NCBI GenBank assembly: GCA_021793295.1
Contig: JAJYTA010000003.1
Coordinates: 1 to 64,000, forward strand
Reading direction: 5' to 3'
Source: Actinomycetes bacterium
GTDB lineage: Bacteria; Actinomycetota; Actinomycetes; Jiangellales; Jiangellaceae
DNA: 64,000 bases
Of this stretch, positions 1 through 64,000 are shown in pieces. Each line of letters opens with the position of its first letter. The first letter of the stretch is position 1. The notes below the pieces were generated by a model. The model saw only the letters and a program-made list of their open reading frames with translations, searched no databases and had not been told where the DNA came from. Made by a program: the position numbers and the translations under genes.

Positions 1-170
1 CACGGTAGTCGCGACTGTCCCCCGGGCTGCGTTCCCCGCGCAGGTCGATGCGGCGTATCACTCAGCCGAGTCTAGGTCGGCCGTTCATTGTTCGGACACC
101 GCGCCCGGATACCAAGACCGCGGGGTGGACACGCCCGGGGCACAGCCGTTGCGGGCGCCCCCGCCACGCA

Positions 171-257
171 CTCGCGTGGCGCGCCCGTCTCGCGTGGCGC
201 GCCCGTCTCGCGTGGCGCGCCCGCCTCGTCCGGCCCGCCCGCCTCGCGTGGCACGCT
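171..257. repeat. Tandem repeat, 18-bp unit CTCGCGTGGCGCGCCCGT, about 5 copies (last two degenerate)
   Basis: Units at 171-188, 189-206, 207-224, 225-242 and 243-257; the first three are nearly identical. Confidence 0.9.
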
Positions 258-384
258 GAAGTGTTCCACAAACGCGACATTTCGGGCGCGATTGGTCGCG
301 TTCACCGTGCCACGCGGTCATTTTCACCGTGCCACGCGGCCTCCGCATCCGGCGCGCCGAGTCGCGCCCCCCGGCCCGGGCGAG

Positions 385-1260
385 TCACGGCGCGAGCCGG
401 ACCGCGACGCCGTCGAGACCGGGCCAGGTCGGGCCCTCCTGCACGCACCGGGCGAACAGCCACAGCCGCAGCCGCCGCGGATCGAGGTCGAGCATGGCGG
501 CCATCCGGTCCGAGAGCGCCTCCGGGTCCGCGACCAGCCGGTCGGTGTTGAGCATGTGCTGTAGCGCGTCGTAGCACGGATCGCCGATGTAGGGCTTCGG
601 GTCGATCATCAGCCACGGCTCGCGCCGTGCCGCGAGTACGTTCTGCGGGTGCAAGTCGGTGCACAGCACCACGCTGTCGGTGGCGGTGCGAGGCAGTTCT
701 CGCATGAGCTCGATGCCGGCGCGCGCCAAGCCGGGGTCGAGCGGTTGCGGCGCCTGCTCGACCGTGCGCTCATACGCGTCGGCCCACGCGTCGCACATGG
801 TGGTGAGTTCCCGGAACGGATGGCCGGTCGGCGGCGTGCGCCACAGCCGCCGCAACAGACCAGCCACCACCTCGTCGCATTCGGGCGCCGGCCGGGCCGA
901 TGCCAACGTGTCGCCCGGCACGCACCGTTCGAGCAGCAGCGCACTGGTGCGGTCGTACGCCTCGGCGCGATGCACCCGCACGGCACCCGCGCCGTCCCAG
1001 AACCGCAGGCCGGCGGCCTCGTGGTCGGCCTCGTAGTGCCGCCAGCCGACCTTCAGGGCCACGTCGTCGCCGGCGAGAGTGCGCGCCGGGGCCACCCACG
1101 AGCACTGCCCACCTGGCTCGAACGGTTCCCCGACCGTGAGCTCCCATCGGCCCGCCAGGTCCGCGACCACTGCGGGCAGGGATGCCCGCCAGTCGCGGAA
1201 TCGAACGTCGTGATCGCCGACGGGCGATTCGGCGAGGTTTCGCGGCAAGCCGATCTTCAC
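385..1260 (-). CDS. Aminoglycoside/streptomycin 6-phosphotransferase-like protein (APH(6) family)
   Basis: 291 aa; LLLERCVPGDTLA, VVLCTDLHPQNVLAARREPWLMIDPKPYIGDPCYDALQHM (APH catalytic loop). Confidence 0.85.
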   Translation of the reverse strand: MKIGLPRNLAESPVGDHDVRFRDWRASLPAVVADLAGRWELTVGEPFEPGGQCSWVAPARTLAGDDVALKVGWRHYEADHEAAGLRFWDGAGAVRVHRAEAYDRTSALLLERCVPGDTLASARPAPECDEVVAGLLRRLWRTPPTGHPFRELTTMCDAWADAYERTVEQAPQPLDPGLARAGIELMRELPRTATDSVVLCTDLHPQNVLAARREPWLMIDPKPYIGDPCYDALQHMLNTDRLVADPEALSDRMAAMLDLDPRRLRLWLFARCVQEGPTWPGLDGVAVRLAP

Positions 1261-2996
1261 GACGAGCCGAGCCCCGGGATGTCCTGTTCCCAGAACTCGG
1301 CCCGCTCGCCGCGCTCGGTGCGACCGACGCCGTGGACCTGCATCTCGCGTTCACGCAGCTCGATCCGGCGGATCTTGCCCGAGATCGTCTTGGGCAGCTC
1401 CGCGAACTCCAGGCCACGCACCCGCTTGTACGGCGCGAGGTGCTCGCGGGCATGGCGCAGGATCGACTCGGCCGTCGCGGCGTCCGGCACGTGCCCGGAG
1501 GCCAGCACGACGTACGCCTTGGGCACCGAAAGCCGGATCGGGTCCGGTGACGGGACGACGGCCGCCTCGGCGACCGCCGGATGCTCGATGAGCACGCTCT
1601 CCAGCTCGAACGGGCTGATGCGGTAGTCCGAGGACTTGAAGACGTCGTCGGTGCGCCCGACGAACGTGACATAGCCGTCTTCGTCGACCGTGGCCACGTC
1701 ACCGGTGTGATACGCGCCGCCGCGCATGACCTCGGCCGTGCGCGTGGGGTCGTCGCGGTACTGGGTCATCAGCCCCACCGGGCGCGGATCCAGGCGCAGG
1801 CACACTTCTCCTTCGCCGCCGGGCGCGGATCGGTCCTCGTCGCTGGCCGGGTCACGCAGCACCACGTCGTAGCCGGGCAAGGGCCGTCCCATCGAGCCCA
1901 GGCGCACCGGCTGCCCCGGACTGTTCCCGATCTGGGCGCACGTCTCTGTTTGCCCGTAGCCGTCGCGGACGGTGAGTCCCCACGCCGCCCTGACCTGCTC
2001 GATGACCTCGGGGTTCAACGGCTCGCCGGCGCCTACGACCTCGCGCAGCGGGATCTGCCCGCGGTAGGCGGCCAGGTCGGCTTGGACGAGCATCCGCCAC
2101 ACCGTGGGCGGCGCGCAGAACGTCGTCACCTGCTCCCGGGCCATGGTGTCCAGCAGGCCGGTGGCGTCGAACCGCTCCTGGTTGACCACCAGCACCGTGG
2201 CCTCGGCGTTCCACGGCGCGAACACGGTGCTCCACGCGTGCTTGGCCCATCCCGGCGACGAGACGTTGACGTGGACGTCGCCGGGGCGCAACCCGATCCA
2301 GTACATCGTGGACAGATGTCCGATGGGGTACGACACCTGCGTGTGCTCCACGAGCTTCGGTAGCGACGTCGTCCCCGACGTGAAGTAGAGCAGCAGCGTG
2401 TCCTCGGCGTCCGTCGGGCCTGCCGGCGCGAACGCCGTGGGGTGTTCCAGGCCGTCGCGATGGTTCAGCCAGCCGGCCACGGGATCGCCGACGGCGATGC
2501 GCGTGCAGTCCGCAGCCGCGGCGTCGAGCCGTTCGGCGTCGACGGAGCGAGCGACCACGTAGCCGATGCCGCCACGCTGCACCCGGTCGGTGATGTCGCT
2601 GGGCGACAGCAGCGTCGTGGCCGGAACCATGACCACGCCGAGTTTCATGCAGGCCAGCATCGTCTCCCACAACTCGGCCTGGTTGCCGAGCATGAGCAGC
2701 AGCCGGTCGCCGCGCCGCATGCCGTGGGCGTGATACCAGCCGGCCAGCCGACTGGACCGATCGGCCAGTTCGGCGTAGGTCAGTTCGGTCGCGCCGTCGC
2801 CGCCGACGATCCGCAGCGCCGCTCGGCTCGCTGTCGGTTCGGTCGCTGCGACGCGATCGAACCAGTCCAGGGCCCAGTTGAAACTCGCCGGGCGCGGCGG
2901 CTCGTACTGCTGCCGCGCCGCGGCGTGATCGTCACGAAGCTCCAGCAGGAGGTCGCGCGCCTGGCGGAAGCTGTCGTACGGGCTGATGCCGGTCAT
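1257..2996 (-). CDS. AMP-dependent acyl-CoA synthetase/ligase (medium-chain type)
   Basis: 579 aa; LYFTSGTTSLPKLVEH, DGYGQTETCAQIG, YHTGDVATVDEDGYVTFVGRTDDVFKSSDYRISPFE, KTISGKIRR. Confidence 0.9.
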   Translation of the reverse strand: MTGISPYDSFRQARDLLLELRDDHAAARQQYEPPRPASFNWALDWFDRVAATEPTASRAALRIVGGDGATELTYAELADRSSRLAGWYHAHGMRRGDRLLLMLGNQAELWETMLACMKLGVVMVPATTLLSPSDITDRVQRGGIGYVVARSVDAERLDAAAADCTRIAVGDPVAGWLNHRDGLEHPTAFAPAGPTDAEDTLLLYFTSGTTSLPKLVEHTQVSYPIGHLSTMYWIGLRPGDVHVNVSSPGWAKHAWSTVFAPWNAEATVLVVNQERFDATGLLDTMAREQVTTFCAPPTVWRMLVQADLAAYRGQIPLREVVGAGEPLNPEVIEQVRAAWGLTVRDGYGQTETCAQIGNSPGQPVRLGSMGRPLPGYDVVLRDPASDEDRSAPGGEGEVCLRLDPRPVGLMTQYRDDPTRTAEVMRGGAYHTGDVATVDEDGYVTFVGRTDDVFKSSDYRISPFELESVLIEHPAVAEAAVVPSPDPIRLSVPKAYVVLASGHVPDAATAESILRHAREHLAPYKRVRGLEFAELPKTISGKIRRIELREREMQVHGVGRTERGERAEFWEQDIPGLGSS

Positions 2997-3075
2997 GATC
3001 GACCCCCGTGCACTGGGACGGCGTCTTGTGCGCGGGACCTTACCGCGTACGCGGACCGGTGTCTTGATCTCGACG

Positions 3076-4011
3076 TCAGCGGCGTATGCCGTCGAGCAGG
3101 TCGAGCTCCTCGCGGCTCAGCCGGAGAGCACCGGCGGCGATGTTCTGCTCCAGGTGTGCCGGATCGCCGGTACCGGGGATGGCGAGTACATGATCACCTT
3201 GGTGCAGTGTCCACGCCAGGCGGACCTGGGCCGGCGTCGCACCGTGCGCCTGCGCCACCGCGGCGATCTCCGCCTGTCCCGTCTCGTCGGGGGCTCCGGG
3301 TGTCGCACCGCTCGCCGTGGCGACGGCGAAGAACGGTACGAAGGCCACCCCGCGTTCGCCGCACAAGGCCATCAGATCGTCGTCCTGCCGGTCGGTCAGG
3401 CCGTACAGGTTCTGCACGCACACCACCGGTGCGATGTCCAGCGCCTCGGTGAGTTGGCCGGCCGTGACGTTGGACAACCCGAGCTCCCTGATCAGCCCGG
3501 CTTCGCGGAGCTCGGCCAGGGCGCCGAAGTGCTCAGCCACCGAGCTCGGGTCCTTGTCCATGCCGTCGCCCCACCGCAGGTTGACCACGTCGAGGTGATC
3601 GAGGCCGAGTTGGCGGATGTTCTCCTCGACCTGGCTGCGCAGCTGGTCCGGTCGGGCCATCGGTTCGAAGTCACCTTCGCGGGACCGGCTCGGCCCGACC
3701 TTCGTCGTGATCACCAGGTCGTCCGGATAGGGCTGGAGCGCATGGCTGATCAGCTCATTGGCTGAGCGGGTCGCGGTGAAATAGAAGGCAGCGGTGTCGA
3801 TGTGGTTCACGCCGAGCTCGATCGCCCGGCGCAGGACCGTGATGGCGGCATCTCGGCTTTTCGGCTGGTCGTCCCACGGCATGCCGCTCAGGCGCATGGC
3901 GCCGAGGCCGACTCGATTGACCGTACGAGTACCGAGCTGCCAAGTGCCGGCGGCGTCGGCGGTCGGGGAACCGGGGCGGGCGTTGACTGCGGCGGTCTGG
4001 TTGATCGTCAT
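3076..4011 (-). CDS. Aldo/keto reductase
   Basis: Start MTINQTAAVNA (4011); GVNHIDTAAFYF, LDHLDVVNLRWG, ELGLSNVTAGQL. Confidence 0.85.
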   Translation of the reverse strand: MTINQTAAVNARPGSPTADAAGTWQLGTRTVNRVGLGAMRLSGMPWDDQPKSRDAAITVLRRAIELGVNHIDTAAFYFTATRSANELISHALQPYPDDLVITTKVGPSRSREGDFEPMARPDQLRSQVEENIRQLGLDHLDVVNLRWGDGMDKDPSSVAEHFGALAELREAGLIRELGLSNVTAGQLTEALDIAPVVCVQNLYGLTDRQDDDLMALCGERGVAFVPFFAVATASGATPGAPDETGQAEIAAVAQAHGATPAQVRLAWTLHQGDHVLAIPGTGDPAHLEQNIAAGALRLSREELDLLDGIRR

Positions 4012-4099
4012 GTGAACCAGCGTTGCGACCGGCCGTCCAACTGGTCCACGGATGGCAACAACCTGCCAGCGCCGAACTCGCCGGGCCGTGGGGTTCACA

Positions 4100-4768
4100 A
4101 TGGATCTCATGCGCACCGTCGACGCTGTCACGATCGTCCACGACGAGCAGGAGCTGTTCCAGCGGACCAAGCACCTGTTCATGACCGCGACCGAGATCGC
4201 GTGTGCGGCCAACGATCTGTGGGTCTGGGCGTGGCGACACCAGCCCTACGACATCACCGCCCTGTCCGACGTGCAGCGCCGCACCGACATGCGGGTGCGC
4301 AAGATCTACCGGGCCGATGTCCTGCTCGATCCGGGAGCGTCGCACGAGCTGGCCAAGCGCCGCGACGAGTTCGGGGCGCAGGTTCGTGTCAGCACCGAGG
4401 AGATCAACGAGACGATCATCCTCGACGACCGGCTGGTGATCCTGGCCGGTGACTCCCGCGCGGGCCGGCGCAGCTACAGCGTGATCACTCAGGCCGGCGC
4501 CGTGCAGGGCGTGACCTCGTTGTTCGAGGCCGCCTGGCGGTCGGCGACCGACCTCGCCGTCTACGACGCCAAGATCGCCGAGATCCGTCGGCTCGCGCCG
4601 CAGGTGCTCGACCTGCTCGGCCAGGGCATCAAAGACGAGGCCGCCGCCCGGGCTCTCGGGCTCAGCGTGCGTACCTATCGGCGCCGGGTGGCCGAACTGA
4701 TGGACGCGCTGGGCGCTGAATCCCGGTTCCAGGCCGGGGCACGGGCCCGAGAGCTCGGTCTGGTCTAG
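4100..4768 (+). CDS. LuxR-type HTH transcriptional regulator
   Basis: C-terminal LLGQGIKDEAAARALGLSVRTYRRRVAELMDALGAESRFQAGARARELGLV resembles a LuxR/GerE HTH. Confidence 0.75.
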   Translation: MDLMRTVDAVTIVHDEQELFQRTKHLFMTATEIACAANDLWVWAWRHQPYDITALSDVQRRTDMRVRKIYRADVLLDPGASHELAKRRDEFGAQVRVSTEEINETIILDDRLVILAGDSRAGRRSYSVITQAGAVQGVTSLFEAAWRSATDLAVYDAKIAEIRRLAPQVLDLLGQGIKDEAAARALGLSVRTYRRRVAELMDALGAESRFQAGARARELGLV

Positions 4769-4776
4769 CGGCTCGC

Positions 4777-5724
4777 TCAGCGCTGTACGTCCCCGGCGGC
4801 GCCGAATGCGTCGAGGTCGGATCGCGTGGGTAGGCCCTCCCAGTCGCCGAGCGACGTGCAGGCGAAGGCGCCGGCTGTGGCCGCGGTGGCCAACCTGGTC
4901 CCGGCGTCACGCCCGGCCATCAACTCGGCGAGGTACCCGGCCACGAACGCGTCCCCGGCACCGACCGTGTCGACCACGCGCACCGGCACCGGAGGCGTGG
5001 TGCGCACCACGCCGTCGATGAACGAGACCGCGCCGTCGGCGCCGAGCTTGATGACGACCTGCGCAGGTCCGAGTCGAGCCAGGCCTTTCGCCTGCTGCTC
5101 CGGCTCGGCATCGTCGACGATCAGCGCCGCCTCCTCCGGGCCGGCGTACACCACGTCGGCCCGTGCGACCAGTGGCTCCAGGGCCGCGGCGGCAGTCTCG
5201 CGGTCCCACAACGCCGAGCGATAGTTGATGTCCAGCGACACCGTGGTACCGGCGCTTCGGGCGACCTCGACCGCGTGTTCCACCGCCTCGGCCGGGCCCG
5301 CGCCGAGCGCCGGGGTGATGCCCGTGACGTGCAGGACGCTGGCCGCCGCGACGGTGTCGGCGCTGATGTCAGCGGCGGTCAGCGCCGCCGCGGCGCTGCC
5401 GGAACGGTAGTACCGAACGTGCGTGCGGAGGCTGTTCGGGCGCTCCTTCACCATCAAGCCGGTGGGCCGCTCGGTGTCGACGCCGGCTCGCGCCACCACC
5501 CCCTCGGCCCGCAGTTCCCGCAGGATGAGCTCACCGAACGAGTCCGCGCCGACACGGCTGATCCACGTCGCCGGTTGTCCGAGCCGCCGGACCCCGATGG
5601 CCACGTTCATCTCCGCGCCGGCCACCGAGAGCTTGAGGTCGCGGTGCGTCGCCCAGGGGCCGACCTCGGCCGCGGCCATCAGCGCCATCGTCTCGCCGAA
5701 CGTGACGAGCCCGCCGCCGGTCAT
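4777..5724 (-). CDS. PfkB-family sugar kinase, probable 2-dehydro-3-deoxygluconokinase
   Basis: GDAFVAGYLAEL PfkB signature; abuts a KDPG aldolase gene. Confidence 0.85.
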   Translation of the reverse strand: MTGGGLVTFGETMALMAAAEVGPWATHRDLKLSVAGAEMNVAIGVRRLGQPATWISRVGADSFGELILRELRAEGVVARAGVDTERPTGLMVKERPNSLRTHVRYYRSGSAAAALTAADISADTVAAASVLHVTGITPALGAGPAEAVEHAVEVARSAGTTVSLDINYRSALWDRETAAAALEPLVARADVVYAGPEEAALIVDDAEPEQQAKGLARLGPAQVVIKLGADGAVSFIDGVVRTTPPVPVRVVDTVGAGDAFVAGYLAELMAGRDAGTRLATAATAGAFACTSLGDWEGLPTRSDLDAFGAAGDVQR

Positions 5725-6377
5725 GCCTGGCCCCGGGCGTCGCGTACGGCGGCCAGCGCGGTGCGCGCGCGATCAGCCAGGGCACCCAGGTCACCGCCAT
5801 CGGCGGCGTCGCCGAGCAGCGGGCCACCCAGGCCGACGCCAACGGCTCCGGCCTTGATCCACTCGCCGATGTTGGTCAGGCTCACACCACCGGTGGGCAT
5901 GATCGCGATATCCGGGAACGGCCCGGCCACGCTGGTGATGTACGACGGGCCGAGCGCCGAACCGGGGAACAGCTTGACCACCGCCGCCCCACCGCGCCAG
6001 GCAGCCAGAATCTCCGTCGGCGTGAACGCCCCTGGGTAGGCCGGAATCCCGGCGTCACGAGCGACGCGAAGCACCTCGGGCTCGACGGACGGCGACACCA
6101 CGAACCCTGCCCCCGCCTCGACGACCGCTCGCGCCTGCTCGGCGTCCACGACGGTCCCAGCGCCCACGTCGACGGTGTCGGGCAGCTGCGCACGCACCGT
6201 GCTGATCGCCTCCACCGCTCCCGGCGAGGTCAGCGTGATCTCCAGGCACGTGATGCCGGCGTCGACCAGCACCTTGCTGATGTCGGCGAACCGCTCGGCC
6301 GACCGGGCCCGCAGGATCGCCATCACGCCGGTTTCGGTGAGCTGGGGGCTCGGTGGAATGCGATCAGTACCGCTCAT
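5721..6377 (-). CDS. Bifunctional 4-hydroxy-2-oxoglutarate/2-dehydro-3-deoxy-phosphogluconate (KDPG) aldolase
   Basis: MAILRA, GAGTVVDAEQARAVVEAGAGFVVSP, AAVVKLFPGSALGPSYI, IMPTGGVSLTNIGEWIKAGAVGVGLGG. Confidence 0.92.
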   Translation of the reverse strand: MSGTDRIPPSPQLTETGVMAILRARSAERFADISKVLVDAGITCLEITLTSPGAVEAISTVRAQLPDTVDVGAGTVVDAEQARAVVEAGAGFVVSPSVEPEVLRVARDAGIPAYPGAFTPTEILAAWRGGAAVVKLFPGSALGPSYITSVAGPFPDIAIMPTGGVSLTNIGEWIKAGAVGVGLGGPLLGDAADGGDLGALADRARTALAAVRDARGQA

Positions 6378-7153
6378 GTGAGTTCCTTTCCAGATCGGGG
6401 TGCTCCGAGGCCGGCCGAGATGTCCCGCCCGGCCGCGACGACCAGGTCGCCGAGTTCGTCGAAACGTTGCGGCGTGATCCGCGTGGCCAGTCCAGAGATC
6501 GACAGCGCCGCGACGGCAGCGCCGGTGTGGTCGAAGATCGTGGCGGCGACACAGCGGATGTCCGGCTCGTTCTCCACGTCGTCCACGGCGTACCCTCGCG
6601 AGCGCACCGCGGCCAACTCCGCCCGGAAAGCGCTCGGATCGGTGATCGTGCGCTCGGTCCGTGCCGTCAGTCCGTGCTCGATGACTGCCTCGACGGCACT
6701 CTCCCCCGCATGAGCCAGATACGCCCGGCCGACGCCCGTGCTGTGCGCGGGCTGGCGCGAACCGATGGTCGAGGCCATCCGCACCCGACCCGGCCCGTCG
6801 ATCTTGTCGACATACACCACGTCGGGCAGATCGGGCACGACCAAGTGCACCGACTCCCCCGCCGCCATCATCAGCTCGCGCAGCACCGGGTGTGCCACTG
6901 TTCGCAGGTCGAGAGCCTCGAGGTAGACCTGGCCGAACTGAATCGTGCGCGGCCCGAGCACGTAGCGCCCGTCGACGACGAGCACCAACTCGTTGTCGGC
7001 CAGCGGCGCCAGCAGGCGCGAGGCCGAACTCTTGTGGACACCGCCGATCGTGGCCAGCTCGCTCAGCGTGGCGCCCCCGGTCGGCGTGGCGGCGGCGACC
7101 GCCTCCAACAAGGTCAGGGCGCGGCGTAGCGAGGTCGAGTTGTTCCGTTCCAC
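6374..7153 (-). CDS. IclR family transcriptional regulator
   Basis: N-terminal wHTH SLRRALTLLEAVAA...TLSELATIGGVHKSSASRLLAPL; C-terminal IclR effector domain. Confidence 0.9.
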   Translation of the reverse strand: MERNNSTSLRRALTLLEAVAAATPTGGATLSELATIGGVHKSSASRLLAPLADNELVLVVDGRYVLGPRTIQFGQVYLEALDLRTVAHPVLRELMMAAGESVHLVVPDLPDVVYVDKIDGPGRVRMASTIGSRQPAHSTGVGRAYLAHAGESAVEAVIEHGLTARTERTITDPSAFRAELAAVRSRGYAVDDVENEPDIRCVAATIFDHTGAAVAALSISGLATRITPQRFDELGDLVVAAGRDISAGLGAPRSGKELT

Positions 7154-7169
7154 GAGACCTTCGTTCAGT

Positions 7170-7182
7170 TGTGCTATGCACA
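7170..7182. promoter_or_regulatory. Palindrome TGTGCTATGCACA plus downstream half-site TTGTGCTGTTGT; putative IclR operator
   Basis: TGTGC-TAT-GCACA, 17 bp upstream of the IclR-family start codon. Confidence 0.45.
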
Positions 7183-7264
7183 GCGACGTTGTGCTGTTGT
7201 AGGGATCGTATCGAACGACCGGTCCCGCCTCGACGCGTGCCGCGGTGTGCAGAGCGCCGCGACG

Positions 7265-8245
7265 TCAGCGCGGACCCGGCTTGAGCAGGTCACGCAGCCA
7301 CAGCAGCTGTTCACGCCGCTGGAAGGTCTGGCCGCCCTCATGTTCGTTGTACGGCCACACGCGGATCTCTTTCGGTCCGGCGTAGTGGTTGTACGAGGCG
7401 AACACGGTGGACGGCGGGCACGTCGTGTCCATCAGTCCCACGCTGAACAGGGCGGGGATGTTCGAGCGCGGCGCGAAGTTGACGCCGTCGAAATAGGACA
7501 GCGTCGTGAACACGGCTTGTTCATGATCACGGTGGATCGACAGGTACTTCGTGATCTCGCCGTAGGGCATGGTGTCGACGATCTCCGTCGCCCGGCGGAA
7601 CCCGGTCAGGAACGGAACGTCGATCATGGCACCGGTGAGGTCGTCACGCAGCCCCGCCACCGCTTGGGCGATGCCGCCACCCTGGCTGCCGCCGGCGATG
7701 ACGATCCGGCCCGGATCCACCAGCGGGTGCGCCGCCGCGGCGTCGACCGCCCTGACCGCGTCGGTGTACACGCGGCGGTAGTAGTACTGGTCGGGATCGA
7801 GCACGCCGCGCGTCATGAACCCAGGGGTCTGCGGATTCGTGCCGCCGACCGGGTCCGCGGTGTCACCAGGCGAGCCCGCCGAACCCTGACCGCGAGTGTC
7901 CATGACGAACGTCGCGTAGCCCGCGACGGCGAAAGGCAACCAGTCGTGCGGGAATCCGCGGCCGCCGCCGTAGCCGATGTACTGCACGACGGCCGGCAGC
8001 GGCTCGTTCGCCCCCGCAGGGACCAACAACCACCCGGCGATCTCGTGGCCGCCCCAGCCCGCGTAGCGGACATCGAAGACGTCCACGAGTTCGAAGCCGG
8101 CGTCGTAGTCGTCGAACGTCGCGTCGAGGGGGAACGTCTGCGCCTCGGCCAGCGTGCGCGACCAGAAGGCGTCGAAGTCCGCCGGTTCCTCGCGTTCGGG
8201 ACGGTACTCGCGCAGCTCGGACAGCGGCTTGTCGAACAGGGGCAT
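7265..8245 (-). CDS. Acetylxylan esterase / cephalosporin-C deacetylase family
   Basis: [57 protein letters not shown]. Confidence 0.9.
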
Positions 8246-8269
8246 CGCTCGGAGTTCCCTTCTGTCAGG

Positions 8270-8283
8270 CGTCTGATCAGACG
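8270..8283. promoter_or_regulatory. Perfect 14-bp palindrome CGTCTGATCAGACG upstream of the esterase; putative operator
   Basis: Exact self-complementarity, 25-38 bp upstream of the start codon at 8245. Confidence 0.5.
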
Positions 8284-8432
8284 TCGGTCGGGGGACGGCG
8301 GTCGCCGACAGCGTAGCGGGGACCCATGCTGTGATCTGCTGATCAGGTTTCTCGAGCGTGCAGGTGCGCGCCCGTGGCCTGCGGCGGAGCGGCACAGTGA
8401 CGAACACCGGCGGTTCGGACTAGATTGCCCCA

Positions 8433-8927
8433 ATGAGTGCAACGCGCCAACGAACAGGCACGCCGGCGACCGTCGCGCTGGAGCGCGCGGGCGTGGCGTT
8501 CACCGTGCACCCGTACCGGCACGACTCCTCCGCACCGTCGTTCGGTCTCGAGGCGGCTCGAGCGCTCGGCGTCGCGCCGGCTCGCGTCTTCAAGACACTG
8601 CTGGCCGAGGTCGATGACGATCTCGTGGTCGCCGTGGTTCCCGTGTCGGGCTCGCTGGATCTCAAGGGACTGGCGCGCGCGGCGGCCGGCAAACGAGCGG
8701 TCATGGCCGCGACGTCCAAGGCCGAGCGGACCACCGGCTACGTGGTCGGCGGCATCAGCCCGTTCGGGCAGCGAAAACGCCTGCCGACCATCGTCGACGA
8801 ATCCGTGTTCGGGTACCCGACGGTGTACGTGTCGGCCGGACGCCGCGGCCTCGACGTGGAGATCGCGCCGTCGGACCTGGTCCGGGTGACCACCGCGAAG
8901 ACCGCCACGATCGCCCGGACCAGCTGA
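8433..8927 (+). CDS. ybaK: Cys-tRNA(Pro)/Cys-tRNA(Cys) deacylase YbaK/EbsC
   Basis: TPATVALERAGVAFTVHPYRHD, ARVFKTLLAEV, GYVVGGISPFGQRKRLPTIVDES. Confidence 0.9.
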   Translation: MSATRQRTGTPATVALERAGVAFTVHPYRHDSSAPSFGLEAARALGVAPARVFKTLLAEVDDDLVVAVVPVSGSLDLKGLARAAAGKRAVMAATSKAERTTGYVVGGISPFGQRKRLPTIVDESVFGYPTVYVSAGRRGLDVEIAPSDLVRVTTAKTATIARTS

Positions 8928-8931
8928 TCGG

Positions 8932-9468
8932 TCACGGCGGCGGTGCGCCCGGCACCGCCCACGGTGAGCGGTCGTCACGGAACACCGCGATGACCGCCAC
9001 GGTCACCGTCGCCGTCATCGACCACACGATCAGTCCGGCCTGCGACTGCATCTGCAGGTCCACCACGTGCTCGGTCCCGTCGGCCCACCCGGCCATGTCG
9101 TCGCTGCCGCCGAGCAGGCCTCCGGTCAGTTCGGCCAGCAACGACCCGCCGAAACCCAGGATGGCCACGGCCAGCAGCACGGTCACCGGACGATGCCGGT
9201 GCCGCGCGCTGAACACGACCGCCATCAGCAGCCCGCACCCGGCAGCCAACAGCGCGAACACGGCGTCACGGCCGAACAGCTTCTGTCCCTCACGGGCGTC
9301 GAGCCGCACCTCACCGTTCACCACGGTAGCGGTGACGTCAGGAGCGAGCAGCCACCACGCCACGCCCATGACGACTCCGGCCACCACCGTGGCCACGACG
9401 ATCTCGGCCACGACCCGCGTCGTCCGCGCCCCCGCATGGCCCAGCCGCTCCGCTCTGGTCATGGTCAT
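8932..9468 (-). CDS. Integral membrane protein (DUF2567-like)
   Basis: Multiple TM segments; [23 protein letters not shown]; overlaps the dnaE 3' end. Confidence 0.6.
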
Positions 9469-12400
9469 GTGAGACACGAGGGCCCCAACAGCGCCTTGAG
9501 GTCTCCCATCAGCGCCGTGGACGGCGTCACCCGTAAACCGTCGGCCAGCCGCATCACCGTCGTGCGCCCAGACCCAGTCAGCTTGAGGTGCACCTCGGTC
9601 ATCCCGGGATGCGTGGCCAGCACGTCCTTCAACCGGTCGACCATCGGCGGCGTGCACCGGCTGGTCGGCATGGTGACGGTGATCGGCCCGGACGGGGCGT
9701 CGGCGAGGTCAGGCAGGCTCAGCTCGGCCGCGATCAGCTGCGGCGACTCCTCACGCCGGTCCAGGCGTCCCTTGACCACGACGATCTCGTCTTCGGCGAG
9801 TTGCAGCGCGTAGAGCTGATAGGTGGCCGGGAAGAACATCGCCTCGATGGCGCCCTCGAGATCCTCGATGGTCACGATGGCCCAGGTGTCGCCGCGCTTG
9901 CTGATCTTGCGCTGCATCGACGTGATGAGACCGGCGATGGTGACGGTGGTGCCATTGGGCACCTCGTCTTCGTCGGCCAGGGTGGAGATGGGGCGGTCGG
10001 CGACGTTGGCGATGACGTGTTCGAGACCGAGCAACGGGTGATCGGAGACGTACAGGCCGAGCATCTCGCGCTCGTAGGCGAGCTTTTGTTTCTTGTCCCA
10101 CTCCGACAGCTCCGGCACCGTGACCTCGAAGCCCGTGGTCTCTTCGGCGGCACCACCGAACAGGTCGAACTGTCCGACCGCCTCGTTGCGCTTGAGGGTG
10201 ATGACGGTGTCGACGGCTTCGTCGACCACGGACACCAAGGCGCGGCGCGCGTAACCCATCGAGTCGAACGCCCCCGCGCGGGCCAGCGACTCGACCACGC
10301 GCTTGTTGCACACATTGACCGGGACCTTGTCCATGAAGTCCGGGAACGACTCGAATCGGCCCTTGGACTCGCGCGCGGCCACGATGCTGTCGACGACGTT
10401 GGACCCGACGTTGCGAATGGCGGTCAGCCCGAAGCGGACATCGGTGCCTACCGGTGTGAAGTCGCCGGCGGATTCGTTGACGTCCGGCGGCAGCACCTTG
10501 ATCCCCATGCGCCGGCACTCCGACAGATACAGCGCCGTCTTGTCCTTGTCGTCACCGACTGAGGTGAGCAGTGCGGCCATGTACTCGGCCGGGTAGTTGG
10601 CCTTGAGGTAGGCCGTCCAGTACGCGATGACGCCGTACGCGGCGCTGTGCGCCTTGTTGAACGCGTAGTCGGAGAAGGGGACGAGGATGTCCCACAGCGT
10701 CTTGATGGCGTCTTCGGGAAACCCGTTGGCTTTCATGCCCTCGGAGAACGGCACGAACTCCGCGTCGAGGACTTCGCGCTTCTTCTTGCCCATCGCCCGC
10801 CGGAGCAAGTCCGCTTTACCGAGCGTGTACCCGGCCAGCTTCTGCGCGATCTCCATGACCTGCTCTTGATAGATGATCAAGCCGTAGGTGGTGCCCAGGA
10901 TCGGCTCGAGCGCCTCGGCGAGGTCGGGATGGATCGGCGTGATCGGTTGCTGCCCGTTCTTACGCAGCGCGTAGTTGATGTGGCTGTTGGCGCCCATGGG
11001 CCCGGGGCGGTACAGCGCGATGACAGCGGAGATGTCCTCGAAGTTGTCCGGCTTCATCTGCCGGAGCAGGGACCGCATCGGCCCGCCGTCGAGCTGGAAC
11101 ACACCGAGAGTGTCGCCCCGCCCGAGCAGCTCGTAGGCGGGTTTGTCGTCCAGCGGCAGTTCCTCGAGAACGACCGGGTCCTTGCCGTTGCGCTGGATGT
11201 TGCGCAGCGCGTCGTCGAGGATCGTCAGGTTGCGCAGGCCCAGAAAGTCCATCTTGACCAGGCCGAGGTCTTCGCAGGTCGGGTAGTCGAACTGCGTGAT
11301 GATGGCGCCGTCCTGCTCGCGCTTCATGATCGGGATGGTGTCGAGCAGCGGCGCGGAGGACATGATGACCCCGGCGGCGTGCACGCCCCACTGGCGCTTG
11401 AGGTTCTCCAGCCCCTTCGCGGTGTCGACGACCTGGCGCACCTCGGCATCGGACTCGTAGAGCGAACGGAACTCGCCGGCCTCGGCGTAGCGCGCGTGCT
11501 GGGGGTCGAAGATGCCGTTGAGTGGAATGTCCTTGCCCATCACCGGCGGCGGCATCGCCTTCGTGATGCGCTCGCCCATCGAGAACGGGTAGCCGAGCAC
11601 GCGCGAGGCGTCCTTGATGGCCTGCTTGGCCTTGATGGTGCCGTAGGTGACGATCTGCGCGACGCGGTCGCTGCCGTACCGCTCGGTGACGTAGCGGATG
11701 ACCTCGCCGCGCCGACGTTCATCGAAGTCGATGTCGAAGTCCGGCATCGACATGCGTTCGGGATTGAGGAACCGCTCGAAGATCAGCCCGTGGACCAGCG
11801 GGTCCAGGTCGGTGATGCCCATGGCATAGGCCGCGATGGAGCCGGCACCGGAGCCACGGCCGGGCCCGACCCGGATGCCGTTGCGCTTGGCCCAGTTGAT
11901 GAAGTCGGCGACGACGAGGTAATACCCGGCGTACCCCTTGTTCGTGACGACATCGGTCTCGTACTCGGCGCGCTTGCGGGCTTCATCGGGGATGCCGTTC
12001 GGGTAACGCGCGTGCAGGCCGCGCTCGACTTCCTTGATGAACCAGGAGACCTCGTCCTCGCCCTGCGGCACCGGAAAGCGGGGCATGTAGGCGCCGGCTT
12101 CCTCGACGAACTTCACATCGCAGCGCTCGGCGATGAGCATCGTGTTGTCGCACGCCTCAGGGAAGTCCGCCCAGATCTCGCGCATCTGTTCGGCGGACTT
12201 GAGGTAGTAGTCGTCGCCGTCGAGCTTGAACCGTTTCGGGTCGGCCATGGTGGAGCCGGTCCCCACGCACAGCAGTACCTCGTGCGCCTTGGAGTCATCC
12301 TTGTGCGTGTAGTGCAGGTCGTTGGTGGCCAGCAGCGGCAGGGACAGGTCTTTGGCCAGGCGCAGCAAGTCCTCGCGCACGCGCCGCTCGATGTCCAGGC

Positions 12401-13061
12401 CGTGCTCCATGAGCTCGAGGAAGTAGTTGCCGGGACCGAAGATGTCGCGGAACTCCGCGGCGGCCGCGCGGGCTTCGTCGTACTTGCCCAACCGGAGCAT
12501 GGTCTGCACTTCGCCACTGGGGCAGCCGGTGGTGGCGATGAGCCCGCTGGCGTAGGTCTGCAACAGTTCGCGATCCATGCGGGGCTTGAAGTAGAACCCC
12601 TCGATGGAGGCCAGCGACGACAGCCGGAACAGGTTGTGCATGCCGCCGGTGGTCTCGGCCAGCATCGTCATGTGCGTGTACGCGCCGCTGCCCGCGACGT
12701 CGTCGCCGCCGCCGTCGCCCCAGCGGACTCGGGTCTTGTCGAAGCGGCTGGTGCGCGGGGTGATGTAGGCCTCGGTGCCGATGATGGGCTTGATACCGAA
12801 CTTGTTGGCCGTGCGGTAGAAGTCGTGCGCGCCGAACACGTTGCCGTGGTCGGTCATCGCCAGTGCCGGCATGTTCAGCCGCTGCGCTTCGGTGAACAGG
12901 TCGTTGAGCCGCGCCGCTCCGTCGAGCATCGAATACTCGGTGTGCACATGCAGGTGCACGAAATTCGCGGACGTGGACCCGGCACTCGACACGACGACTG
13001 ACGCCTCCTCGATGATCGACGACCACCACCCAAGGCGGACTCGCGATGGGGACGAGAGCAA
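9465..13061 (-). CDS. dnaE: DNA polymerase III alpha subunit DnaE
   Basis: [22 protein letters not shown] domain; [41 protein letters not shown]; true start may be downstream of 13061. Confidence 0.97.
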
Positions 13062-13191
13062 CCCTATGCGCCCGCGCCGACACCGCTTCGCAGACTCACC
13101 GGCCGCCGCGCAGCCTGTGACTGATGAGGCAAATGTGACTATTGAGGAGCGGCTTCGACCTCCGCTCTGGGTGAAGAATGCGCGGGTGGAC

Positions 13192-13239
13192 GATCATGAG
13201 CAGTTTGCAGCGCTGTAGCGCCGCAGGCGCCTCATGATC
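13192..13239. repeat. Intergenic hairpin GATCATGAG...CTCATGATC
   Basis: Perfect 9-bp inverted repeat at 13192-13200 and 13231-13239. Confidence 0.7.
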
Positions 13240-13263
13240 TTGCCTGGACGCGTTGCGCTGCTT

Positions 13264-13416
13264 CGCCGTGAAGATCGCCGTGCACAAATATGCCGGCCCG
13301 ACCGGGTCGTGAAGGTCGTCGTGCACATATACGCCGGCGCGACCGGGTCGTGAAGATCGTCGTGCCGATTCGGGCCGACCATAGCGGCACTTTCGCGCAC
13401 GACGATCTTCACGACC
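13264..13416 (+). repeat. Repeat family 1, locus A: 3 direct copies of GGTCGTGAAGATCGTCGTG (13264, 13305, 13346; 41-bp period) plus one inverted copy (13398-13416)
   Basis: Read directly; first copy is CGCCGTGAAGATCGCCGTG, second has one change; third and inverted copies are exact with a 33-nt loop. Confidence 0.95.
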
Positions 13417-13549
13417 GAGTACGGCGGAGGCCAGGTTCCGATCACCTGGACGGATGCCCAGTACGACGAACGCTGCCGCCCAGGTGGAACGCACGCTGCA
13501 GCCCCGGCTGAACGAAAGCACACCACCGGGTGATCTCCGGGACCCGGGC

Positions 13550-14494
13550 TCAGCCGCGCCACACCGGCGGGTCGTCGTCTCCGGAGCGCTCCGCCGCCTC
13601 GAGCCCGGCCTCGATGACCGCTGCCACGATCGCCTCGATCGCCGCCCGCGACAGTGAGGGCGCGCGCCGCGCCATCGCGGTCACGATCTCAGCCTCGCGG
13701 GCGCGGTCCCGCCCGGCGTGTCCGCCGACGGGCTTGAGCTGCTGGATCCGCCCTGCCACTCCCACGCGGTACTCCAGCAACGTCGCGATGACGGCGTCGA
13801 TGCCGTCGATCACCTCGCGGCCGGCTCCCAGCGTGTCCGGGACCGCCGGGCGCACGAGTGGACCCAACCGCGCCGCCGCCTCGCGCGCCTGGGCCACGTC
13901 CGCCGCGCTCACTGAACCGGACAACCACAACGCGTCGGCCCCGGCGGCCACTGCGACACCGGCGAGCCCGCCGACGCCTGCGCCTGGACCGGCCGCCGCG
14001 GCATCGGCACCGGAGCACAGCCGAGCCAGCACCGGCACGCCATAGTGGTGCCTGGCTCGCTCGATCGCCGACGCGTGCTCCACGTCCACCACGACAGCGT
14101 CGATCGGACCGGCATCGCCGTCGGCCGCACCGGCGCCGTCACCGAGAGCGCCGAGCCGCAGCACGACCGGCGTGCCCGACCGCCTGGCGGCAGCCGCGTG
14201 GGCCGCGTGCCGGCCGGCGGAGTCGCCGACGACGATGCCGGCGGCCGTCCGCGCGACCGCGTCCACGACGTGCAGCCCGCCCCCGACACCGGTGACGTCG
14301 ACGATCGCCGCAGCGTCAGTGGACCCGACGGCGGCGACGCCGGCGGGCGCGACGACACAATCGACGTCAGCACCCGTACCGGGCGGGGCGATGACCGGCA
14401 CCGAGTGTCCGCCGACGGCGACGTCGCCGAACCTGACCACGGTCGTTCGGCGAGCCGAGCTCGCCCGCGCTGTCCGGTGCGTGGGGGCGGTCAC
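13550..14494 (-). CDS. Chorismate mutase (AroQ-like) with N-terminal degenerate DAHP synthase-like barrel
   Basis: C-terminal IDAVIATLLEYRVGVAGRIQQLKPVGGHAGRDRAREAEIVTAMARRAPSLSRAAIEAIVAAVIEAGLEAAER is AroQ-like; N-terminus VPVIAPPGTGAD... and PVLARLCSGAD...AVAAGADALWLSG recall type I DAHPS strands. Confidence 0.6.
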   Translation of the reverse strand: MTAPTHRTARASSARRTTVVRFGDVAVGGHSVPVIAPPGTGADVDCVVAPAGVAAVGSTDAAAIVDVTGVGGGLHVVDAVARTAAGIVVGDSAGRHAAHAAAARRSGTPVVLRLGALGDGAGAADGDAGPIDAVVVDVEHASAIERARHHYGVPVLARLCSGADAAAAGPGAGVGGLAGVAVAAGADALWLSGSVSAADVAQAREAAARLGPLVRPAVPDTLGAGREVIDGIDAVIATLLEYRVGVAGRIQQLKPVGGHAGRDRAREAEIVTAMARRAPSLSRAAIEAIVAAVIEAGLEAAERSGDDDPPVWRG

Positions 14495-14828
14495 ATGAGC
14501 TCCTGTCCGGTGAGCACCAGCGCCGAGGCTGCGCCCGGCCGACGGATGCGTGGAAATGCTCCAGGCTTTCGCCTGAGGCGTTCAGGTGCCGACTCGGGGT
14601 GGGGTATGTCCCGCGTCCGCTATCCGACGCGGCCGGCGATCCGGGCCGGCTCGGTCACGACGTGACGACATGCGTATGGCATGGCTCAGGGCGTAGGCAT
14701 GGCATGGGTATGTCGCGGAGATTACCTGCACAGCGACCACGGCGTCCACCAACCGGACAAATCCGCTCGTATCGCGAGACGCCGTCACGGCGCCGGGCCG
14801 GGAGCGGCCTACGCCGTCCTGCAGCGGC

Positions 14829-15752
14829 TCAGCCGGCCAGTCGGTCGAGGGCGGACTGGAGGTCGGCCGGGTACGGAGACGAGAACTCCACCCGCTCCCC
14901 CGTGCCCGGATGCTCGAAGCCGAGCCTGACGGCGTGCAACCACTGTCGTTCGAGACCGAGCCGCGCCGACAGCGCCGGATCGGCGCCATAAGTCGCATCG
15001 CCCACACACGGATGGCGCAGTGCGCTCATGTGCACCCGGATCTGGTGCGTGCGTCCGGTCTCGAGGCGGATCTCGAGCAGGCTCGCCGCGGGGAACGCCT
15101 CCAGCGTCTCGTAATGGGTCACGCTGGGCCGCCCGCCGGCAACGACGGCCCACTTGTAGTCGTGCACCGGATGGCGGTCGATCGGGGCGTCGACGGTCCC
15201 GCGGGACGGGTCGGGGTGCCCTTGGACCAGGGCGTGGTAGATCTTGTCGACCGAACGCTGCTTGAACTGCCGTTTCAGTGACGAGTACGCACGCTCGGAC
15301 TTGGCGACGACCATCACTCCGCTGGTCCCGACGTCGAGTCGGTGCACGATGCCTTGGCGCTCAGCCGCCCCACTCGTGGTGATGGTGAACCCGGAGCCGG
15401 CCAGCCCACCTACGACCGTCGGGCCGCTCCACCCCGGGCTGGGGTGCGCCGCGACGCCGACCGGCTTGTCGACCACGACGATGTCCGCGTCGTCGTGGAT
15501 CACCCGCATCCCGGCCACCTGCTCGGGCACGACCTGGACCGGGGCCGGCTGCGCGGGGATGTCGACCTCCAGCCACGCGCCCCCGCGCACTCGCGCCGAC
15601 TTCGCCGACACGGCGCCGTCGACGACGACGTGGCCGTCCTCGATCAAACTCGCCGCCTTCGAGCGCGAGAATCCGAACAGCCGCGACAGGGCCGCGTCGA
15701 GACGCTCTCCTTCGAGGCCGTCCGGTACCGGCAGGCTGCGCCGCTCGGTCAC
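14829..15752 (-). CDS. rluD: RluA/RluD-family 23S rRNA pseudouridine synthase
   Basis: S4 domain N-terminus; [57 protein letters not shown]. Confidence 0.93.
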
Positions 15753-15801
15753 GCCGAACCGGCTCTGACCGCTCGGGCCCCGCCCGCAGCGCCGACGAGC
15801 G

Positions 15802-16281
15802 TCAACGGCGCTCCTGGCGCTGTTTGCAGGCCATGCACAGGGTGGCTCGGGGGAACGCCTGCAGGCGCGCCTTGCCGATGGGATTGCCGCAGTTCTCGCA
15901 CACGCCGTACGTGCCGGCCCGGATACGGTTCAATGCCCGTTCGGTCTGGGTCAGCATCTCGCGGTGACTCGCCGCCAGCGACATCTCGTGCTCGCGCTCG
16001 AACGTCTTCGACCCCGTGTCGGCCTGGTCTTCGCCTCCGGTGTCACCGGCGCGGAGCAGATCGGCGATGTCGGCCTCGGCCTCGTCGATCTCCGCTCGCA
16101 GGCGGGTGGCCTCGGCTTCCAGGACCTGCTGGACCTCGCTCAGCTCTTCAGCCGTCCACGGGTCTTCGTCAGCGCGAACGACCAGCGCCGACGCCGCGGC
16201 CTCCGTGGCCCCGGTCGCATCTTCGTCGGCCACCGTACTCACCTTCGCCTTCGCTGCCCGCCCGCGTTGCCGTTCCGCCAT
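15802..16281 (-). CDS. TraR/DksA family C4 zinc-finger protein
   Basis: [39 protein letters not shown]. Confidence 0.93.
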
Positions 16282-16376
16282 GATGGATCCCCCAGTTCCA
16301 CAAAGCCCGCCGCCCAACTACCCCGTCCCTGCTACAAAGCCAGGTCCGGTGAGAATAGATCCTGATGCGGCCTGCA

Positions 16377-16640
16377 TCAATTCTCGCCCCCCATGAGCTC
16401 GGCAACACGATCGCCGTACACGTCGGGAACCTCGACGATCTTCGTTCTGCTGTTCGACCCGGTGACCAAGATCACCTCACGCTTGCGACACCCGATGGCC
16501 TCGGCCAGCGCGTCGAGCGCCGCTCGGGTCGCGCGCCCCTCGACGGCCCGGGCGGTGACGGCCACCACCAGAGCATCGCCGTACCGGCCACCGACCCGGA
16601 CCCGCGCGGATCCGGGCTTGACCCTGATGGTGACGCGCAT
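16377..16640 (-). CDS. DUF167 (YggU) family protein
   Basis: MRVTIRVKPGSARVRVGG...AVEGRATRAALDALAEAIGCRKREVILVTGSNSRTKIVEV. Confidence 0.88.
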   Translation of the reverse strand: MRVTIRVKPGSARVRVGGRYGDALVVAVTARAVEGRATRAALDALAEAIGCRKREVILVTGSNSRTKIVEVPDVYGDRVAELMGGEN

Positions 16641-16694
16641 CGCTCCAGCGTGCCACATGCCGTCGCGCAAATGCCGCGACCGGGTCCGCGCCCC

Positions 16695-17009
16695 GTGCGT
16701 ACACTGGGACGGCGAGCAGGCGTCGATGGGACAAGTAGCCGTGTCGACGGTCCACAGCGAGCCGGGGACGGTGCGAGCCCGGCGACACGAGCACAGGCGA
16801 AGATCACCCCGGAGCCGCCGGAAGAAAGGCGCTGTCGGCATGACGGCGCTGACTAGACCCGGCCGCAGGTAACGAAGCGGGCCACGTGCTGATGTTCGGC
16901 GTGGCCAAGGAGGGTGGTACCGCGGGGTTCACCTCGTCCCTCCGTCGTACGACCGGTCCGGCCGGGCACCCCCGAGCCGGAACACCACGACGGAGGACCG
17001 CACGGACTG
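16695..17009 (+). ncRNA. T-box leader of ileS (translational class)
   Basis: T-box core AAGGAGGGTGGTACCGCGG (about 16907-16925); candidate Ile specifier ATC at 16803-16805; CCTCCGTCGT (16939-16948) perfectly complementary to ACGACGGAGG (16987-16996), which contains the ileS SD. Confidence 0.88.
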
Positions 17010-20000
17010 ATGGACGACACCGCGGCGAACACCTCGCCCACCTACCGCGCACTGCCGGCCCAGATCGACCTGCCGGCCATGGAGCACGAGATCCTCGCCT
17101 TCTGGCGCGAGAACGACGTGTTCGCTCAGACGCTGAAACACAGCGAAGGCAGCCCGCAATGGACCTTCTACGAGGGCCCGCCCACGGCGAACGGGATGCC
17201 TGGAGCCCACCACATCGAGTCGCGAGTCTTCAAGGACGTCTTCCCGCGGTACCGCACGATGAAGGGCTACCACGTCCCGCGCATCGCCGGCTGGGACTGC
17301 CACGGCCTGCCGGTCGAGATCACCGTCGAGAAGGAACTGGGCTTCACCGGCAAGGGCGACATCGAGGCCTACGGCGTCGCCGAGTTCAACGCCAAGTGCC
17401 GTGAGTCCGTGCTGCGCCACGTCGACGCGTTCGAAGAGATGACCGAGCGGATGGGTTACTGGGTCGACATGTCCCAGGCCTATCGCACCATGGACGCCTC
17501 GTACGTGCAGAGCGTGTGGTGGTCGCTCAAGCAGGTCTTCGACTCCGGGCTGCTCGTCGAGGACCACCGGGTCGCGCCGTACTGCCCACGCTGCGGAACC
17601 GGGCTGTCCTCGCACGAGTTGGCCCAGGGCTACGAGACGGTCGTCGACCCGTCGGTGTTCGTCCGGATGCCGCTGACCTCCGGCCCGCTGGCGAATGCGG
17701 CGTCGTTGCTGGCCTGGACCACCACCCCGTGGACCCTGGTGTCGAACACCGCGGTCGCCGCGCACCCGGACGTCACGTACGTGGCGGCCACCGACGGCTC
17801 CGAGACGCTCGTGGTGGCCGAACCGCTGTTCGAGGCCGTGCTCGGCGAGGGCTGGACGGTCACGTCGCGCTTCAGCGGCTCGGACATGGAACGCTGGACC
17901 TACCGGCGCCCCTTCGAGCTGGTGGAGCTGAACGCCGACGACGTCGAGCCGAACATCGTCGTCGTCGACGAGTACGTCACCACCGACGACGGCACCGGCC
18001 TGGTCCACCAGGCGCCCGCGTTCGGCGCCGACGACCTGCGCGTCGGCCGTCGCTACGGGCTTCCGGTGGTGAACCCGGTGCGGCCGGACGGGACGTTCGC
18101 CCCCGACGTCCCCCTGGTGGGCGGGCAGTTCTTCAAGCACGCCGACGCCGACCTCGTCCGTGACCTCGACGACCGCGGGCTGCTGTTCCGCCATGTGCCC
18201 TACGAGCACGACTACCCGCACTGCTGGCGCTGCCACACGCCCTTGATGTACTACGCGCAGCCGTCCTGGTACATCCGCACCACCCAGATCAAGGACGCGT
18301 TGCTGCGCGAGAACGAGAAGACGACCTGGTACCCGGAGTCGGTGAAGTGGGGCCGCTACGGCGAATGGCTGCGCGGCAACGTCGACTGGGCGCTGTCGCG
18401 TAACCGCTACTGGGGAACGCCGCTGCCGATCTGGCGCAACGACGAGGACCCCTCGCATCTGGTCTGCGTCGGTTCGCTGGCCGAGCTCTCGGAGCTGGCC
18501 GGGCAGGACCTGTCCGAGCTGGACCCGCACCGTCCGTACGTCGACGACGTCACGTTCACCCTGCCCGGGGTGGCCGGGACGTTCCGCCGCGAGCCCTACG
18601 TCATCGACGTGTGGTACGACTCCGGCGCGATGCCGTTCGCCCAGTGGGGCTACCCGCACGCGCCGGGCAGTGTCGAGGCGTTCCAGAAGGCCTACCCCGC
18701 CCAGTACATCTGCGAGGCCCTCGACCAGACCCGGGGCTGGTTCTACACGCTGATGGCGATCGGCACGCTCGTCTTCGACCGCTCGTCGTACGAGAACGTC
18801 GTCTGCCTGGGGCTGATCCTGGCCGAGGACGGCCGCCGGATGAGCAAGCACCTGGGCAACATCCTCGAGCCGATCCCGCTCATGGACAGCCACGGCGCCG
18901 ACGCCGTGCGGTGGTTCATGCTGGCCAGCGGGTCCCCGTGGCTCCCGCGGCGCGTCGGTGACGCGGCCTTGTCCGAGGCCGTCCGCAAGGTGTTGCTGAC
19001 GTACTGGAACACCGCGTCGTTCCTGGCCCTGTACGGCCGCACGTCCGGCTGGTCCCCCACCCCGGGCGGCCGCTCCGGCGAGGTCACGCCACCGGCCGAG
19101 CGACCGGTTCTGGACCGGTGGGCGCTCTCGGAGCTGCACCGGCTGGTCCGCGACGTCGACGACGCCATGGACCGCTTCGACACCCAGTACGCCGGCGCGC
19201 GGCTGACGACGTTCGTCAACGACCTGTCCAACTGGTACGTGCGCCGGTCACGGCGACGGTTCTGGGAGGGCGATCCGGCCGCACTGGCGACGCTGCACGA
19301 ATGCGTGGAGACGCTCACCCGGCTGCTGGCACCGATGGTGCCGTTCATCACCGAACGGGTCTGGCAGGATCTCGTCGTCCCGGTCGACCCAGATGCCCCG
19401 GCCTCGGTGCACATGGCTGACTGGCCGGCCGCCGATGCCTCCCTGGTGGACGACGACCTCGCCGAGGAAGTGGCGCTGACCCGACGGCTGGTCGAGCTCG
19501 GCCGGGCCGCGCGCGCACAGTCCAAGGTGCGGACTCGCCAGCCGCTCTCGCGCGCCCTGGTCAGCGCACGCGGGTGGGAATCGCTACGCGCCGACCTGCG
19601 CACCGAGCTGGCCGATGAGCTCAACGTGGTCGACGTCGCTTCCGTGGCCGAGTCCGGCGGGGAGACCGAGCAACTCGTCGACGTTTCGGTGAAGGCCAAC
19701 TTCCGCTCGCTGGGCAAGCGATTCGCCAAAGACACGCCGAAGGTCGCCGCCGCGGTCGCAGCGGCCGATGCCGAGGCGCTGTCGGCGGCGCTGAAGGCCG
19801 ACGGGAGCGCGCACGTCGAGGTCGAGGGGCTCGGTTCGGTCGAGATCACGCCCGACGACGTCGTCGTCACCGAGACTCCGCGCGCCGGCTGGGCGGTCGC
19901 CCGCGAGGGTGAGACCGTGGCGCTCGACCTGACGCTGACCGACGAGCTGGTCCGGGCGGGGCTGGTGCGAGAGGCGGTACGCCTGGTGCAGGACGCACGC

Positions 20001-20219
20001 AAGTCCGCCGGTTACGACGTCAGCGACCGGATCGAGTTGGCGTGGCAGGCTACCGAGCCGATGGCCGCGGCGTTGCGCGAGCACGGCGACCTGCTCGCCG
20101 ACGAGGTTCTCGCCTCCACCGTGCACGAGGGGCTCGACGCGTTGGCCGGCGAACCCGACCGCAGCGACGACGAGCTCGGGCTCACCTTCCGTCTGCGCCG
20201 CACCACCCCGAGCTCGTGA
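17010..20219 (+). CDS. ileS: Isoleucyl-tRNA synthetase
   Basis: FYEGPPTANGMPGAHHIESRVFKDVFPRYRTMKGYHVPRIAGWDCHGLPVEITVEKELG; RRMSKHLGNILEP. Confidence 0.97.
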   Translation: MDDTAANTSPTYRALPAQIDLPAMEHEILAFWRENDVFAQTLKHSEGSPQWTFYEGPPTANGMPGAHHIESRVFKDVFPRYRTMKGYHVPRIAGWDCHGLPVEITVEKELGFTGKGDIEAYGVAEFNAKCRESVLRHVDAFEEMTERMGYWVDMSQAYRTMDASYVQSVWWSLKQVFDSGLLVEDHRVAPYCPRCGTGLSSHELAQGYETVVDPSVFVRMPLTSGPLANAASLLAWTTTPWTLVSNTAVAAHPDVTYVAATDGSETLVVAEPLFEAVLGEGWTVTSRFSGSDMERWTYRRPFELVELNADDVEPNIVVVDEYVTTDDGTGLVHQAPAFGADDLRVGRRYGLPVVNPVRPDGTFAPDVPLVGGQFFKHADADLVRDLDDRGLLFRHVPYEHDYPHCWRCHTPLMYYAQPSWYIRTTQIKDALLRENEKTTWYPESVKWGRYGEWLRGNVDWALSRNRYWGTPLPIWRNDEDPSHLVCVGSLAELSELAGQDLSELDPHRPYVDDVTFTLPGVAGTFRREPYVIDVWYDSGAMPFAQWGYPHAPGSVEAFQKAYPAQYICEALDQTRGWFYTLMAIGTLVFDRSSYENVVCLGLILAEDGRRMSKHLGNILEPIPLMDSHGADAVRWFMLASGSPWLPRRVGDAALSEAVRKVLLTYWNTASFLALYGRTSGWSPTPGGRSGEVTPPAERPVLDRWALSELHRLVRDVDDAMDRFDTQYAGARLTTFVNDLSNWYVRRSRRRFWEGDPAALATLHECVETLTRLLAPMVPFITERVWQDLVVPVDPDAPASVHMADWPAADASLVDDDLAEEVALTRRLVELGRAARAQSKVRTRQPLSRALVSARGWESLRADLRTELADELNVVDVASVAESGGETEQLVDVSVKANFRSLGKRFAKDTPKVAAAVAAADAEALSAALKADGSAHVEVEGLGSVEITPDDVVVTETPRAGWAVAREGETVALDLTLTDELVRAGLVREAVRLVQDARKSAGYDVSDRIELAWQATEPMAAALREHGDLLADEVLASTVHEGLDALAGEPDRSDDELGLTFRLRRTTPSS

Positions 20220-20305
20220 AATGATCATGTTCACTAGGCAATCACCAGCCACACCACCCGTGTACGCCTGGTGATGCAGCACAACGCCTAGTGGTGCGCA
20301 TGATC
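20217..20305 (+). repeat. Repeat family 2, copy 1: ~80-bp structured element immediately after the ileS stop codon
   Basis: AATGATCATGTTCACTAGGC...GCCTAGTGGTGCGCATGATC with inner ATCACCAG/CTGGTGAT stem; matches the reverse complement of 58568-58649. Confidence 0.9.
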
Positions 20306-20316
20306 TGGTGAGCACA

Positions 20317-20359
20317 ACTGAGCCCGGTGCCGTGACCACGTCACGGCACCGGGCTCAGT
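20317..20359. terminator. Strong hairpin, probable bidirectional terminator between ileS and divIVA
   Basis: ACTGAGCCCGGTGCCGTGAC-CAC-GTCACGGCACCGGGCTCAGT, 20-bp perfect stem; no T-tract. Confidence 0.85.
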
Positions 20360-20384
20360 CAGCGGAATGACCGCAGATGACGCC

Positions 20385-21221
20385 TCAGCGTTGCTCGTCG
20401 TCGAGGAGGCTGGCCACCGACCGCAGCGACCCGCCGGTCTGGGTGGTGGAGTTCGCGCTCCCCTGACCCCCGGTGGTCTGCGCTGCGCCAGCCTGGCCGC
20501 CACCACCGCTGGCAGCGCGGATCTCCTGGCGGGCGTGCTCGGTAGCTTCCTCGTCGGACTCGCCGGCTCCCCCGGACTCGAGCTTGCGCAGCTCGCGCTC
20601 GAGGTAGGACTTCAGGCGGCTGCGGTATTCGCGTTCGAACGCCCGCAGCGTCTCCAGCTCACGCTCCAGGTCGGCACGCTCGGACTCGAGCTTGCCGAAC
20701 ACCTGGGAGCGACGCTTCTGGACCTCCTGCTCGACCGACTCCGCCCGCTGGCGAGCATCCTGCTCGATCTTGGAAGCCTTCGCCTTGGTCTCGGCATCGA
20801 TCTTCTCAGAGCGCGCCTTCGCCTCGCTCATCAGCCGATCTGCTTCGGCCTTGGCATCGGCGACGAGCTCGTCAGCTGTCTTCTGCGCCAAGGCGAGAAC
20901 CTTGGCGGCAGCGTCGCTGGGCTGCCCACTTGCTGCAGCAGCCGGCGCACTCGTGCCGGGAGCCGCGGACGGCGGAGCTTGCGGCGCCTTGGGGGCCTCG
21001 GCTGGACGTGCCTCCTGGATCGGCTCGGCCGATGCGGCAGCGCCGCCACCGCGAGTCACGGCGCCGAGCTTGTCGCGAAGCTCGTCGTTCTCACGTTGCA
21101 TGCGCGCGAGCTCGGCCTCGACCTCGTCCAGGAACTCGTCGACCTCCTGCATGTCGTAACCCTCGCGCAGGCGGACGGTCGTGAACTCCTTGTTCTGGAC
21201 GTCCTCGGGCGTCAGTGGCAT
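20385..21221 (-). CDS. wag31: DivIVA/Wag31 domain polar growth protein
   Basis: MPLTPEDVQNKEFTTVRLREGYDMQEVDEFLDEVEAELARMQRENDELRDKL. Confidence 0.96.
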   Translation of the reverse strand: MPLTPEDVQNKEFTTVRLREGYDMQEVDEFLDEVEAELARMQRENDELRDKLGAVTRGGGAAASAEPIQEARPAEAPKAPQAPPSAAPGTSAPAAAASGQPSDAAAKVLALAQKTADELVADAKAEADRLMSEAKARSEKIDAETKAKASKIEQDARQRAESVEQEVQKRRSQVFGKLESERADLERELETLRAFEREYRSRLKSYLERELRKLESGGAGESDEEATEHARQEIRAASGGGGQAGAAQTTGGQGSANSTTQTGGSLRSVASLLDDEQR

Positions 21222-21267
21222 AGCGTCACCTCGGATGTGAGCATTGGCAGAATGTCACCGTACCTCT

Positions 21268-21555
21268 TCACCCTAGGGATCCGACAATCGCAAGCGCGAT
21301 TTGGACCAGAATGATCAGCACGATGAAAGCCAGGTCAAGGGCGATAGAGCCGATCCGCAACGGCGGTATGACCCGGCGAATGGCCCGCAACGGCGGGTCG
21401 GTCACGGTGTACATGGCCTCCAGCACGACCAGCAGAAGGCCTTTCGGCTGCCAGTCGCGGGCGAAGACCTGGATCCAGTCGGCCACGAGCCGAATCAGCA
21501 ATGCGATGAAGAACAGCCACAGCACCGCGGACAGAACCTGACTCACAACCGACAC
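21268..21555 (-). CDS. YggT family membrane protein
   Basis: MSVVSQVLSAVLWLFFIALLIRLVADWIQVFARDW...TDPPLRAIRRVIPPLRIGSIALDLAFIVLIILV. Confidence 0.93.
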   Translation of the reverse strand: MSVVSQVLSAVLWLFFIALLIRLVADWIQVFARDWQPKGLLLVVLEAMYTVTDPPLRAIRRVIPPLRIGSIALDLAFIVLIILVQIALAIVGSLG

Positions 21556-21651
21556 AAGACCTGAACCTACCTGACACGGGACAGTGGTGCCGACAAGGGC
21601 ATCGGCGCGCCGACGACGTATCGTGCCCCAGATCCGGATCCATCGTGGCTG

Positions 21652-22176
21652 TCAACTCTGGTTGAAGAAGGCGCCACCAGCGATACGCGCCTTGTCTTCG
21701 GCGTCGACGTGGACGTCCGCGGGCGTGAGCAAGAACACCTTCGCGGTGATGCGATCGATGCTCCCGCGCAGCCCGAAGATGAGACCGGCGGAGAAGTCCA
21801 CCAGTCGCTTGGCGTCGACGTCGTCCATCTCCGAGAGGTTCATGATCACCGGGATACCGTCACGGAAATGCTCGCCCAGCGTGCGAGCGTCGTTGTACGT
21901 CCGTGGGTGCAGGGTGGTGATGCGAGCCTCCCGGGGCGCGGTGTTGCGCCGTACGGCACTCATCGGGCGCCGATCGGCGAGCGATGCGACCGTGGCCGTG
22001 TGCTCGCGTTCACGCCGCTCGGGCGGCCCTGGCTCGAGGTCGTGGACGTCGTCGTCGGCATCGTCCTCGAACTCCTCGACGTAGTCGTCCTCGTAGTCGT
22101 CGTACTGCTCGTCGTAACGGTCCCGGTCCTCCACGAGGCCGAGGTAGACTGCAACCTTGCGCATTGCGCCGGCCAT
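21652..22176 (-). CDS. sepF: Cell division protein SepF
   Basis: [73 protein letters not shown]. Confidence 0.95.
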
Positions 22177-22262
22177 GCTCTCAAATCCTCCGCACTAGTG
22201 GTGGACTCCCCTGTTGCCTTCAGACACTAGCCCCGCCGAATGGCCGAACCAGGCATTTTGCG

Positions 22263-22288
22263 GCTGCGACACGCCCGTGTGTCGCAGC
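22263..22288 (-). terminator. Hairpin downstream of pgeF
   Basis: GCTGCGACAC-GCCCGT-GTGTCGCAGC, 10-bp perfect stem between pgeF and sepF. Confidence 0.6.
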
Positions 22289-22299
22289 AGTCTCAACCG

Positions 22300-23022
22300 T
22301 CACACCGGACATAGCCACGCGAGTCCGGCGAGCCGTCCGGTCACTCCGTCGCGGCGGTAGGAGTACGAAAGCTCGTCCTCGACGGTGCAGGTCCCCACGT
22401 CGTCGACGTCAGCGCCGATGGCGCGCAACTGGGCCACCACCCCGGCCGGCAGGTCGAGCGAGGGCGTCCCGGTTCTGCTGACCGCCCACGTCTCCGGCAC
22501 GACCGCGCTGACCTCGTCGCGCATCTCCGCCGGCACCTCGTAACAGCGCCCACACACGGCGGGGCCGACCCGCGCGGACAGTTTCCGCGCACCCAGGCCG
22601 CGCATCGTGCGCACGACCGCCGGGACGATGCCAGCGGCCAACCCCACCCGGCCGGCGTGCGCCACCCCGACGACACCGGCTTCGGCGTCGGCGAGGACCA
22701 CTGGAACACAATCGGCGACGAGGACGGCCAAGGCGCGCTCCGGCGTCGCACTCACCATCGCGTCGGCCTCGCCCGCAGCATCGCCGGACTGGCCGTCCAC
22801 GATCGCCACGTTCGTGCCGTGGACTTGGTTCATGTACGACACGTCACCGGGCTGCAGCCCGATCGCTTCGGCGAGCAGGCGCCGGTTCGTGGCCACCGCC
22901 TGCGGATCGTCACCGACGTGCCCACCGAGGTTGAGCTCGTCGTACGGCGGTCGACTCACACCGCCGAGGCGATCGGTGAACGCGAACCGCGCTCGGCTCA
23001 GCGACCGTTCGTGCCTGAGCAC
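22300..23022 (-). CDS. pgeF: Peptidoglycan editing factor PgeF (YfiH / polyphenol oxidase family)
   Basis: FAFTDRLGGVSRPPYDELNLGGHVGDDPQAVATNRRLL; MNQVHGTNV; VADCVPVVLAD; GVAHAGRVGLAAGIV. Confidence 0.93.
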   Translation of the reverse strand: MLRHERSLSRARFAFTDRLGGVSRPPYDELNLGGHVGDDPQAVATNRRLLAEAIGLQPGDVSYMNQVHGTNVAIVDGQSGDAAGEADAMVSATPERALAVLVADCVPVVLADAEAGVVGVAHAGRVGLAAGIVPAVVRTMRGLGARKLSARVGPAVCGRCYEVPAEMRDEVSAVVPETWAVSRTGTPSLDLPAGVVAQLRAIGADVDDVGTCTVEDELSYSYRRDGVTGRLAGLAWLCPV

Positions 23023-23030
23023 GCCGATCG

Positions 23031-24233
23031 CTATTTCAGGAAGTCGGGGACGTCGAGATCGTCGCCCGTGGCTGTCGGAACGATACGCCGCTGCTCGCGG
23101 GGCGGAGCGGGGGGCGAGGACGCGGACTCGCCTTCCTGCTCACCCGAGGCCTCGGCGGACTGCTCGGCCGCTGACGACCCGGACTGCTCCGACTCGCCTG
23201 CGCCAGCCGTACCCACCGAGCCGATGGCTGCGGCCGCCGCGGGACCATCGGCCTTGCGGACCGAGCCCAGCTCGCGGCGGGTCGGCAAGCCTCCGTCGAA
23301 CCCGGCGGCGATCACCGTCACCCGGACCTCGTCGCCCAGCGCGTCGTCGATGACCGCACCGAAGATGATGTTCGCCTCGTCGTGCGCGGCTTGCGCGACG
23401 AGGTTGGCCGACTCGTTGATCTCGAACAGTCCGAGGTCGGAGCCTCCGGACACCGAGAGCAGCACGCCGTGCGCCCCGTCGATCGACGCCTCGAGCAGCG
23501 GTGACGAAATCGCCATCTCAGCTGCGGCGACGGCACGATCTTCGCCTCGCGCGGATCCGATACCCATCAACGCCGACCCCGCATTGCTCATGACGGACTT
23601 GACGTCGGCGAAGTCGAGGTTGATCAGCCCAGGGGTGGTGATGAGGTCGGTGATGCCTTGCACACCCGAGAGCAAGACCTGGTCGGCGCTCTTGAACGCG
23701 TCCAGGACGCTGACCTGGCGGTCGCTGATGGACAGCAGCCGGTCGTTCGGTATGACGATGAGGGTGTCGACCTCTTCGCGCAGCGCTTCGATGCCCGCTT
23801 CGGCCTGCATCGCCCGGCGCCGGCCCTCGAACATGAACGGGCGCGTGACGACACCGATGGTCAGCGCACCGAGCGAGCGGGCGATGCGAGCCACCACCGG
23901 CGCGCCGCCGGTGCCGGTGCCGCCACCTTCGCCCGCGGTGACGAAGACCATGTCAGCGCCCTTGAGGACTTCTTCGATCTCCTCCGCGTGGTCTTCGGCT
24001 GCGGTGCGGCCCACCTCAGGGTTCGCGCCGGCCCCCAGCCCGCGCGTGGCGTCGCGGCCGACGTCGAGCTTGACGTCGGCATCGCTCATCAGCAACGCCT
24101 GAGCGTCGGTGTTGATCGCGATGAACTCGACGCCCTTGAGCCCGACTTCGATCATTCGGTTGACGGCGTTGACGCCGCCGCCGCCGATGCCGACGACCTT
24201 GATCACCGCGAGGTAGTTCTGCGGGGCAGTCAC
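23031..24233 (-). CDS. ftsZ: Cell division protein FtsZ (GTG start)
   Basis: [38 protein letters not shown]-terminal [10 protein letters not shown]. Confidence 0.98.
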
Positions 24234-24263
24234 GTCACATCGCCTCTCGTTCGAGTTCAACTC

Positions 24264-24312
24264 TCACCCTCAAGTTGAGGTTTATAGTTATGTCAACCTG
24301 AGGATAAGAAAA
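24264..24312 (-). promoter_or_regulatory. ftsZ promoter/operator region with CCTCAA-C-TTGAGG palindrome
   Basis: On the minus strand: CCTCAGGTTGACATAACTATAAACCTCAACTTGAGGGTG; A/T-rich in a GC-rich genome. Confidence 0.5.
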
Positions 24313-24475
24313 CGCTAAGCTCCACAACCGCGTCCGAGACGCAGACACGCCGCGCCCCTCAAGACGAAAGTTGCGGCACGTTTGGTCGGCGGTGAGGCCC
24401 CGTGAGGGGTTCGGGATGGTAGTGCCGCGTCGGCGAGGGGTGAAGGTGCCGCGTCGGCGAGGGCCGCTCCAAGCC

Positions 24476-24667
24476 GGTCGTGAGGCGGTGCTGCCGGGCC
24501 TGGGTGCTCGCGGCCGGTCGTGAAGATCGTCGTGGCCGCGCCCCGGCCGGCACCGGGTCGTGAAGATCGTCGTGGCCAAAACTGCCGCTCGAGGCCGGTC
24601 GTGAAGATCGTCGTGATGACAAACGCCGCTATAGGGCGCATCTGGGACCACGACGATCTTCACGACC
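24476..24667 (+). repeat. Repeat family 1, locus B: direct copies at 24516, 24556, 24597, a probable degenerate copy at 24476, and an inverted copy at 24649-24667
   Basis: Three exact 19-mers at 40/41-bp spacing; exact inverted copy after a 33-nt loop. Confidence 0.95.
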
Positions 24668-24823
24668 CCGATCCCCCGAGCGGATCCGCCGCATCTTGGG
24701 CCGGCGACTGTGTCCCCTGCCGATGCCGCCCGACGTGTCCACAGGGCACCGAGCGGGTCGTCGGTTTCCACATTTTGCGGAATCGGCCTGGCCCGCGGGA
24801 CCGAGATCTGGCCCGATTCATGT

Positions 24824-25771
24824 ATGACACCTCACATTCGCCCCGCTGATACCCCCGACCGCGCCATCGCCGAAATGGCTCAGCACCAGTTCGGCGTCTT
24901 CTCCCGGCAGCAGGCACGTCAGGCCGGTTTGTCTCGGCATCAGATGGACACCCGCCTCGGCAACGGCCGGTGGGAGACCCTGCATCCTGGTGTATTCAGG
25001 CTCCGGGGTGCGCCCGACAGTCCCGCGGCAACCGCGGTTGCGGGCTTGCTCTACGCCGGGGCGCAAGCCTGGTTCAGCCATGCGACCTCGGCGCGACTGC
25101 ACGGGATCGAGCCGCATCTGTGGCACCGGTGGATCTGGATCACCGTGCCGGTCGCGGTACAGCGTCTGGCCAGACCAGGGTTGAAAATCGTCCGCTCCCG
25201 CCGGATCGACGGGTTCACCGCTACCGCACATGGGCATCCGGTGATGTCGGCCGAACGAAGCGTGGTCGACCTCGCCGCCCTCCTCGATCCGCCGGTCTAT
25301 CAGCAGGTGCTCTACGACGTGGTCAGCCGCGAGGTGGTCACCGTCGACGGCATCCTCGCCGCCGCCGACGACTTCGGCGGTCGTTGCGGCATCGCGCTCG
25401 TTCATCAGGCGATCTCGGAGTTCGATCCGACCTTCGAGTCCGGCGTGGAGTACGAGGCCGACGCGCTTTTCCGCGCAGCCGGCCTGGTGTTCGAGCGTCA
25501 GGTCGAGATACGAGACAACGGGATCCTGCTCGCCCGCCTGGACTTCGCCGATGAAGGCATCAAACTGGGCGTCGAGATCGACGGAGTGCGATACCACTCG
25601 TCGGCGCAGGCACGGCACTACGATCGCGAACGTGACCGCGCGCTTCGCCGCCGCGGTTGGCAAGTCGAACGCTTCACCACCAACGACGTGCGGCAACGCC
25701 CGCGCTCGATGCAGCGTCACCTCGTGGAGGTCTACCGCGAGAGATCGTCGGGGCTCCGGCTGGCGTCGTGA
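24824..25771 (+). CDS. AbiEi-like N-terminal domain plus DUF559 (Vsr/PD-(D/E)XK-like) C-terminal domain protein
   Basis: FGVFSRQQARQAGLSRHQMDTRLGNGRWETLHPGVFRL (AbiEi-type wHTH); LDFADEGIKLGVEIDGVRYHSSAQARHYDRERDRALRRRGWQVERFTTNDV (DUF559). Confidence 0.82.
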   Translation: MTPHIRPADTPDRAIAEMAQHQFGVFSRQQARQAGLSRHQMDTRLGNGRWETLHPGVFRLRGAPDSPAATAVAGLLYAGAQAWFSHATSARLHGIEPHLWHRWIWITVPVAVQRLARPGLKIVRSRRIDGFTATAHGHPVMSAERSVVDLAALLDPPVYQQVLYDVVSREVVTVDGILAAADDFGGRCGIALVHQAISEFDPTFESGVEYEADALFRAAGLVFERQVEIRDNGILLARLDFADEGIKLGVEIDGVRYHSSAQARHYDRERDRALRRRGWQVERFTTNDVRQRPRSMQRHLVEVYRERSSGLRLAS

Positions 25772-25800
25772 CGCACGGCGGGGTTCCCGCGAGCGACACG

Positions 25801-25991
25801 GGTGTGGAGGCGTCGTGGTGCGTACCGCCGCTCAACGCCGGTCGTGAAGATCGTCGTGAGGACTACTGCTGCACAGACGGGTCGTGAAGATCGTCGTGAG
25901 GACTACTGCCGGGCAGAACCGGTCGTGAAGATCGTCGTGGCGGAGATTGCCGGCATATTGCGCGCATTCTCACACGAGGATCTTCACGACC
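25801..25991 (+). repeat. Repeat family 1, locus C: direct copies at 25840, 25880, 25921, a probable degenerate copy at 25801, and an inverted copy at 25973-25991
   Basis: Three exact 19-mers at 40/41-bp spacing; inverted copy CACGAGGATCTTCACGACC (one change) after a 33-nt loop. Confidence 0.95.
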
Positions 25992-26046
25992 GGCGTGGAC
26001 ACGCACTTCACCGCACGAACCACCCAGAGCACGCGTCCCGGCTCAA

Positions 26047-26172
26047 CGCACCCCGGGCGCCTCCCGGCCCAACGCACCCCGAGGCCGCCCCACCCAGGGC
26101 GCCTCCCGGCCCACGCACCCCGAGGCTGCCCCACCCAGGGCGCGGATCCTGGCGCAACGCACCCCGAGGCGC
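26047..26172. repeat. Imperfect tandem repeat (about 41-bp unit GCCTCCCGGCCCAACGCACCCCGAGGCCGCCCCACCCAGGGC), ~2.5 copies
   Basis: GAGGC(C/T)GCCCCACCCAGGGCGC at 26081 and 26122; CGCACCCCG at 26047, 26073, 26114 and 26158. Confidence 0.75.
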
Positions 26173-26258
26173 GTCATCGCACCACACGCCCGAGGCACAC
26201 CCACCGCACGACCCAGCCGAAGCAGGCCCCGGTCACAACGGGGGCCCGGGGTCACACA

Positions 26259-26999
26259 TCACTGGGTCACGGCAGGATGGTTCGGCGCTGAGACGTCATA
26301 GACCGACGGGGTCTCGTCCTGCGCCTGCATCAACGCGAGCAGGACCTCTGCCTTGCGGTCCAGGTCGTCGGCCGTCCCCAGCTCCACCATGACGTCATCG
26401 CCCAGCGCCAGCCGGATGTCGGCCTCGGAATGCGCGTGCACCGACTCCACCTGCTCGAGCACGTCAGTCGGCAGGCCGGTCAGTACGGCGACCCCCGCGG
26501 CCCGCACCTGCTGGTCGGCGTCGTCCGACGATGCCTCCAGGACCGGCAAATTCTCCGGCTTGGCCTCGGACCGGGCGAACATCATGCCCGATCTGTCGAC
26601 GCCGAACCAGGCTCCGTCGGCCTGCATGGCGGCCTCGGCCACGCGGGGGGTGACGTCGATGGTCAAGGTGTTCGGCCAGGAGCGGTGGACGTCGACGTCC
26701 TCGATGTCGGGCAGCTCCTGCACTCGGGACGCGACGGCGCCGGTGTCGACGCGAGCCAGCGGGGTGCCGATAGGTGCGCGAGCGGCCTCGAGCACGTCAT
26801 CGGCCAAGGCGCCGCGCACACCCTGCACCTCGGCGTCCTTCACGGCCAGCACACTCGACCAGCCCACCAGCCACACCAGTGTCCCGACACCGAGCGCCAC
26901 GATCACGGCGAGCAGCATGCCCAGCAGGCGCCGCAGCCGCCGCCGGCGAGCTCGGGCAGCGAAGGCCTGCGAACCCGTCGACCGCGACGCAACACTCAC
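26259..26999 (-). CDS. ftsQ: Cell division protein FtsQ/DivIB
   Basis: Single TM followed by POTRA-like VKDAEVQGVRGALADDVLEAARAPIGTPLARVDTGAVASRVQELPDIEDVDVHRSWPNTLTIDVTPR. Confidence 0.92.
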   Translation of the reverse strand: MSVASRSTGSQAFAARARRRRLRRLLGMLLAVIVALGVGTLVWLVGWSSVLAVKDAEVQGVRGALADDVLEAARAPIGTPLARVDTGAVASRVQELPDIEDVDVHRSWPNTLTIDVTPRVAEAAMQADGAWFGVDRSGMMFARSEAKPENLPVLEASSDDADQQVRAAGVAVLTGLPTDVLEQVESVHAHSEADIRLALGDDVMVELGTADDLDRKAEVLLALMQAQDETPSVYDVSAPNHPAVTQ

Positions 27000-28441
27000 G
27001 GAACCGCCCCGCTCGGGGATCGTTCGAGGATCTCGAGCACCTCCGGCCCGATCAGGGTCACATCGCCGGCACCGACGGTGAGCAGGACGTCACCTGGCTC
27101 GGCCCGCGACGCCGCCAGCTCGGGCACGGCGGACCACGACGGCTCGAACACCACCTGCGAGGGCGGCAACGGCACCGCCGCGGCCACGAGCGCTCCGGTG
27201 ACGCCGGGTTCAGGGTCCTCGCGAGCAGCGTAGACATCCATGACGATGACTTCGTCGGCTGCTCCCAACGCGGCACCGAACTGTTCGGCGAAGATCCTGG
27301 TCCGGCTGAACAGATGCGGCTGGAAGACGACGACCACCCGGCCGGAGCCGACGATGCCCTTGGCTGCGGAGATCGCGGCGGCCACCTCGGTCGGGTGGTG
27401 CGAGTACTCGTCGTACACCCGGATACCGTGCGCGATGCCCTTGAGCTCGAACCGCCGCCGCGTCCCGGTGTATCCGGCCAACCCGTTCAGCAGGTCGCGG
27501 GCGGGAAAACCCAAGCCGAGCCCGGCGGTGAACGCCGCGGCCGCATTCAGGGCGTTGTGCCGGCCCGGCAGCAGCAGCCGGACCCGCTCCTGGCGGCGCC
27601 CGCGGGCGACCAGCTCGAACGACACGCCCGTGCCGCCGCCGTCCTGGTCGGTCGACGACAGCTCCAGGCCGGTCAGCCGGACATCGGCGTCGGCAGACTC
27701 ACCGTACGTGTGCACCGTGACCCCCCGCTGCGCCGCACGCTCGCCGAGGTCACGCGCACCGGGATCATCGGCGCACACCACGAGGAAGCCGCACACCCGG
27801 TCGACAAACGAGTCGAAGGCGGCGACATAGTCCTCGGCGGTGCCGTAGAAGTCGAGGTGGTCCGCCTCGACGTTGGTGATCACGGCCACCTCAGGGTCGT
27901 AGGCGAGAAAGGACGCGTCGCTCTCGTCAGCCTCGGCCACGAAGAACTCGCCGCTGCCGTTGTGTGCGTTGGCACCGCTTTCGTTCAGGTTGCCGCCGAT
28001 CGCGAACGACGGGTCGGCGCCGCAGTGCTGCAGGGCGACGGTGAGCATCGACGTCGTGGTGGTCTTGCCGTGGGTACCGGCCACAGCGATGGCGCGGCGA
28101 TCGACCATGACCGAGGCCAGCGCAGCAGCCCGGGGCAACATCCGGATCCCGTTGCGTCGCGCGAACTGGACCTCGGGATTGTTCTCCCGGATCGCCGTGG
28201 ACACCACGACCGTCTCGGCGGTGCCCACGTTCGACGCGTCGTGCCCGACGTACACGTCGGCACCGAGCGCCCGCAGCGCCGCCAGGACGCCGGACTCTTT
28301 GGCGTCGCTGCCCGAGACCGGGATGCCACGGGCCAGGAGGATCCGGGCGATGCCGCTCATGCCCGCTCCCCCCACGCCGACGAAGTGGACCCGGCCGAGT
28401 TTCTCGGCCGGGACGACTCGCTCCGGTGGCGAGACGATCAC
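26996..28441 (-). CDS. murC: UDP-N-acetylmuramate--L-alanine ligase
   Basis: VHFVGVGGAGMSGIARILLARG; AVAGTHGKTTTTSML; YDEYSHHPTEV. Confidence 0.97.
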   Translation of the reverse strand: MIVSPPERVVPAEKLGRVHFVGVGGAGMSGIARILLARGIPVSGSDAKESGVLAALRALGADVYVGHDASNVGTAETVVVSTAIRENNPEVQFARRNGIRMLPRAAALASVMVDRRAIAVAGTHGKTTTTSMLTVALQHCGADPSFAIGGNLNESGANAHNGSGEFFVAEADESDASFLAYDPEVAVITNVEADHLDFYGTAEDYVAAFDSFVDRVCGFLVVCADDPGARDLGERAAQRGVTVHTYGESADADVRLTGLELSSTDQDGGGTGVSFELVARGRRQERVRLLLPGRHNALNAAAAFTAGLGLGFPARDLLNGLAGYTGTRRRFELKGIAHGIRVYDEYSHHPTEVAAAISAAKGIVGSGRVVVVFQPHLFSRTRIFAEQFGAALGAADEVIVMDVYAAREDPEPGVTGALVAAAVPLPPSQVVFEPSWSAVPELAASRAEPGDVLLTVGAGDVTLIGPEVLEILERSPSGAVP

Positions 28442-28445
28442 TGGT

Positions 28446-29531
28446 TCAACCTCCGACGCTGCTCGGGCTCATGGCGCGCCGGATCATCGCTACGAGGCGA
28501 TCGTCGGCGTCGCGACGACCGAGATTAGCCGCTGCCTCCCCCATGGCCCGTATCCGGGCGGCGTCACCGAGCAGGGGGACCAGCTCCGAACGCAGCCACT
28601 CAGGCGTCAGTTCGCCGTCGGGAACGAGCAGCCCGCCGCCGGCCCGGACGGTGGGCTCGGCATTGAACCGCTGCTCACCGTTGCCGTGCGGGAGCGGGAC
28701 ATAGACGGCCGGCAGGCCGACGGCGGCCAGTTCGGCGCAGGTGATGGCGCCGGCGCGGCACACGGCGATGTCGGCCGCGGCATAGGCCAGGTCCATCCGG
28801 TCGATGTAAGGCACCGGGACGTAGCGCTCGCGGCCGCGGAACACCCCGGCGTTCGCCGCACCCACGGCATGCAACACCTGGGCGTCCGTGGCGAGCAGGT
28901 CGTCGAGCGCGCCGTCGACGGCCTCGTTGATCCGGCGGGCTCCCTGGCTGCCGCCGAAGGCGAGCACGGTGAGCCGGTCGGCGTCCAACCCGAAGAACGA
29001 ACGCCCCTCGGCCCGCATGGCCGCACGGTCGAGGCTGGTCACCGAGCGCCGTAGCGGGATGCCGACCTGCTGGGCATGCGGCAACGCGGCGTGGGCCGAG
29101 GCGACGGCGACATGCTCGGTGAATCGAGCCCCGATCCGGTTGGCCAGCCCTGCCTTGGCGTTGGCCTCGTGCACCACGATCGGCACACCGAGACGACGGG
29201 CGGCGAGATAGGCCGGCAGCGCGACGTAACCGCCGAAGCCGACCACGACGTCGGCGCCGCGCGAGCGCAGCACGTTCGCCGTCTCGCTGACCGCAGCGCG
29301 CACCCGCAACGGCAGCCTGAGCAGCTCCGGGGTGGGCCGGCGCGGCAGCGGCACCGGCGGGATCAGCGCGAGTTCGTAGCCTCGCTCGGGAACGAGCCTG
29401 GTCTCGAGACCTCGTTCGGTACCCAGCATGGTGATGTGTGCGTCCGGCTCAGCGCGCCTGATGGCATCCGCCGTCGACAACGCGGGTTCGATGTGCCCGG
29501 CGGTGCCCCCGCCGGCCAGTACCACCCTCAC
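28446..29531 (-). CDS. murG: UDP-GlcNAc--MurNAc-(pentapeptide) pyrophosphoryl-undecaprenol GlcNAc transferase (GTG start)
   Basis: VRVVLAGGGTAGHIEPALSTADAI; VVGFGGYVALPAYLAAR; CRAGAITCAELAAVGLPAVYVPLPHG. Confidence 0.96.
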   Translation of the reverse strand: MRVVLAGGGTAGHIEPALSTADAIRRAEPDAHITMLGTERGLETRLVPERGYELALIPPVPLPRRPTPELLRLPLRVRAAVSETANVLRSRGADVVVGFGGYVALPAYLAARRLGVPIVVHEANAKAGLANRIGARFTEHVAVASAHAALPHAQQVGIPLRRSVTSLDRAAMRAEGRSFFGLDADRLTVLAFGGSQGARRINEAVDGALDDLLATDAQVLHAVGAANAGVFRGRERYVPVPYIDRMDLAYAAADIAVCRAGAITCAELAAVGLPAVYVPLPHGNGEQRFNAEPTVRAGGGLLVPDGELTPEWLRSELVPLLGDAARIRAMGEAAANLGRRDADDRLVAMIRRAMSPSSVGG

Positions 29532-30826
29532 CCAGCGGTCCTCCCTCGCAGTTTGCGTTGCTGACGCCGTTCGCGCCGCGCCTGCTTGCGCGCGGCCAGC
29601 GCATCCCGAGCGCCCGGTTCCTCCTTGGCCAGGGCCATGAGGATGCCTACCGCGACCACGACCACGACCATGGACGCACCGCCGTACGACACGAGCGGCA
29701 ACGGTACGCCGATGACCGGGAACACCGCGAGCACGCTGCCGAGGTTGATGACGGCCTGCACGGTCAGCCAGCCGGTGATCCCTGCTGCGGCCAGCCTGGT
29801 GAACGTGTCGCGGGTTCGCATCGCGATCCGGATGCCAGCGTAACCGAGAGTGAAGATCAGCAGGAGCACCATCAGCGCACCCGGCAGACCCAGTTCCTCG
29901 CCGAGGATGGAGAAGATGAAGTCGGTGTGCGCTTCGGGCAGCTGGCCCCACTTCTGTTGGCTCGCCCCCAGACCGGTCCCCCACCAGCCGCCGGTGGCGA
30001 AGGCGTAGATGGAGTTGGCGGCCTGGTAGCCGGTGCCGGAGAAGTCCGAGAACGGGTCGAGGAAGCCGACCACCCGCGCCATCCGGTTCTCCGACGCGGT
30101 GACGAAGTATGTGCCGATCACCGCGACGACGCCTAAAGCGAAGGTGAACAGCCACGTCGGGACGCCGACCACCCACAGCAGGGTCAGCACGATCGCCATG
30201 AGCACGAGCGCCGTGCCGAGGTCGTGCTGCCCGATGGTCAGCGCGACGATGGCCGCCGACACTGGGACGAACGGGATCAGCAGGTGTTTCCACTGGTTGA
30301 GCAACTTGCCCTTGAGGGCGAACACCTGTGCACCCCAGATGATCAAGGCGAGCTTGGCCGGTTCGGACGGCTGCAGGAGGAACGGCCCGCCGAAGTCGAG
30401 CCAGTTGCGGTTGCCGCCGCGGGTCACGCCGAGGCCGGGAACGAACGTCAGCGCCAGCAACACCACGGCCAGCACGAGCGCCGGCAGCCCGAACCGGCGG
30501 ATCAGGCGCGGCGACATCCGCGAGGCCAGCCAGGCGATCGGCAGCGACACGACGACCCAGGCGAGCTGGCGGGCGAAGAAGTAGTACGAGTAGCCGAACT
30601 GCATACGCGACATCACGCTGGACGCGGAGAAGACCATGACCAGGCCCAGCACCAGAAGCAGCCCGGCCGAACCGAGCACCAGGTAGTACGAGGCCAAGGG
30701 GCGTCGCAACAGGCGCCGCAGCGCCTCGTTCGCCGCGGCGAAGGTCGAGTGGGTCGCCGTGCCCGAATCGCCGCTGGCCCGGCTCGCACGGTCGGCATGA
30801 TCGGCCACTGAACTGACCCTCCTCAT
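29528..30826 (-). CDS. ftsW: Lipid II polymerase / SEDS protein FtsW
   Basis: LGLVMVFSASSVMS; QPSEPAKLALIIWGA; PEAHTDFIFSILGEELGLPGAL; GVPLPLVSYGGASM. Confidence 0.96.
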   Translation of the reverse strand: MRRVSSVADHADRASRASGDSGTATHSTFAAANEALRRLLRRPLASYYLVLGSAGLLLVLGLVMVFSASSVMSRMQFGYSYYFFARQLAWVVVSLPIAWLASRMSPRLIRRFGLPALVLAVVLLALTFVPGLGVTRGGNRNWLDFGGPFLLQPSEPAKLALIIWGAQVFALKGKLLNQWKHLLIPFVPVSAAIVALTIGQHDLGTALVLMAIVLTLLWVVGVPTWLFTFALGVVAVIGTYFVTASENRMARVVGFLDPFSDFSGTGYQAANSIYAFATGGWWGTGLGASQQKWGQLPEAHTDFIFSILGEELGLPGALMVLLLIFTLGYAGIRIAMRTRDTFTRLAAAGITGWLTVQAVINLGSVLAVFPVIGVPLPLVSYGGASMVVVVVAVGILMALAKEEPGARDALAARKQARRERRQQRKLRGRTAG

Positions 30827-30834
30827 GTCCGCAC

Positions 30835-32298
30835 CTACGCGTCGCGGCGCCGTCGTCGCACGGCCGCGGTGAAACTGTCTCCCCGGGCGGAGTAGTCGGT
30901 GAACATGTCCATGGACGCACACGCCGGGGCGAGCAGGACGGTGTCGCCAGGCTCGGCCAGCCCGGCGGCCGCGTCGACCACCTGCGTCATGATGTCGTCC
31001 ACGGGACGATTGTCGGCTGCCGGGATCGCCATCACCGGGACCTCGGGCGCGTGTCGTCCCAGTGATTCGGCGATCACGTCCTGGTCCGCGCCGATCAGGA
31101 CCACGCCGCGCAGCCGTCCGCGCACGGCCCGCACGAGCTCGTCGAAGGTGGCGCCTTTGGCCAGGCCGCCGGCGATCCAGACCACGCCGGTGTAGGCGGA
31201 CAACGACGCCGCCGCGGCGTGCGGGTTGGTCGCCTTCGAATCGTCGACGTAATCGACGCCGTCGATGGTGGCCACCGTCGTGATCCGATGCGGTTCCGGA
31301 CGGTGCCGGCGCAGCCCGTCTCGGACCGCGCTCTGTGGCACGCCCACCGATCGGGCCAGCGCGGCCGCGGCCAGCGCGTTGGCGATGTTGTGGGGCGCGG
31401 TCGGCTGGACGTCGTCGACGGCGGCGAGCTCGGCCGCCGACGTCTGGCGCTCGGCGACGAACGCGCGGTCGACCAGGACGCCGTCGACCACGCCGACCAT
31501 GCCGACATCAGGTACGCCGAGGGTGAAGCCGATGGCGCGGGCGCCTTCGGCCACATCGGCCTCACGGACCATGTGCTCGGTCGCGGGGTCGGCGACGTTG
31601 TAGACGCACGCGTTGCTGACGCCCCGGTAGATGCGGGCCTTGGCCGCGGCGTAAGCCTCCAGCGACCCGTGCCAGTCGATGTGGTCGGGTGCGAGATTGA
31701 GGACCGCGGCCGAGTGCGCCGTCATCGAATGCGTCCAGTGCAGCTGGTAGCTCGACAGCTCGACGGCGATGACGTCGTGCCCGGCCGGATCGCGCACCGC
31801 GGCGACGATCGGCTCGCCGACGTTTCCGGCAGCCGCAGCCCGCAGGCCAGCGGCGTTGAGCATCTGCGCGAGCATCCGCACCGTGGTGGTCTTGCCGTTC
31901 GTGCCGGTCAGCGCCAGCCACGGCGTGGCCGGGTCACGAAGGCGCCAGGCGAGTTCCACCTCGCCCCAGATCGGTGTCCCTGCCGCGGCCGCGGCAGTGA
32001 GCAGAGGCGCGTTCGGGCGCCAACCAGGCGAGGTGACGACGAGATCGGTGCCGGGTGGCAGCGTGGCTGTCGATCCGGGGCCGAGCCGGACGTCGACGTC
32101 GAGGACCTCAAGGATGGTGCCGCGCTCGCGCTCGGCGTCGCCGTCGCGTTCGTCGACCACCGTCACCCGGGCGCCCAGCTGCATCAACGCGTCCGCGGCG
32201 GCGTAGCCGGACACGCCGAGCCCGGCGACCACGACGGACAACTGCGCCCAGGGGCTGTGCCGGTCGGCGTCGTCGAGCCAGGTGATCTTGCCACTCAC
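30835..32298 (-). CDS. murD: UDP-N-acetylmuramoylalanine--D-glutamate ligase
   Basis: [52 protein letters not shown]. Confidence 0.96.
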
Positions 32299-33356
32299 GA
32301 TCCGGCCACCCATTCGGCGTAGAACACGCCCAGGCCCAGGACGACGAACATGCCGGCGATGATCCAGAACCGGATGACGATGGTGACTTCGGCCCAGCCT
32401 TTGAGCTCGAAATGGTGCTGCAGCGGCGCCATCCGGAACAGCCGCTTGCCACCGGAGAGCTTGAACCAGCCGACCTGGAGGATCACCGACAGCGTGATCA
32501 CCACGAACAACCCGCCGAGCAGGATGAGCAGCAGCTCGGTGCGTGTGGTGATGGCCAGTCCGGCCAGCGCGCCGCCCAACGCCAGCGAACCGGTGTCACC
32601 CATGAAGATCTTCGCGGGCGCAGCGTTCCACCACAAGAATCCGAAGCAGGCGCCCACCAGCGCCGCCGACACCACCGCGAGGTCGAGCGGGTCGCGGATC
32701 TCGTAACAGCTCGGTCCCGGGGCCACCGCACAGCTCTGGTTCAACTGCCAGACCCCGATGATCGTGTACGCGCCGAAGACCATCACCGCCGCGCCGGTGG
32801 CCAGCCCGTCCAGGCCGTCGGTGAGGTTCACCGCGTTGGAGAACCCGGAGATCAGGAACAGCGCCCACAGCACGAACACCGCCGTCGGCAGCACCCAGGG
32901 CGTGTCGCGCAGCACGGACAGCGCCTGCGAGGCCGGCGTGTACCCCTGCTCGTCGGGGAAGCGGATCGCCAGCAACGCGAAGACGACCGCGACGGCGACC
33001 TGGCCACCCATCTTCGCCCGGCTGCGCAGGCCCAGGCTGCGCTGTTTGGAGATCTTGATGTAGTCGTCCAGGAACCCGACGATCCCGAGCCCGACGACCA
33101 GGAAGAGCACCAGCAGCCCCGACACGCTGGGCTGGGACAGCCGGGCCAGGTGCGCCACGAAGTACCCGAGCACTGCGGCGATGATGATCACCGCTCCGCC
33201 CATCGTGGGTGTTCCGCGCTTGGTGTGGTGGCTGGTCGGACCGTCGTCGCGGATCAGCTGGCCGTACCCGCGCCGGACCAGCAGCCGGATCGCCAGCGGG
33301 GTGCCGAGGATGGAGACGACCAGGCTGACGACGCCTGCGGTCAGAATGGAGATCAC
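32295..33356 (-). CDS. mraY: Phospho-N-acetylmuramoyl-pentapeptide-transferase
   Basis: [64 protein letters not shown]. Confidence 0.98.
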
Positions 33357-34744
33357 GACGCTCCTCCGGCCTCGGCCAGGCGGTCACCCAGGTGACGCAG
33401 CCCGGCGTCGCGCGACGATTTCAGCAGCACCACGTCGCCGGCTCGAAGCTCGCGGCGGAGCAGCTCGAACGCCGCGTCGGTGTCCGGCACTGCACCCGAT
33501 TCCCCCGCCCAGGAAGGTTCGCGCCGGGCTGCCTGATGGATGCCCGCTGCCCCCGCGCCGACGGCCACCACGCGGGCGATGCCCAACTGCGCGGCCTGGC
33601 GCCCGATGGCCTCGTGTTCGGCGGCCGACGACTCGCCCAGTTCGAGCATCTCCCCCAGCACCGCCCAGGTCCGCCGATCGCCGCCCATCACCGCCAGCGT
33701 CTTCAGTGCGGCGCGCATCGACTCGGGGTTGGCGTTGTACGCATCGTTGACGACGGTGACGCCGTCGGCGCGTTCGGTGATCTCCATGCGCCATCGTGAA
33801 CGCGCTTCGGCTGCGGTGAGACGCGTAGCGATGTCGGCGACGGGAAGGCCCAGGCTGTGGGCCACCCCGGCCACGGCCAACGCGTTCGCGACCTGATGCG
33901 CACCGGCGAGGCGAAGCGCGACACGCGCGGTGCCGTCCGGGGCCACCATGGTGAACGACGCGCGGCCGTCGGCGCCGATCGTGACGTCCTCGGCGCGGAT
34001 GTCGGCGTGCACCGACTCCCCCACCATCACCACTTTCGCCTCGGTGGACTCGGCCATCCGCCGCACGACCTGGTCGTCGGCGTTGAGGACGGCGGTGCCG
34101 TCGTCGGGCAGCGCCTCGACCAGCTCCGCCTTGGCCCGGGCGATGGTGTCGCGATCGCCGAACTCACCCAGGTGCGCGCTGCCGACGTTGAGCACGACGC
34201 CGATCGACGGCGCCGCGATCCCGCACAGGTACTCGACGTGCCCGAGCCCTCGCGCGCCCATCTCCACCACCAGCGTCCGGGTCGACTCATCGGCGCGCAG
34301 CACGGTCAGCGGGACACCCACCTCGGTGTTGTACGAACCCGGCGGCGCGATCAGCGGACCGAGGGGTTCGAGCACCTGGGCGAGCAGATCCTTGGTCGTG
34401 GTCTTGCCGGACGATCCGGTCACGCCGACGACGACCAACTCGGGCAGCCGGTCGACGACGGTACGGGCGAGCCGGCCGAAGGCGTGCTCGGTGTCGTCGA
34501 CGACGATGGCCGGCACCCCCACCGGCCGCGCGGCCAGCACGGCCACCGCCCCGGCGGCCACGGCCGTCGCCGCGTAGTCGTGCCCGTCACGCTGCTCGCC
34601 GGCTCGCGCGACGAACAGCCCACCGGGCGCGACCTCGCGGGAGTCGACGACGACCGGGCCGCTCACGCGGACCTCGGGATCGGGGACGGAGTCCAGGCTT
34701 CCGCCGGTGGCCGCTGCGATCTCGGCCAGGGTCAGGGGGATCAA
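33353..34744 (-). CDS. murF: UDP-N-acetylmuramoyl-tripeptide--D-alanyl-D-alanine ligase
   Basis: [52 protein letters not shown]. Confidence 0.96.
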
Positions 34745-36300
34745 CGGGAGTTCTCCTCACTCCACTGCCGCAGTTCGTCACGGAGTACAGCACGATCATC
34801 GAAGGGGTGCACCACGCCTGCGATCTCCTGCCCTTGCTCGTGCCCTTTGCCGAGGACGACGACGATGTCGTCGCTCCCCTCGGTCATGCCTACCGCCGCG
34901 CGTATCGCGTCGCGACGACCCCCGACCTCGACGATTCGAGTCCGTCCCGGCGCCGCCGCGGCCCGGGCGCCGGCCAGCACCTCGGCGCGGATGGTCGCGG
35001 CGTCCTCGGACCTGGGGTTGTCGTCGGTGACGATGACGACGTCCGCGGCCCGCGCTGCGGCCTCGCCCATCAGCGGCCGCTTGCCCCGGTCGCGATCGCC
35101 GCCGGCGCCGAGCACGACGATCAGCTTCCCCCGCGAGCTCAGAGCACGCAGGACGTTCTCGATCGCGTCCGGCGTGTGCGCGAAATCGACCAGCCCCACC
35201 GGCGCACGGGGGTCGTCAGTGCGCACTCGTTCCATCCGGCCCGGAACGCCCGAGCACGTGCCGACCCCGGCCACGGCGGTCGGCGCCGGCACGTCGGCCG
35301 CGACCAGCATCGCCACCGCCAGCGCGGCGTTGGCGATGTTGAACTCACCGGGAAGGGGCACCTGGAGTTCGAGCTTGCTGCCGTCGGAACCGATCAGGAC
35401 CGCCGTGTCGCCGTCTCGCTCGACGTGCCAGTCGTCCGGGGGCAGCGCTCCCGTTGGTCCGGACCGAACGACGACGGTCGGGATCGATGTCTGTTGGGCC
35501 AGCCGCCGGCCGTGTTCGTCGTCGGCCATGACGACGGCTCGCCGCGCTCGGTCGGCGGTGAACAGCGCTGCTTTCGCCGCGAAGTAGTCCTCGAGGTCGG
35601 CATGGAAGTCCAGATGGTCCTGGCTCAAGTTGGTGAACCCGACCACGTCGAACACGATGCCGTCGACCCGGCCGAAGGCCATGGCGTGGCTGGAGACCTC
35701 CATGGCGCAAGCGGTGACGCCCTGCTCGCGCATCACGGCCAGCAGCGCATGCACGTCGGTGGCTTCCGGCGTCGTGCGCACGCTGTCGAGCTGATCGTCG
35801 CCGATGCGGGTGCCCACGGTGCCGATGAGCCCCGTCCGCCGGCCGGCGGAGCGCAGGCCCGCGTCGAGCATGTACACCGTGGTGGTCTTGCCGTTGGTCC
35901 CGGTGACACCGAGCATCAGCAGTTCGCGGGCCGGGTACCCGTACACCGCCGCTGCCAGCTCGCCCATCCGGGCCCGTGGGTCGTCGACCACGACCGTCGG
36001 CACCGCCGCGGCGTCGGCGTGCTCGACGCCGACCGGATCGGTGATCACCGCGACGGCGCCGAGCTCGATCGCGGCGGTGATGAATCGCGCGCCGTGCGTC
36101 TTGGCTCCCGGCAACGCCATGTAGACGTCGCCGGGGCGGACCTGGCGCGAGTCATGCGTGATGCCCGTCACCAGCGGCAGTTCCGCGCCCGGCGGCACGC
36201 TGTCGTCGCTGCCCGTCGCGACGACGCGGGCCTCGGCCAGCAGTTCGGCCAGCGGGCGCGGCGGCACGTGACGGGGACGCAGTCCTGGGCGGTCGGGCAC
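34741..36300 (-). CDS. murE: UDP-N-acetylmuramoyl-L-alanyl-D-glutamate ligase MurE (GTG start)
   Basis: [61 protein letters not shown]. Confidence 0.96.
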   Translation of the reverse strand: MPDRPGLRPRHVPPRPLAELLAEARVVATGSDDSVPPGAELPLVTGITHDSRQVRPGDVYMALPGAKTHGARFITAAIELGAVAVITDPVGVEHADAAAVPTVVVDDPRARMGELAAAVYGYPARELLMLGVTGTNGKTTTVYMLDAGLRSAGRRTGLIGTVGTRIGDDQLDSVRTTPEATDVHALLAVMREQGVTACAMEVSSHAMAFGRVDGIVFDVVGFTNLSQDHLDFHADLEDYFAAKAALFTADRARRAVVMADDEHGRRLAQQTSIPTVVVRSGPTGALPPDDWHVERDGDTAVLIGSDGSKLELQVPLPGEFNIANAALAVAMLVAADVPAPTAVAGVGTCSGVPGRMERVRTDDPRAPVGLVDFAHTPDAIENVLRALSSRGKLIVVLGAGGDRDRGKRPLMGEAAARAADVVIVTDDNPRSEDAATIRAEVLAGARAAAAPGRTRIVEVGGRRDAIRAAVGMTEGSDDIVVVLGKGHEQGQEIAGVVHPFDDRAVLRDELRQWSEENSR

Positions 36301-36319
36301 GACAGAGCAATCTACTCGG

Positions 36320-38629
36320 TCACTCGGCGAAGAGTGGTACCTGCGGGGGCTCGGTACCCGACGGTGCCACGCCACCCTGTTCGAGCGCGAATCGCATGAT
36401 GTCCGCGAAGGCCGGACCGGCCAGGCCACCGCCGGAGTTTCCGTTGGTCGGGGCGAACAGGGAGACGACCACGACGTATTGCGGGTCGTCGGCCGGCGCG
36501 AAACCCATGAACGACGAGTTGTACTTCGCGTAGCACCCGCAATCGGGATCGACTCGCTGCGCGGTACCGGTCTTGCCGGCCACCCGGTAGCCCTCCACCC
36601 GGGCGGGCTCGCCGGTGCCGTCGTCGCCCATCACGGCTTCCATCATCATCGTGATCTCAGCCGCGGTCTCCTCGCTGATGACGCGGGTCGTCTTGCCCGG
36701 CTCGGCGGGGGTCTCCTCACCGTCGGGACCGATGGTGGCCGCCACCATGCTGGGCTCCACACGCACGCCGCCGTTGGCGATCGTGGCGTAGGCCGAGGCC
36801 ATCTGGAGGGCGCTGACCGAGACGCCCTGACCGAACGCGATGTTGTCGCGGGTGAGGTCGGCCCACTCCTTCGGCAGGATGCCTCCGGTGGCTGCGGGCA
36901 GGCCGATCCCCGGCGGCGTGCCGAGACCGAACTTCTCCAGGTAGCTGCGGAACGTGGACTTGTCGAGATCTTGGGCAGCCAGGACCGTGCCGACGTTGCT
37001 CGACTTCGCCATGATGCCGGCGAGAGTCATCTGGTCCTCGCCGTGGCTGTAGTAGTCGTGAATCGTCTCGCCGCTGCGCCTGATGTGGTCCGGCACGGAG
37101 TACACCGTGGAAGCGTCGGCCAGCCCTTCCTCCACCACCGCCGCCAGGGTGAGCGGTTTGAACACCGAGCCGGGTTCGTAGGAGTCCTCGACGGCCTTGT
37201 TGCCGCGGTCCTCGGCATCGGTACGGCCCGGTTCGCTCGGGTCGAAATCCGGCGTCCCGGCCATCGCCAGCACTTCCTGGGTGTCGACGTCCATGACCAC
37301 CGCTGCTCCCCCCGCGGCACCGGCGTGATCGACGGCTTCGGCCAGCGCCTGCTGGGTGAACCACTGCAGGTCACGATCGACGGTCAGGCGCAGGCCGGTA
37401 CCGGGGACGGGCTGTTGCACGCTGTCTTCGGCGCTGGTGGGGATGCGCTGCCCGGCTGGGCTGTACTGATAAGAGGCCTGTCCGTCCTCACCGGCGAGCA
37501 GGTCGTTCATCGACTGCTCCAGGCCGGTCAGCCCGACGCCGTCCGCACCGAGGACACCGACGATGTTCCCGGCCACCCCACCGGCCGGATAGTCACGAGC
37601 GGCCGCGTCGTGCGCGTACAGCCCGGCCAGACCCAGCGCTTTGATGTCACGCCACGTGGCACCGGGCACGGCCTTGGCCAGGTACACGAACCGGTCGTCG
37701 CCGGTGAGCTTCTGCTGCAGGGTGCCGGCATCGATGTCGAGGTGCTCCTCGAGCTGGAGCGCGTACGCGGCCGGGTTGGTGACCTGGGTCTGGTCGACGG
37801 CGATGTCGTAGGCCTCGGCAGTGTTCGCGAGCACCGCGCCGTTGCGGTCGAGGATCTCGCCGCGCTCGGCCTTGATCGAGAACCGGTCGCGGCCGATCTC
37901 GCTGGCTGTGGCCGCATACGTCGAGGCGTCCAAGCCCTGCAGCTGGACCAGCCGCCCGCCGAACAACGACAGCACCACGCACACGCCGATCAGGCTGACG
38001 CGCAGGCGCTTGCGCGGATCGGCCAGCCGGACCGGCCGCGGGGGCTTGGGCACCTTGGGTTTCGGGGCCGGCTTGGGCCGCGGCTTCGGCGCCCGGGGTG
38101 GATTCGGCTTCGCGGCCCGGGCCCGGGGTTTGCGGCCGGCCCCGGCCTTCGCGCCGGCCTCCTCCCGGGGTCGGCGCCGCACGCTGGGCTTCGACGTCGG
38201 CATGGCACGAGCGCGTGTCGCCGTTCTCGGGTTCGGTGTCCGCGCGTCCGTGGGGACCGTACGCCGATTCTCCGGTGCCGCACGCCGGGCCGCTGGTGTG
38301 GCACGTCGTCGCTGCGATGTCCCGCGTCCGCCGCTCGGTGTGGTCCGCTTGCTCGTGGACGACGCCTTCGGCGCGGCTTTGGGTGCGGCTTTGGGTGCGC
38401 TTTTCGGCGCGGGGCGCGACTTCGGCGTCGCGCGCGACTTCGGGGTCGCGCGCGACGAACTGGGACGTGGCCTCGGCGTGGTCGTGCCACCCGCGCTCCG
38501 CGCCGACCGGGGCGTGCTCGTCCCGCCACGCGAGCGCGCCCCGGACGCTTCAGAGGCGGCGGAACGGGGACGGCCTCGACCCTCCGGCGTACGGCCGCCG
38601 CGCCGCGCGCCGGACCGCTCGTCGGTCAT
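36320..38629 (-). CDS. ftsI: Peptidoglycan D,D-transpeptidase FtsI/PBP with long basic low-complexity N-terminus
   Basis: YEPGSVFKPLTLAAVVE; MAKSSNVGTVLAA; VAGKTGTAQR; N-terminal ~215 aa rich in K/P/A/R before the TM VSLIGVCVVLSLFGGRLVQLQ. Confidence 0.95.
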   Translation of the reverse strand: MTDERSGARRGGRTPEGRGRPRSAASEASGARSRGGTSTPRSARSAGGTTTPRPRPSSSRATPKSRATPKSRPAPKSAPKAAPKAAPKASSTSKRTTPSGGRGTSQRRRATPAARRAAPENRRTVPTDARTPNPRTATRARAMPTSKPSVRRRPREEAGAKAGAGRKPRARAAKPNPPRAPKPRPKPAPKPKVPKPPRPVRLADPRKRLRVSLIGVCVVLSLFGGRLVQLQGLDASTYAATASEIGRDRFSIKAERGEILDRNGAVLANTAEAYDIAVDQTQVTNPAAYALQLEEHLDIDAGTLQQKLTGDDRFVYLAKAVPGATWRDIKALGLAGLYAHDAAARDYPAGGVAGNIVGVLGADGVGLTGLEQSMNDLLAGEDGQASYQYSPAGQRIPTSAEDSVQQPVPGTGLRLTVDRDLQWFTQQALAEAVDHAGAAGGAAVVMDVDTQEVLAMAGTPDFDPSEPGRTDAEDRGNKAVEDSYEPGSVFKPLTLAAVVEEGLADASTVYSVPDHIRRSGETIHDYYSHGEDQMTLAGIMAKSSNVGTVLAAQDLDKSTFRSYLEKFGLGTPPGIGLPAATGGILPKEWADLTRDNIAFGQGVSVSALQMASAYATIANGGVRVEPSMVAATIGPDGEETPAEPGKTTRVISEETAAEITMMMEAVMGDDGTGEPARVEGYRVAGKTGTAQRVDPDCGCYAKYNSSFMGFAPADDPQYVVVVSLFAPTNGNSGGGLAGPAFADIMRFALEQGGVAPSGTEPPQVPLFAE

Positions 38630-39009
38630 GGGCGTCCACCAGCCGGTTGGGCCGGCGGCAGTTCGACGAAGATCGGATTCTCGGCCGGGACCATGCCCAG
38701 TCGGCGTGCGGCTTCGGCCAACGAGTCCGGCGCGGCGCGCCGGGCGACGTCGTCGGCGAGCGTGGTCTGCCGGTCGCGCAGTTCCGCGGTCTCGGCCTCG
38801 AGCTCGTCCAGCGCGAACGAACCCTGTTGGATGGCCGTGTTCAGCAGGAGAAGCCCGATCAGCCCCACGCCCAGCACGGACAGGACCAGCACCACGAACG
38901 GCGCACGCGGCATCCGGGTGACTCCCCCGGGCACGCTGCGCAGGGTCGGGCGGCGCGTCGCCGGGATCGTCCGGCGGCCAGCAGGAACGAAGGCGCGATC
39001 GGCACTCAT
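38626..39009 (-). CDS. FtsL-like septum formation initiator-type membrane protein
   Basis: Small bitopic protein between rsmH and fts[49 protein letters not shown]. Confidence 0.85.
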
Positions 39010-39983
39010 GCGGCAGCCTCCCGGATTCGTTCGACAGCACGCAGGCGAGCCGACGCCGCCCGCGGATTGGCCGCGATCTCGTCCTCGGTCGGCGCTTCGG
39101 AACGGGTGAGCAGCTTCAACCTGGGACGGTGCTCGGGCAACTCCACGGGCAACCCGGGCGGCGCGGTGCTGGCGGCACCGGCGGCGAAGACCCGCTTGAC
39201 CATCCGGTCCTCGAGTGAGTGGTACGACAGCACGACGGCTCGCCCACCCACCGCCAGGACCGCCAGAACCGCCGGCAGGGCTCGTTCCAGTGTCGCGAGC
39301 TCGCCGTTGACCTCGATACGCAGAGCCTGGAACGTCCGCTTCGCCGGGTGGCCTCCGCTGCGGCGCGCCGGTGCAGGGACGGCGTCGCGAACGAGGCCGA
39401 CCAAGCGCGCGCTGGTGACGAAAGGCTCTTTGGCCCGCTCGCGCACGATGGCAGCAGCGATCCTGGAGGCGAAGCGCTCCTCGCCGTAGGTGCGCAGGAT
39501 CCTGGTGAGCTCCGCGGCGTCGTAGGTGTTCAGCACGTCCGCAGCCGTCGGACCGCTCGACTGGTCCATCCGCATGTCCAGCGGCGCGTCCTTGGCGTAG
39601 GCGAATCCCCGCTCGGCCTGATCGAGTTGCAGGGACGACACACCGAGGTCGAGCAGGACCCCATGGACCCGGTCGATCCCCAAGTCGGCCAGCACGTCAG
39701 CGATGCGGTCGTAGACGGCGTGCACCGCGGTGAAGCGCTCACCGAACCGGCGCAGCCGCTGTTCAGCCATCGCCAGCGCCGCCGCGTCGCGGTCGATACC
39801 GATCAACCTGGCCTTCGGGCTGCGCTCGAGGATCGCCTCCGCATGCCCGCCGAGGCCCAGAGTCGCGTCGACGACGACCCTGCCTTCGGCCTCCAGGCTC
39901 GGCGTGAGCAGACCGACGACGCGCTCGAGCAGCACCGGGACGTGCGACGCCCCGTGCGGCTGCACCGGCCCCTTCTCGGTCAT
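39006..39983 (-). CDS. rsmH: 16S rRNA (cytosine(1402)-N(4))-methyltransferase RsmH (MraW)
   Basis: [79 protein letters not shown]. Confidence 0.97.
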
Positions 39984-40216
39984 CGACACCCCCGTGTCTC
40001 GTGCAGTCGTGGCGACAGGACCCCGGCCAATGTCACGTACCCCGTCTGTGGCATCGGCCGCCCTCGTCTCCTGTCCCGTGTGCCGTTCGTACGGCCAGGT
40101 CTCCGCCCGCTCGGGCTTGCCAGCTCCGTACCGCTTGGCGCCGGGGAAGTGGCGCCAACCGGGCGTGAGCGGCCGGAGACCTCGCCGTACGTCCGTTGGT
40201 CGCTGACCTGCGGCGG

Positions 40217-40648
40217 TCAGAAGATCCCTGGCAACACCTCCTCGGAGATGTCGGCGAACATCGGCTCCTTCTCGGCCTGGTAGTCCTCCCAGGCCTGTTC
40301 GGACCAGATCTCCACGCGGGTCATCGCACCCACGACGGTGCACTCACGCTCCAGGCCGGCGTAGGTCCGCAACCCGGGCGGGATGGTGATGCGGCCCTGC
40401 TTGTCGGGAACCTCGTCGCTGGCTCCCGCCGCGAGCATGCGAGCGAAATCACGGGTGCCCTTGTGGGTGAACGGCGCCGCGCGCAACTGCTCGGTGAACC
40501 GCACGAACTCCGCGCGCGGCCACACGTAGAGGCAGCGTTCCTGTCCTCGTGTGATCACCACGCCCTCCGCCAGATCGTCCCGGAACTTCGCAGGGAGAAA
40601 TAACCGGCCCTTGTCGTCCAGGCGAGGGGTGTGGGTGCCAAGGAACAT
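40217..40648 (-). CDS. mraZ: Transcriptional regulator MraZ
   Basis: [44 protein letters not shown]. Confidence 0.97.
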
Positions 40649-40745
40649 GGCCCACCTCCCCGCCGGCCGACTCCCCAGGCCGCGTCTTCGCGGACGAATC
40701 GATCAGGCCGCTGTACTCCATTGGGCACCACCATACGCCACTTTC

Positions 40746-40793
40746 CCCCACCTGCAACCACAATCGCACCCTGACGCGCCCCACTCGCCCCAC
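40746..40793 (-). promoter_or_regulatory. Candidate MraZ operator: GTGGGG repeats upstream of mraZ
   Basis: CCCCAC on the plus strand at 40746, 40779 and 40788 (last two 9 bp apart). Confidence 0.35.
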
Positions 40794-41068
40794 CTGAGCG
40801 CGCTCGAACACACTCGAAGACCGAGGACGAGACGAGGTCGGCGGCCGCTCTCGCAGCTCGAAATCCAGCTCCACAACGCCCCACCCGCCCCCGAGATCCG
40901 GGCCGGCAGGCAGATGCGCGGCCACCGAGGCCGACATAGGCTTCTGTGCAACAGCTCACGAAGGTCGGCTGGAACCTGACCCTCTGGCTCGCGTCATACT
41001 GACGAGACTCAGGGCACGTCGGGGGGCTCAGCGATCAGCCGGGTAACCTCGCCGGCGAGATCGGGACA

Positions 41069-42097
41069 TTGGGAGGAAACGTGCCTGAACCGTTGATCCA
41101 CCGGCACCGGGCCACACCGGGAGCAGACCACCCGGCCGAACTCGCCCTGACCGATCTCGTCGAGACCGCCGAGCAGGTGCAGGCCGCCATCGGCTCGGTC
41201 ATCGAAGGCAAGCCCGAGGTCACTCGCCTCGCCCTCACCGCCCTGCTCGCCGAGGGCCACATCCTCATCGAAGACGTCCCGGGCGTCGGCAAGACGATGC
41301 TGGCCAAGTCCATCGCGCGGGCCATCGACTGCTCGGTCCGGCGCATCCAGTTCACGCCGGACCTCATGCCCAGCGATGTCACGGGCGTGTCGGTGTTCAA
41401 TCAGGAAAGCCGCGAGTTCGAGTTCAAGCCCGGCGGGATCTTCGCCAACATCGTCGTCGGTGACGAGATCAACCGCGCGTCCCCGAAGACCCAGTCGGCG
41501 CTCCTGGAATGCATGGAGGAGCACCAGGTCACCGTCGACGGCACCACGTACCACCTCGAGCCCCCGTTCATGGTGGTCGCCACCCAGAACCCCATCGAGA
41601 TGGAAGGCACCTATCCGCTGCCCGAGGCGCAGCGCGACCGGTTCATGATGCGCCTGTCCATGGGGTACCCGTCGCCCAGCGACGAGATCGACATGATCGA
41701 CACCCACGGCTCCAACCTCGGTCTCGACCCGCTCGAGCCCGTCACCGACGCCGCTCACGTGCACAAGCTGGTCCGCCTGGTCCGGCACGTCTACGTCGCC
41801 GAACCGATCAAGCAGTACGCCGTCGCCCTCACCGCCGCGACCCGTACCTCACCGGAGTTGCGCCTGGGCGCGTCCCCGCGCGCGACCCTGCACCTCGTGC
41901 GCGCGGCCAAGGCTTGGGCCAGTCTCGACGGCCGCGAGTACGTGCTGCCCGACGACCTCCAGGCTCTCGCCGTGCCCGTCCTGGCGCACCGCATCCTGCC
42001 CACGGCCGAGGCGCAGATCGGGCGGCGCGGCGCGGCGGAGGTCGTCGCCGACCTCGTCCAGCAGGTGCCCCAGCCGGAACCGAGCCAAGGTAGGTAG
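41069..42097 (+). CDS. MoxR family AAA+ ATPase (start could be GTG at 41081)
   Basis: HILIEDVPGVGKTMLAKSIARAIDCSVRRIQFTPDLMPSDVTGVSVFN; VATQNPIEMEGTYPLPEAQRDRFMMRL. Confidence 0.94.
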   Translation: MGGNVPEPLIHRHRATPGADHPAELALTDLVETAEQVQAAIGSVIEGKPEVTRLALTALLAEGHILIEDVPGVGKTMLAKSIARAIDCSVRRIQFTPDLMPSDVTGVSVFNQESREFEFKPGGIFANIVVGDEINRASPKTQSALLECMEEHQVTVDGTTYHLEPPFMVVATQNPIEMEGTYPLPEAQRDRFMMRLSMGYPSPSDEIDMIDTHGSNLGLDPLEPVTDAAHVHKLVRLVRHVYVAEPIKQYAVALTAATRTSPELRLGASPRATLHLVRAAKAWASLDGREYVLPDDLQALAVPVLAHRILPTAEAQIGRRGAAEVVADLVQQVPQPEPSQGR

Positions 42098-42101
42098 TCG
42101 C

Positions 42102-43403
42102 GTGGGCGACGCACTGTCCGGACTGACCCGGCGGGGTTGGACCTTCGTCGCCATCGGCGTTGGGACGGCTCTGGCCGCGGTGCTCGCGGGCGAGCGTGAT
42201 CTGCTCCGCGCCGGCATCCTGCTCCTGCTCGTCCCGTTGATCAGCCTGGTGATCGCGCTGCGCAGCCGGGTCCGTCTCAAAGCGTCGCGGCGAGTCGAGC
42301 CGGCGCGCATCGCCGTGGACGAAACGGCCACCGTGCACCTGGAGATCTCCAATCGAGCCCGCATCGCCACCGGGGTCCTGCTCGTCGAGGACAGCATCCC
42401 GTTCACCCTGGGCACCCGGCCGCGGTTCGTCCTCGATCACGTGTGGTCGCTGTTCCGGCGCGACGTCACTTACACCGTGCGCCCGGTCGTGCGCGGCCGG
42501 TACAGCATCGGCCCGCTCACCGTCCGGGTCACCGATCCGTTCGGCATGGTCGAGCTCCACCGTCCGTTCAGCGAGGTCGGCCACCTGGTGGTCACCCCCG
42601 CCGTCCACCGGCTGCCGCCGGTCCGGCTGGTCGGGGAATGGAGCGGCAGTGGCGAGAGCCGGCCCCGGGCCATCGCCAGCGCCGGCGAGGAGGACGCCAC
42701 CATCCGCGCTTATCGCACCGGCGACGACATGCGCCGTGTGCACTGGCGCGCCACCGCCCATCACGGCGAACTGATGGTCCGCCGCGAGGAACAGCCCTGG
42801 CAGAGCCGGGCGACCGTCCTGCTCGACAACCGAACCGCCGGGCACGCCGGCGAAGGTGTCGACTCCTCGTTGGAATGGGCCGTGACCGCCGCGGCCTCGA
42901 TCGGCGTCCACCTGTCCGATCGGGGTTACGCCGTCCGCCTGGCCACCGATCACGGCGCAGCGGTCTCCACGGCGTGGCACGACCCGGCCAGCGGTGCAGG
43001 TGATGCCACCGCGTCGCTGCTCGAAGCGCTGGCTGTCGTCGCACCGAAACGCGAGGCCTCCGTCGGCAGCTGGCCCGATCTGCTCGCCGGTGCCAACTCC
43101 GCCACCGGGCTGCTGATCGCCGTCATCGGCCGGCTCGACGAGCAGGAGGCCCGGCTGGTGGCCAGTCTCCGCCACGGCTCGACCGCCGCGCTGGCCGTCA
43201 TGCTCGACACCATGTCGTGGACGTCGATGGCCGCGCGCGAGAGCGAGCAGGCCCGGCTGCACAACCACGCGCAGATCTTGAACAGCGCCGGCTGGAACGT
43301 CATCACCGCCCGTCGCGGCGATCACCTGGCGGCCTTGTGGGAGCACCTCGGCCTGCAGCGGCCATCAGCAGCAGCGAGCCAGCCGGAGGCGGGTGTGGCG
43401 TGA
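42102..43403 (+). CDS. DUF58 domain-containing protein
   Basis: VRPVVRGRYSIGPLTVRVTDPFGMVE; RAYRTGDDMRRVHWRATAHHGELMVRREE. Confidence 0.93.
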   Translation: MGDALSGLTRRGWTFVAIGVGTALAAVLAGERDLLRAGILLLLVPLISLVIALRSRVRLKASRRVEPARIAVDETATVHLEISNRARIATGVLLVEDSIPFTLGTRPRFVLDHVWSLFRRDVTYTVRPVVRGRYSIGPLTVRVTDPFGMVELHRPFSEVGHLVVTPAVHRLPPVRLVGEWSGSGESRPRAIASAGEEDATIRAYRTGDDMRRVHWRATAHHGELMVRREEQPWQSRATVLLDNRTAGHAGEGVDSSLEWAVTAAASIGVHLSDRGYAVRLATDHGAAVSTAWHDPASGAGDATASLLEALAVVAPKREASVGSWPDLLAGANSATGLLIAVIGRLDEQEARLVASLRHGSTAALAVMLDTMSWTSMAARESEQARLHNHAQILNSAGWNVITARRGDHLAALWEHLGLQRPSAAASQPEAGVA

Positions 43404-43452
43404 CCGAGACCGTACGAGCCGGACGCGAGCACGAGCCCGAGGGAGGACGACG

Positions 43453-45804
43453 ATGACACCGCGCTCCTCCACCCGGACGGTGATCATCGCTGCAGGTGCG
43501 GCCCTCGCCTCGGTGCTGCCGTTGATGGCGATCACGATCGACGACAGCTGGCTCGTTCCGGCGGCTGTCGCCGTGGCCGCGGTCGCCGCCAGCGGGTTCC
43601 TGATGCGCCGGCTCGGCATTCCGGCGGTCGTCGTTCCGGTGGCGCAGCTCGCGGTGCTGGTGCTCTGGCTGGGCGTGCTGTTCGCCGGTGACGTCGCCCT
43701 GCTGGGGTTCATCCCCACGACGGCGTGGGCCACGCGCCTGGTCGATGTGTTCGGTGAGGGCCTGGACGCCATCACGTCCTACGTGCAGCCCATCCCGGTT
43801 CCGCGCGGCATCTCGCTGATGCTCGTCGGCGGTGCCGGGCTCGTCGCGCTCCTGGTGGACGTCGTGGCCGTGGGGCTGCGGCGGATCGCGTTGACCGGGT
43901 TTCCCCTGGCGACGTGCTATGCCGTCGCGGCCTCGGTGACCCCGGGAGGTCTGGCGTGGTGGTGGTTCGTGCCGCCGGCAGCGGCGTTCCTCGCCCTGTT
44001 GATCTCCGAGGGCCGCAGCCGGATCATGGCGTGGGGCCGGGCGGCGAGCCCGTCCGCGGCGCATTCGGGCATTCCGGAGACCGATTCGCTGGCCCGCAAC
44101 GGACGTCGCGTCAGCGCGGTCGCCCTCACTGCGGCCATTCTCGTGCCCGGGGTGGTACCCGTCCTCAGCGAGGGCGTGCTCGACAGCGGCCGGGGCGGCA
44201 GCGGAGGCGGCGGACAGACCATCCGCACCGACAACCCCATCGTCGACCTCCAGCAGAACCTGCAACGCCCCGAGAACGTCGATGTCCTCACCTACACCTC
44301 GTCCGTCGACGAGCCGCAGTACATCCGGACAGTGGCGCTGGACATCTTCGACGGCCAGGAGTGGAAGACCTCCGAGCGCCCGGTCCCCGACTCCGTCAAC
44401 AGCGGCCTACCGTGGCCGCAAGGACTCGACGTGGCCGACCCCTCGACGGTCGACTACACCATCGACGTCACCGACAACTACAGCTCGCGCTGGCTCCCCC
44501 TGCCGTACCCGCCGCGTGCGATCGAGATCGAAGGCGACTGGCGATACCACGCCGAAACGCTGGACGTGGTGTCACCCGAGGACGATGTTCGCTCGATGAC
44601 CTACCAGGTCACCGGGTTGAACATCGCGCCGAGCGTGGAGGCGCTGCGTTCGGCCGGCAAACCCGGTGACGAGCTCGATCCGCTGCTGCAGCTGCCCGGC
44701 GACTTGCCCGGCATCGTCACCGACCTGGCCGCGGAGGTCACCCAGGACGCCAGCAACGACTTCGCCCGGGCGGCGGCCCTGCAGAGCTGGTTCCGATCCG
44801 ACGGCGGTTTCATCTACGACATCGAGTCCCAGCCGGGACACTCGTCGACGGCGCTCGCGGACTTCCTGACCGACCGACGCGGATACTGCGAGCAGTTCGC
44901 CGCATCGATGGCGATCATGGCTCGAGCTCTGGGCATCCCCGCTCGCGTCGCCGTCGGCTTCACCGGCGGTGACTACCAGGGTGATGCCACCTACCTCGTC
45001 CGTGCTCACGACTCTCACGCCTGGCCCGAGCTGTACTTCGACGGCATCGGCTGGGTGCGCTTCGAGCCCACTCCCCCATCGCGTACCGGCCGGGCACCGG
45101 ATTGGACCTTCATCCCGGCCGACGACGCGCCCACCGACACGTCCATCTCGTCTGCGTCGCCGACGCCGCGGCCTTCTGCGTCGCAACCCGGTGTCACGCC
45201 CGACGACGATGTCGCCGGTGGCGGCGGGTCGTCGGGTGACGGGCCGTCGTCCCCGTGGTCGCTGGCCGTGCTCGGCCTGGTCCTGATGGTCGCCTTCGTC
45301 AGCACTCCGTGGCTGCACTCCAAGGTGGTCCGCGCTTGGCGGTGGCGGCAGACCGAAGGCGAGGCCCCGGACCCGGCAGCTGCAGCCGAGGCCGCGTGGG
45401 CGGAGTTCCGCGAAGCGGTACGCGACGCCGGACTGCGGTGGAATGCGGCCGACACGCCGCGATCGAGTGCGCGACGCCTGGCTGACGAAGCTGACCTCGA
45501 CGACGACACCCGAGCGGCGCTCGCCGACATCGTGACGGCGACCGAACGCGCCCGCTACGCTCCCCAGGCGCTGGCGATGCCAGACCTGCGGTCGGATGCC
45601 GCGGTGGTACGTCGCGGGTTCGCTCGCTCCATGTCGCTGTCGACGCGAGTGCGAGCCTTCCTGGTGCCGTCACGGCTGCGAGATGCTGCGGCTGCCGCGA
45701 GCAAGGCCGTCGCCGACGGATACGACTGGGCCGATGCCAGCGGTGAACGCCTACGGACGGCACTGAATCGCGTGCTGCCAGGCGGGGCGCGATCGCGAAC
45801 CTGA
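43453..45804 (+). CDS. TgpA-like transglutaminase domain membrane protein
   Basis: N-terminal TMs; ALADFLTDRRGYCEQFAASMAIMARALGIPARVAVGF...VRAHDSHAWPELYFDGIGWVRFEPTPP; C-terminal DUF4129-like. Confidence 0.93.
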   Translation: MTPRSSTRTVIIAAGAALASVLPLMAITIDDSWLVPAAVAVAAVAASGFLMRRLGIPAVVVPVAQLAVLVLWLGVLFAGDVALLGFIPTTAWATRLVDVFGEGLDAITSYVQPIPVPRGISLMLVGGAGLVALLVDVVAVGLRRIALTGFPLATCYAVAASVTPGGLAWWWFVPPAAAFLALLISEGRSRIMAWGRAASPSAAHSGIPETDSLARNGRRVSAVALTAAILVPGVVPVLSEGVLDSGRGGSGGGGQTIRTDNPIVDLQQNLQRPENVDVLTYTSSVDEPQYIRTVALDIFDGQEWKTSERPVPDSVNSGLPWPQGLDVADPSTVDYTIDVTDNYSSRWLPLPYPPRAIEIEGDWRYHAETLDVVSPEDDVRSMTYQVTGLNIAPSVEALRSAGKPGDELDPLLQLPGDLPGIVTDLAAEVTQDASNDFARAAALQSWFRSDGGFIYDIESQPGHSSTALADFLTDRRGYCEQFAASMAIMARALGIPARVAVGFTGGDYQGDATYLVRAHDSHAWPELYFDGIGWVRFEPTPPSRTGRAPDWTFIPADDAPTDTSISSASPTPRPSASQPGVTPDDDVAGGGGSSGDGPSSPWSLAVLGLVLMVAFVSTPWLHSKVVRAWRWRQTEGEAPDPAAAAEAAWAEFREAVRDAGLRWNAADTPRSSARRLADEADLDDDTRAALADIVTATERARYAPQALAMPDLRSDAAVVRRGFARSMSLSTRVRAFLVPSRLRDAAAAASKAVADGYDWADASGERLRTALNRVLPGGARSRT

Positions 45805-45923
45805 CGTGTGCTGACCGAGCAGCAGAACATGGTCGGCTCGGGCCCACATCACGGGCACACATGGGGACCAGAAGCCCACGCCATCGGCCACCGCCGAACG
45901 AAAGCCCGCCCGACACAGCAAAA

Positions 45924-45947
45924 CGCGGGCCAGCGTGCTGGCCCGCG
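45924..45947. terminator. Terminator hairpin between convergent genes
   Basis: CGCGGGCCAGC-GT-GCTGGCCCGCG, 11-bp perfect stem. Confidence 0.8.
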
Positions 45948-45964
45948 CAAGATTGTTCAGCGGT

Positions 45965-46402
45965 TCACTGGCCGAAGCCGCGCTCCCGCCGATCACGCCA
46001 ACGCTGCTCCATGCGCTCCATGAACGTTCCGCTGTTCTTAGGCCGTTTGGTCGCCTTGGGACGACGTTGCCGGCGTGCAGATCCGGGGCTGATGTCCGGC
46101 ACGTCAGGCACCGCACCAGCGGGGTCGGTCAGTGGGACCCGCCTCCAGGAGGTCACGGCGTACCACGACGAACCGAGCATGACGACGAACCCAGCCACTC
46201 CGAGCGGGATCACCTGCGTGACGGCGCCGGTCATGAGCATGACCACGCCGACGACGAACACAAGGCCGGCCACGACGGCACGGCGCCGGTACCGCCGCCG
46301 AAGGTCCGCACCACGCATCGCCGTGGCGAACTTCGGATCCTCGGCGAGGAGCGCCTGCTCCATTTGTTCGAGCAGCCGCTGCTCATGATCGGAGAGTGGC
46401 AC
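45965..46402 (-). CDS. DUF3040 domain-containing membrane protein
   Basis: MPLSDHEQRLLEQMEQALLAEDPKFATAMR. Confidence 0.93.
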   Translation of the reverse strand: MPLSDHEQRLLEQMEQALLAEDPKFATAMRGADLRRRYRRRAVVAGLVFVVGVVMLMTGAVTQVIPLGVAGFVVMLGSSWYAVTSWRRVPLTDPAGAVPDVPDISPGSARRQRRPKATKRPKNSGTFMERMEQRWRDRRERGFGQ

Positions 46403-46512
46403 CGTTCCCCTCCAATGAACGCGGAACTACATGGGCACCTGCTGTACAGACCAGCATATGCGGACCAAGCCAAGGACGAAAGCCGACCGGCGTAGCGCGC
46501 ATCGCGGGACGG

Positions 46513-47283
46513 TCAAGCAGGATTCCGCCGCGCTATGACGTGCAGCGCAGCAGCCACCGCGCGGAACGCCGGATGCCGCGCGGCAGCGATCTCGAGCTCG
46601 GCCAGCGCCGCCACGTCGGCGGGGTCGTCGCCCACACTCCCGGCGACGCCGTCGGTGAAGACTCGAACACCATGAACCTCCACCACCTGCAGCCCCGACG
46701 AGGTCAGCATCGAGATGAGCCCGGGCTCGTCGAAGCGGCGCGGCAGCGGGTCCGACGGCCCCCACCGCCCGTCCGGATCGTCGAGGAGCCTGCGTGCATC
46801 AGCGAGGTGGCCCGCCTGTGCCTTGGCGAACACCGCAGCGTAGCGCTGGGCTGCCACGACGCTGCAGACCCCGGCCGGGCGCAGGCAGGCCGCGACACCG
46901 GCCATCGCCGAGTCAGGTTCGTCGATCACTTCCAAGACGCCGTGACACAGCACGAGGTCGGCGCTGTTCGCACCGACGACGCTCAGCAACCCGGCGGCGT
47001 CGCCCTGCACACCGGCCACCTCGGCGTCCACACCGGCATCTGAGGCACGCCGATGCAAGGTGGCCAGCGCGTTCGGGCTCGGGTCCACGACCGTGACCCG
47101 ATGGCCGAGCTCGGCGAGCGGGACGGCGAAGGTGCCGCTGCCGCCGCCCAGATCGACTACGTCGAGTCGGCTGCGCCCGGACACCTCGCACAACCTGGCC
47201 ATCGCGGTGTTGAGCTGCGTCCAGATCGCCTCGGTCCGGGGATGCCGGCGCACCCGATCAGCCACGCTGACCACTCCGCCCAC
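46513..47283 (-). CDS. Class I SAM-dependent methyltransferase
   Basis: LDVVDLGGGSGTFAVPLAELGHRVTVVDPSPNALATL. Confidence 0.88.
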   Translation of the reverse strand: MGGVVSVADRVRRHPRTEAIWTQLNTAMARLCEVSGRSRLDVVDLGGGSGTFAVPLAELGHRVTVVDPSPNALATLHRRASDAGVDAEVAGVQGDAAGLLSVVGANSADLVLCHGVLEVIDEPDSAMAGVAACLRPAGVCSVVAAQRYAAVFAKAQAGHLADARRLLDDPDGRWGPSDPLPRRFDEPGLISMLTSSGLQVVEVHGVRVFTDGVAGSVGDDPADVAALAELEIAAARHPAFRAVAAALHVIARRNPA

Positions 47284-47295
47284 TCGTCGTCTCGT

Positions 47296-48357
47296 TCACG
47301 CTTCGCTCGACCGTGCCCAGATGTTCACGCCCGCGTCCACGGCGTAGTTGTCGATCTGCGCCAGCTCGTCCGCGCTGAACTCCAGGTGCTCGATCGCGCC
47401 GAGACTGTCCAGCAACTGTGCCGGCGTGCGGGCACCGACGAGCACCGAGGTGATCCGCTCGTCGCGCAAGGCCCACGACAGGGCCATCTGCGCCAGCGTC
47501 TGACCCCGCGCAGCGGCGATGTCGTTCAGCGCCCGGACCCGGGCGATCACGTCATCGGTGATCAGCGAGGGCGAGAACGACCCCGCGCGGGCGGCCCGGG
47601 AATCCTCGGGCACACCTGCCAGGTACTTGTTCGTCAACAGGCCTTGGGCCAGCGGCGAGAACGCGATGACACCGAGCCCGTGCTCGGCGACCGTGTCGAG
47701 CAGGTCGGGTTCGATCCACCGGTTGAGCATCGAGTACGACGGCTGATGGATGGCCAGCGGGGTACCCAGCTCTCGCATGATCTGCACCGCCTGCGCGGTT
47801 CGGTGCGCGGAATACGACGAGATGCCGGCGTACAGGGCCCGTCCGGAGCGCACCGCCGCATCCAGCGCGCCCATGGTCTCTTCCAGTGGAGTGTCCGGGT
47901 CGAAGCGGTGCGAGTAGAAGATGTCGACGTAATCCAACCCGAGCCGCTCTAGTGAATCGTCCAGGCTGGCCAACAGATACTTGCGAGAGCCCCATTCGCC
48001 GTAGGGCCCGGGCCACATGTCGTAGCCGGCTTTGGTGGAGATGATCAGTTCGTTGCGGTAAGGCCGCAGGTCTTCGGCGAAGATGCGGCCGAAGTTCTTC
48101 TCCGTCGCCCCTGGAGGCGGGCCGTAGTTGTTCGCCAGATCGAAGTGAGTGACACCGCGCTCGAATGCCGTCCGGATGATTTCACGCTGTGCGGCCAGCG
48201 CGGTTTCGTCACCGAAGTTCTGCCAGAGCCCGAGTGAGATGGCAGGAAGATGCATCCCGGTACGGCCGCTGCGCCGGTACGGCATCGTGTCATACCGGCT
48301 CTCGTCAGCCCGGAACGGCGCATTGACATGAAGGTTCTTAGCGGGACGCTCAGCCAT
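47296..48357 (-). CDS. Aldo/keto reductase (YghZ / L-glyceraldehyde-3-phosphate reductase-like)
   Basis: MPYRRSGRTGMHLPAISLGLWQNFGD; HFDLANNYGPPPGATEKNFGRI; VDIFYSHRFDPDTPLEETM. Confidence 0.92.
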   Translation of the reverse strand: MAERPAKNLHVNAPFRADESRYDTMPYRRSGRTGMHLPAISLGLWQNFGDETALAAQREIIRTAFERGVTHFDLANNYGPPPGATEKNFGRIFAEDLRPYRNELIISTKAGYDMWPGPYGEWGSRKYLLASLDDSLERLGLDYVDIFYSHRFDPDTPLEETMGALDAAVRSGRALYAGISSYSAHRTAQAVQIMRELGTPLAIHQPSYSMLNRWIEPDLLDTVAEHGLGVIAFSPLAQGLLTNKYLAGVPEDSRAARAGSFSPSLITDDVIARVRALNDIAAARGQTLAQMALSWALRDERITSVLVGARTPAQLLDSLGAIEHLEFSADELAQIDNYAVDAGVNIWARSSEA

Positions 48358-48376
48358 ACGTGCGAACCTACCGGTT

Positions 48377-49198
48377 GTGTCCCGCTCTCGCGCTCACGCC
48401 CGTCCCCGTCCGGAGTTGTTCGCCGGGCGCCACGACGTCGATTCCGGCACCGCCGAACTGATACCCGACCGCGACGACCCGGGCGGGTGGTCGGTGCTGG
48501 TCAACGGCGCGCCGAGCTCGTACATCCACCTCGACGACCCTACCCGCCTGGATTACGAGTACATGCAATGGACCGGCTGCGTGCTCGACGCGCTCGGCCA
48601 GCCGGGCCAGCCGGTTGACGCGGTACACCTCGGCGGGGCCGGCTGTACGCTGGCGCGTTACCTCGCGGCGACTCGGCCAGGTTCGCGGCAGACGGTGTTC
48701 GAAGTCGACGCTGCCCTCGTGACTCTCATGCGGCAGGCGTTCGGGCTGCGGGCGGTGCCGGGTCTGCGCATACGCACCGCCGACGGGCTGGAGGGCCTGG
48801 GGGTGATGCCCCCGGGAGGCGCCGACGTCGTGGTTCGGGACGCTTTCGACGGCGAGCAGGTGCCCAGGCACCAGACGACGGTGACGTTCCACCGGGAGGT
48901 GGACCGGGTCCTCAACGACGGTGGCACCTACGTTGGCAACGTGGCCGACACCGCAGACGTCCGGGAGTCGCGTGTCGAAGCCGCCGCGGCGTCGGAGGTG
49001 TTCGAGCACGTCGCATTGATCGCCGAGCCGGCGCAGTTGCGGGGCCGTCGTTACGGGAACGTGGTGCTCGTGGCCTCGCAGCAGCCGCTGCCCGAGGACC
49101 ACCTCGTGCGCAAACTGGCCGGTGGCGCTGTTCGTGCGCGCTATGTTCCCCCGGGAAAGGTCGCCGACCTCATCTCCGGCGTCGCTCCTCGCCTCTGA
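48377..49198 (+). CDS. Spermidine synthase-like (fused MFS/spermidine synthase family C-terminal domain)
   Basis: VDAVHLGGAGCTLARYLAATRPGSRQTVFEVDAALVTLMRQAF; DVVVRDAFDGEQVPRHQTTVTFHREVDRVL. Confidence 0.82.
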   Translation: MSRSRAHARPRPELFAGRHDVDSGTAELIPDRDDPGGWSVLVNGAPSSYIHLDDPTRLDYEYMQWTGCVLDALGQPGQPVDAVHLGGAGCTLARYLAATRPGSRQTVFEVDAALVTLMRQAFGLRAVPGLRIRTADGLEGLGVMPPGGADVVVRDAFDGEQVPRHQTTVTFHREVDRVLNDGGTYVGNVADTADVRESRVEAAAASEVFEHVALIAEPAQLRGRRYGNVVLVASQQPLPEDHLVRKLAGGAVRARYVPPGKVADLISGVAPRL

Positions 49199-49201
49199 CG
49201 A

Positions 49202-49244
49202 ACAGGGCCGGGAGGCTGGCTCTCGCTTCGCCTCCCGGCCCTGT
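49202..49244. terminator. Terminator hairpin between convergent genes
   Basis: ACAGGGCCGGGAGG (49202-49215) / CCTCCCGGCCCTGT (49231-49244), 14-bp perfect stem. Confidence 0.85.
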
Positions 49245-49281
49245 CGCCGAGCATCGCCGTCAGCGTTTCTCGGTGCTCACC

Positions 49282-52137
49282 TCAGCTGCAGCCGCTGGTG
49301 GAGCCACAGCCTTCGCAGACGTAACAACTGCCGGCCGGGCGCATCTTCGTGCCACACGTGAAGCACAGCGGAGCGTCCGTGCTGGTGCCCTGGATCGCTT
49401 CGAGCAGTTCCGCGGACGTGTGCGCGTCAGCCGGTGCCGGCTTCTCCGCTGCCTTCGGAGCTTCGGAGCGCTCCTGCGGCTGAGGCGTCTGCCGAAGATC
49501 GTTCACGTCGACGTCATCGACCGGTGCGTACTCGCCGGTCTCGATCTGCTGCGTCCGTTCAGCCACCGTGTAGATGCCCAGCGCCGACCGCGACTCGAAC
49601 GGCAGGTGGTCCAGCGCGAGCCGACGGAAGATGTAGTCGACCACGCTTTGCGCCATCCGGATGTCGGGGTCGTCGGTCATGCCGGACGGCTCGAAACGCA
49701 TGTTGGTGAACTTCTCGACGTAGGTCTCCAACGGCACGCCGTACTGCAACGCGATGGACACGGCAATGGAAAAGGCGTCCATGATGCCGGCCAGGGTGGA
49801 GCCCTGCTTGCCCAGTTTCAGGAAGACCTCGCCGAGGCCGTTGTCAGGGTACGAGCCGGCAGTCATGTAGCCTTCGGCGCCGCCGACGGTGAACGACGTG
49901 GTGGTGCTCGGCCGCGACTTGGGCAGGCGCTTGCGCACCGGCCGGTACTCGACGACGACCTCGTCGGACCCAGACTTCTCGGTAGCCTTCGACGAACCGT
50001 GCGACAACGGTTGCCCGACCTTGCAGTTGTCGCGGTAGACGGCCAACGCCTTCAGACCGAGCTTCCAGCCCTGCATGTAGACGTTCTCGATGTCCTCGAC
50101 CGTCGCGGACTCCGGCATGTTGACGGTCTTGGAGATCGCACCGGACAGGAACGGCTGGACGGCGGCCATCATCCGCACGTGCCCCATCGGCTCGATGGCA
50201 CGCGGCTGGCCGGCGGCGCAGTCGAACACGGCGTAGTGCTCCTGCTTGAGCCCGGGCGCGTCGACGACGTTGCCATGCTCGGCGATGTGCTCGACGATCG
50301 CTTCGATGGTCTCGCCGGTGTAGCCGAGCTTCTCCAACGCTCGGGGCACCGTCAGGTTCACGATCTGCATCGATCCACCGCCGACGAGCTTCTTGAACTT
50401 GACCAGCGAGAAATCGGGCTCGATGCCGGTCGTGTCGCAGTCCATCATGAAGCCGATCGTGCCGGTGGGAGCCAGCAGCGAGGCTTGCGCGTTTCGCCAG
50501 CCGTTCTTCTCGCCGATCTTGTTGCCCTCGGCCCAGACCTGGGTGGCCAGCTTGCGCACGTCTTCGTCGAGCGAGTGCACCGTGCGTAGTGCATCGTTGG
50601 CCGCGGCGTGCTTGCGCATGACCCTGGCGTGCGCCTCGGCATTACGAGCAAAGCCTTCGTACGGCCCGACCACCCCGGCCAGCTCGGCCGAGCGCTTGTA
50701 CGCAGCACCGGTCATCAACGAGGTGATCGCCGCAGCCAAGGCTCGGCCGCCTTCGGAGTCATAGGCCAAGCCCGAGGCCATGAGCAGAGCACCCAGGTTG
50801 GCGTAGCCGATGCCCAGCTGCCGGTAGGCGCGCGTGACCTCCGTGATGGCTTCGGTCGGGAAGTCCGCGAAGCAGATGGAGATGTCCATCGCGGTGATGA
50901 TCAGCTCGACGGCCTTGGCGAAGGTCTCGCCGTCGAAGCTGCCGTCGTCACGGACGAACTTGAGCAGGTTGAGGCTGGCGAGGTTGCAGCTGGAGTTGTC
51001 CAGGCTCATGTACTCCGAGCACGGATTGGACGCGGTGATGCGGCCGGTCTCGGGATTGGTGTGCCAGTCGTTGATGGTGTCGTCGTACTGGATGCCCGGG
51101 TCAGCGCACTCCCAGGCCGCCTGGGCGATGCTCCTGAACAGCTTGCGCCCATCGACGGTGTCGATGACTTCGCCGGTCAACCGCGCGCGCAGGCCGAACT
51201 CGTCGCCGGCTTCGACCGCTCGCATGAACTCGTCGGAGACCCGCACGGAGTTGTTGGCGTTCTGGTACTGCACCGACACGATGTCGCTTCCACCGAGGTC
51301 CATGTCGAACCCGGCGTCGCGCAGCGCACGGATCTTGTCCTCTTCACGAGCTTTCGTCTGGATGAACTCTTCGATGTCAGGGTGATCGACGTCGAGCACC
51401 ACCATCTTGGCCGCCCGCCGCGTCGCGCCACCGGACTTGATCGTCCCGGCTGATGCGTCGGCTCCACGCATGAAGCTCACCGGGCCCGAGGCGGTACCTC
51501 CGGAGGACAGCAGCTCCTTGCTGGAACGGATGCGGGAGAGGTTGAGGCCGGCACCGGAGCCGCCTTTGAAGATCATCCCCTCTTCGCGGTACCAGTTGAG
51601 GATGGAGTCCATCGAGTCGTCGACGGACAGGATGAAACATGCCGAGACCTGCTGCGGAGCATTCGTCCCGACGTTGAACCACACCGGCGAGTTGAAGCTG
51701 AACACCTGGTGGAGCAACATCCAGGTCAGCTCGTGCTCGAAGATCTCGGCGTCGGCAGGCCCGGCGAAGTAGCCTTCACGCTCACCGGTGTCGCGATAGG
51801 CCTTGACGACACGGTCGATCAGTTGGCGCAAGCTCCACTCGCGGGCGTCGGTGCCGACTGCACCGCGGAAGTACTTCGTCGTCACGATCGTGGACGCGTT
51901 GAGCGACCAGAACTCCGGAAACTCCACGCCCTTCTGTTCGAAGACCGTCTCACCCGTACGCCAGTTCTGCTGGACGACGTCGCGGCGTTCCCACGTCACC
52001 TCGTCGTACGGATGCACGCCGGGCGTGGTGTAGATCCGGTTGATGGTGAGTCCCCGTGTGGCCGCCTTGGCCTTGGATCGCCCGGCGCTTTTGCCGCCAG
52101 AGCCTCCGCGGGCCGGACCGCTCACCGTCTCAGTCAT
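49282..52137 (-). CDS. nrdJ: Vitamin B12-dependent (class II) ribonucleotide reductase
   Basis: GSGAGLNLSRIRSSKELLSSGGTASGPVSFMRGADASAGTIKSGG; NPCSEYMSLDNSSCNLASLNLL; APTGTIGFMMDCDTTGIEPDFSL; C-terminal zinc ribbon. Confidence 0.96.
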   Translation of the reverse strand: MTETVSGPARGGSGGKSAGRSKAKAATRGLTINRIYTTPGVHPYDEVTWERRDVVQQNWRTGETVFEQKGVEFPEFWSLNASTIVTTKYFRGAVGTDAREWSLRQLIDRVVKAYRDTGEREGYFAGPADAEIFEHELTWMLLHQVFSFNSPVWFNVGTNAPQQVSACFILSVDDSMDSILNWYREEGMIFKGGSGAGLNLSRIRSSKELLSSGGTASGPVSFMRGADASAGTIKSGGATRRAAKMVVLDVDHPDIEEFIQTKAREEDKIRALRDAGFDMDLGGSDIVSVQYQNANNSVRVSDEFMRAVEAGDEFGLRARLTGEVIDTVDGRKLFRSIAQAAWECADPGIQYDDTINDWHTNPETGRITASNPCSEYMSLDNSSCNLASLNLLKFVRDDGSFDGETFAKAVELIITAMDISICFADFPTEAITEVTRAYRQLGIGYANLGALLMASGLAYDSEGGRALAAAITSLMTGAAYKRSAELAGVVGPYEGFARNAEAHARVMRKHAAANDALRTVHSLDEDVRKLATQVWAEGNKIGEKNGWRNAQASLLAPTGTIGFMMDCDTTGIEPDFSLVKFKKLVGGGSMQIVNLTVPRALEKLGYTGETIEAIVEHIAEHGNVVDAPGLKQEHYAVFDCAAGQPRAIEPMGHVRMMAAVQPFLSGAISKTVNMPESATVEDIENVYMQGWKLGLKALAVYRDNCKVGQPLSHGSSKATEKSGSDEVVVEYRPVRKRLPKSRPSTTTSFTVGGAEGYMTAGSYPDNGLGEVFLKLGKQGSTLAGIMDAFSIAVSIALQYGVPLETYVEKFTNMRFEPSGMTDDPDIRMAQSVVDYIFRRLALDHLPFESRSALGIYTVAERTQQIETGEYAPVDDVDVNDLRQTPQPQERSEAPKAAEKPAPADAHTSAELLEAIQGTSTDAPLCFTCGTKMRPAGSCYVCEGCGSTSGCS

Positions 52138-52227
52138 GAATACTCCCTCATCTTTCCCCCGCCCGGCCGAACCGGGTGTCAAATGTGTTGTGCCGTCGAG
52201 GAACCTGCCCGCCGACCGTGGGTCCGG

Positions 52228-52761
52228 TTACTGTTCTGCCACCGTCAGCGTCGAGTCCGGCCGGGCGTCGTCGTCCGGCTCAGCACCGTGCTGGACGTCG
52301 GTCTGGCCGCCACGATCTGCTCGCAACGCCGCGATCTCGGCTTCGAAATCCGCGAGGCTCTCGAAGTCGCGGTACACGCTGGCGAACCTGAGGTAAGCGA
52401 CTTCGTCCAAGTCGCGCAGCGGCGGCAGAATCGCCAGCCCGACCTCGTGGCTGGGGATCTCGGCACTGCCCGAGGCGCGGAACTGCTCCTCGACGCGTTG
52501 CGCCAGCCGAGCCAAGGCATCTTCGCTGACTCCGCGTCCCTGGCAGGCGCGACGCACACCCGCGATGACCTTCTCGCGGCTGAACGGCTCGGTCGCCCCG
52601 GAACGCTTCACCACGGCCAACGTCAGCTGTTCGACCGTCGTGAAGCGACGCTCGCAGGCCAGGCACTGCCGGCGCCGACGGATGACCGTGCCCTCGTCGG
52701 CGGTTCGGCTGTCGACCACGCGACTGTCGGCGTGGCGGCAGAACGGGCAGTGCACGCTCAA
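52228..52761 (-). CDS. nrdR: Transcriptional repressor NrdR
   Basis: [43 protein letters not shown]. Confidence 0.96.
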
Positions 52762-52847
52762 CTCCCCCTTTCACGCCCTGTGGAAGAGATGGGGACAACC
52801 TGTGCACCCTCAACCACAATCTGTGGACGACTTACAGCTGTGTAACT

Positions 52848-52858
52848 ACTAGATATAG
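52848..52858 (-). promoter_or_regulatory. Candidate NrdR box (CTATATCTAGT on the minus strand)
   Basis: Matches the recalled consensus core CwAtATaTwGt; 87-97 bp upstream of the nrdR start. Confidence 0.5.
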
Positions 52859-53100
52859 GGGTAACAGTACGTCCCAGCCACCACGTTTTCAACCACGTTC
52901 GCGACACCCGCCAAAGTGCACTTCATCCCTGCAGGTCACTCGGCAACCCGCCGAGACGGCCGGGCGCGCCGCTCCGGGCGCGGCGCCCGGATCCTGCAGC
53001 GCGGCGTGATCATGGTGGCCGGTTTCACCACCGCCCGAACCATGTCGCCACAGTCGCGACCTGCCACCACGATCGCGGCGCGACGCCGGCCGAGCCGTGA

Positions 53101-53562
53101 TCAGCGCTCGCTGGGCAGCCGCAGCCGGTCACCGGGCCGGATGTCACCAGCGGAGCTCAGATCGTTCAGCTCGACGATGGCGGTCACCACCTCGCGGCGG
53201 TCCGCCTCCGGCGCGACCCGCCCGGCCACGTCCCACAACGTGTCCCCCGGAACGATGCGCACCGTGGCCTGATCGGAAATCTCACCAGGACCCTCCGCTC
53301 CGGCCCAGGGGCGCACGACGCCGAGCACGCCGACGATCACGAGGGCCACCCACGCCGCCGACATCACGAGACGCCCTCGGCGCGTCAACCGCCCGCCGCG
53401 CACACTCGGCGCCGCCGAACCGCGGCAGGCCATCGGCACCGGACGTGCCACACGCACCCGACGCACGGCCGGCCCATCGACTTCGGCGAGATCGACCGGC
53501 AGGGACTCGATCACGACCCGCGTGCGCGCCTCGAGCGTCGATACATCCGTCGTGGTCGCCAT
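53101..53562 (-). CDS. LysM peptidoglycan-binding domain protein
   Basis: TVRIVPGDTLWDVAGRVAPEADRREVVTAIVELNDLSSAGDIRPGDRLRLPS; one TM. Confidence 0.88.
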   Translation of the reverse strand: MATTTDVSTLEARTRVVIESLPVDLAEVDGPAVRRVRVARPVPMACRGSAAPSVRGGRLTRRGRLVMSAAWVALVIVGVLGVVRPWAGAEGPGEISDQATVRIVPGDTLWDVAGRVAPEADRREVVTAIVELNDLSSAGDIRPGDRLRLPSER

Positions 53563-53584
53563 GTCTGACCCTCCCGATATCGTC

Positions 53585-53614
53585 CGTACAACCGTTCGAT
53601 GGAACGGCTGTACG
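53585..53614. promoter_or_regulatory. Inverted repeat CGTACAACCGTT-CGATGG-AACGGCTGTACG upstream of the LysM gene
   Basis: 11/12 matched arms, ~23 bp upstream of the LysM gene start. Confidence 0.6.
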
Positions 53615-53652
53615 AATTTCTACACCCCGGCACTGACAAAGTCGAGACATCT

Positions 53653-53668
53653 TCGAACAGATGTTTGA
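53653..53668. promoter_or_regulatory. LexA SOS box upstream of lexA
   Basis: TCGAAC-AGAT-GTTTGA versus actinobacterial TCGAAC-N4-GTTCGA (one mismatch). Confidence 0.85.
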
Positions 53669-53784
53669 TCGTGTCGCTGAAAGCGGTTACGCTTGGCGCC
53701 ATTACTCGACGGTGCAGAGCGTTTTCGAACTAAGTGCGCGGTCGGGTTCAAACTTCATGAAGACGACGATGTGGAGGTGGCGCG

Positions 53785-54510
53785 GTGGCCACGCAAGGTG
53801 ACAAGGACAGGGAGGCAGGGTCCGAGGGAGCCTCGGTGCACAGCTTTCCCGAGACCCACGTGCATCCGGCCGACCTGACGGTGCGGCAGCGCAAGGTACT
53901 CGAAGTCATCCGGGACGCCGTGGGCCACCGTGGGTATCCGCCCAGCATGCGCGAGATCGGCCAGGCGGCCGGATTGTCCAGTCCGTCAAGCGTTGCGCAT
54001 CAGCTCGGGGTGCTCGAAGCGAAGGGCTACATCCGCCGCGATCCACACCGTCCGCGGGCGCTGGAAGTGCTCCCGCCTGGCTCAGCTCCGGGTGATTCCA
54101 CCCGGCCACCCGAGTCCGAGCAGGACGGCAAGCCCATCCCGTCCTACGTGCCGATGGTCGGCCGAATCGCCGCCGGTGGTCCGGTTCTGGCTGAGCAGGC
54201 CGTCGAAGACGTGTTCCCCCTGCCCCGTGAGCTCGTCGGCGAAGGAACGCTGTTCATGCTGCGCGTCACCGGCGATTCGATGATCGATGCCGCCATCTGC
54301 GACGGCGACTGGGTCGTGGTGCGCCAGCAACAGGTCGCCGAGAACGGCGAGATCGTGGCCGCGATGATCGAGAGCGAGGCCACCGTCAAGACCTACAAGC
54401 AGCGCGACGGACACGTGTGGCTCCTGCCGCACAACGACGCGTACGAGCCGATTCCAGGTGACGACGCCGTCATCCTCGGACGCGTGGTCGCCGTGATGCG
54501 CCGAATCTGA
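53785..54510 (+). CDS. lexA: LexA repressor
   Basis: [85 protein letters not shown]. Confidence 0.97.
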
Positions 54511-54572
54511 GCCATGTCGCGGCCTCTGGGCGGGAGGCAGGGCTTGTCGCGACGTGGTGACGAGCCCGCTGG

Positions 54573-56585
54573 TCAGCCTTCCGCCGCATCGCCGGTGTCA
54601 CCGCGCGTGTCGTCCGAGGCAGCGCTCGCAGCGAGCCGACGCAATGCACCGGTGACCACCGCGCGGTCCGTGGTGAACCACATCGGCGGCAACGACGCTC
54701 GCAGATAGCTCGAATAGCGAGCTGTCACCAGCCGGGGGTCGAGCACTGCCACCACGCCACGATCACTAGACCGACGAATCAGGCGGCCTGCGCCCTGAGC
54801 CAGAAGCAGCGCCGCGTGGTTCGCCGCGACGGTCATGAAACCGTTGCCCCCGGAACGCTCCACGGCCCGTTGACGCGCTGAACTCAGTGGCTCGTCGGGG
54901 CGCGGGAACGGCAGCCGGTCGATCACGACCAGTTGACACGAGCCGCCCGGCACGTCCACGCCCTGCCATAGCGACAACGTGCCGAACAAGCACGTGCGCT
55001 CGTCCGCGGCGAAACGCCGCAGCAGACTGGCCACGACGTCCTCGCCCTGGCACAGCACAGGAATGTCGGGCAGCTTCGCGCGCACCGCCTCGGCGGCCTC
55101 GATCGCAGCACGTCGCGACGAGAACAACCCGAGGCTGCGCCCGCCGGCCGCGGATATCAGCTCGACCAAGGCGTCCACGGCTTCAGGCCGCAGACCATCG
55201 CGACCCGGGGTGGGAAGGTCGCGCGCAACATAGAGAATCGCCTGCCGCCCGTAGTCGAACGGCGATCCCACGTCGAGGGCCGACCACGCCGGCGCACCCT
55301 CGCCGAGCAGCCCGAACGACCCGGCGGCAGCGTCGAACGTGCCACCGAGCTCCAACGTCGCCGACGTCGCGACCACCGTCGACGTCCCGAACAACCGCTC
55401 GCGCAGGACGCCTGCCACCGACAGTGGGGCGACCCGCAGCACGCGGCCGCCCCGGTCGCGGTCCTCGGTCCACACGACATCGAACTCGCCACCTGCCGAC
55501 ACTCGCTCGGCCGTCGCGAAGATCTCGTCGACCATCGCCTTCGCCGCACGCCGGGCCGACTCGGCGTCGGCACTTCGCTCGTCGCGGGCGGTTGCGGCAA
55601 ACCCCGACTGCACGGCTCGGGCGGCATCGCGGACGTCCACCAGCGCCATCCGCAGTGGCTCTGGCAGCTCGTCCAGCCGGCCCAGCGGAGCATCGGCCAG
55701 GGTGGTGCGGAGCCGCTCCCCCGCGGTGCGCAACTCCTCGGCGTCGCCGTCGTCGACGTGCGAGCGCACCCGGGTCGCGGCGCGATCGATCACCCCGGGC
55801 CACAGGTCTGCAGTGGCCACACTCGTCACCCGGGCGGCCAGCTCGTGACCTTCGTCCACGACGACGACATCATGCTCGGGCAACACCGGCACGCCTTCGA
55901 GGGCATCGATGGCCAGCAATGCGTGGTTGGTCACCACCACATCGGCTTCACCGGCGCGAGCCCGGGCCAGTTCGGCGAAGCATTCCTGGCCGTACGGGCA
56001 ACGGCTGGCGCCCAGGCATTCACGCGAACTGACCGAGATCTGCGCCCACGCCCGATCACTCACGCCCGGGTCCAGCCGGTCCCGATCGCCGGTACCGCCG
56101 GACGACGCCTGTTCCTCGGCCCACTCGCGGGCCCGCAGGACCTCCTGCCCGAGTGGACCGGTCGCAGCCTGCTCCACCGAGACGAGCGCGCCTTGGTCGT
56201 CGGGCGCGCCATCGCGAACGCGATGCAGGCAGGCGTAGTTCGCTCGCCCTTTGAGAGTGGCCCACCGCGGGGGCCGGCTCAGCAGGCCGCCGGCGGCATC
56301 GACCAGAGCAGGCAGGTCGCGATCGACCAACTGGGCCTGCAGGGCCAGCGTCGCGGTGGCCACGATGACCGGTTCGTCGGTCTCGTGTGCGTGCAACAGC
56401 GCGGGCACGAGATAGGCCAGCGACTTACCGGTGCCGGTGCCAGCCTGGACGAGCAAATGCTCGCCGCTGTCGATGGCGTGGCGGACGGCTTCGGCCATCG
56501 CCACCTGTCCGGGTCGCTCGGCTCCCCCGACCGAGGCGACAGCCGCGGCCAGCAGTTTCACGACGTTGGGGTCGGCCTGGGTCAC
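54573..56585 (-). CDS. ATP-dependent DNA helicase (DinG/XPD family)
   Basis: HLLVQAGTGTGKSLAYLVPALLHA; DVVVVDEGHEL; GAGRLIRRSSDRGVVAVLDPRL. Confidence 0.93.
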   Translation of the reverse strand: MTQADPNVVKLLAAAVASVGGAERPGQVAMAEAVRHAIDSGEHLLVQAGTGTGKSLAYLVPALLHAHETDEPVIVATATLALQAQLVDRDLPALVDAAGGLLSRPPRWATLKGRANYACLHRVRDGAPDDQGALVSVEQAATGPLGQEVLRAREWAEEQASSGGTGDRDRLDPGVSDRAWAQISVSSRECLGASRCPYGQECFAELARARAGEADVVVTNHALLAIDALEGVPVLPEHDVVVVDEGHELAARVTSVATADLWPGVIDRAATRVRSHVDDGDAEELRTAGERLRTTLADAPLGRLDELPEPLRMALVDVRDAARAVQSGFAATARDERSADAESARRAAKAMVDEIFATAERVSAGGEFDVVWTEDRDRGGRVLRVAPLSVAGVLRERLFGTSTVVATSATLELGGTFDAAAGSFGLLGEGAPAWSALDVGSPFDYGRQAILYVARDLPTPGRDGLRPEAVDALVELISAAGGRSLGLFSSRRAAIEAAEAVRAKLPDIPVLCQGEDVVASLLRRFAADERTCLFGTLSLWQGVDVPGGSCQLVVIDRLPFPRPDEPLSSARQRAVERSGGNGFMTVAANHAALLLAQGAGRLIRRSSDRGVVAVLDPRLVTARYSSYLRASLPPMWFTTDRAVVTGALRRLAASAASDDTRGDTGDAAEG

Positions 56586-56729
56586 CGATGAGACGTTACA
56601 CGTTGTCGATCGCGCACATCGTCCACGCCGGAGTGCGGCACGGTTGCCCTCGACGCGCGGCGCGCGCGGGCACGTGGACGCCCGAGGGCGCGGCCGTTAT
56701 CACCGCGTGGCCATGATGGAATCGGCCGT

Positions 56730-58568
56730 ATGACCTACGACGCGGTGCCTCTGATTCCCCGGGACGTCTTGTTCGGCAACCCGGAGCGCATCTCACCCAG
56801 CCTGTCACCGGACGGCACGCGGCTCGGCTTCGTGGCTCCGGACGACGGCGTGCTCAACGTCTGGGTCGGCCCGGCCGATGATCCGTCGGCGGCGCGGCCA
56901 GTCACCCATGACCGCGGGCGCGGCATCCGCATCTTCATGTTCTGTCATGACGACCGCACTCTCGTGTACCTGCAGGACACCGATGGTGACGAGGACTGGC
57001 GCCTCTACGCACTGGACCTCGAGTCCGGCGAGTCGACGCTGCTCACGCCACAGACCGGGGTCACGGCCGGGGTGTTGGAGCACAACCGATGGAACCCCAC
57101 GACGATGCTCATCGGGCTCAACGCCGACGACCCCGCGCTGCACGACGTCTACCGGGTGGACCTGACCACCCGAGCGCTGGAGAAGGTGGAGACGAACCCC
57201 GGCTACGCCGGCTGGCTGGTCGACTCCCACCTCCAGATCCGCGGCGGGCTGACCATGACCGAGGACGGCGGGGCGGTGGTCTACCGGCGTCGTGACGACG
57301 GCACCGACGAGCCGTGGTTCGATATCAGTGCCGAAGACGTCGCCGCCACCGACGTCGTCGGCTTCAGCCGGGACGGATCGGCCGCGTTCATCCTGTCCAG
57401 CGTCGACGCGAACGCCGCCCGCCTCATCCGCGTCGACCTCGCCTCCGGCGCCGAAACGGTGCTGGCCGAGGACCCCGACTACGACGTCAGCGGCGTGGCC
57501 ATGCATCCGGACACCCTGGAGCCCCAAGCGGTCACCTTCGTCAAGCAGCGCAAGGAGTGGGTGTACCTCGACCAGGAGCTGGGCGCCGAGATCGACCACC
57601 TGCGCTCCCGTCTGCACGGCGAGGTCGGCGTGTCGCGCGCGGTACGCGACGATCGCACCTGGCTCGTCTCCGACGTGCTCTCCGATGGGCCGGTCCGTTA
57701 CTACGTCTTCGACCGGGACTCCCGGGAGCTGACGTACCTGTTCTCCCATCGCCCCGAACTCGAGGAGTACCGCCTCGCCGAGATGGAGCCGTTCTCGTTC
57801 ACCGCTCGCGACGGCTTGACCGTGCACGGCTACCTGACGTTCCCGCCGGAGGTGCCGCGATCTGGTCTACCGGCGGTCCTCAACGTCCACGGCGGGCCGT
57901 GGGCGCGCGACACCTGGGGCTACGACCCCGAAGCGCAGTGGTTCGCCAACCGCGGCTACGTGTGCGTGCAGGTCAACTTCCGCGGTTCCACCGGGTACGG
58001 CAAGGCGTTCGGCAACGCCGGTAACAAGCAGTGGGGTCGAGCGATGCACACCGACCTGCTCGACGCCATCGACCACCTCGTCGAGTCCGGGGCCGTCGAC
58101 CGCGATCGCGTCGGCATCTACGGCGGCTCCTACGGCGGTTACGCAGCCTTGGCCGGTGCTGCGTTCACCCCGGACGTCTTCCGTTGCGCCGTCGACCTCG
58201 TGGGCCCGTCGAATCTGTTGACGCTGCTGGCCTCGGTGCCGGAGTACTGGAAGCCGCAGATCGCCTTCATGCACACCCGGGTGGGCAATCCCGATACCGA
58301 GGCCGACATGCTGTGGGAGCGTTCGCCGCTGTCGAAGGCCGATCAGATCCGGATTCCGGTGCTGGTGGCGCAAGGAAAGAACGACCCCAGGGTGAAGGTG
58401 GCCGAGGCCGAGCAGATCGTGAACGCGCTGAAGGACAAGGGGCTCGACCACGAGTACCTGTTGTTCGAGGACGAGGGCCACGGGTTGGCGAAACCGGAGA
58501 ACCGGGAACGGTTCTATGCCGCCGCCGAGGCGTTCCTGGCTGAGCACCTGGGCGGGCGCTCGTCGTGA
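56730..58568 (+). CDS. S9 family peptidase (prolyl oligopeptidase/acylaminoacyl peptidase)
   Basis: LNVHGGPWARDTWGYDPEAQWFANRGYVCVQVNFRGSTGYG; RVGIYGGSYGGYAALAGA; DEGHG. Confidence 0.94.
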   Translation: MTYDAVPLIPRDVLFGNPERISPSLSPDGTRLGFVAPDDGVLNVWVGPADDPSAARPVTHDRGRGIRIFMFCHDDRTLVYLQDTDGDEDWRLYALDLESGESTLLTPQTGVTAGVLEHNRWNPTTMLIGLNADDPALHDVYRVDLTTRALEKVETNPGYAGWLVDSHLQIRGGLTMTEDGGAVVYRRRDDGTDEPWFDISAEDVAATDVVGFSRDGSAAFILSSVDANAARLIRVDLASGAETVLAEDPDYDVSGVAMHPDTLEPQAVTFVKQRKEWVYLDQELGAEIDHLRSRLHGEVGVSRAVRDDRTWLVSDVLSDGPVRYYVFDRDSRELTYLFSHRPELEEYRLAEMEPFSFTARDGLTVHGYLTFPPEVPRSGLPAVLNVHGGPWARDTWGYDPEAQWFANRGYVCVQVNFRGSTGYGKAFGNAGNKQWGRAMHTDLLDAIDHLVESGAVDRDRVGIYGGSYGGYAALAGAAFTPDVFRCAVDLVGPSNLLTLLASVPEYWKPQIAFMHTRVGNPDTEADMLWERSPLSKADQIRIPVLVAQGKNDPRVKVAEAEQIVNALKDKGLDHEYLLFEDEGHGLAKPENRERFYAAAEAFLAEHLGGRSS

Positions 58569-58649
58569 CACCACGAGGCGACCTGCTGCATCACCAGGCG
58601 TGCATGGGTGGTGCAGCAGGGAATCGCCAAGTGAACATGATCATTTACA
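58568..58649 (-). repeat. Repeat family 2, copy 2: structured element immediately after the hflX stop codon
   Basis: Reverse complement TAAATGATCATGTTCACTTGGCG...CACCACCCATGCACGCCTGGTGATGCAGCAGGTCGCCTCGTGGTG aligns with 20217-20294. Confidence 0.9.
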
Positions 58650-60132
58650 CGGTGTAGGCCTCGAGGGCCGCGGCGAGGTTCTCGGGGACGCGAGCACGCA
58701 CCCGAGTGCCTTCGGCGACGTGGTCGACGGAGATGACCTCGCCGGTCGTGTGGACCCGGGACACCAACTCGCCGTGGTCGTAGGGCACGAGCGCGTCGAT
58801 CTCGACGGCCGGGCGCGGCAGCTCGTTCTCGATGAGCGTCCGCAGCTTGTCGATGCCCTCGCCGGTTCGCGCCGACACCACGACGGCATGCGGCTCGCTG
58901 CGCAGCAGCCGGGCGGTGGCCAGCGGGTCGGCGGCGTCGGCCTTGTTGACGGCGACGATCTCGGGAACGTCGCCGGCGCCGATTTCGGACAGGACGTCAC
59001 GTACCGCGCTGAGCTGGCCTTCGGGGTCGGGATGGGATCCGTCGACGACGTGGACCAACAAGTCGGCGTCGGCGACCTCCTCCAGGGTGGACCGGAAGGC
59101 CTCGACGAGCTCGTGCGGCAGGTGCCGCACGAAGCCGACGGTGTCGGCGAGGGTGTAGATGCGCCCGTCGGATGTCTGGGTCCGCCGCACCGTCGGGTCG
59201 AGAGTGGCGAACAGCGCGTCCTCGACCAGCACGCCGGCGTCGGTGAGCCGGTTGAGCAGCGAAGACTTGCCGGCGTTGGTGTAGCCCACGATGGAAACCG
59301 CCGGCACCGCGTTGCGCCGCCGCTCGGCGCGCTTGGTGTCGCGGGCCGTGCGCATGGCGGCGAGCTCGCGCCGCAACCGAGCCATCCGGGTACGGATCCG
59401 GCGGCGGTCGGTCTCGAGCTTCGTCTCACCCGGACCACGGGTCCCGACGCCGCCGCCCGCCCCACCGGCGCGGCCGCCGGCCTGCCGGGACAGGCTGCTA
59501 CCCCAGCCTCGGAGCCGCTGCGAGAGGTACTCGAGCTGGGCGAGCTCGACTTGAGCCTTGCCCTCGCGGCTCTTGGCGTGCTGAGCGAAGATGTCGAGAA
59601 TCACCATGGTGCGGTCGACGACCTTGACACCGATGCGGTCTTCGAGGTTGCGCAGCTGCGACGCGGACAGCTCGCCGTCGCACACGACGGTGTCGGCGCC
59701 GGTGCTCAGAACGATGTCGCGGAGCTCGTCGACCTTGCCGGAGCCGATGAACGTCGCCGGGTCCGGACGCTGCCGGCGCTGCACCAGGCCCTCGAGGACC
59801 TGTGAACCAGCGGTCTCGGCCAGCGCAGCGAGCTCGGCGAGGGAGTTGTCAGCTTCGGTACTGTCGCCACCGGGCCACACCCCGACCAGCACCACCCGCT
59901 CGAGTCGCAGCCGTCGGTACTCGACCTCGGTGACGTCTTCGAGCTCGGTGGACAGCCCCGCGACCCGGCGCAGGGAGCGGCGCTCGTCGAGCTCGAGATC
60001 ACCGGTCGTCTCCACGTCGGCGCCGGCCTCCACGTCCGGGAGGCGCTCGCCGAAATCGGCGAACGGATCGTATGTCGAGGTGTCGTATGTGGTGGTGTCG
60101 TCTGTAGAGGTACGGCGTGGGCTGGTGGTCAT
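58645..60132 (-). CDS. hflX: GTPase HflX
   Basis: GVGTRGPGETKLETDRRRIRTRMARLRREL; VSIVGYTNAGKSSLLNRLTDAGVLVEDALFATLDPTVRR. Confidence 0.96.
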   Translation of the reverse strand: MTTSPRRTSTDDTTTYDTSTYDPFADFGERLPDVEAGADVETTGDLELDERRSLRRVAGLSTELEDVTEVEYRRLRLERVVLVGVWPGGDSTEADNSLAELAALAETAGSQVLEGLVQRRQRPDPATFIGSGKVDELRDIVLSTGADTVVCDGELSASQLRNLEDRIGVKVVDRTMVILDIFAQHAKSREGKAQVELAQLEYLSQRLRGWGSSLSRQAGGRAGGAGGGVGTRGPGETKLETDRRRIRTRMARLRRELAAMRTARDTKRAERRRNAVPAVSIVGYTNAGKSSLLNRLTDAGVLVEDALFATLDPTVRRTQTSDGRIYTLADTVGFVRHLPHELVEAFRSTLEEVADADLLVHVVDGSHPDPEGQLSAVRDVLSEIGAGDVPEIVAVNKADAADPLATARLLRSEPHAVVVSARTGEGIDKLRTLIENELPRPAVEIDALVPYDHGELVSRVHTTGEVISVDHVAEGTRVRARVPENLAAALEAYTV

Positions 60133-60236
60133 TCTCCTGCTTTCACCGGGCGTGACCCGCTACTCGGGTGGGCTTGTGAATCCACGATCCCATGTTCGGA
60201 CTTCGAGGTCACCCCGGTTTTTCGTCGGTCGACGTC

Positions 60237-60401
60237 CTACGACCGACCGTAGCTCGCTCCCGTCGACGCAGCCCACCGCAACTTGGCCGCCGCTCGCAAC
60301 GTGGCCGCACGCCGCTCGGCTCGCCCGGATGCGCGGCGCTCGCTTCGGCGGGCGACCTCCTGGAGCACGGCCTCACGTCTTTGGATCTGTGTCACGCTCA
60401 T
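60237..60401 (-). CDS. Small basic hypothetical protein
   Basis: ORF MSVTQIQRREAVLQEVARRSERRASGRAERRAATLRAAAKLRWA; coding status uncertain. Confidence 0.35.
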   Translation of the reverse strand: MSVTQIQRREAVLQEVARRSERRASGRAERRAATLRAAAKLRWAASTGASYGRS

Positions 60402-60407
60402 GACACA
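60388..60407. promoter_or_regulatory. Inverted repeat TGTGTCA-CGCTCA-TGACACA
   Basis: Perfect 7-bp arms overlapping the start codon of the small ORF. Confidence 0.5.
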
Positions 60408-60559
60408 CCGCCTCTCATCAGCACGTGCCATGTGGGTCGGCTACCCAGCCTGGCCACATTCACAACGCTAGGCCCGCCTGACTTCGAGTACGTCAGCCGC
60501 GAGTCGTCACGTCGCCCTCCTCCTACTGAAGGAGACGTCCCGGAGCCGCCTCAGGATGC

Positions 60560-60575
60560 TGTGATGTGCGTCACA
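60560..60575. promoter_or_regulatory. CRP/FNR-type palindrome TGTGA-TGTGCG-TCACA
   Basis: Perfect match to TGTGA-N6-TCACA; overlaps the dapF stop codon. Confidence 0.5.
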
Positions 60576-61413
60576 CTTCGATGGTGCCGTGAATGCCCAG
60601 GACAGCCGGCCCGGTCAGAAGCATCTCGCCGTCCGGGCGTTCGGTGACGACGAGCCGGCCCCCAGGGACGTCCACGGTGTACGGCAACCCGGCGCCGACC
60701 CCGTCGCGGCGCATCGCCGCCCAGGCGGCAGCGCACACACCGGTTCCGCACGATCGAGTCTCGCCGACCCCCCGCTCCCACACCCGCATCGCGATGTGCC
60801 GTTCGCCATGGCCGACGACGAACTCGACGTTCGCCGACTCCGGGAACAGCGTCGCCGGGCGGATCCCCGGCGGCTCGGTCAGCAGTCCGAGCGCGGCCAG
60901 ATCGTCGACGAAGACCACAGCGTGCGGGTTGGGCACCCACACCGCGGTGGCCGGCCAGGTGTGCCCCGCGGCGGTCACGAGCGGCAGTTGCCGCGTCGGC
61001 GCTGGGCGCGCATGCCCCATCTCGACGGTGAACGTCTCGTCAGTCTCCGCATGAACCGTCCGTGCTCCGCCGCGAGTGGCGATGGTGAGCACCGGGCCTT
61101 CGGCGTATCCGGACTCCCAGAGGTATCGCGCCATCACCCGCACCCCGTTGCCGCACATCTCGGCCACGGAGCCGTCAGCGTTGCGGTAGTCCATGAACCA
61201 CTCGGCCGCATCAGCGAGATGCGCGTAGTCGGGGACGGCATCGGTCGGCACGACCCGGATGACGCCGTCGGCGCCGATTCCCGCGTACCGGTCGGTCATC
61301 CGCCGAACCGTCGCGGCGTCGAGTGTTTCCCGCAGCACGTCGTCGGCGTCGGGTACCAGCACGAAATCGTTCTGCGTGCCGTGGCCCTTGACGAAGCTGA
61401 TGCTCGTTGCCAT
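60571..61413 (-). CDS. dapF: Diaminopimelate epimerase
   Basis: FVKGHGTQNDFVLVPD; FMDYRNADGSVAEMCGNGVRVMARYL; GVGETRSCGTGVCAAAWAAM. Confidence 0.96.
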   Translation of the reverse strand: MATSISFVKGHGTQNDFVLVPDADDVLRETLDAATVRRMTDRYAGIGADGVIRVVPTDAVPDYAHLADAAEWFMDYRNADGSVAEMCGNGVRVMARYLWESGYAEGPVLTIATRGGARTVHAETDETFTVEMGHARPAPTRQLPLVTAAGHTWPATAVWVPNPHAVVFVDDLAALGLLTEPPGIRPATLFPESANVEFVVGHGERHIAMRVWERGVGETRSCGTGVCAAAWAAMRRDGVGAGLPYTVDVPGGRLVVTERPDGEMLLTGPAVLGIHGTIEV

Positions 61414-61477
61414 CGACGTTCTGGTTCCCTTCGTGCGCATCGCCCGGCTGCGATCCGTACCCGCCGCACGGCGCCGG

Positions 61478-62464
61478 TCACGATCGACGATCGTAAGCCA
61501 GCGCCTGCTCCACGAGGTCGGCGGCGTCGAATGGCAGCCAGGTGATGCGCTCGTCCTTGCCGAACCACGCATGCTGGCGGCGGGCGAAGCGGCGCGTAGC
61601 TCGCACGGTCTCGTCCTGCGCCTCCTGCTCGCTGCACTCGCCGGCCAGGAACGCCAGCACCTGGGCATAGCCGAGGGCGCGACTGGCCGTGGGCCCCTGC
61701 CGCAGGCCCTGGGCCTCCAGCCGGCGGACCTCGTCGACGAGCCCGAGCTCCCACATCCGCCGGACCCGCAGCTCGATGCGTTCGTCGAGCACCGGACGAG
61801 GCACGTCCAGGCCGATCTGGACGACGTCGTCGTAGGCGTAACGCCGCGGCGGCAGCGTTGCGGTGAACGGTCGGCCGGTCAGCTCGATGACCTCCAGCGC
61901 CCGGACCACCCGGCGCCCGTTGGTGGGCAGGATCGCCGCTGCCGCGGCCGGGTCGCGCTCACGCAGCCGCGCGTGCATCGCCGGTGCACCGTACTCGGCC
62001 AATTCGTCGCTCAGCCGGGCACGCACTTGTGGATCGGTCCCCGGGAACTCGAACTGGTCGAGGATGGCCCGGACGTACAGCGCGCTTCCCCCGACCAGGA
62101 CCGGGACCACCCCGCGGCGCCGGCAATCGGCCACCGCGGCGCGGGCGAGCCGCTGGAACTCCGCCACCGTGGCCGGGCGGGTGACGTCGTAGAGGTCGAG
62201 CAGGTGGTGCGGCACGCCACGCCGCTCAGCAACCGGGAGCTTGGCCGTACCGACGTCCATGCCTCGATAGATCTGCATCGAGTCGGCGTTGATGATCTCA
62301 CCGCCGACGCGTACGGCGAGGTCGACGGCCAGATCGCTCTTGCCGGCCGCCGTGGGGCCGACCACGGCGACGACCGGCGGCTGATCACTCTGGCGCACAG
62401 CAGTCAGTGTCGCACCAGTGGTGCGCGAATCCACATCGGGCGCCCGGTGTCCCACCACCATCAA
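61478..62464 (-). CDS. miaA: tRNA dimethylallyltransferase MiaA
   Basis: VVAVVGPTAAGKSDLAVDLAVRVGGEIINADSMQIYRGMDVGTAKL; RRFARRQHAWFGKDERITWL; actual start may be about 62398. Confidence 0.95.
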   Translation of the reverse strand: MMVVGHRAPDVDSRTTGATLTAVRQSDQPPVVAVVGPTAAGKSDLAVDLAVRVGGEIINADSMQIYRGMDVGTAKLPVAERRGVPHHLLDLYDVTRPATVAEFQRLARAAVADCRRRGVVPVLVGGSALYVRAILDQFEFPGTDPQVRARLSDELAEYGAPAMHARLRERDPAAAAAILPTNGRRVVRALEVIELTGRPFTATLPPRRYAYDDVVQIGLDVPRPVLDERIELRVRRMWELGLVDEVRRLEAQGLRQGPTASRALGYAQVLAFLAGECSEQEAQDETVRATRRFARRQHAWFGKDERITWLPFDAADLVEQALAYDRRS

Positions 62465-64000
62465 CGGATCTCCATGTTGGCCATCATCGCCATGTCCTCG
62501 TGCTCGAGGTTATGACAATGGAAGACGTATCGCCCCGGCTCTGCGTCGAAGGGGATCAGGATGCGGGCCCGCTCCCCCTCGACCAGGTCGATCGTGTCCT
62601 TCCAGCCGGCGTCGGTGGGCTTGGGTTCATCGTCGTTGCGCGACAGGACCTTGAACGACACGACATGCAGGTGGACCGGGTGGGCGGGATCGCTGTGCAG
62701 TTCCCACACCTCGCTCGTACCGGCAACGGGGTCGGCATCCGCACGGCGCGGATCGAACATCTCGCCGTTGATCGTCCACATCGACATGCCGTCGCGTTCT
62801 CCGGCCTGGTCGAAGTCGAAGGTGCGGGTGGCGACCGAGCTCGACTCGGTCAGCGCATCGAAGTCACTCATGTCGGCCAGCCGATCCGGGACGTCTCCGC
62901 CCTCGCCGTCGCCCGGGCCGGCCACCCGGAAGCGCATGACCTGTTCGGTCGAGCCTTCACCGAGCCTGTCCACCAGGGTGAACTCGCTGCCGGCCGGCTG
63001 TCCGGTGAAGTCGAGGACGACGTCGAACCGCTCGGCCTGGGCGATGGGGATGCTCTCGTGCCGTACCGGCGCCCCGAGCAGCCCGCCGTCGCTGCCGATC
63101 TGGATGAACGGCGCCTCGTCGGGCTCCGGGTCGAGCGCGAGTTCCATCCGGCGCGCGTTCGAGGCGTTGAGAATGCGGAACCGGTACCGAGACGCCGTCA
63201 CCTCGAGCACCGGCCAGGGTGCGCCGTTGACGAGAACGACATCGCCCAGGACCCCGTCCATGAAGTCCTCGGTGACCCCGGGCGCGCCGGTCAGCGACGG
63301 ATCGCGGGCCGGGTACCGGAACGCACCGGCGGAGTCGAACGAACGGTCACAGATCATCAGTGGGATGTCGTTGGCGCCGGCCGGCAGCCCCAGCGACTCT
63401 TCCTCGTCGTCGACGACGAGGTGGAACCCCGCGAGGCCGCGCCACACCGCCGGGCCGGTGAAATCCATCCGGTGATCGTGATACCAGAGCGTCGCGGCGC
63501 GCTGCTGCATCGGATAGACGTAGTCGCGAAAACCGTGTGACACCTCGCCCACCATCTCCGCGTGGTGGCCGTACATCTCCGCCTCGCTCCCGGGCGGAAG
63601 GACGAGGTCGATCGGGTAGCCGTCGCTGTCGGCCGGGGTGCGCCCGCCGTGTAGGTGCACCACGGTCGGCACGGGCAGCCGGTTCGTGTGCCGTACGACG
63701 GTTCGCCGCCCGCTCCGCGACACGATCGTCGGGCCGGGGAAGTTGCCCTCGTAGCCCCACACGGGGGTCTGCAGCCCGGGCAGGGTCTCTCGAGCGGCTT
63801 CGCGCTGAACGATCTCGTAGTAGTCCGTGGTCTCGTCGCGCCGAACCGGTTGGAGTACCGGCGGAATCGGCAACGCCACCTGGAACGGTTCCGGTAGGTC
63901 GAGTTCGCTGTCCACCACGACACCGGTGACCCCGCCGACCTCGGACAGCGAACAGCTGCCCAGGACAGGACCGGCCAACGCCAGCCCACCGGCCGCCCGG
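62461..64000 (-). CDS. Multicopper oxidase, probable secreted lipoprotein; 5' end truncated by the window
   Basis: VVHLHGGRTPADSDG, ATLWYHDHRMD, DPAHPVHLHVVSFKVL, YVFHCHNLEHEDMAMMANMEIR; upstream reading RAAGGLALAGPVLGSC suggests a lipobox. Confidence 0.9.
   Translation of the reverse strand, partial: RAAGGLALAGPVLGSCSLSEVGGVTGVVVDSELDLPEPFQVALPIPPVLQPVRRDETTDYYEIVQREAARETLPGLQTPVWGYEGNFPGPTIVSRSGRRTVVRHTNRLPVPTVVHLHGGRTPADSDGYPIDLVLPPGSEAEMYGHHAEMVGEVSHGFRDYVYPMQQRAATLWYHDHRMDFTGPAVWRGLAGFHLVVDDEEESLGLPAGANDIPLMICDRSFDSAGAFRYPARDPSLTGAPGVTEDFMDGVLGDVVLVNGAPWPVLEVTASRYRFRILNASNARRMELALDPEPDEAPFIQIGSDGGLLGAPVRHESIPIAQAERFDVVLDFTGQPAGSEFTLVDRLGEGSTEQVMRFRVAGPGDGEGGDVPDRLADMSDFDALTESSSVATRTFDFDQAGERDGMSMWTINGEMFDPRRADADPVAGTSEVWELHSDPAHPVHLHVVSFKVLSRNDDEPKPTDAGWKDTIDLVEGERARILIPFDAEPGRYVFHCHNLEHEDMAMMANMEIR

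Follow-up and report, generated by a model that had tools for sequence, protein, structure and literature searches.

An AbiEi-DUF559 nuclease gene of an actinomycete is bracketed by dispersed repeats, with which it probably forms a REP-like system

The nuclease gene between ftsZ and ftsQ

We analyzed a stretch of 64,000 nucleotides (the window; assembly GCA_021793295.1, contig JAJYTA010000003.1) from an actinomycete of the family Jiangellaceae, whose genome is called G000 here. An earlier, sequence-only reading of the window had described a 315-aa protein with an AbiEi-like wHTH and a DUF559 domain, encoded between ftsZ and ftsQ on the opposite strand and with a repeat array on either side. 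Coordinates and Pfam searches confirmed this description (Table 1). The protein matched MTES_1575 REase (E = 7.5e-12), DUF559 (E = 2.3e-8) and AbiEi_4 (E = 6.1e-6), all over the Pfam cut-offs, and residues 15-188 matched PADLOC models of AbiEi (9e-23). Foldseek with an AF2 model retrieved AbiEi (6y8q, E = 2.9e-6), the catalytic domain of I-Bth0305I (TMt 0.77) and Vsr; the model is moderate overall (pLDDT 69), its best parts being the N-terminal winged helix and the C-terminal domain. Among 54 members of the family, E209 and D240 were conserved in 100%, E251 in 98%, D253 in 93% and H258 in 87%. Judging from the alignment, E209, D240, E251 and D253 are the putative catalytic residues of a Vsr/EDxHD-type nuclease domain.

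Table 1. Coordinates of the genes, domains and repeats in the window
Feature	Position	Strand	Details
Solo R array, built like the flanking ones, without nuclease gene	13265..13415		
ftsZ, left neighbour of the nuclease gene	23031..24260	-	
Left R array	24517..24666		R at 24517, 24557 and 24598 (+); inverted R at 24649-24666
69-bp inverted core of the left array	24598..24666		R-33 bp-R'
Gene for AbiEi-type wHTH + MTES_1575/DUF559 (Vsr-like) nuclease	24824..25771	+	315 aa
AbiEi_4 winged-helix domain	24866..25003	+	residues 15-60, Pfam
MTES_1575/DUF559 nuclease domain	25433..25729	+	about residues 204-302, Pfam
Right R array	25841..25990		R at 25841, 25881 and 25922 (+); inverted R at 25973-25990
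69-bp inverted core of the right array	25922..25990		
ftsQ, right neighbour of the nuclease gene	26259..26999	-	

The R arrays in the window

The repeat that builds the arrays on both sides of the nuclease gene is 18 bp long and is called R here (GTCGTGAAGATCGTCGTG). Each flanking array contains three direct copies of R at a spacing of 40-41 bp and a terminal inverted R 51 bp further. There were 13 matches to R in the window, while 0.14 would be expected by chance (16-mer, up to 2 mismatches). The left array may have an extra degenerate unit at about 24476 and the right one at about 25801. The end of the left array is separated from the start codon by 157 bp. The right array had been placed 29 bp past the stop codon, which is correct only when the degenerate unit near 25801 is counted; the first clear R lies at 69 bp. 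The repeats had also been described as lying in the same orientation. This applies to the direct copies of R in both arrays, but an inverted R closes each of them, and therefore the arrays are not purely direct. The solo array of the window had no counterpart at this position in the congener G001, where the aligned flanks lay 66 bp apart instead of 448 bp. A search of the window against Rfam gave no match. We also observed a second tandem array at 26049-26170, which adjoins the right array and has the same period of 41 bp; its sequence is unrelated to R.

R as a dispersed family in the genome

We counted R in the whole genome of 4.67 Mb and found 174 copies at no more than 1 mismatch, while the reversed control gave 0; the repeat counts for this genome are based on searches and on fetched stretches. 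The fetched stretches contained 43 clusters of R with the regular layout (R,~41)n-R-51-R'-(~41,R')n. With exact 12-bp arms we found 23 cores, every one of them 69 bp long in a search range of 59-89 bp, and 39 cores with looser arms were gathered afterwards at the spacing of the 69-bp core. In the collected cores R was near-invariant and the spacers were variable. Information content defined the half-site GGTCGTGAAGATCGTCGTG-N9-GCCG as the repeated unit, common to 76 inverted-core copies and 66 direct copies. We rejected the core as a strict hairpin, because the bases inside, adjoining R, were unpaired in the inspected examples; the conserved GC/GCCG fits repeated half-sites. By inspection, which concerned R only, no GTAG was present at R, and the 76 core half-sites read gccGGTCGTGAAG... 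On contigs C44, C60, C79, C181 and C206 of this genome R lay within about 120 bp of the ends, which is consistent with assembly breaks at repeats.

The dispersal of R bears on what the gene may do. The sequence-only reading had suggested a defence cassette that moved as a unit between direct repeats, and in this form the suggestion was not supported: the arrays are dispersed genome-wide, and in the fetched stretches only one pair of arrays brackets such a gene. A defence or toxin-antitoxin role would agree with the AbiEi domain found by PADLOC and with a nuclease domain of a type known from conflict and anti-phage proteins. However, the missing AbiEii partner was confirmed, as no AbiEii-type gene adjoins the nuclease gene, whose neighbours are ftsZ and ftsQ. 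Such a role also leaves the genome-wide repeats and the co-varying flanking palindromes described below unexplained, and we regard it as very improbable.

A host protein that binds R arrays at many loci through its AbiEi-like part and controls genes or DNA topology was also considered. Its own gene would then be bracketed for autoregulation. The AbiEi fold and the near-invariant R among variable spacers, as is seen with binding sites, are compatible with such a regulator or chromosome organiser. On the other hand, matching copies stand downstream of genes as well as upstream, the repeats turn over among species of one genus, and the nuclease residues are 93-100% conserved among members of the family. 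We find a regulator unlikely.

Close orthologs carry related repeats

Only five other genomes of the family yielded a close ortholog (41-60% identity), namely G014, G012 and G010 (Phytoactinopolyspora alkaliphila, P. endophytica and P. halotolerans, respectively), G006, and G004, a Jiangellales MAG; at the next match the bit score fell from 213 to 57. R-like repeats stood beside the ortholog in all six genomes, G000 included. They were clear on both sides in G000, G004, G006 and G014, and upstream only in G010 and G012. The view of gene and arrays as a cassette was borne out. At least 5 copies of R were present in 4/6 genomes with the ortholog and in 1/16 without it (Fisher p = 0.009). Dispersed R at no more than 1 mismatch was absent from G010 and G012, whose own variants of R fall outside this genome-wide count. 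In G005 R was present and the ortholog was not found (genome 75% complete).

In the three Phytoactinopolyspora genomes the ortholog also lies in the ftsQ-ftsZ gap, where it is co-oriented with both genes, while the copy in G000 is reversed. In G006 it is located elsewhere. In other relatives the nuclease gene is absent from this gap. The sequence-only reading had named two observations that would speak against its proposal. One was the gene at this site without arrays; the three Phytoactinopolyspora do have the gene in the same gap, yet with their own related repeats. The other was arrays spread over the genome with no link to insertions; the arrays are indeed genome-wide, but in relatives the gene is paired with related repeats.

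The gap itself showed further features in relatives without the gene. Other solo palindromes were present in it (L133 4306-4376, L132 4388-4459, L131 4063-4140, L134 4754-4837 and L139 4383-4447), and therefore it looks like a hot spot for palindromes. In G016 the gap (L135 3231-4922) contains an ORF that by eye resembles a DUF222-HNH (13E12-type) protein.

Palindromes flank distant AbiEi-DUF559 genes

We wanted to see whether pairs of repeats flank other DUF559 genes, as the sequence-only reading had proposed to check. For 48 distant AbiEi-DUF559 genes from across the class, the 400-bp upstream flank of each was matched against its 400-bp downstream flank. Matched elements of at least 30 bits were found for 31/48 genes and for 9/380 random placements (p = 5e-27; since the test loci are related, the p-values given here overstate independence). 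The random placements covered 900 bp each and were made in 20 stretches of 20 kb drawn from some of the same genomes. A control with predicted genes and 300-bp flanks gave 2/125, compared with 25/54 AbiEi-DUF559 genes, the six close orthologs included. At the 30-bit threshold 17/48 distant genes had no matched pair. One locus (L151, from an Actinomycetota MAG) contains a gene fragment at the edge of a chimeric-looking contig and was uninformative.

The flanking elements were mostly palindromes of about 55-75 bp, and different subfamilies of the protein had different palindromes, so the outcome of the proposed check was positive. Similarity of the palindromes tracked similarity of the proteins (Mantel r = 0.736, p ≤ 0.0005, 40 loci, 2000 permutations, shared ancestry uncorrected). 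G000 has a second AbiEi-DUF559 gene (L073 5024-6070), which is flanked by a pair of identical 54-bp palindromes that do not resemble R; the whole unit spans 4971-6198. There were no further copies of this palindrome in about 350 kb of fetched sequence of the same genome. The top match to PF18741 in G000 (L031, contig C263) lay within an open frame of 1378 aa, probably a large multidomain protein.

These results show a pairing of AbiEi-DUF559 genes with repeats across the class. That an accessory gene and common repeats became neighbours by chance might be suggested by the frequency of repeats in G000 and by the other palindromes in the ftsQ-ftsZ gap of relatives. We give it hardly any credence, as orthologs at other places keep their own repeats, and both the matched flanks (31/48 versus 9/380) and the Mantel result argue against it.

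Dispersal and alternative states of one site

We searched for dispersed copies of two of the flanking palindromes. Within the family, the palindrome GATCATGGAGA was found only in genus g3 (0-45 copies per genome), and GAGCAGACGCAAA in 20 of the 41 sampled genomes of genus g9 (up to 31 copies); the controls gave zero in both cases. Judging by gene content, g3 is probably Jiangella and g9 probably Mycobacterium. G015 has 45 palindromes and no evident gene of the L113 type, which suggests that the repeats can occur as orphans. A plasmid collection contained no relative of the g9 protein.

The L113 unit has discrete limits: copies related to it align approximately from outer palindrome end to outer palindrome end, and several alignments extend about 20 bp beyond it. 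G007 has two copies of the unit, the second at another place. The L113 site is occupied by the unit in G007, by the inverted unit in G003, by a solo palindrome in G019 and by half a palindrome in G015. Further, we searched 199 genomes for the site downstream of pafA (TIGR03686) and found unit, solo palindrome and remnant as its states. In g9 the unit was present in five genomes and the solo palindrome in G430 and G495; the other inspected genomes had shorter remnants or none, and in G488 the terminal ~11 bp of the palindrome remained. Such remnants point to frequent loss at this site. We saw no target-site duplication at the copies inspected by eye, and gene-free sites carry a palindrome or a remnant.

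Such states might be produced by a homing-type selfish gene, the nuclease of which cuts solo palindromes so that break repair copies the gene in, the repeats having arisen otherwise. A symmetric target would allow either orientation of the gene. This would suit the fold match to the catalytic domain of a homing endonuclease, I-Bth0305I, the occurrence of one site as unit, inverted unit and solo palindrome, and the different orientation of the gene in the ftsQ-ftsZ gap of G000 and Phytoactinopolyspora. However, homing alone leaves the dispersed repeats unexplained (up to 45 palindromes, 174 R, diverged interiors), and repeated loss explains the states of the pafA site as well as insertion does. 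We consider homing a possible but rather doubtful explanation.

Proposed model and its meaning

We think it likely that the nuclease gene and the arrays are one REP-like system, that is, dispersed palindromic repeats together with the repeat-bracketed gene of a dedicated protein acting on them in trans. Of the two domains, the winged helix resembling AbiEi would probably bind the half-site GTCGTGAAGATCGTCGTG-N9-GCCG, which is present twice, face to face, within the 69-bp core. A cut at this core or close to it would probably be made by the Vsr/EDxHD-type nuclease domain. When the break is repaired or enters recombination, repeats would be spread and rearranged, and now and then the gene would be duplicated, inverted or lost. 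It would be the protein, rather than host recombination alone, that drives dispersal, and the host may have adopted the system for some use. The earlier "selfish" reading fits this model.

More tentatively, and with somewhat less confidence than an even chance would give, we propose a class-wide, so far unrecognised kind of minimal mobile element of actinomycetes consisting of palindrome, AbiEi/Vsr-type nuclease gene and palindrome, in which the palindromes multiply as non-autonomous copies. With a symmetric site as the target of the nuclease, insertion of the gene into a palindrome, its inversion there and its departure would all become possible.

The best-known REPs served by an enzyme of their own are those of the gammaproteobacterial RAYT systems, which have HUH transposases. 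If the REP-like model is true, a second, unrelated enzyme family plays the same role in actinomycetes, which would mean convergent evolution of REP systems, and the origin of REPs becomes testable in another phylum. It would also assign a role to a large group of proteins that are currently labelled "AbiEi antitoxin" or "DUF559" and would caution against calling AbiEi-DUF559 genes toxin-antitoxin or defence. Such a system may also account for the dispersed short palindromes of genus g9, with the unit after pafA. In the open-access literature, with most subscription journals and preprints outside coverage, we found no earlier description of the pairing of repeat and nuclease, and none of the papers listed for DUF559 and AbiEi dealt with both. 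By their titles and abstracts, the DUF559 papers found there did not deal with palindromes.

Comparison with known systems

The window protein resembles type IV AbiE toxin-antitoxin systems in its N-terminal AbiEi fold (6y8q, PADLOC AbiEi). It differs from them in that it is fused to a nuclease domain and has no AbiEii toxin gene adjoining. With the EDxHD/Vsr-fold nucleases (I-Bth0305I, E. coli Vsr, and Caulobacter VsrA, which has a DUF559 domain; PMC12907096) it shares the C-terminal fold and the conserved acidic residues, but it has a fused AbiEi domain and flanking palindromes, and the mismatch-repair or homing role of other members is not implied. It also belongs to the domain family of MTES_1575 REase (PF18741), over the Pfam cut-off. 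The Vsr-REase of PMC3710099 is one of several domains of a large protein, along with HEPN and transglutaminase, whereas here we observe a small AbiEi fusion accompanied by repeats.

The closest parallel in organisation is REP/RAYT (TnpAREP, REPtrons) of gammaproteobacteria. In RAYT systems the gene lies between two repeats and co-evolves with them, palindromes are dispersed, and the presence of the gene correlates with how abundant the repeat is (PMC2817692). Similarly, the window gene lies between two repeat copies, many repeat copies are dispersed (R in G000, the palindromes in g3 and g9), and repeat and gene co-vary, as far as the phylogeny-uncorrected Mantel test indicates. The partner here is, however, a wHTH fused to a Vsr-like nuclease, while RAYT is an HUH Y1 (IS200/IS605-type) transposase; a RAYT partner was ruled out in G000, as a profile search of this genome gave no match to Y1_Tnp (PF01797). 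The host is an actinomycete, the palindromes are about 55-75 bp long, and GTAG is absent at R. Flanking repeats, dispersal and co-variation, combined with an unrelated enzyme and an actinomycete host, therefore point to a REP-like way of working outside the RAYT family.
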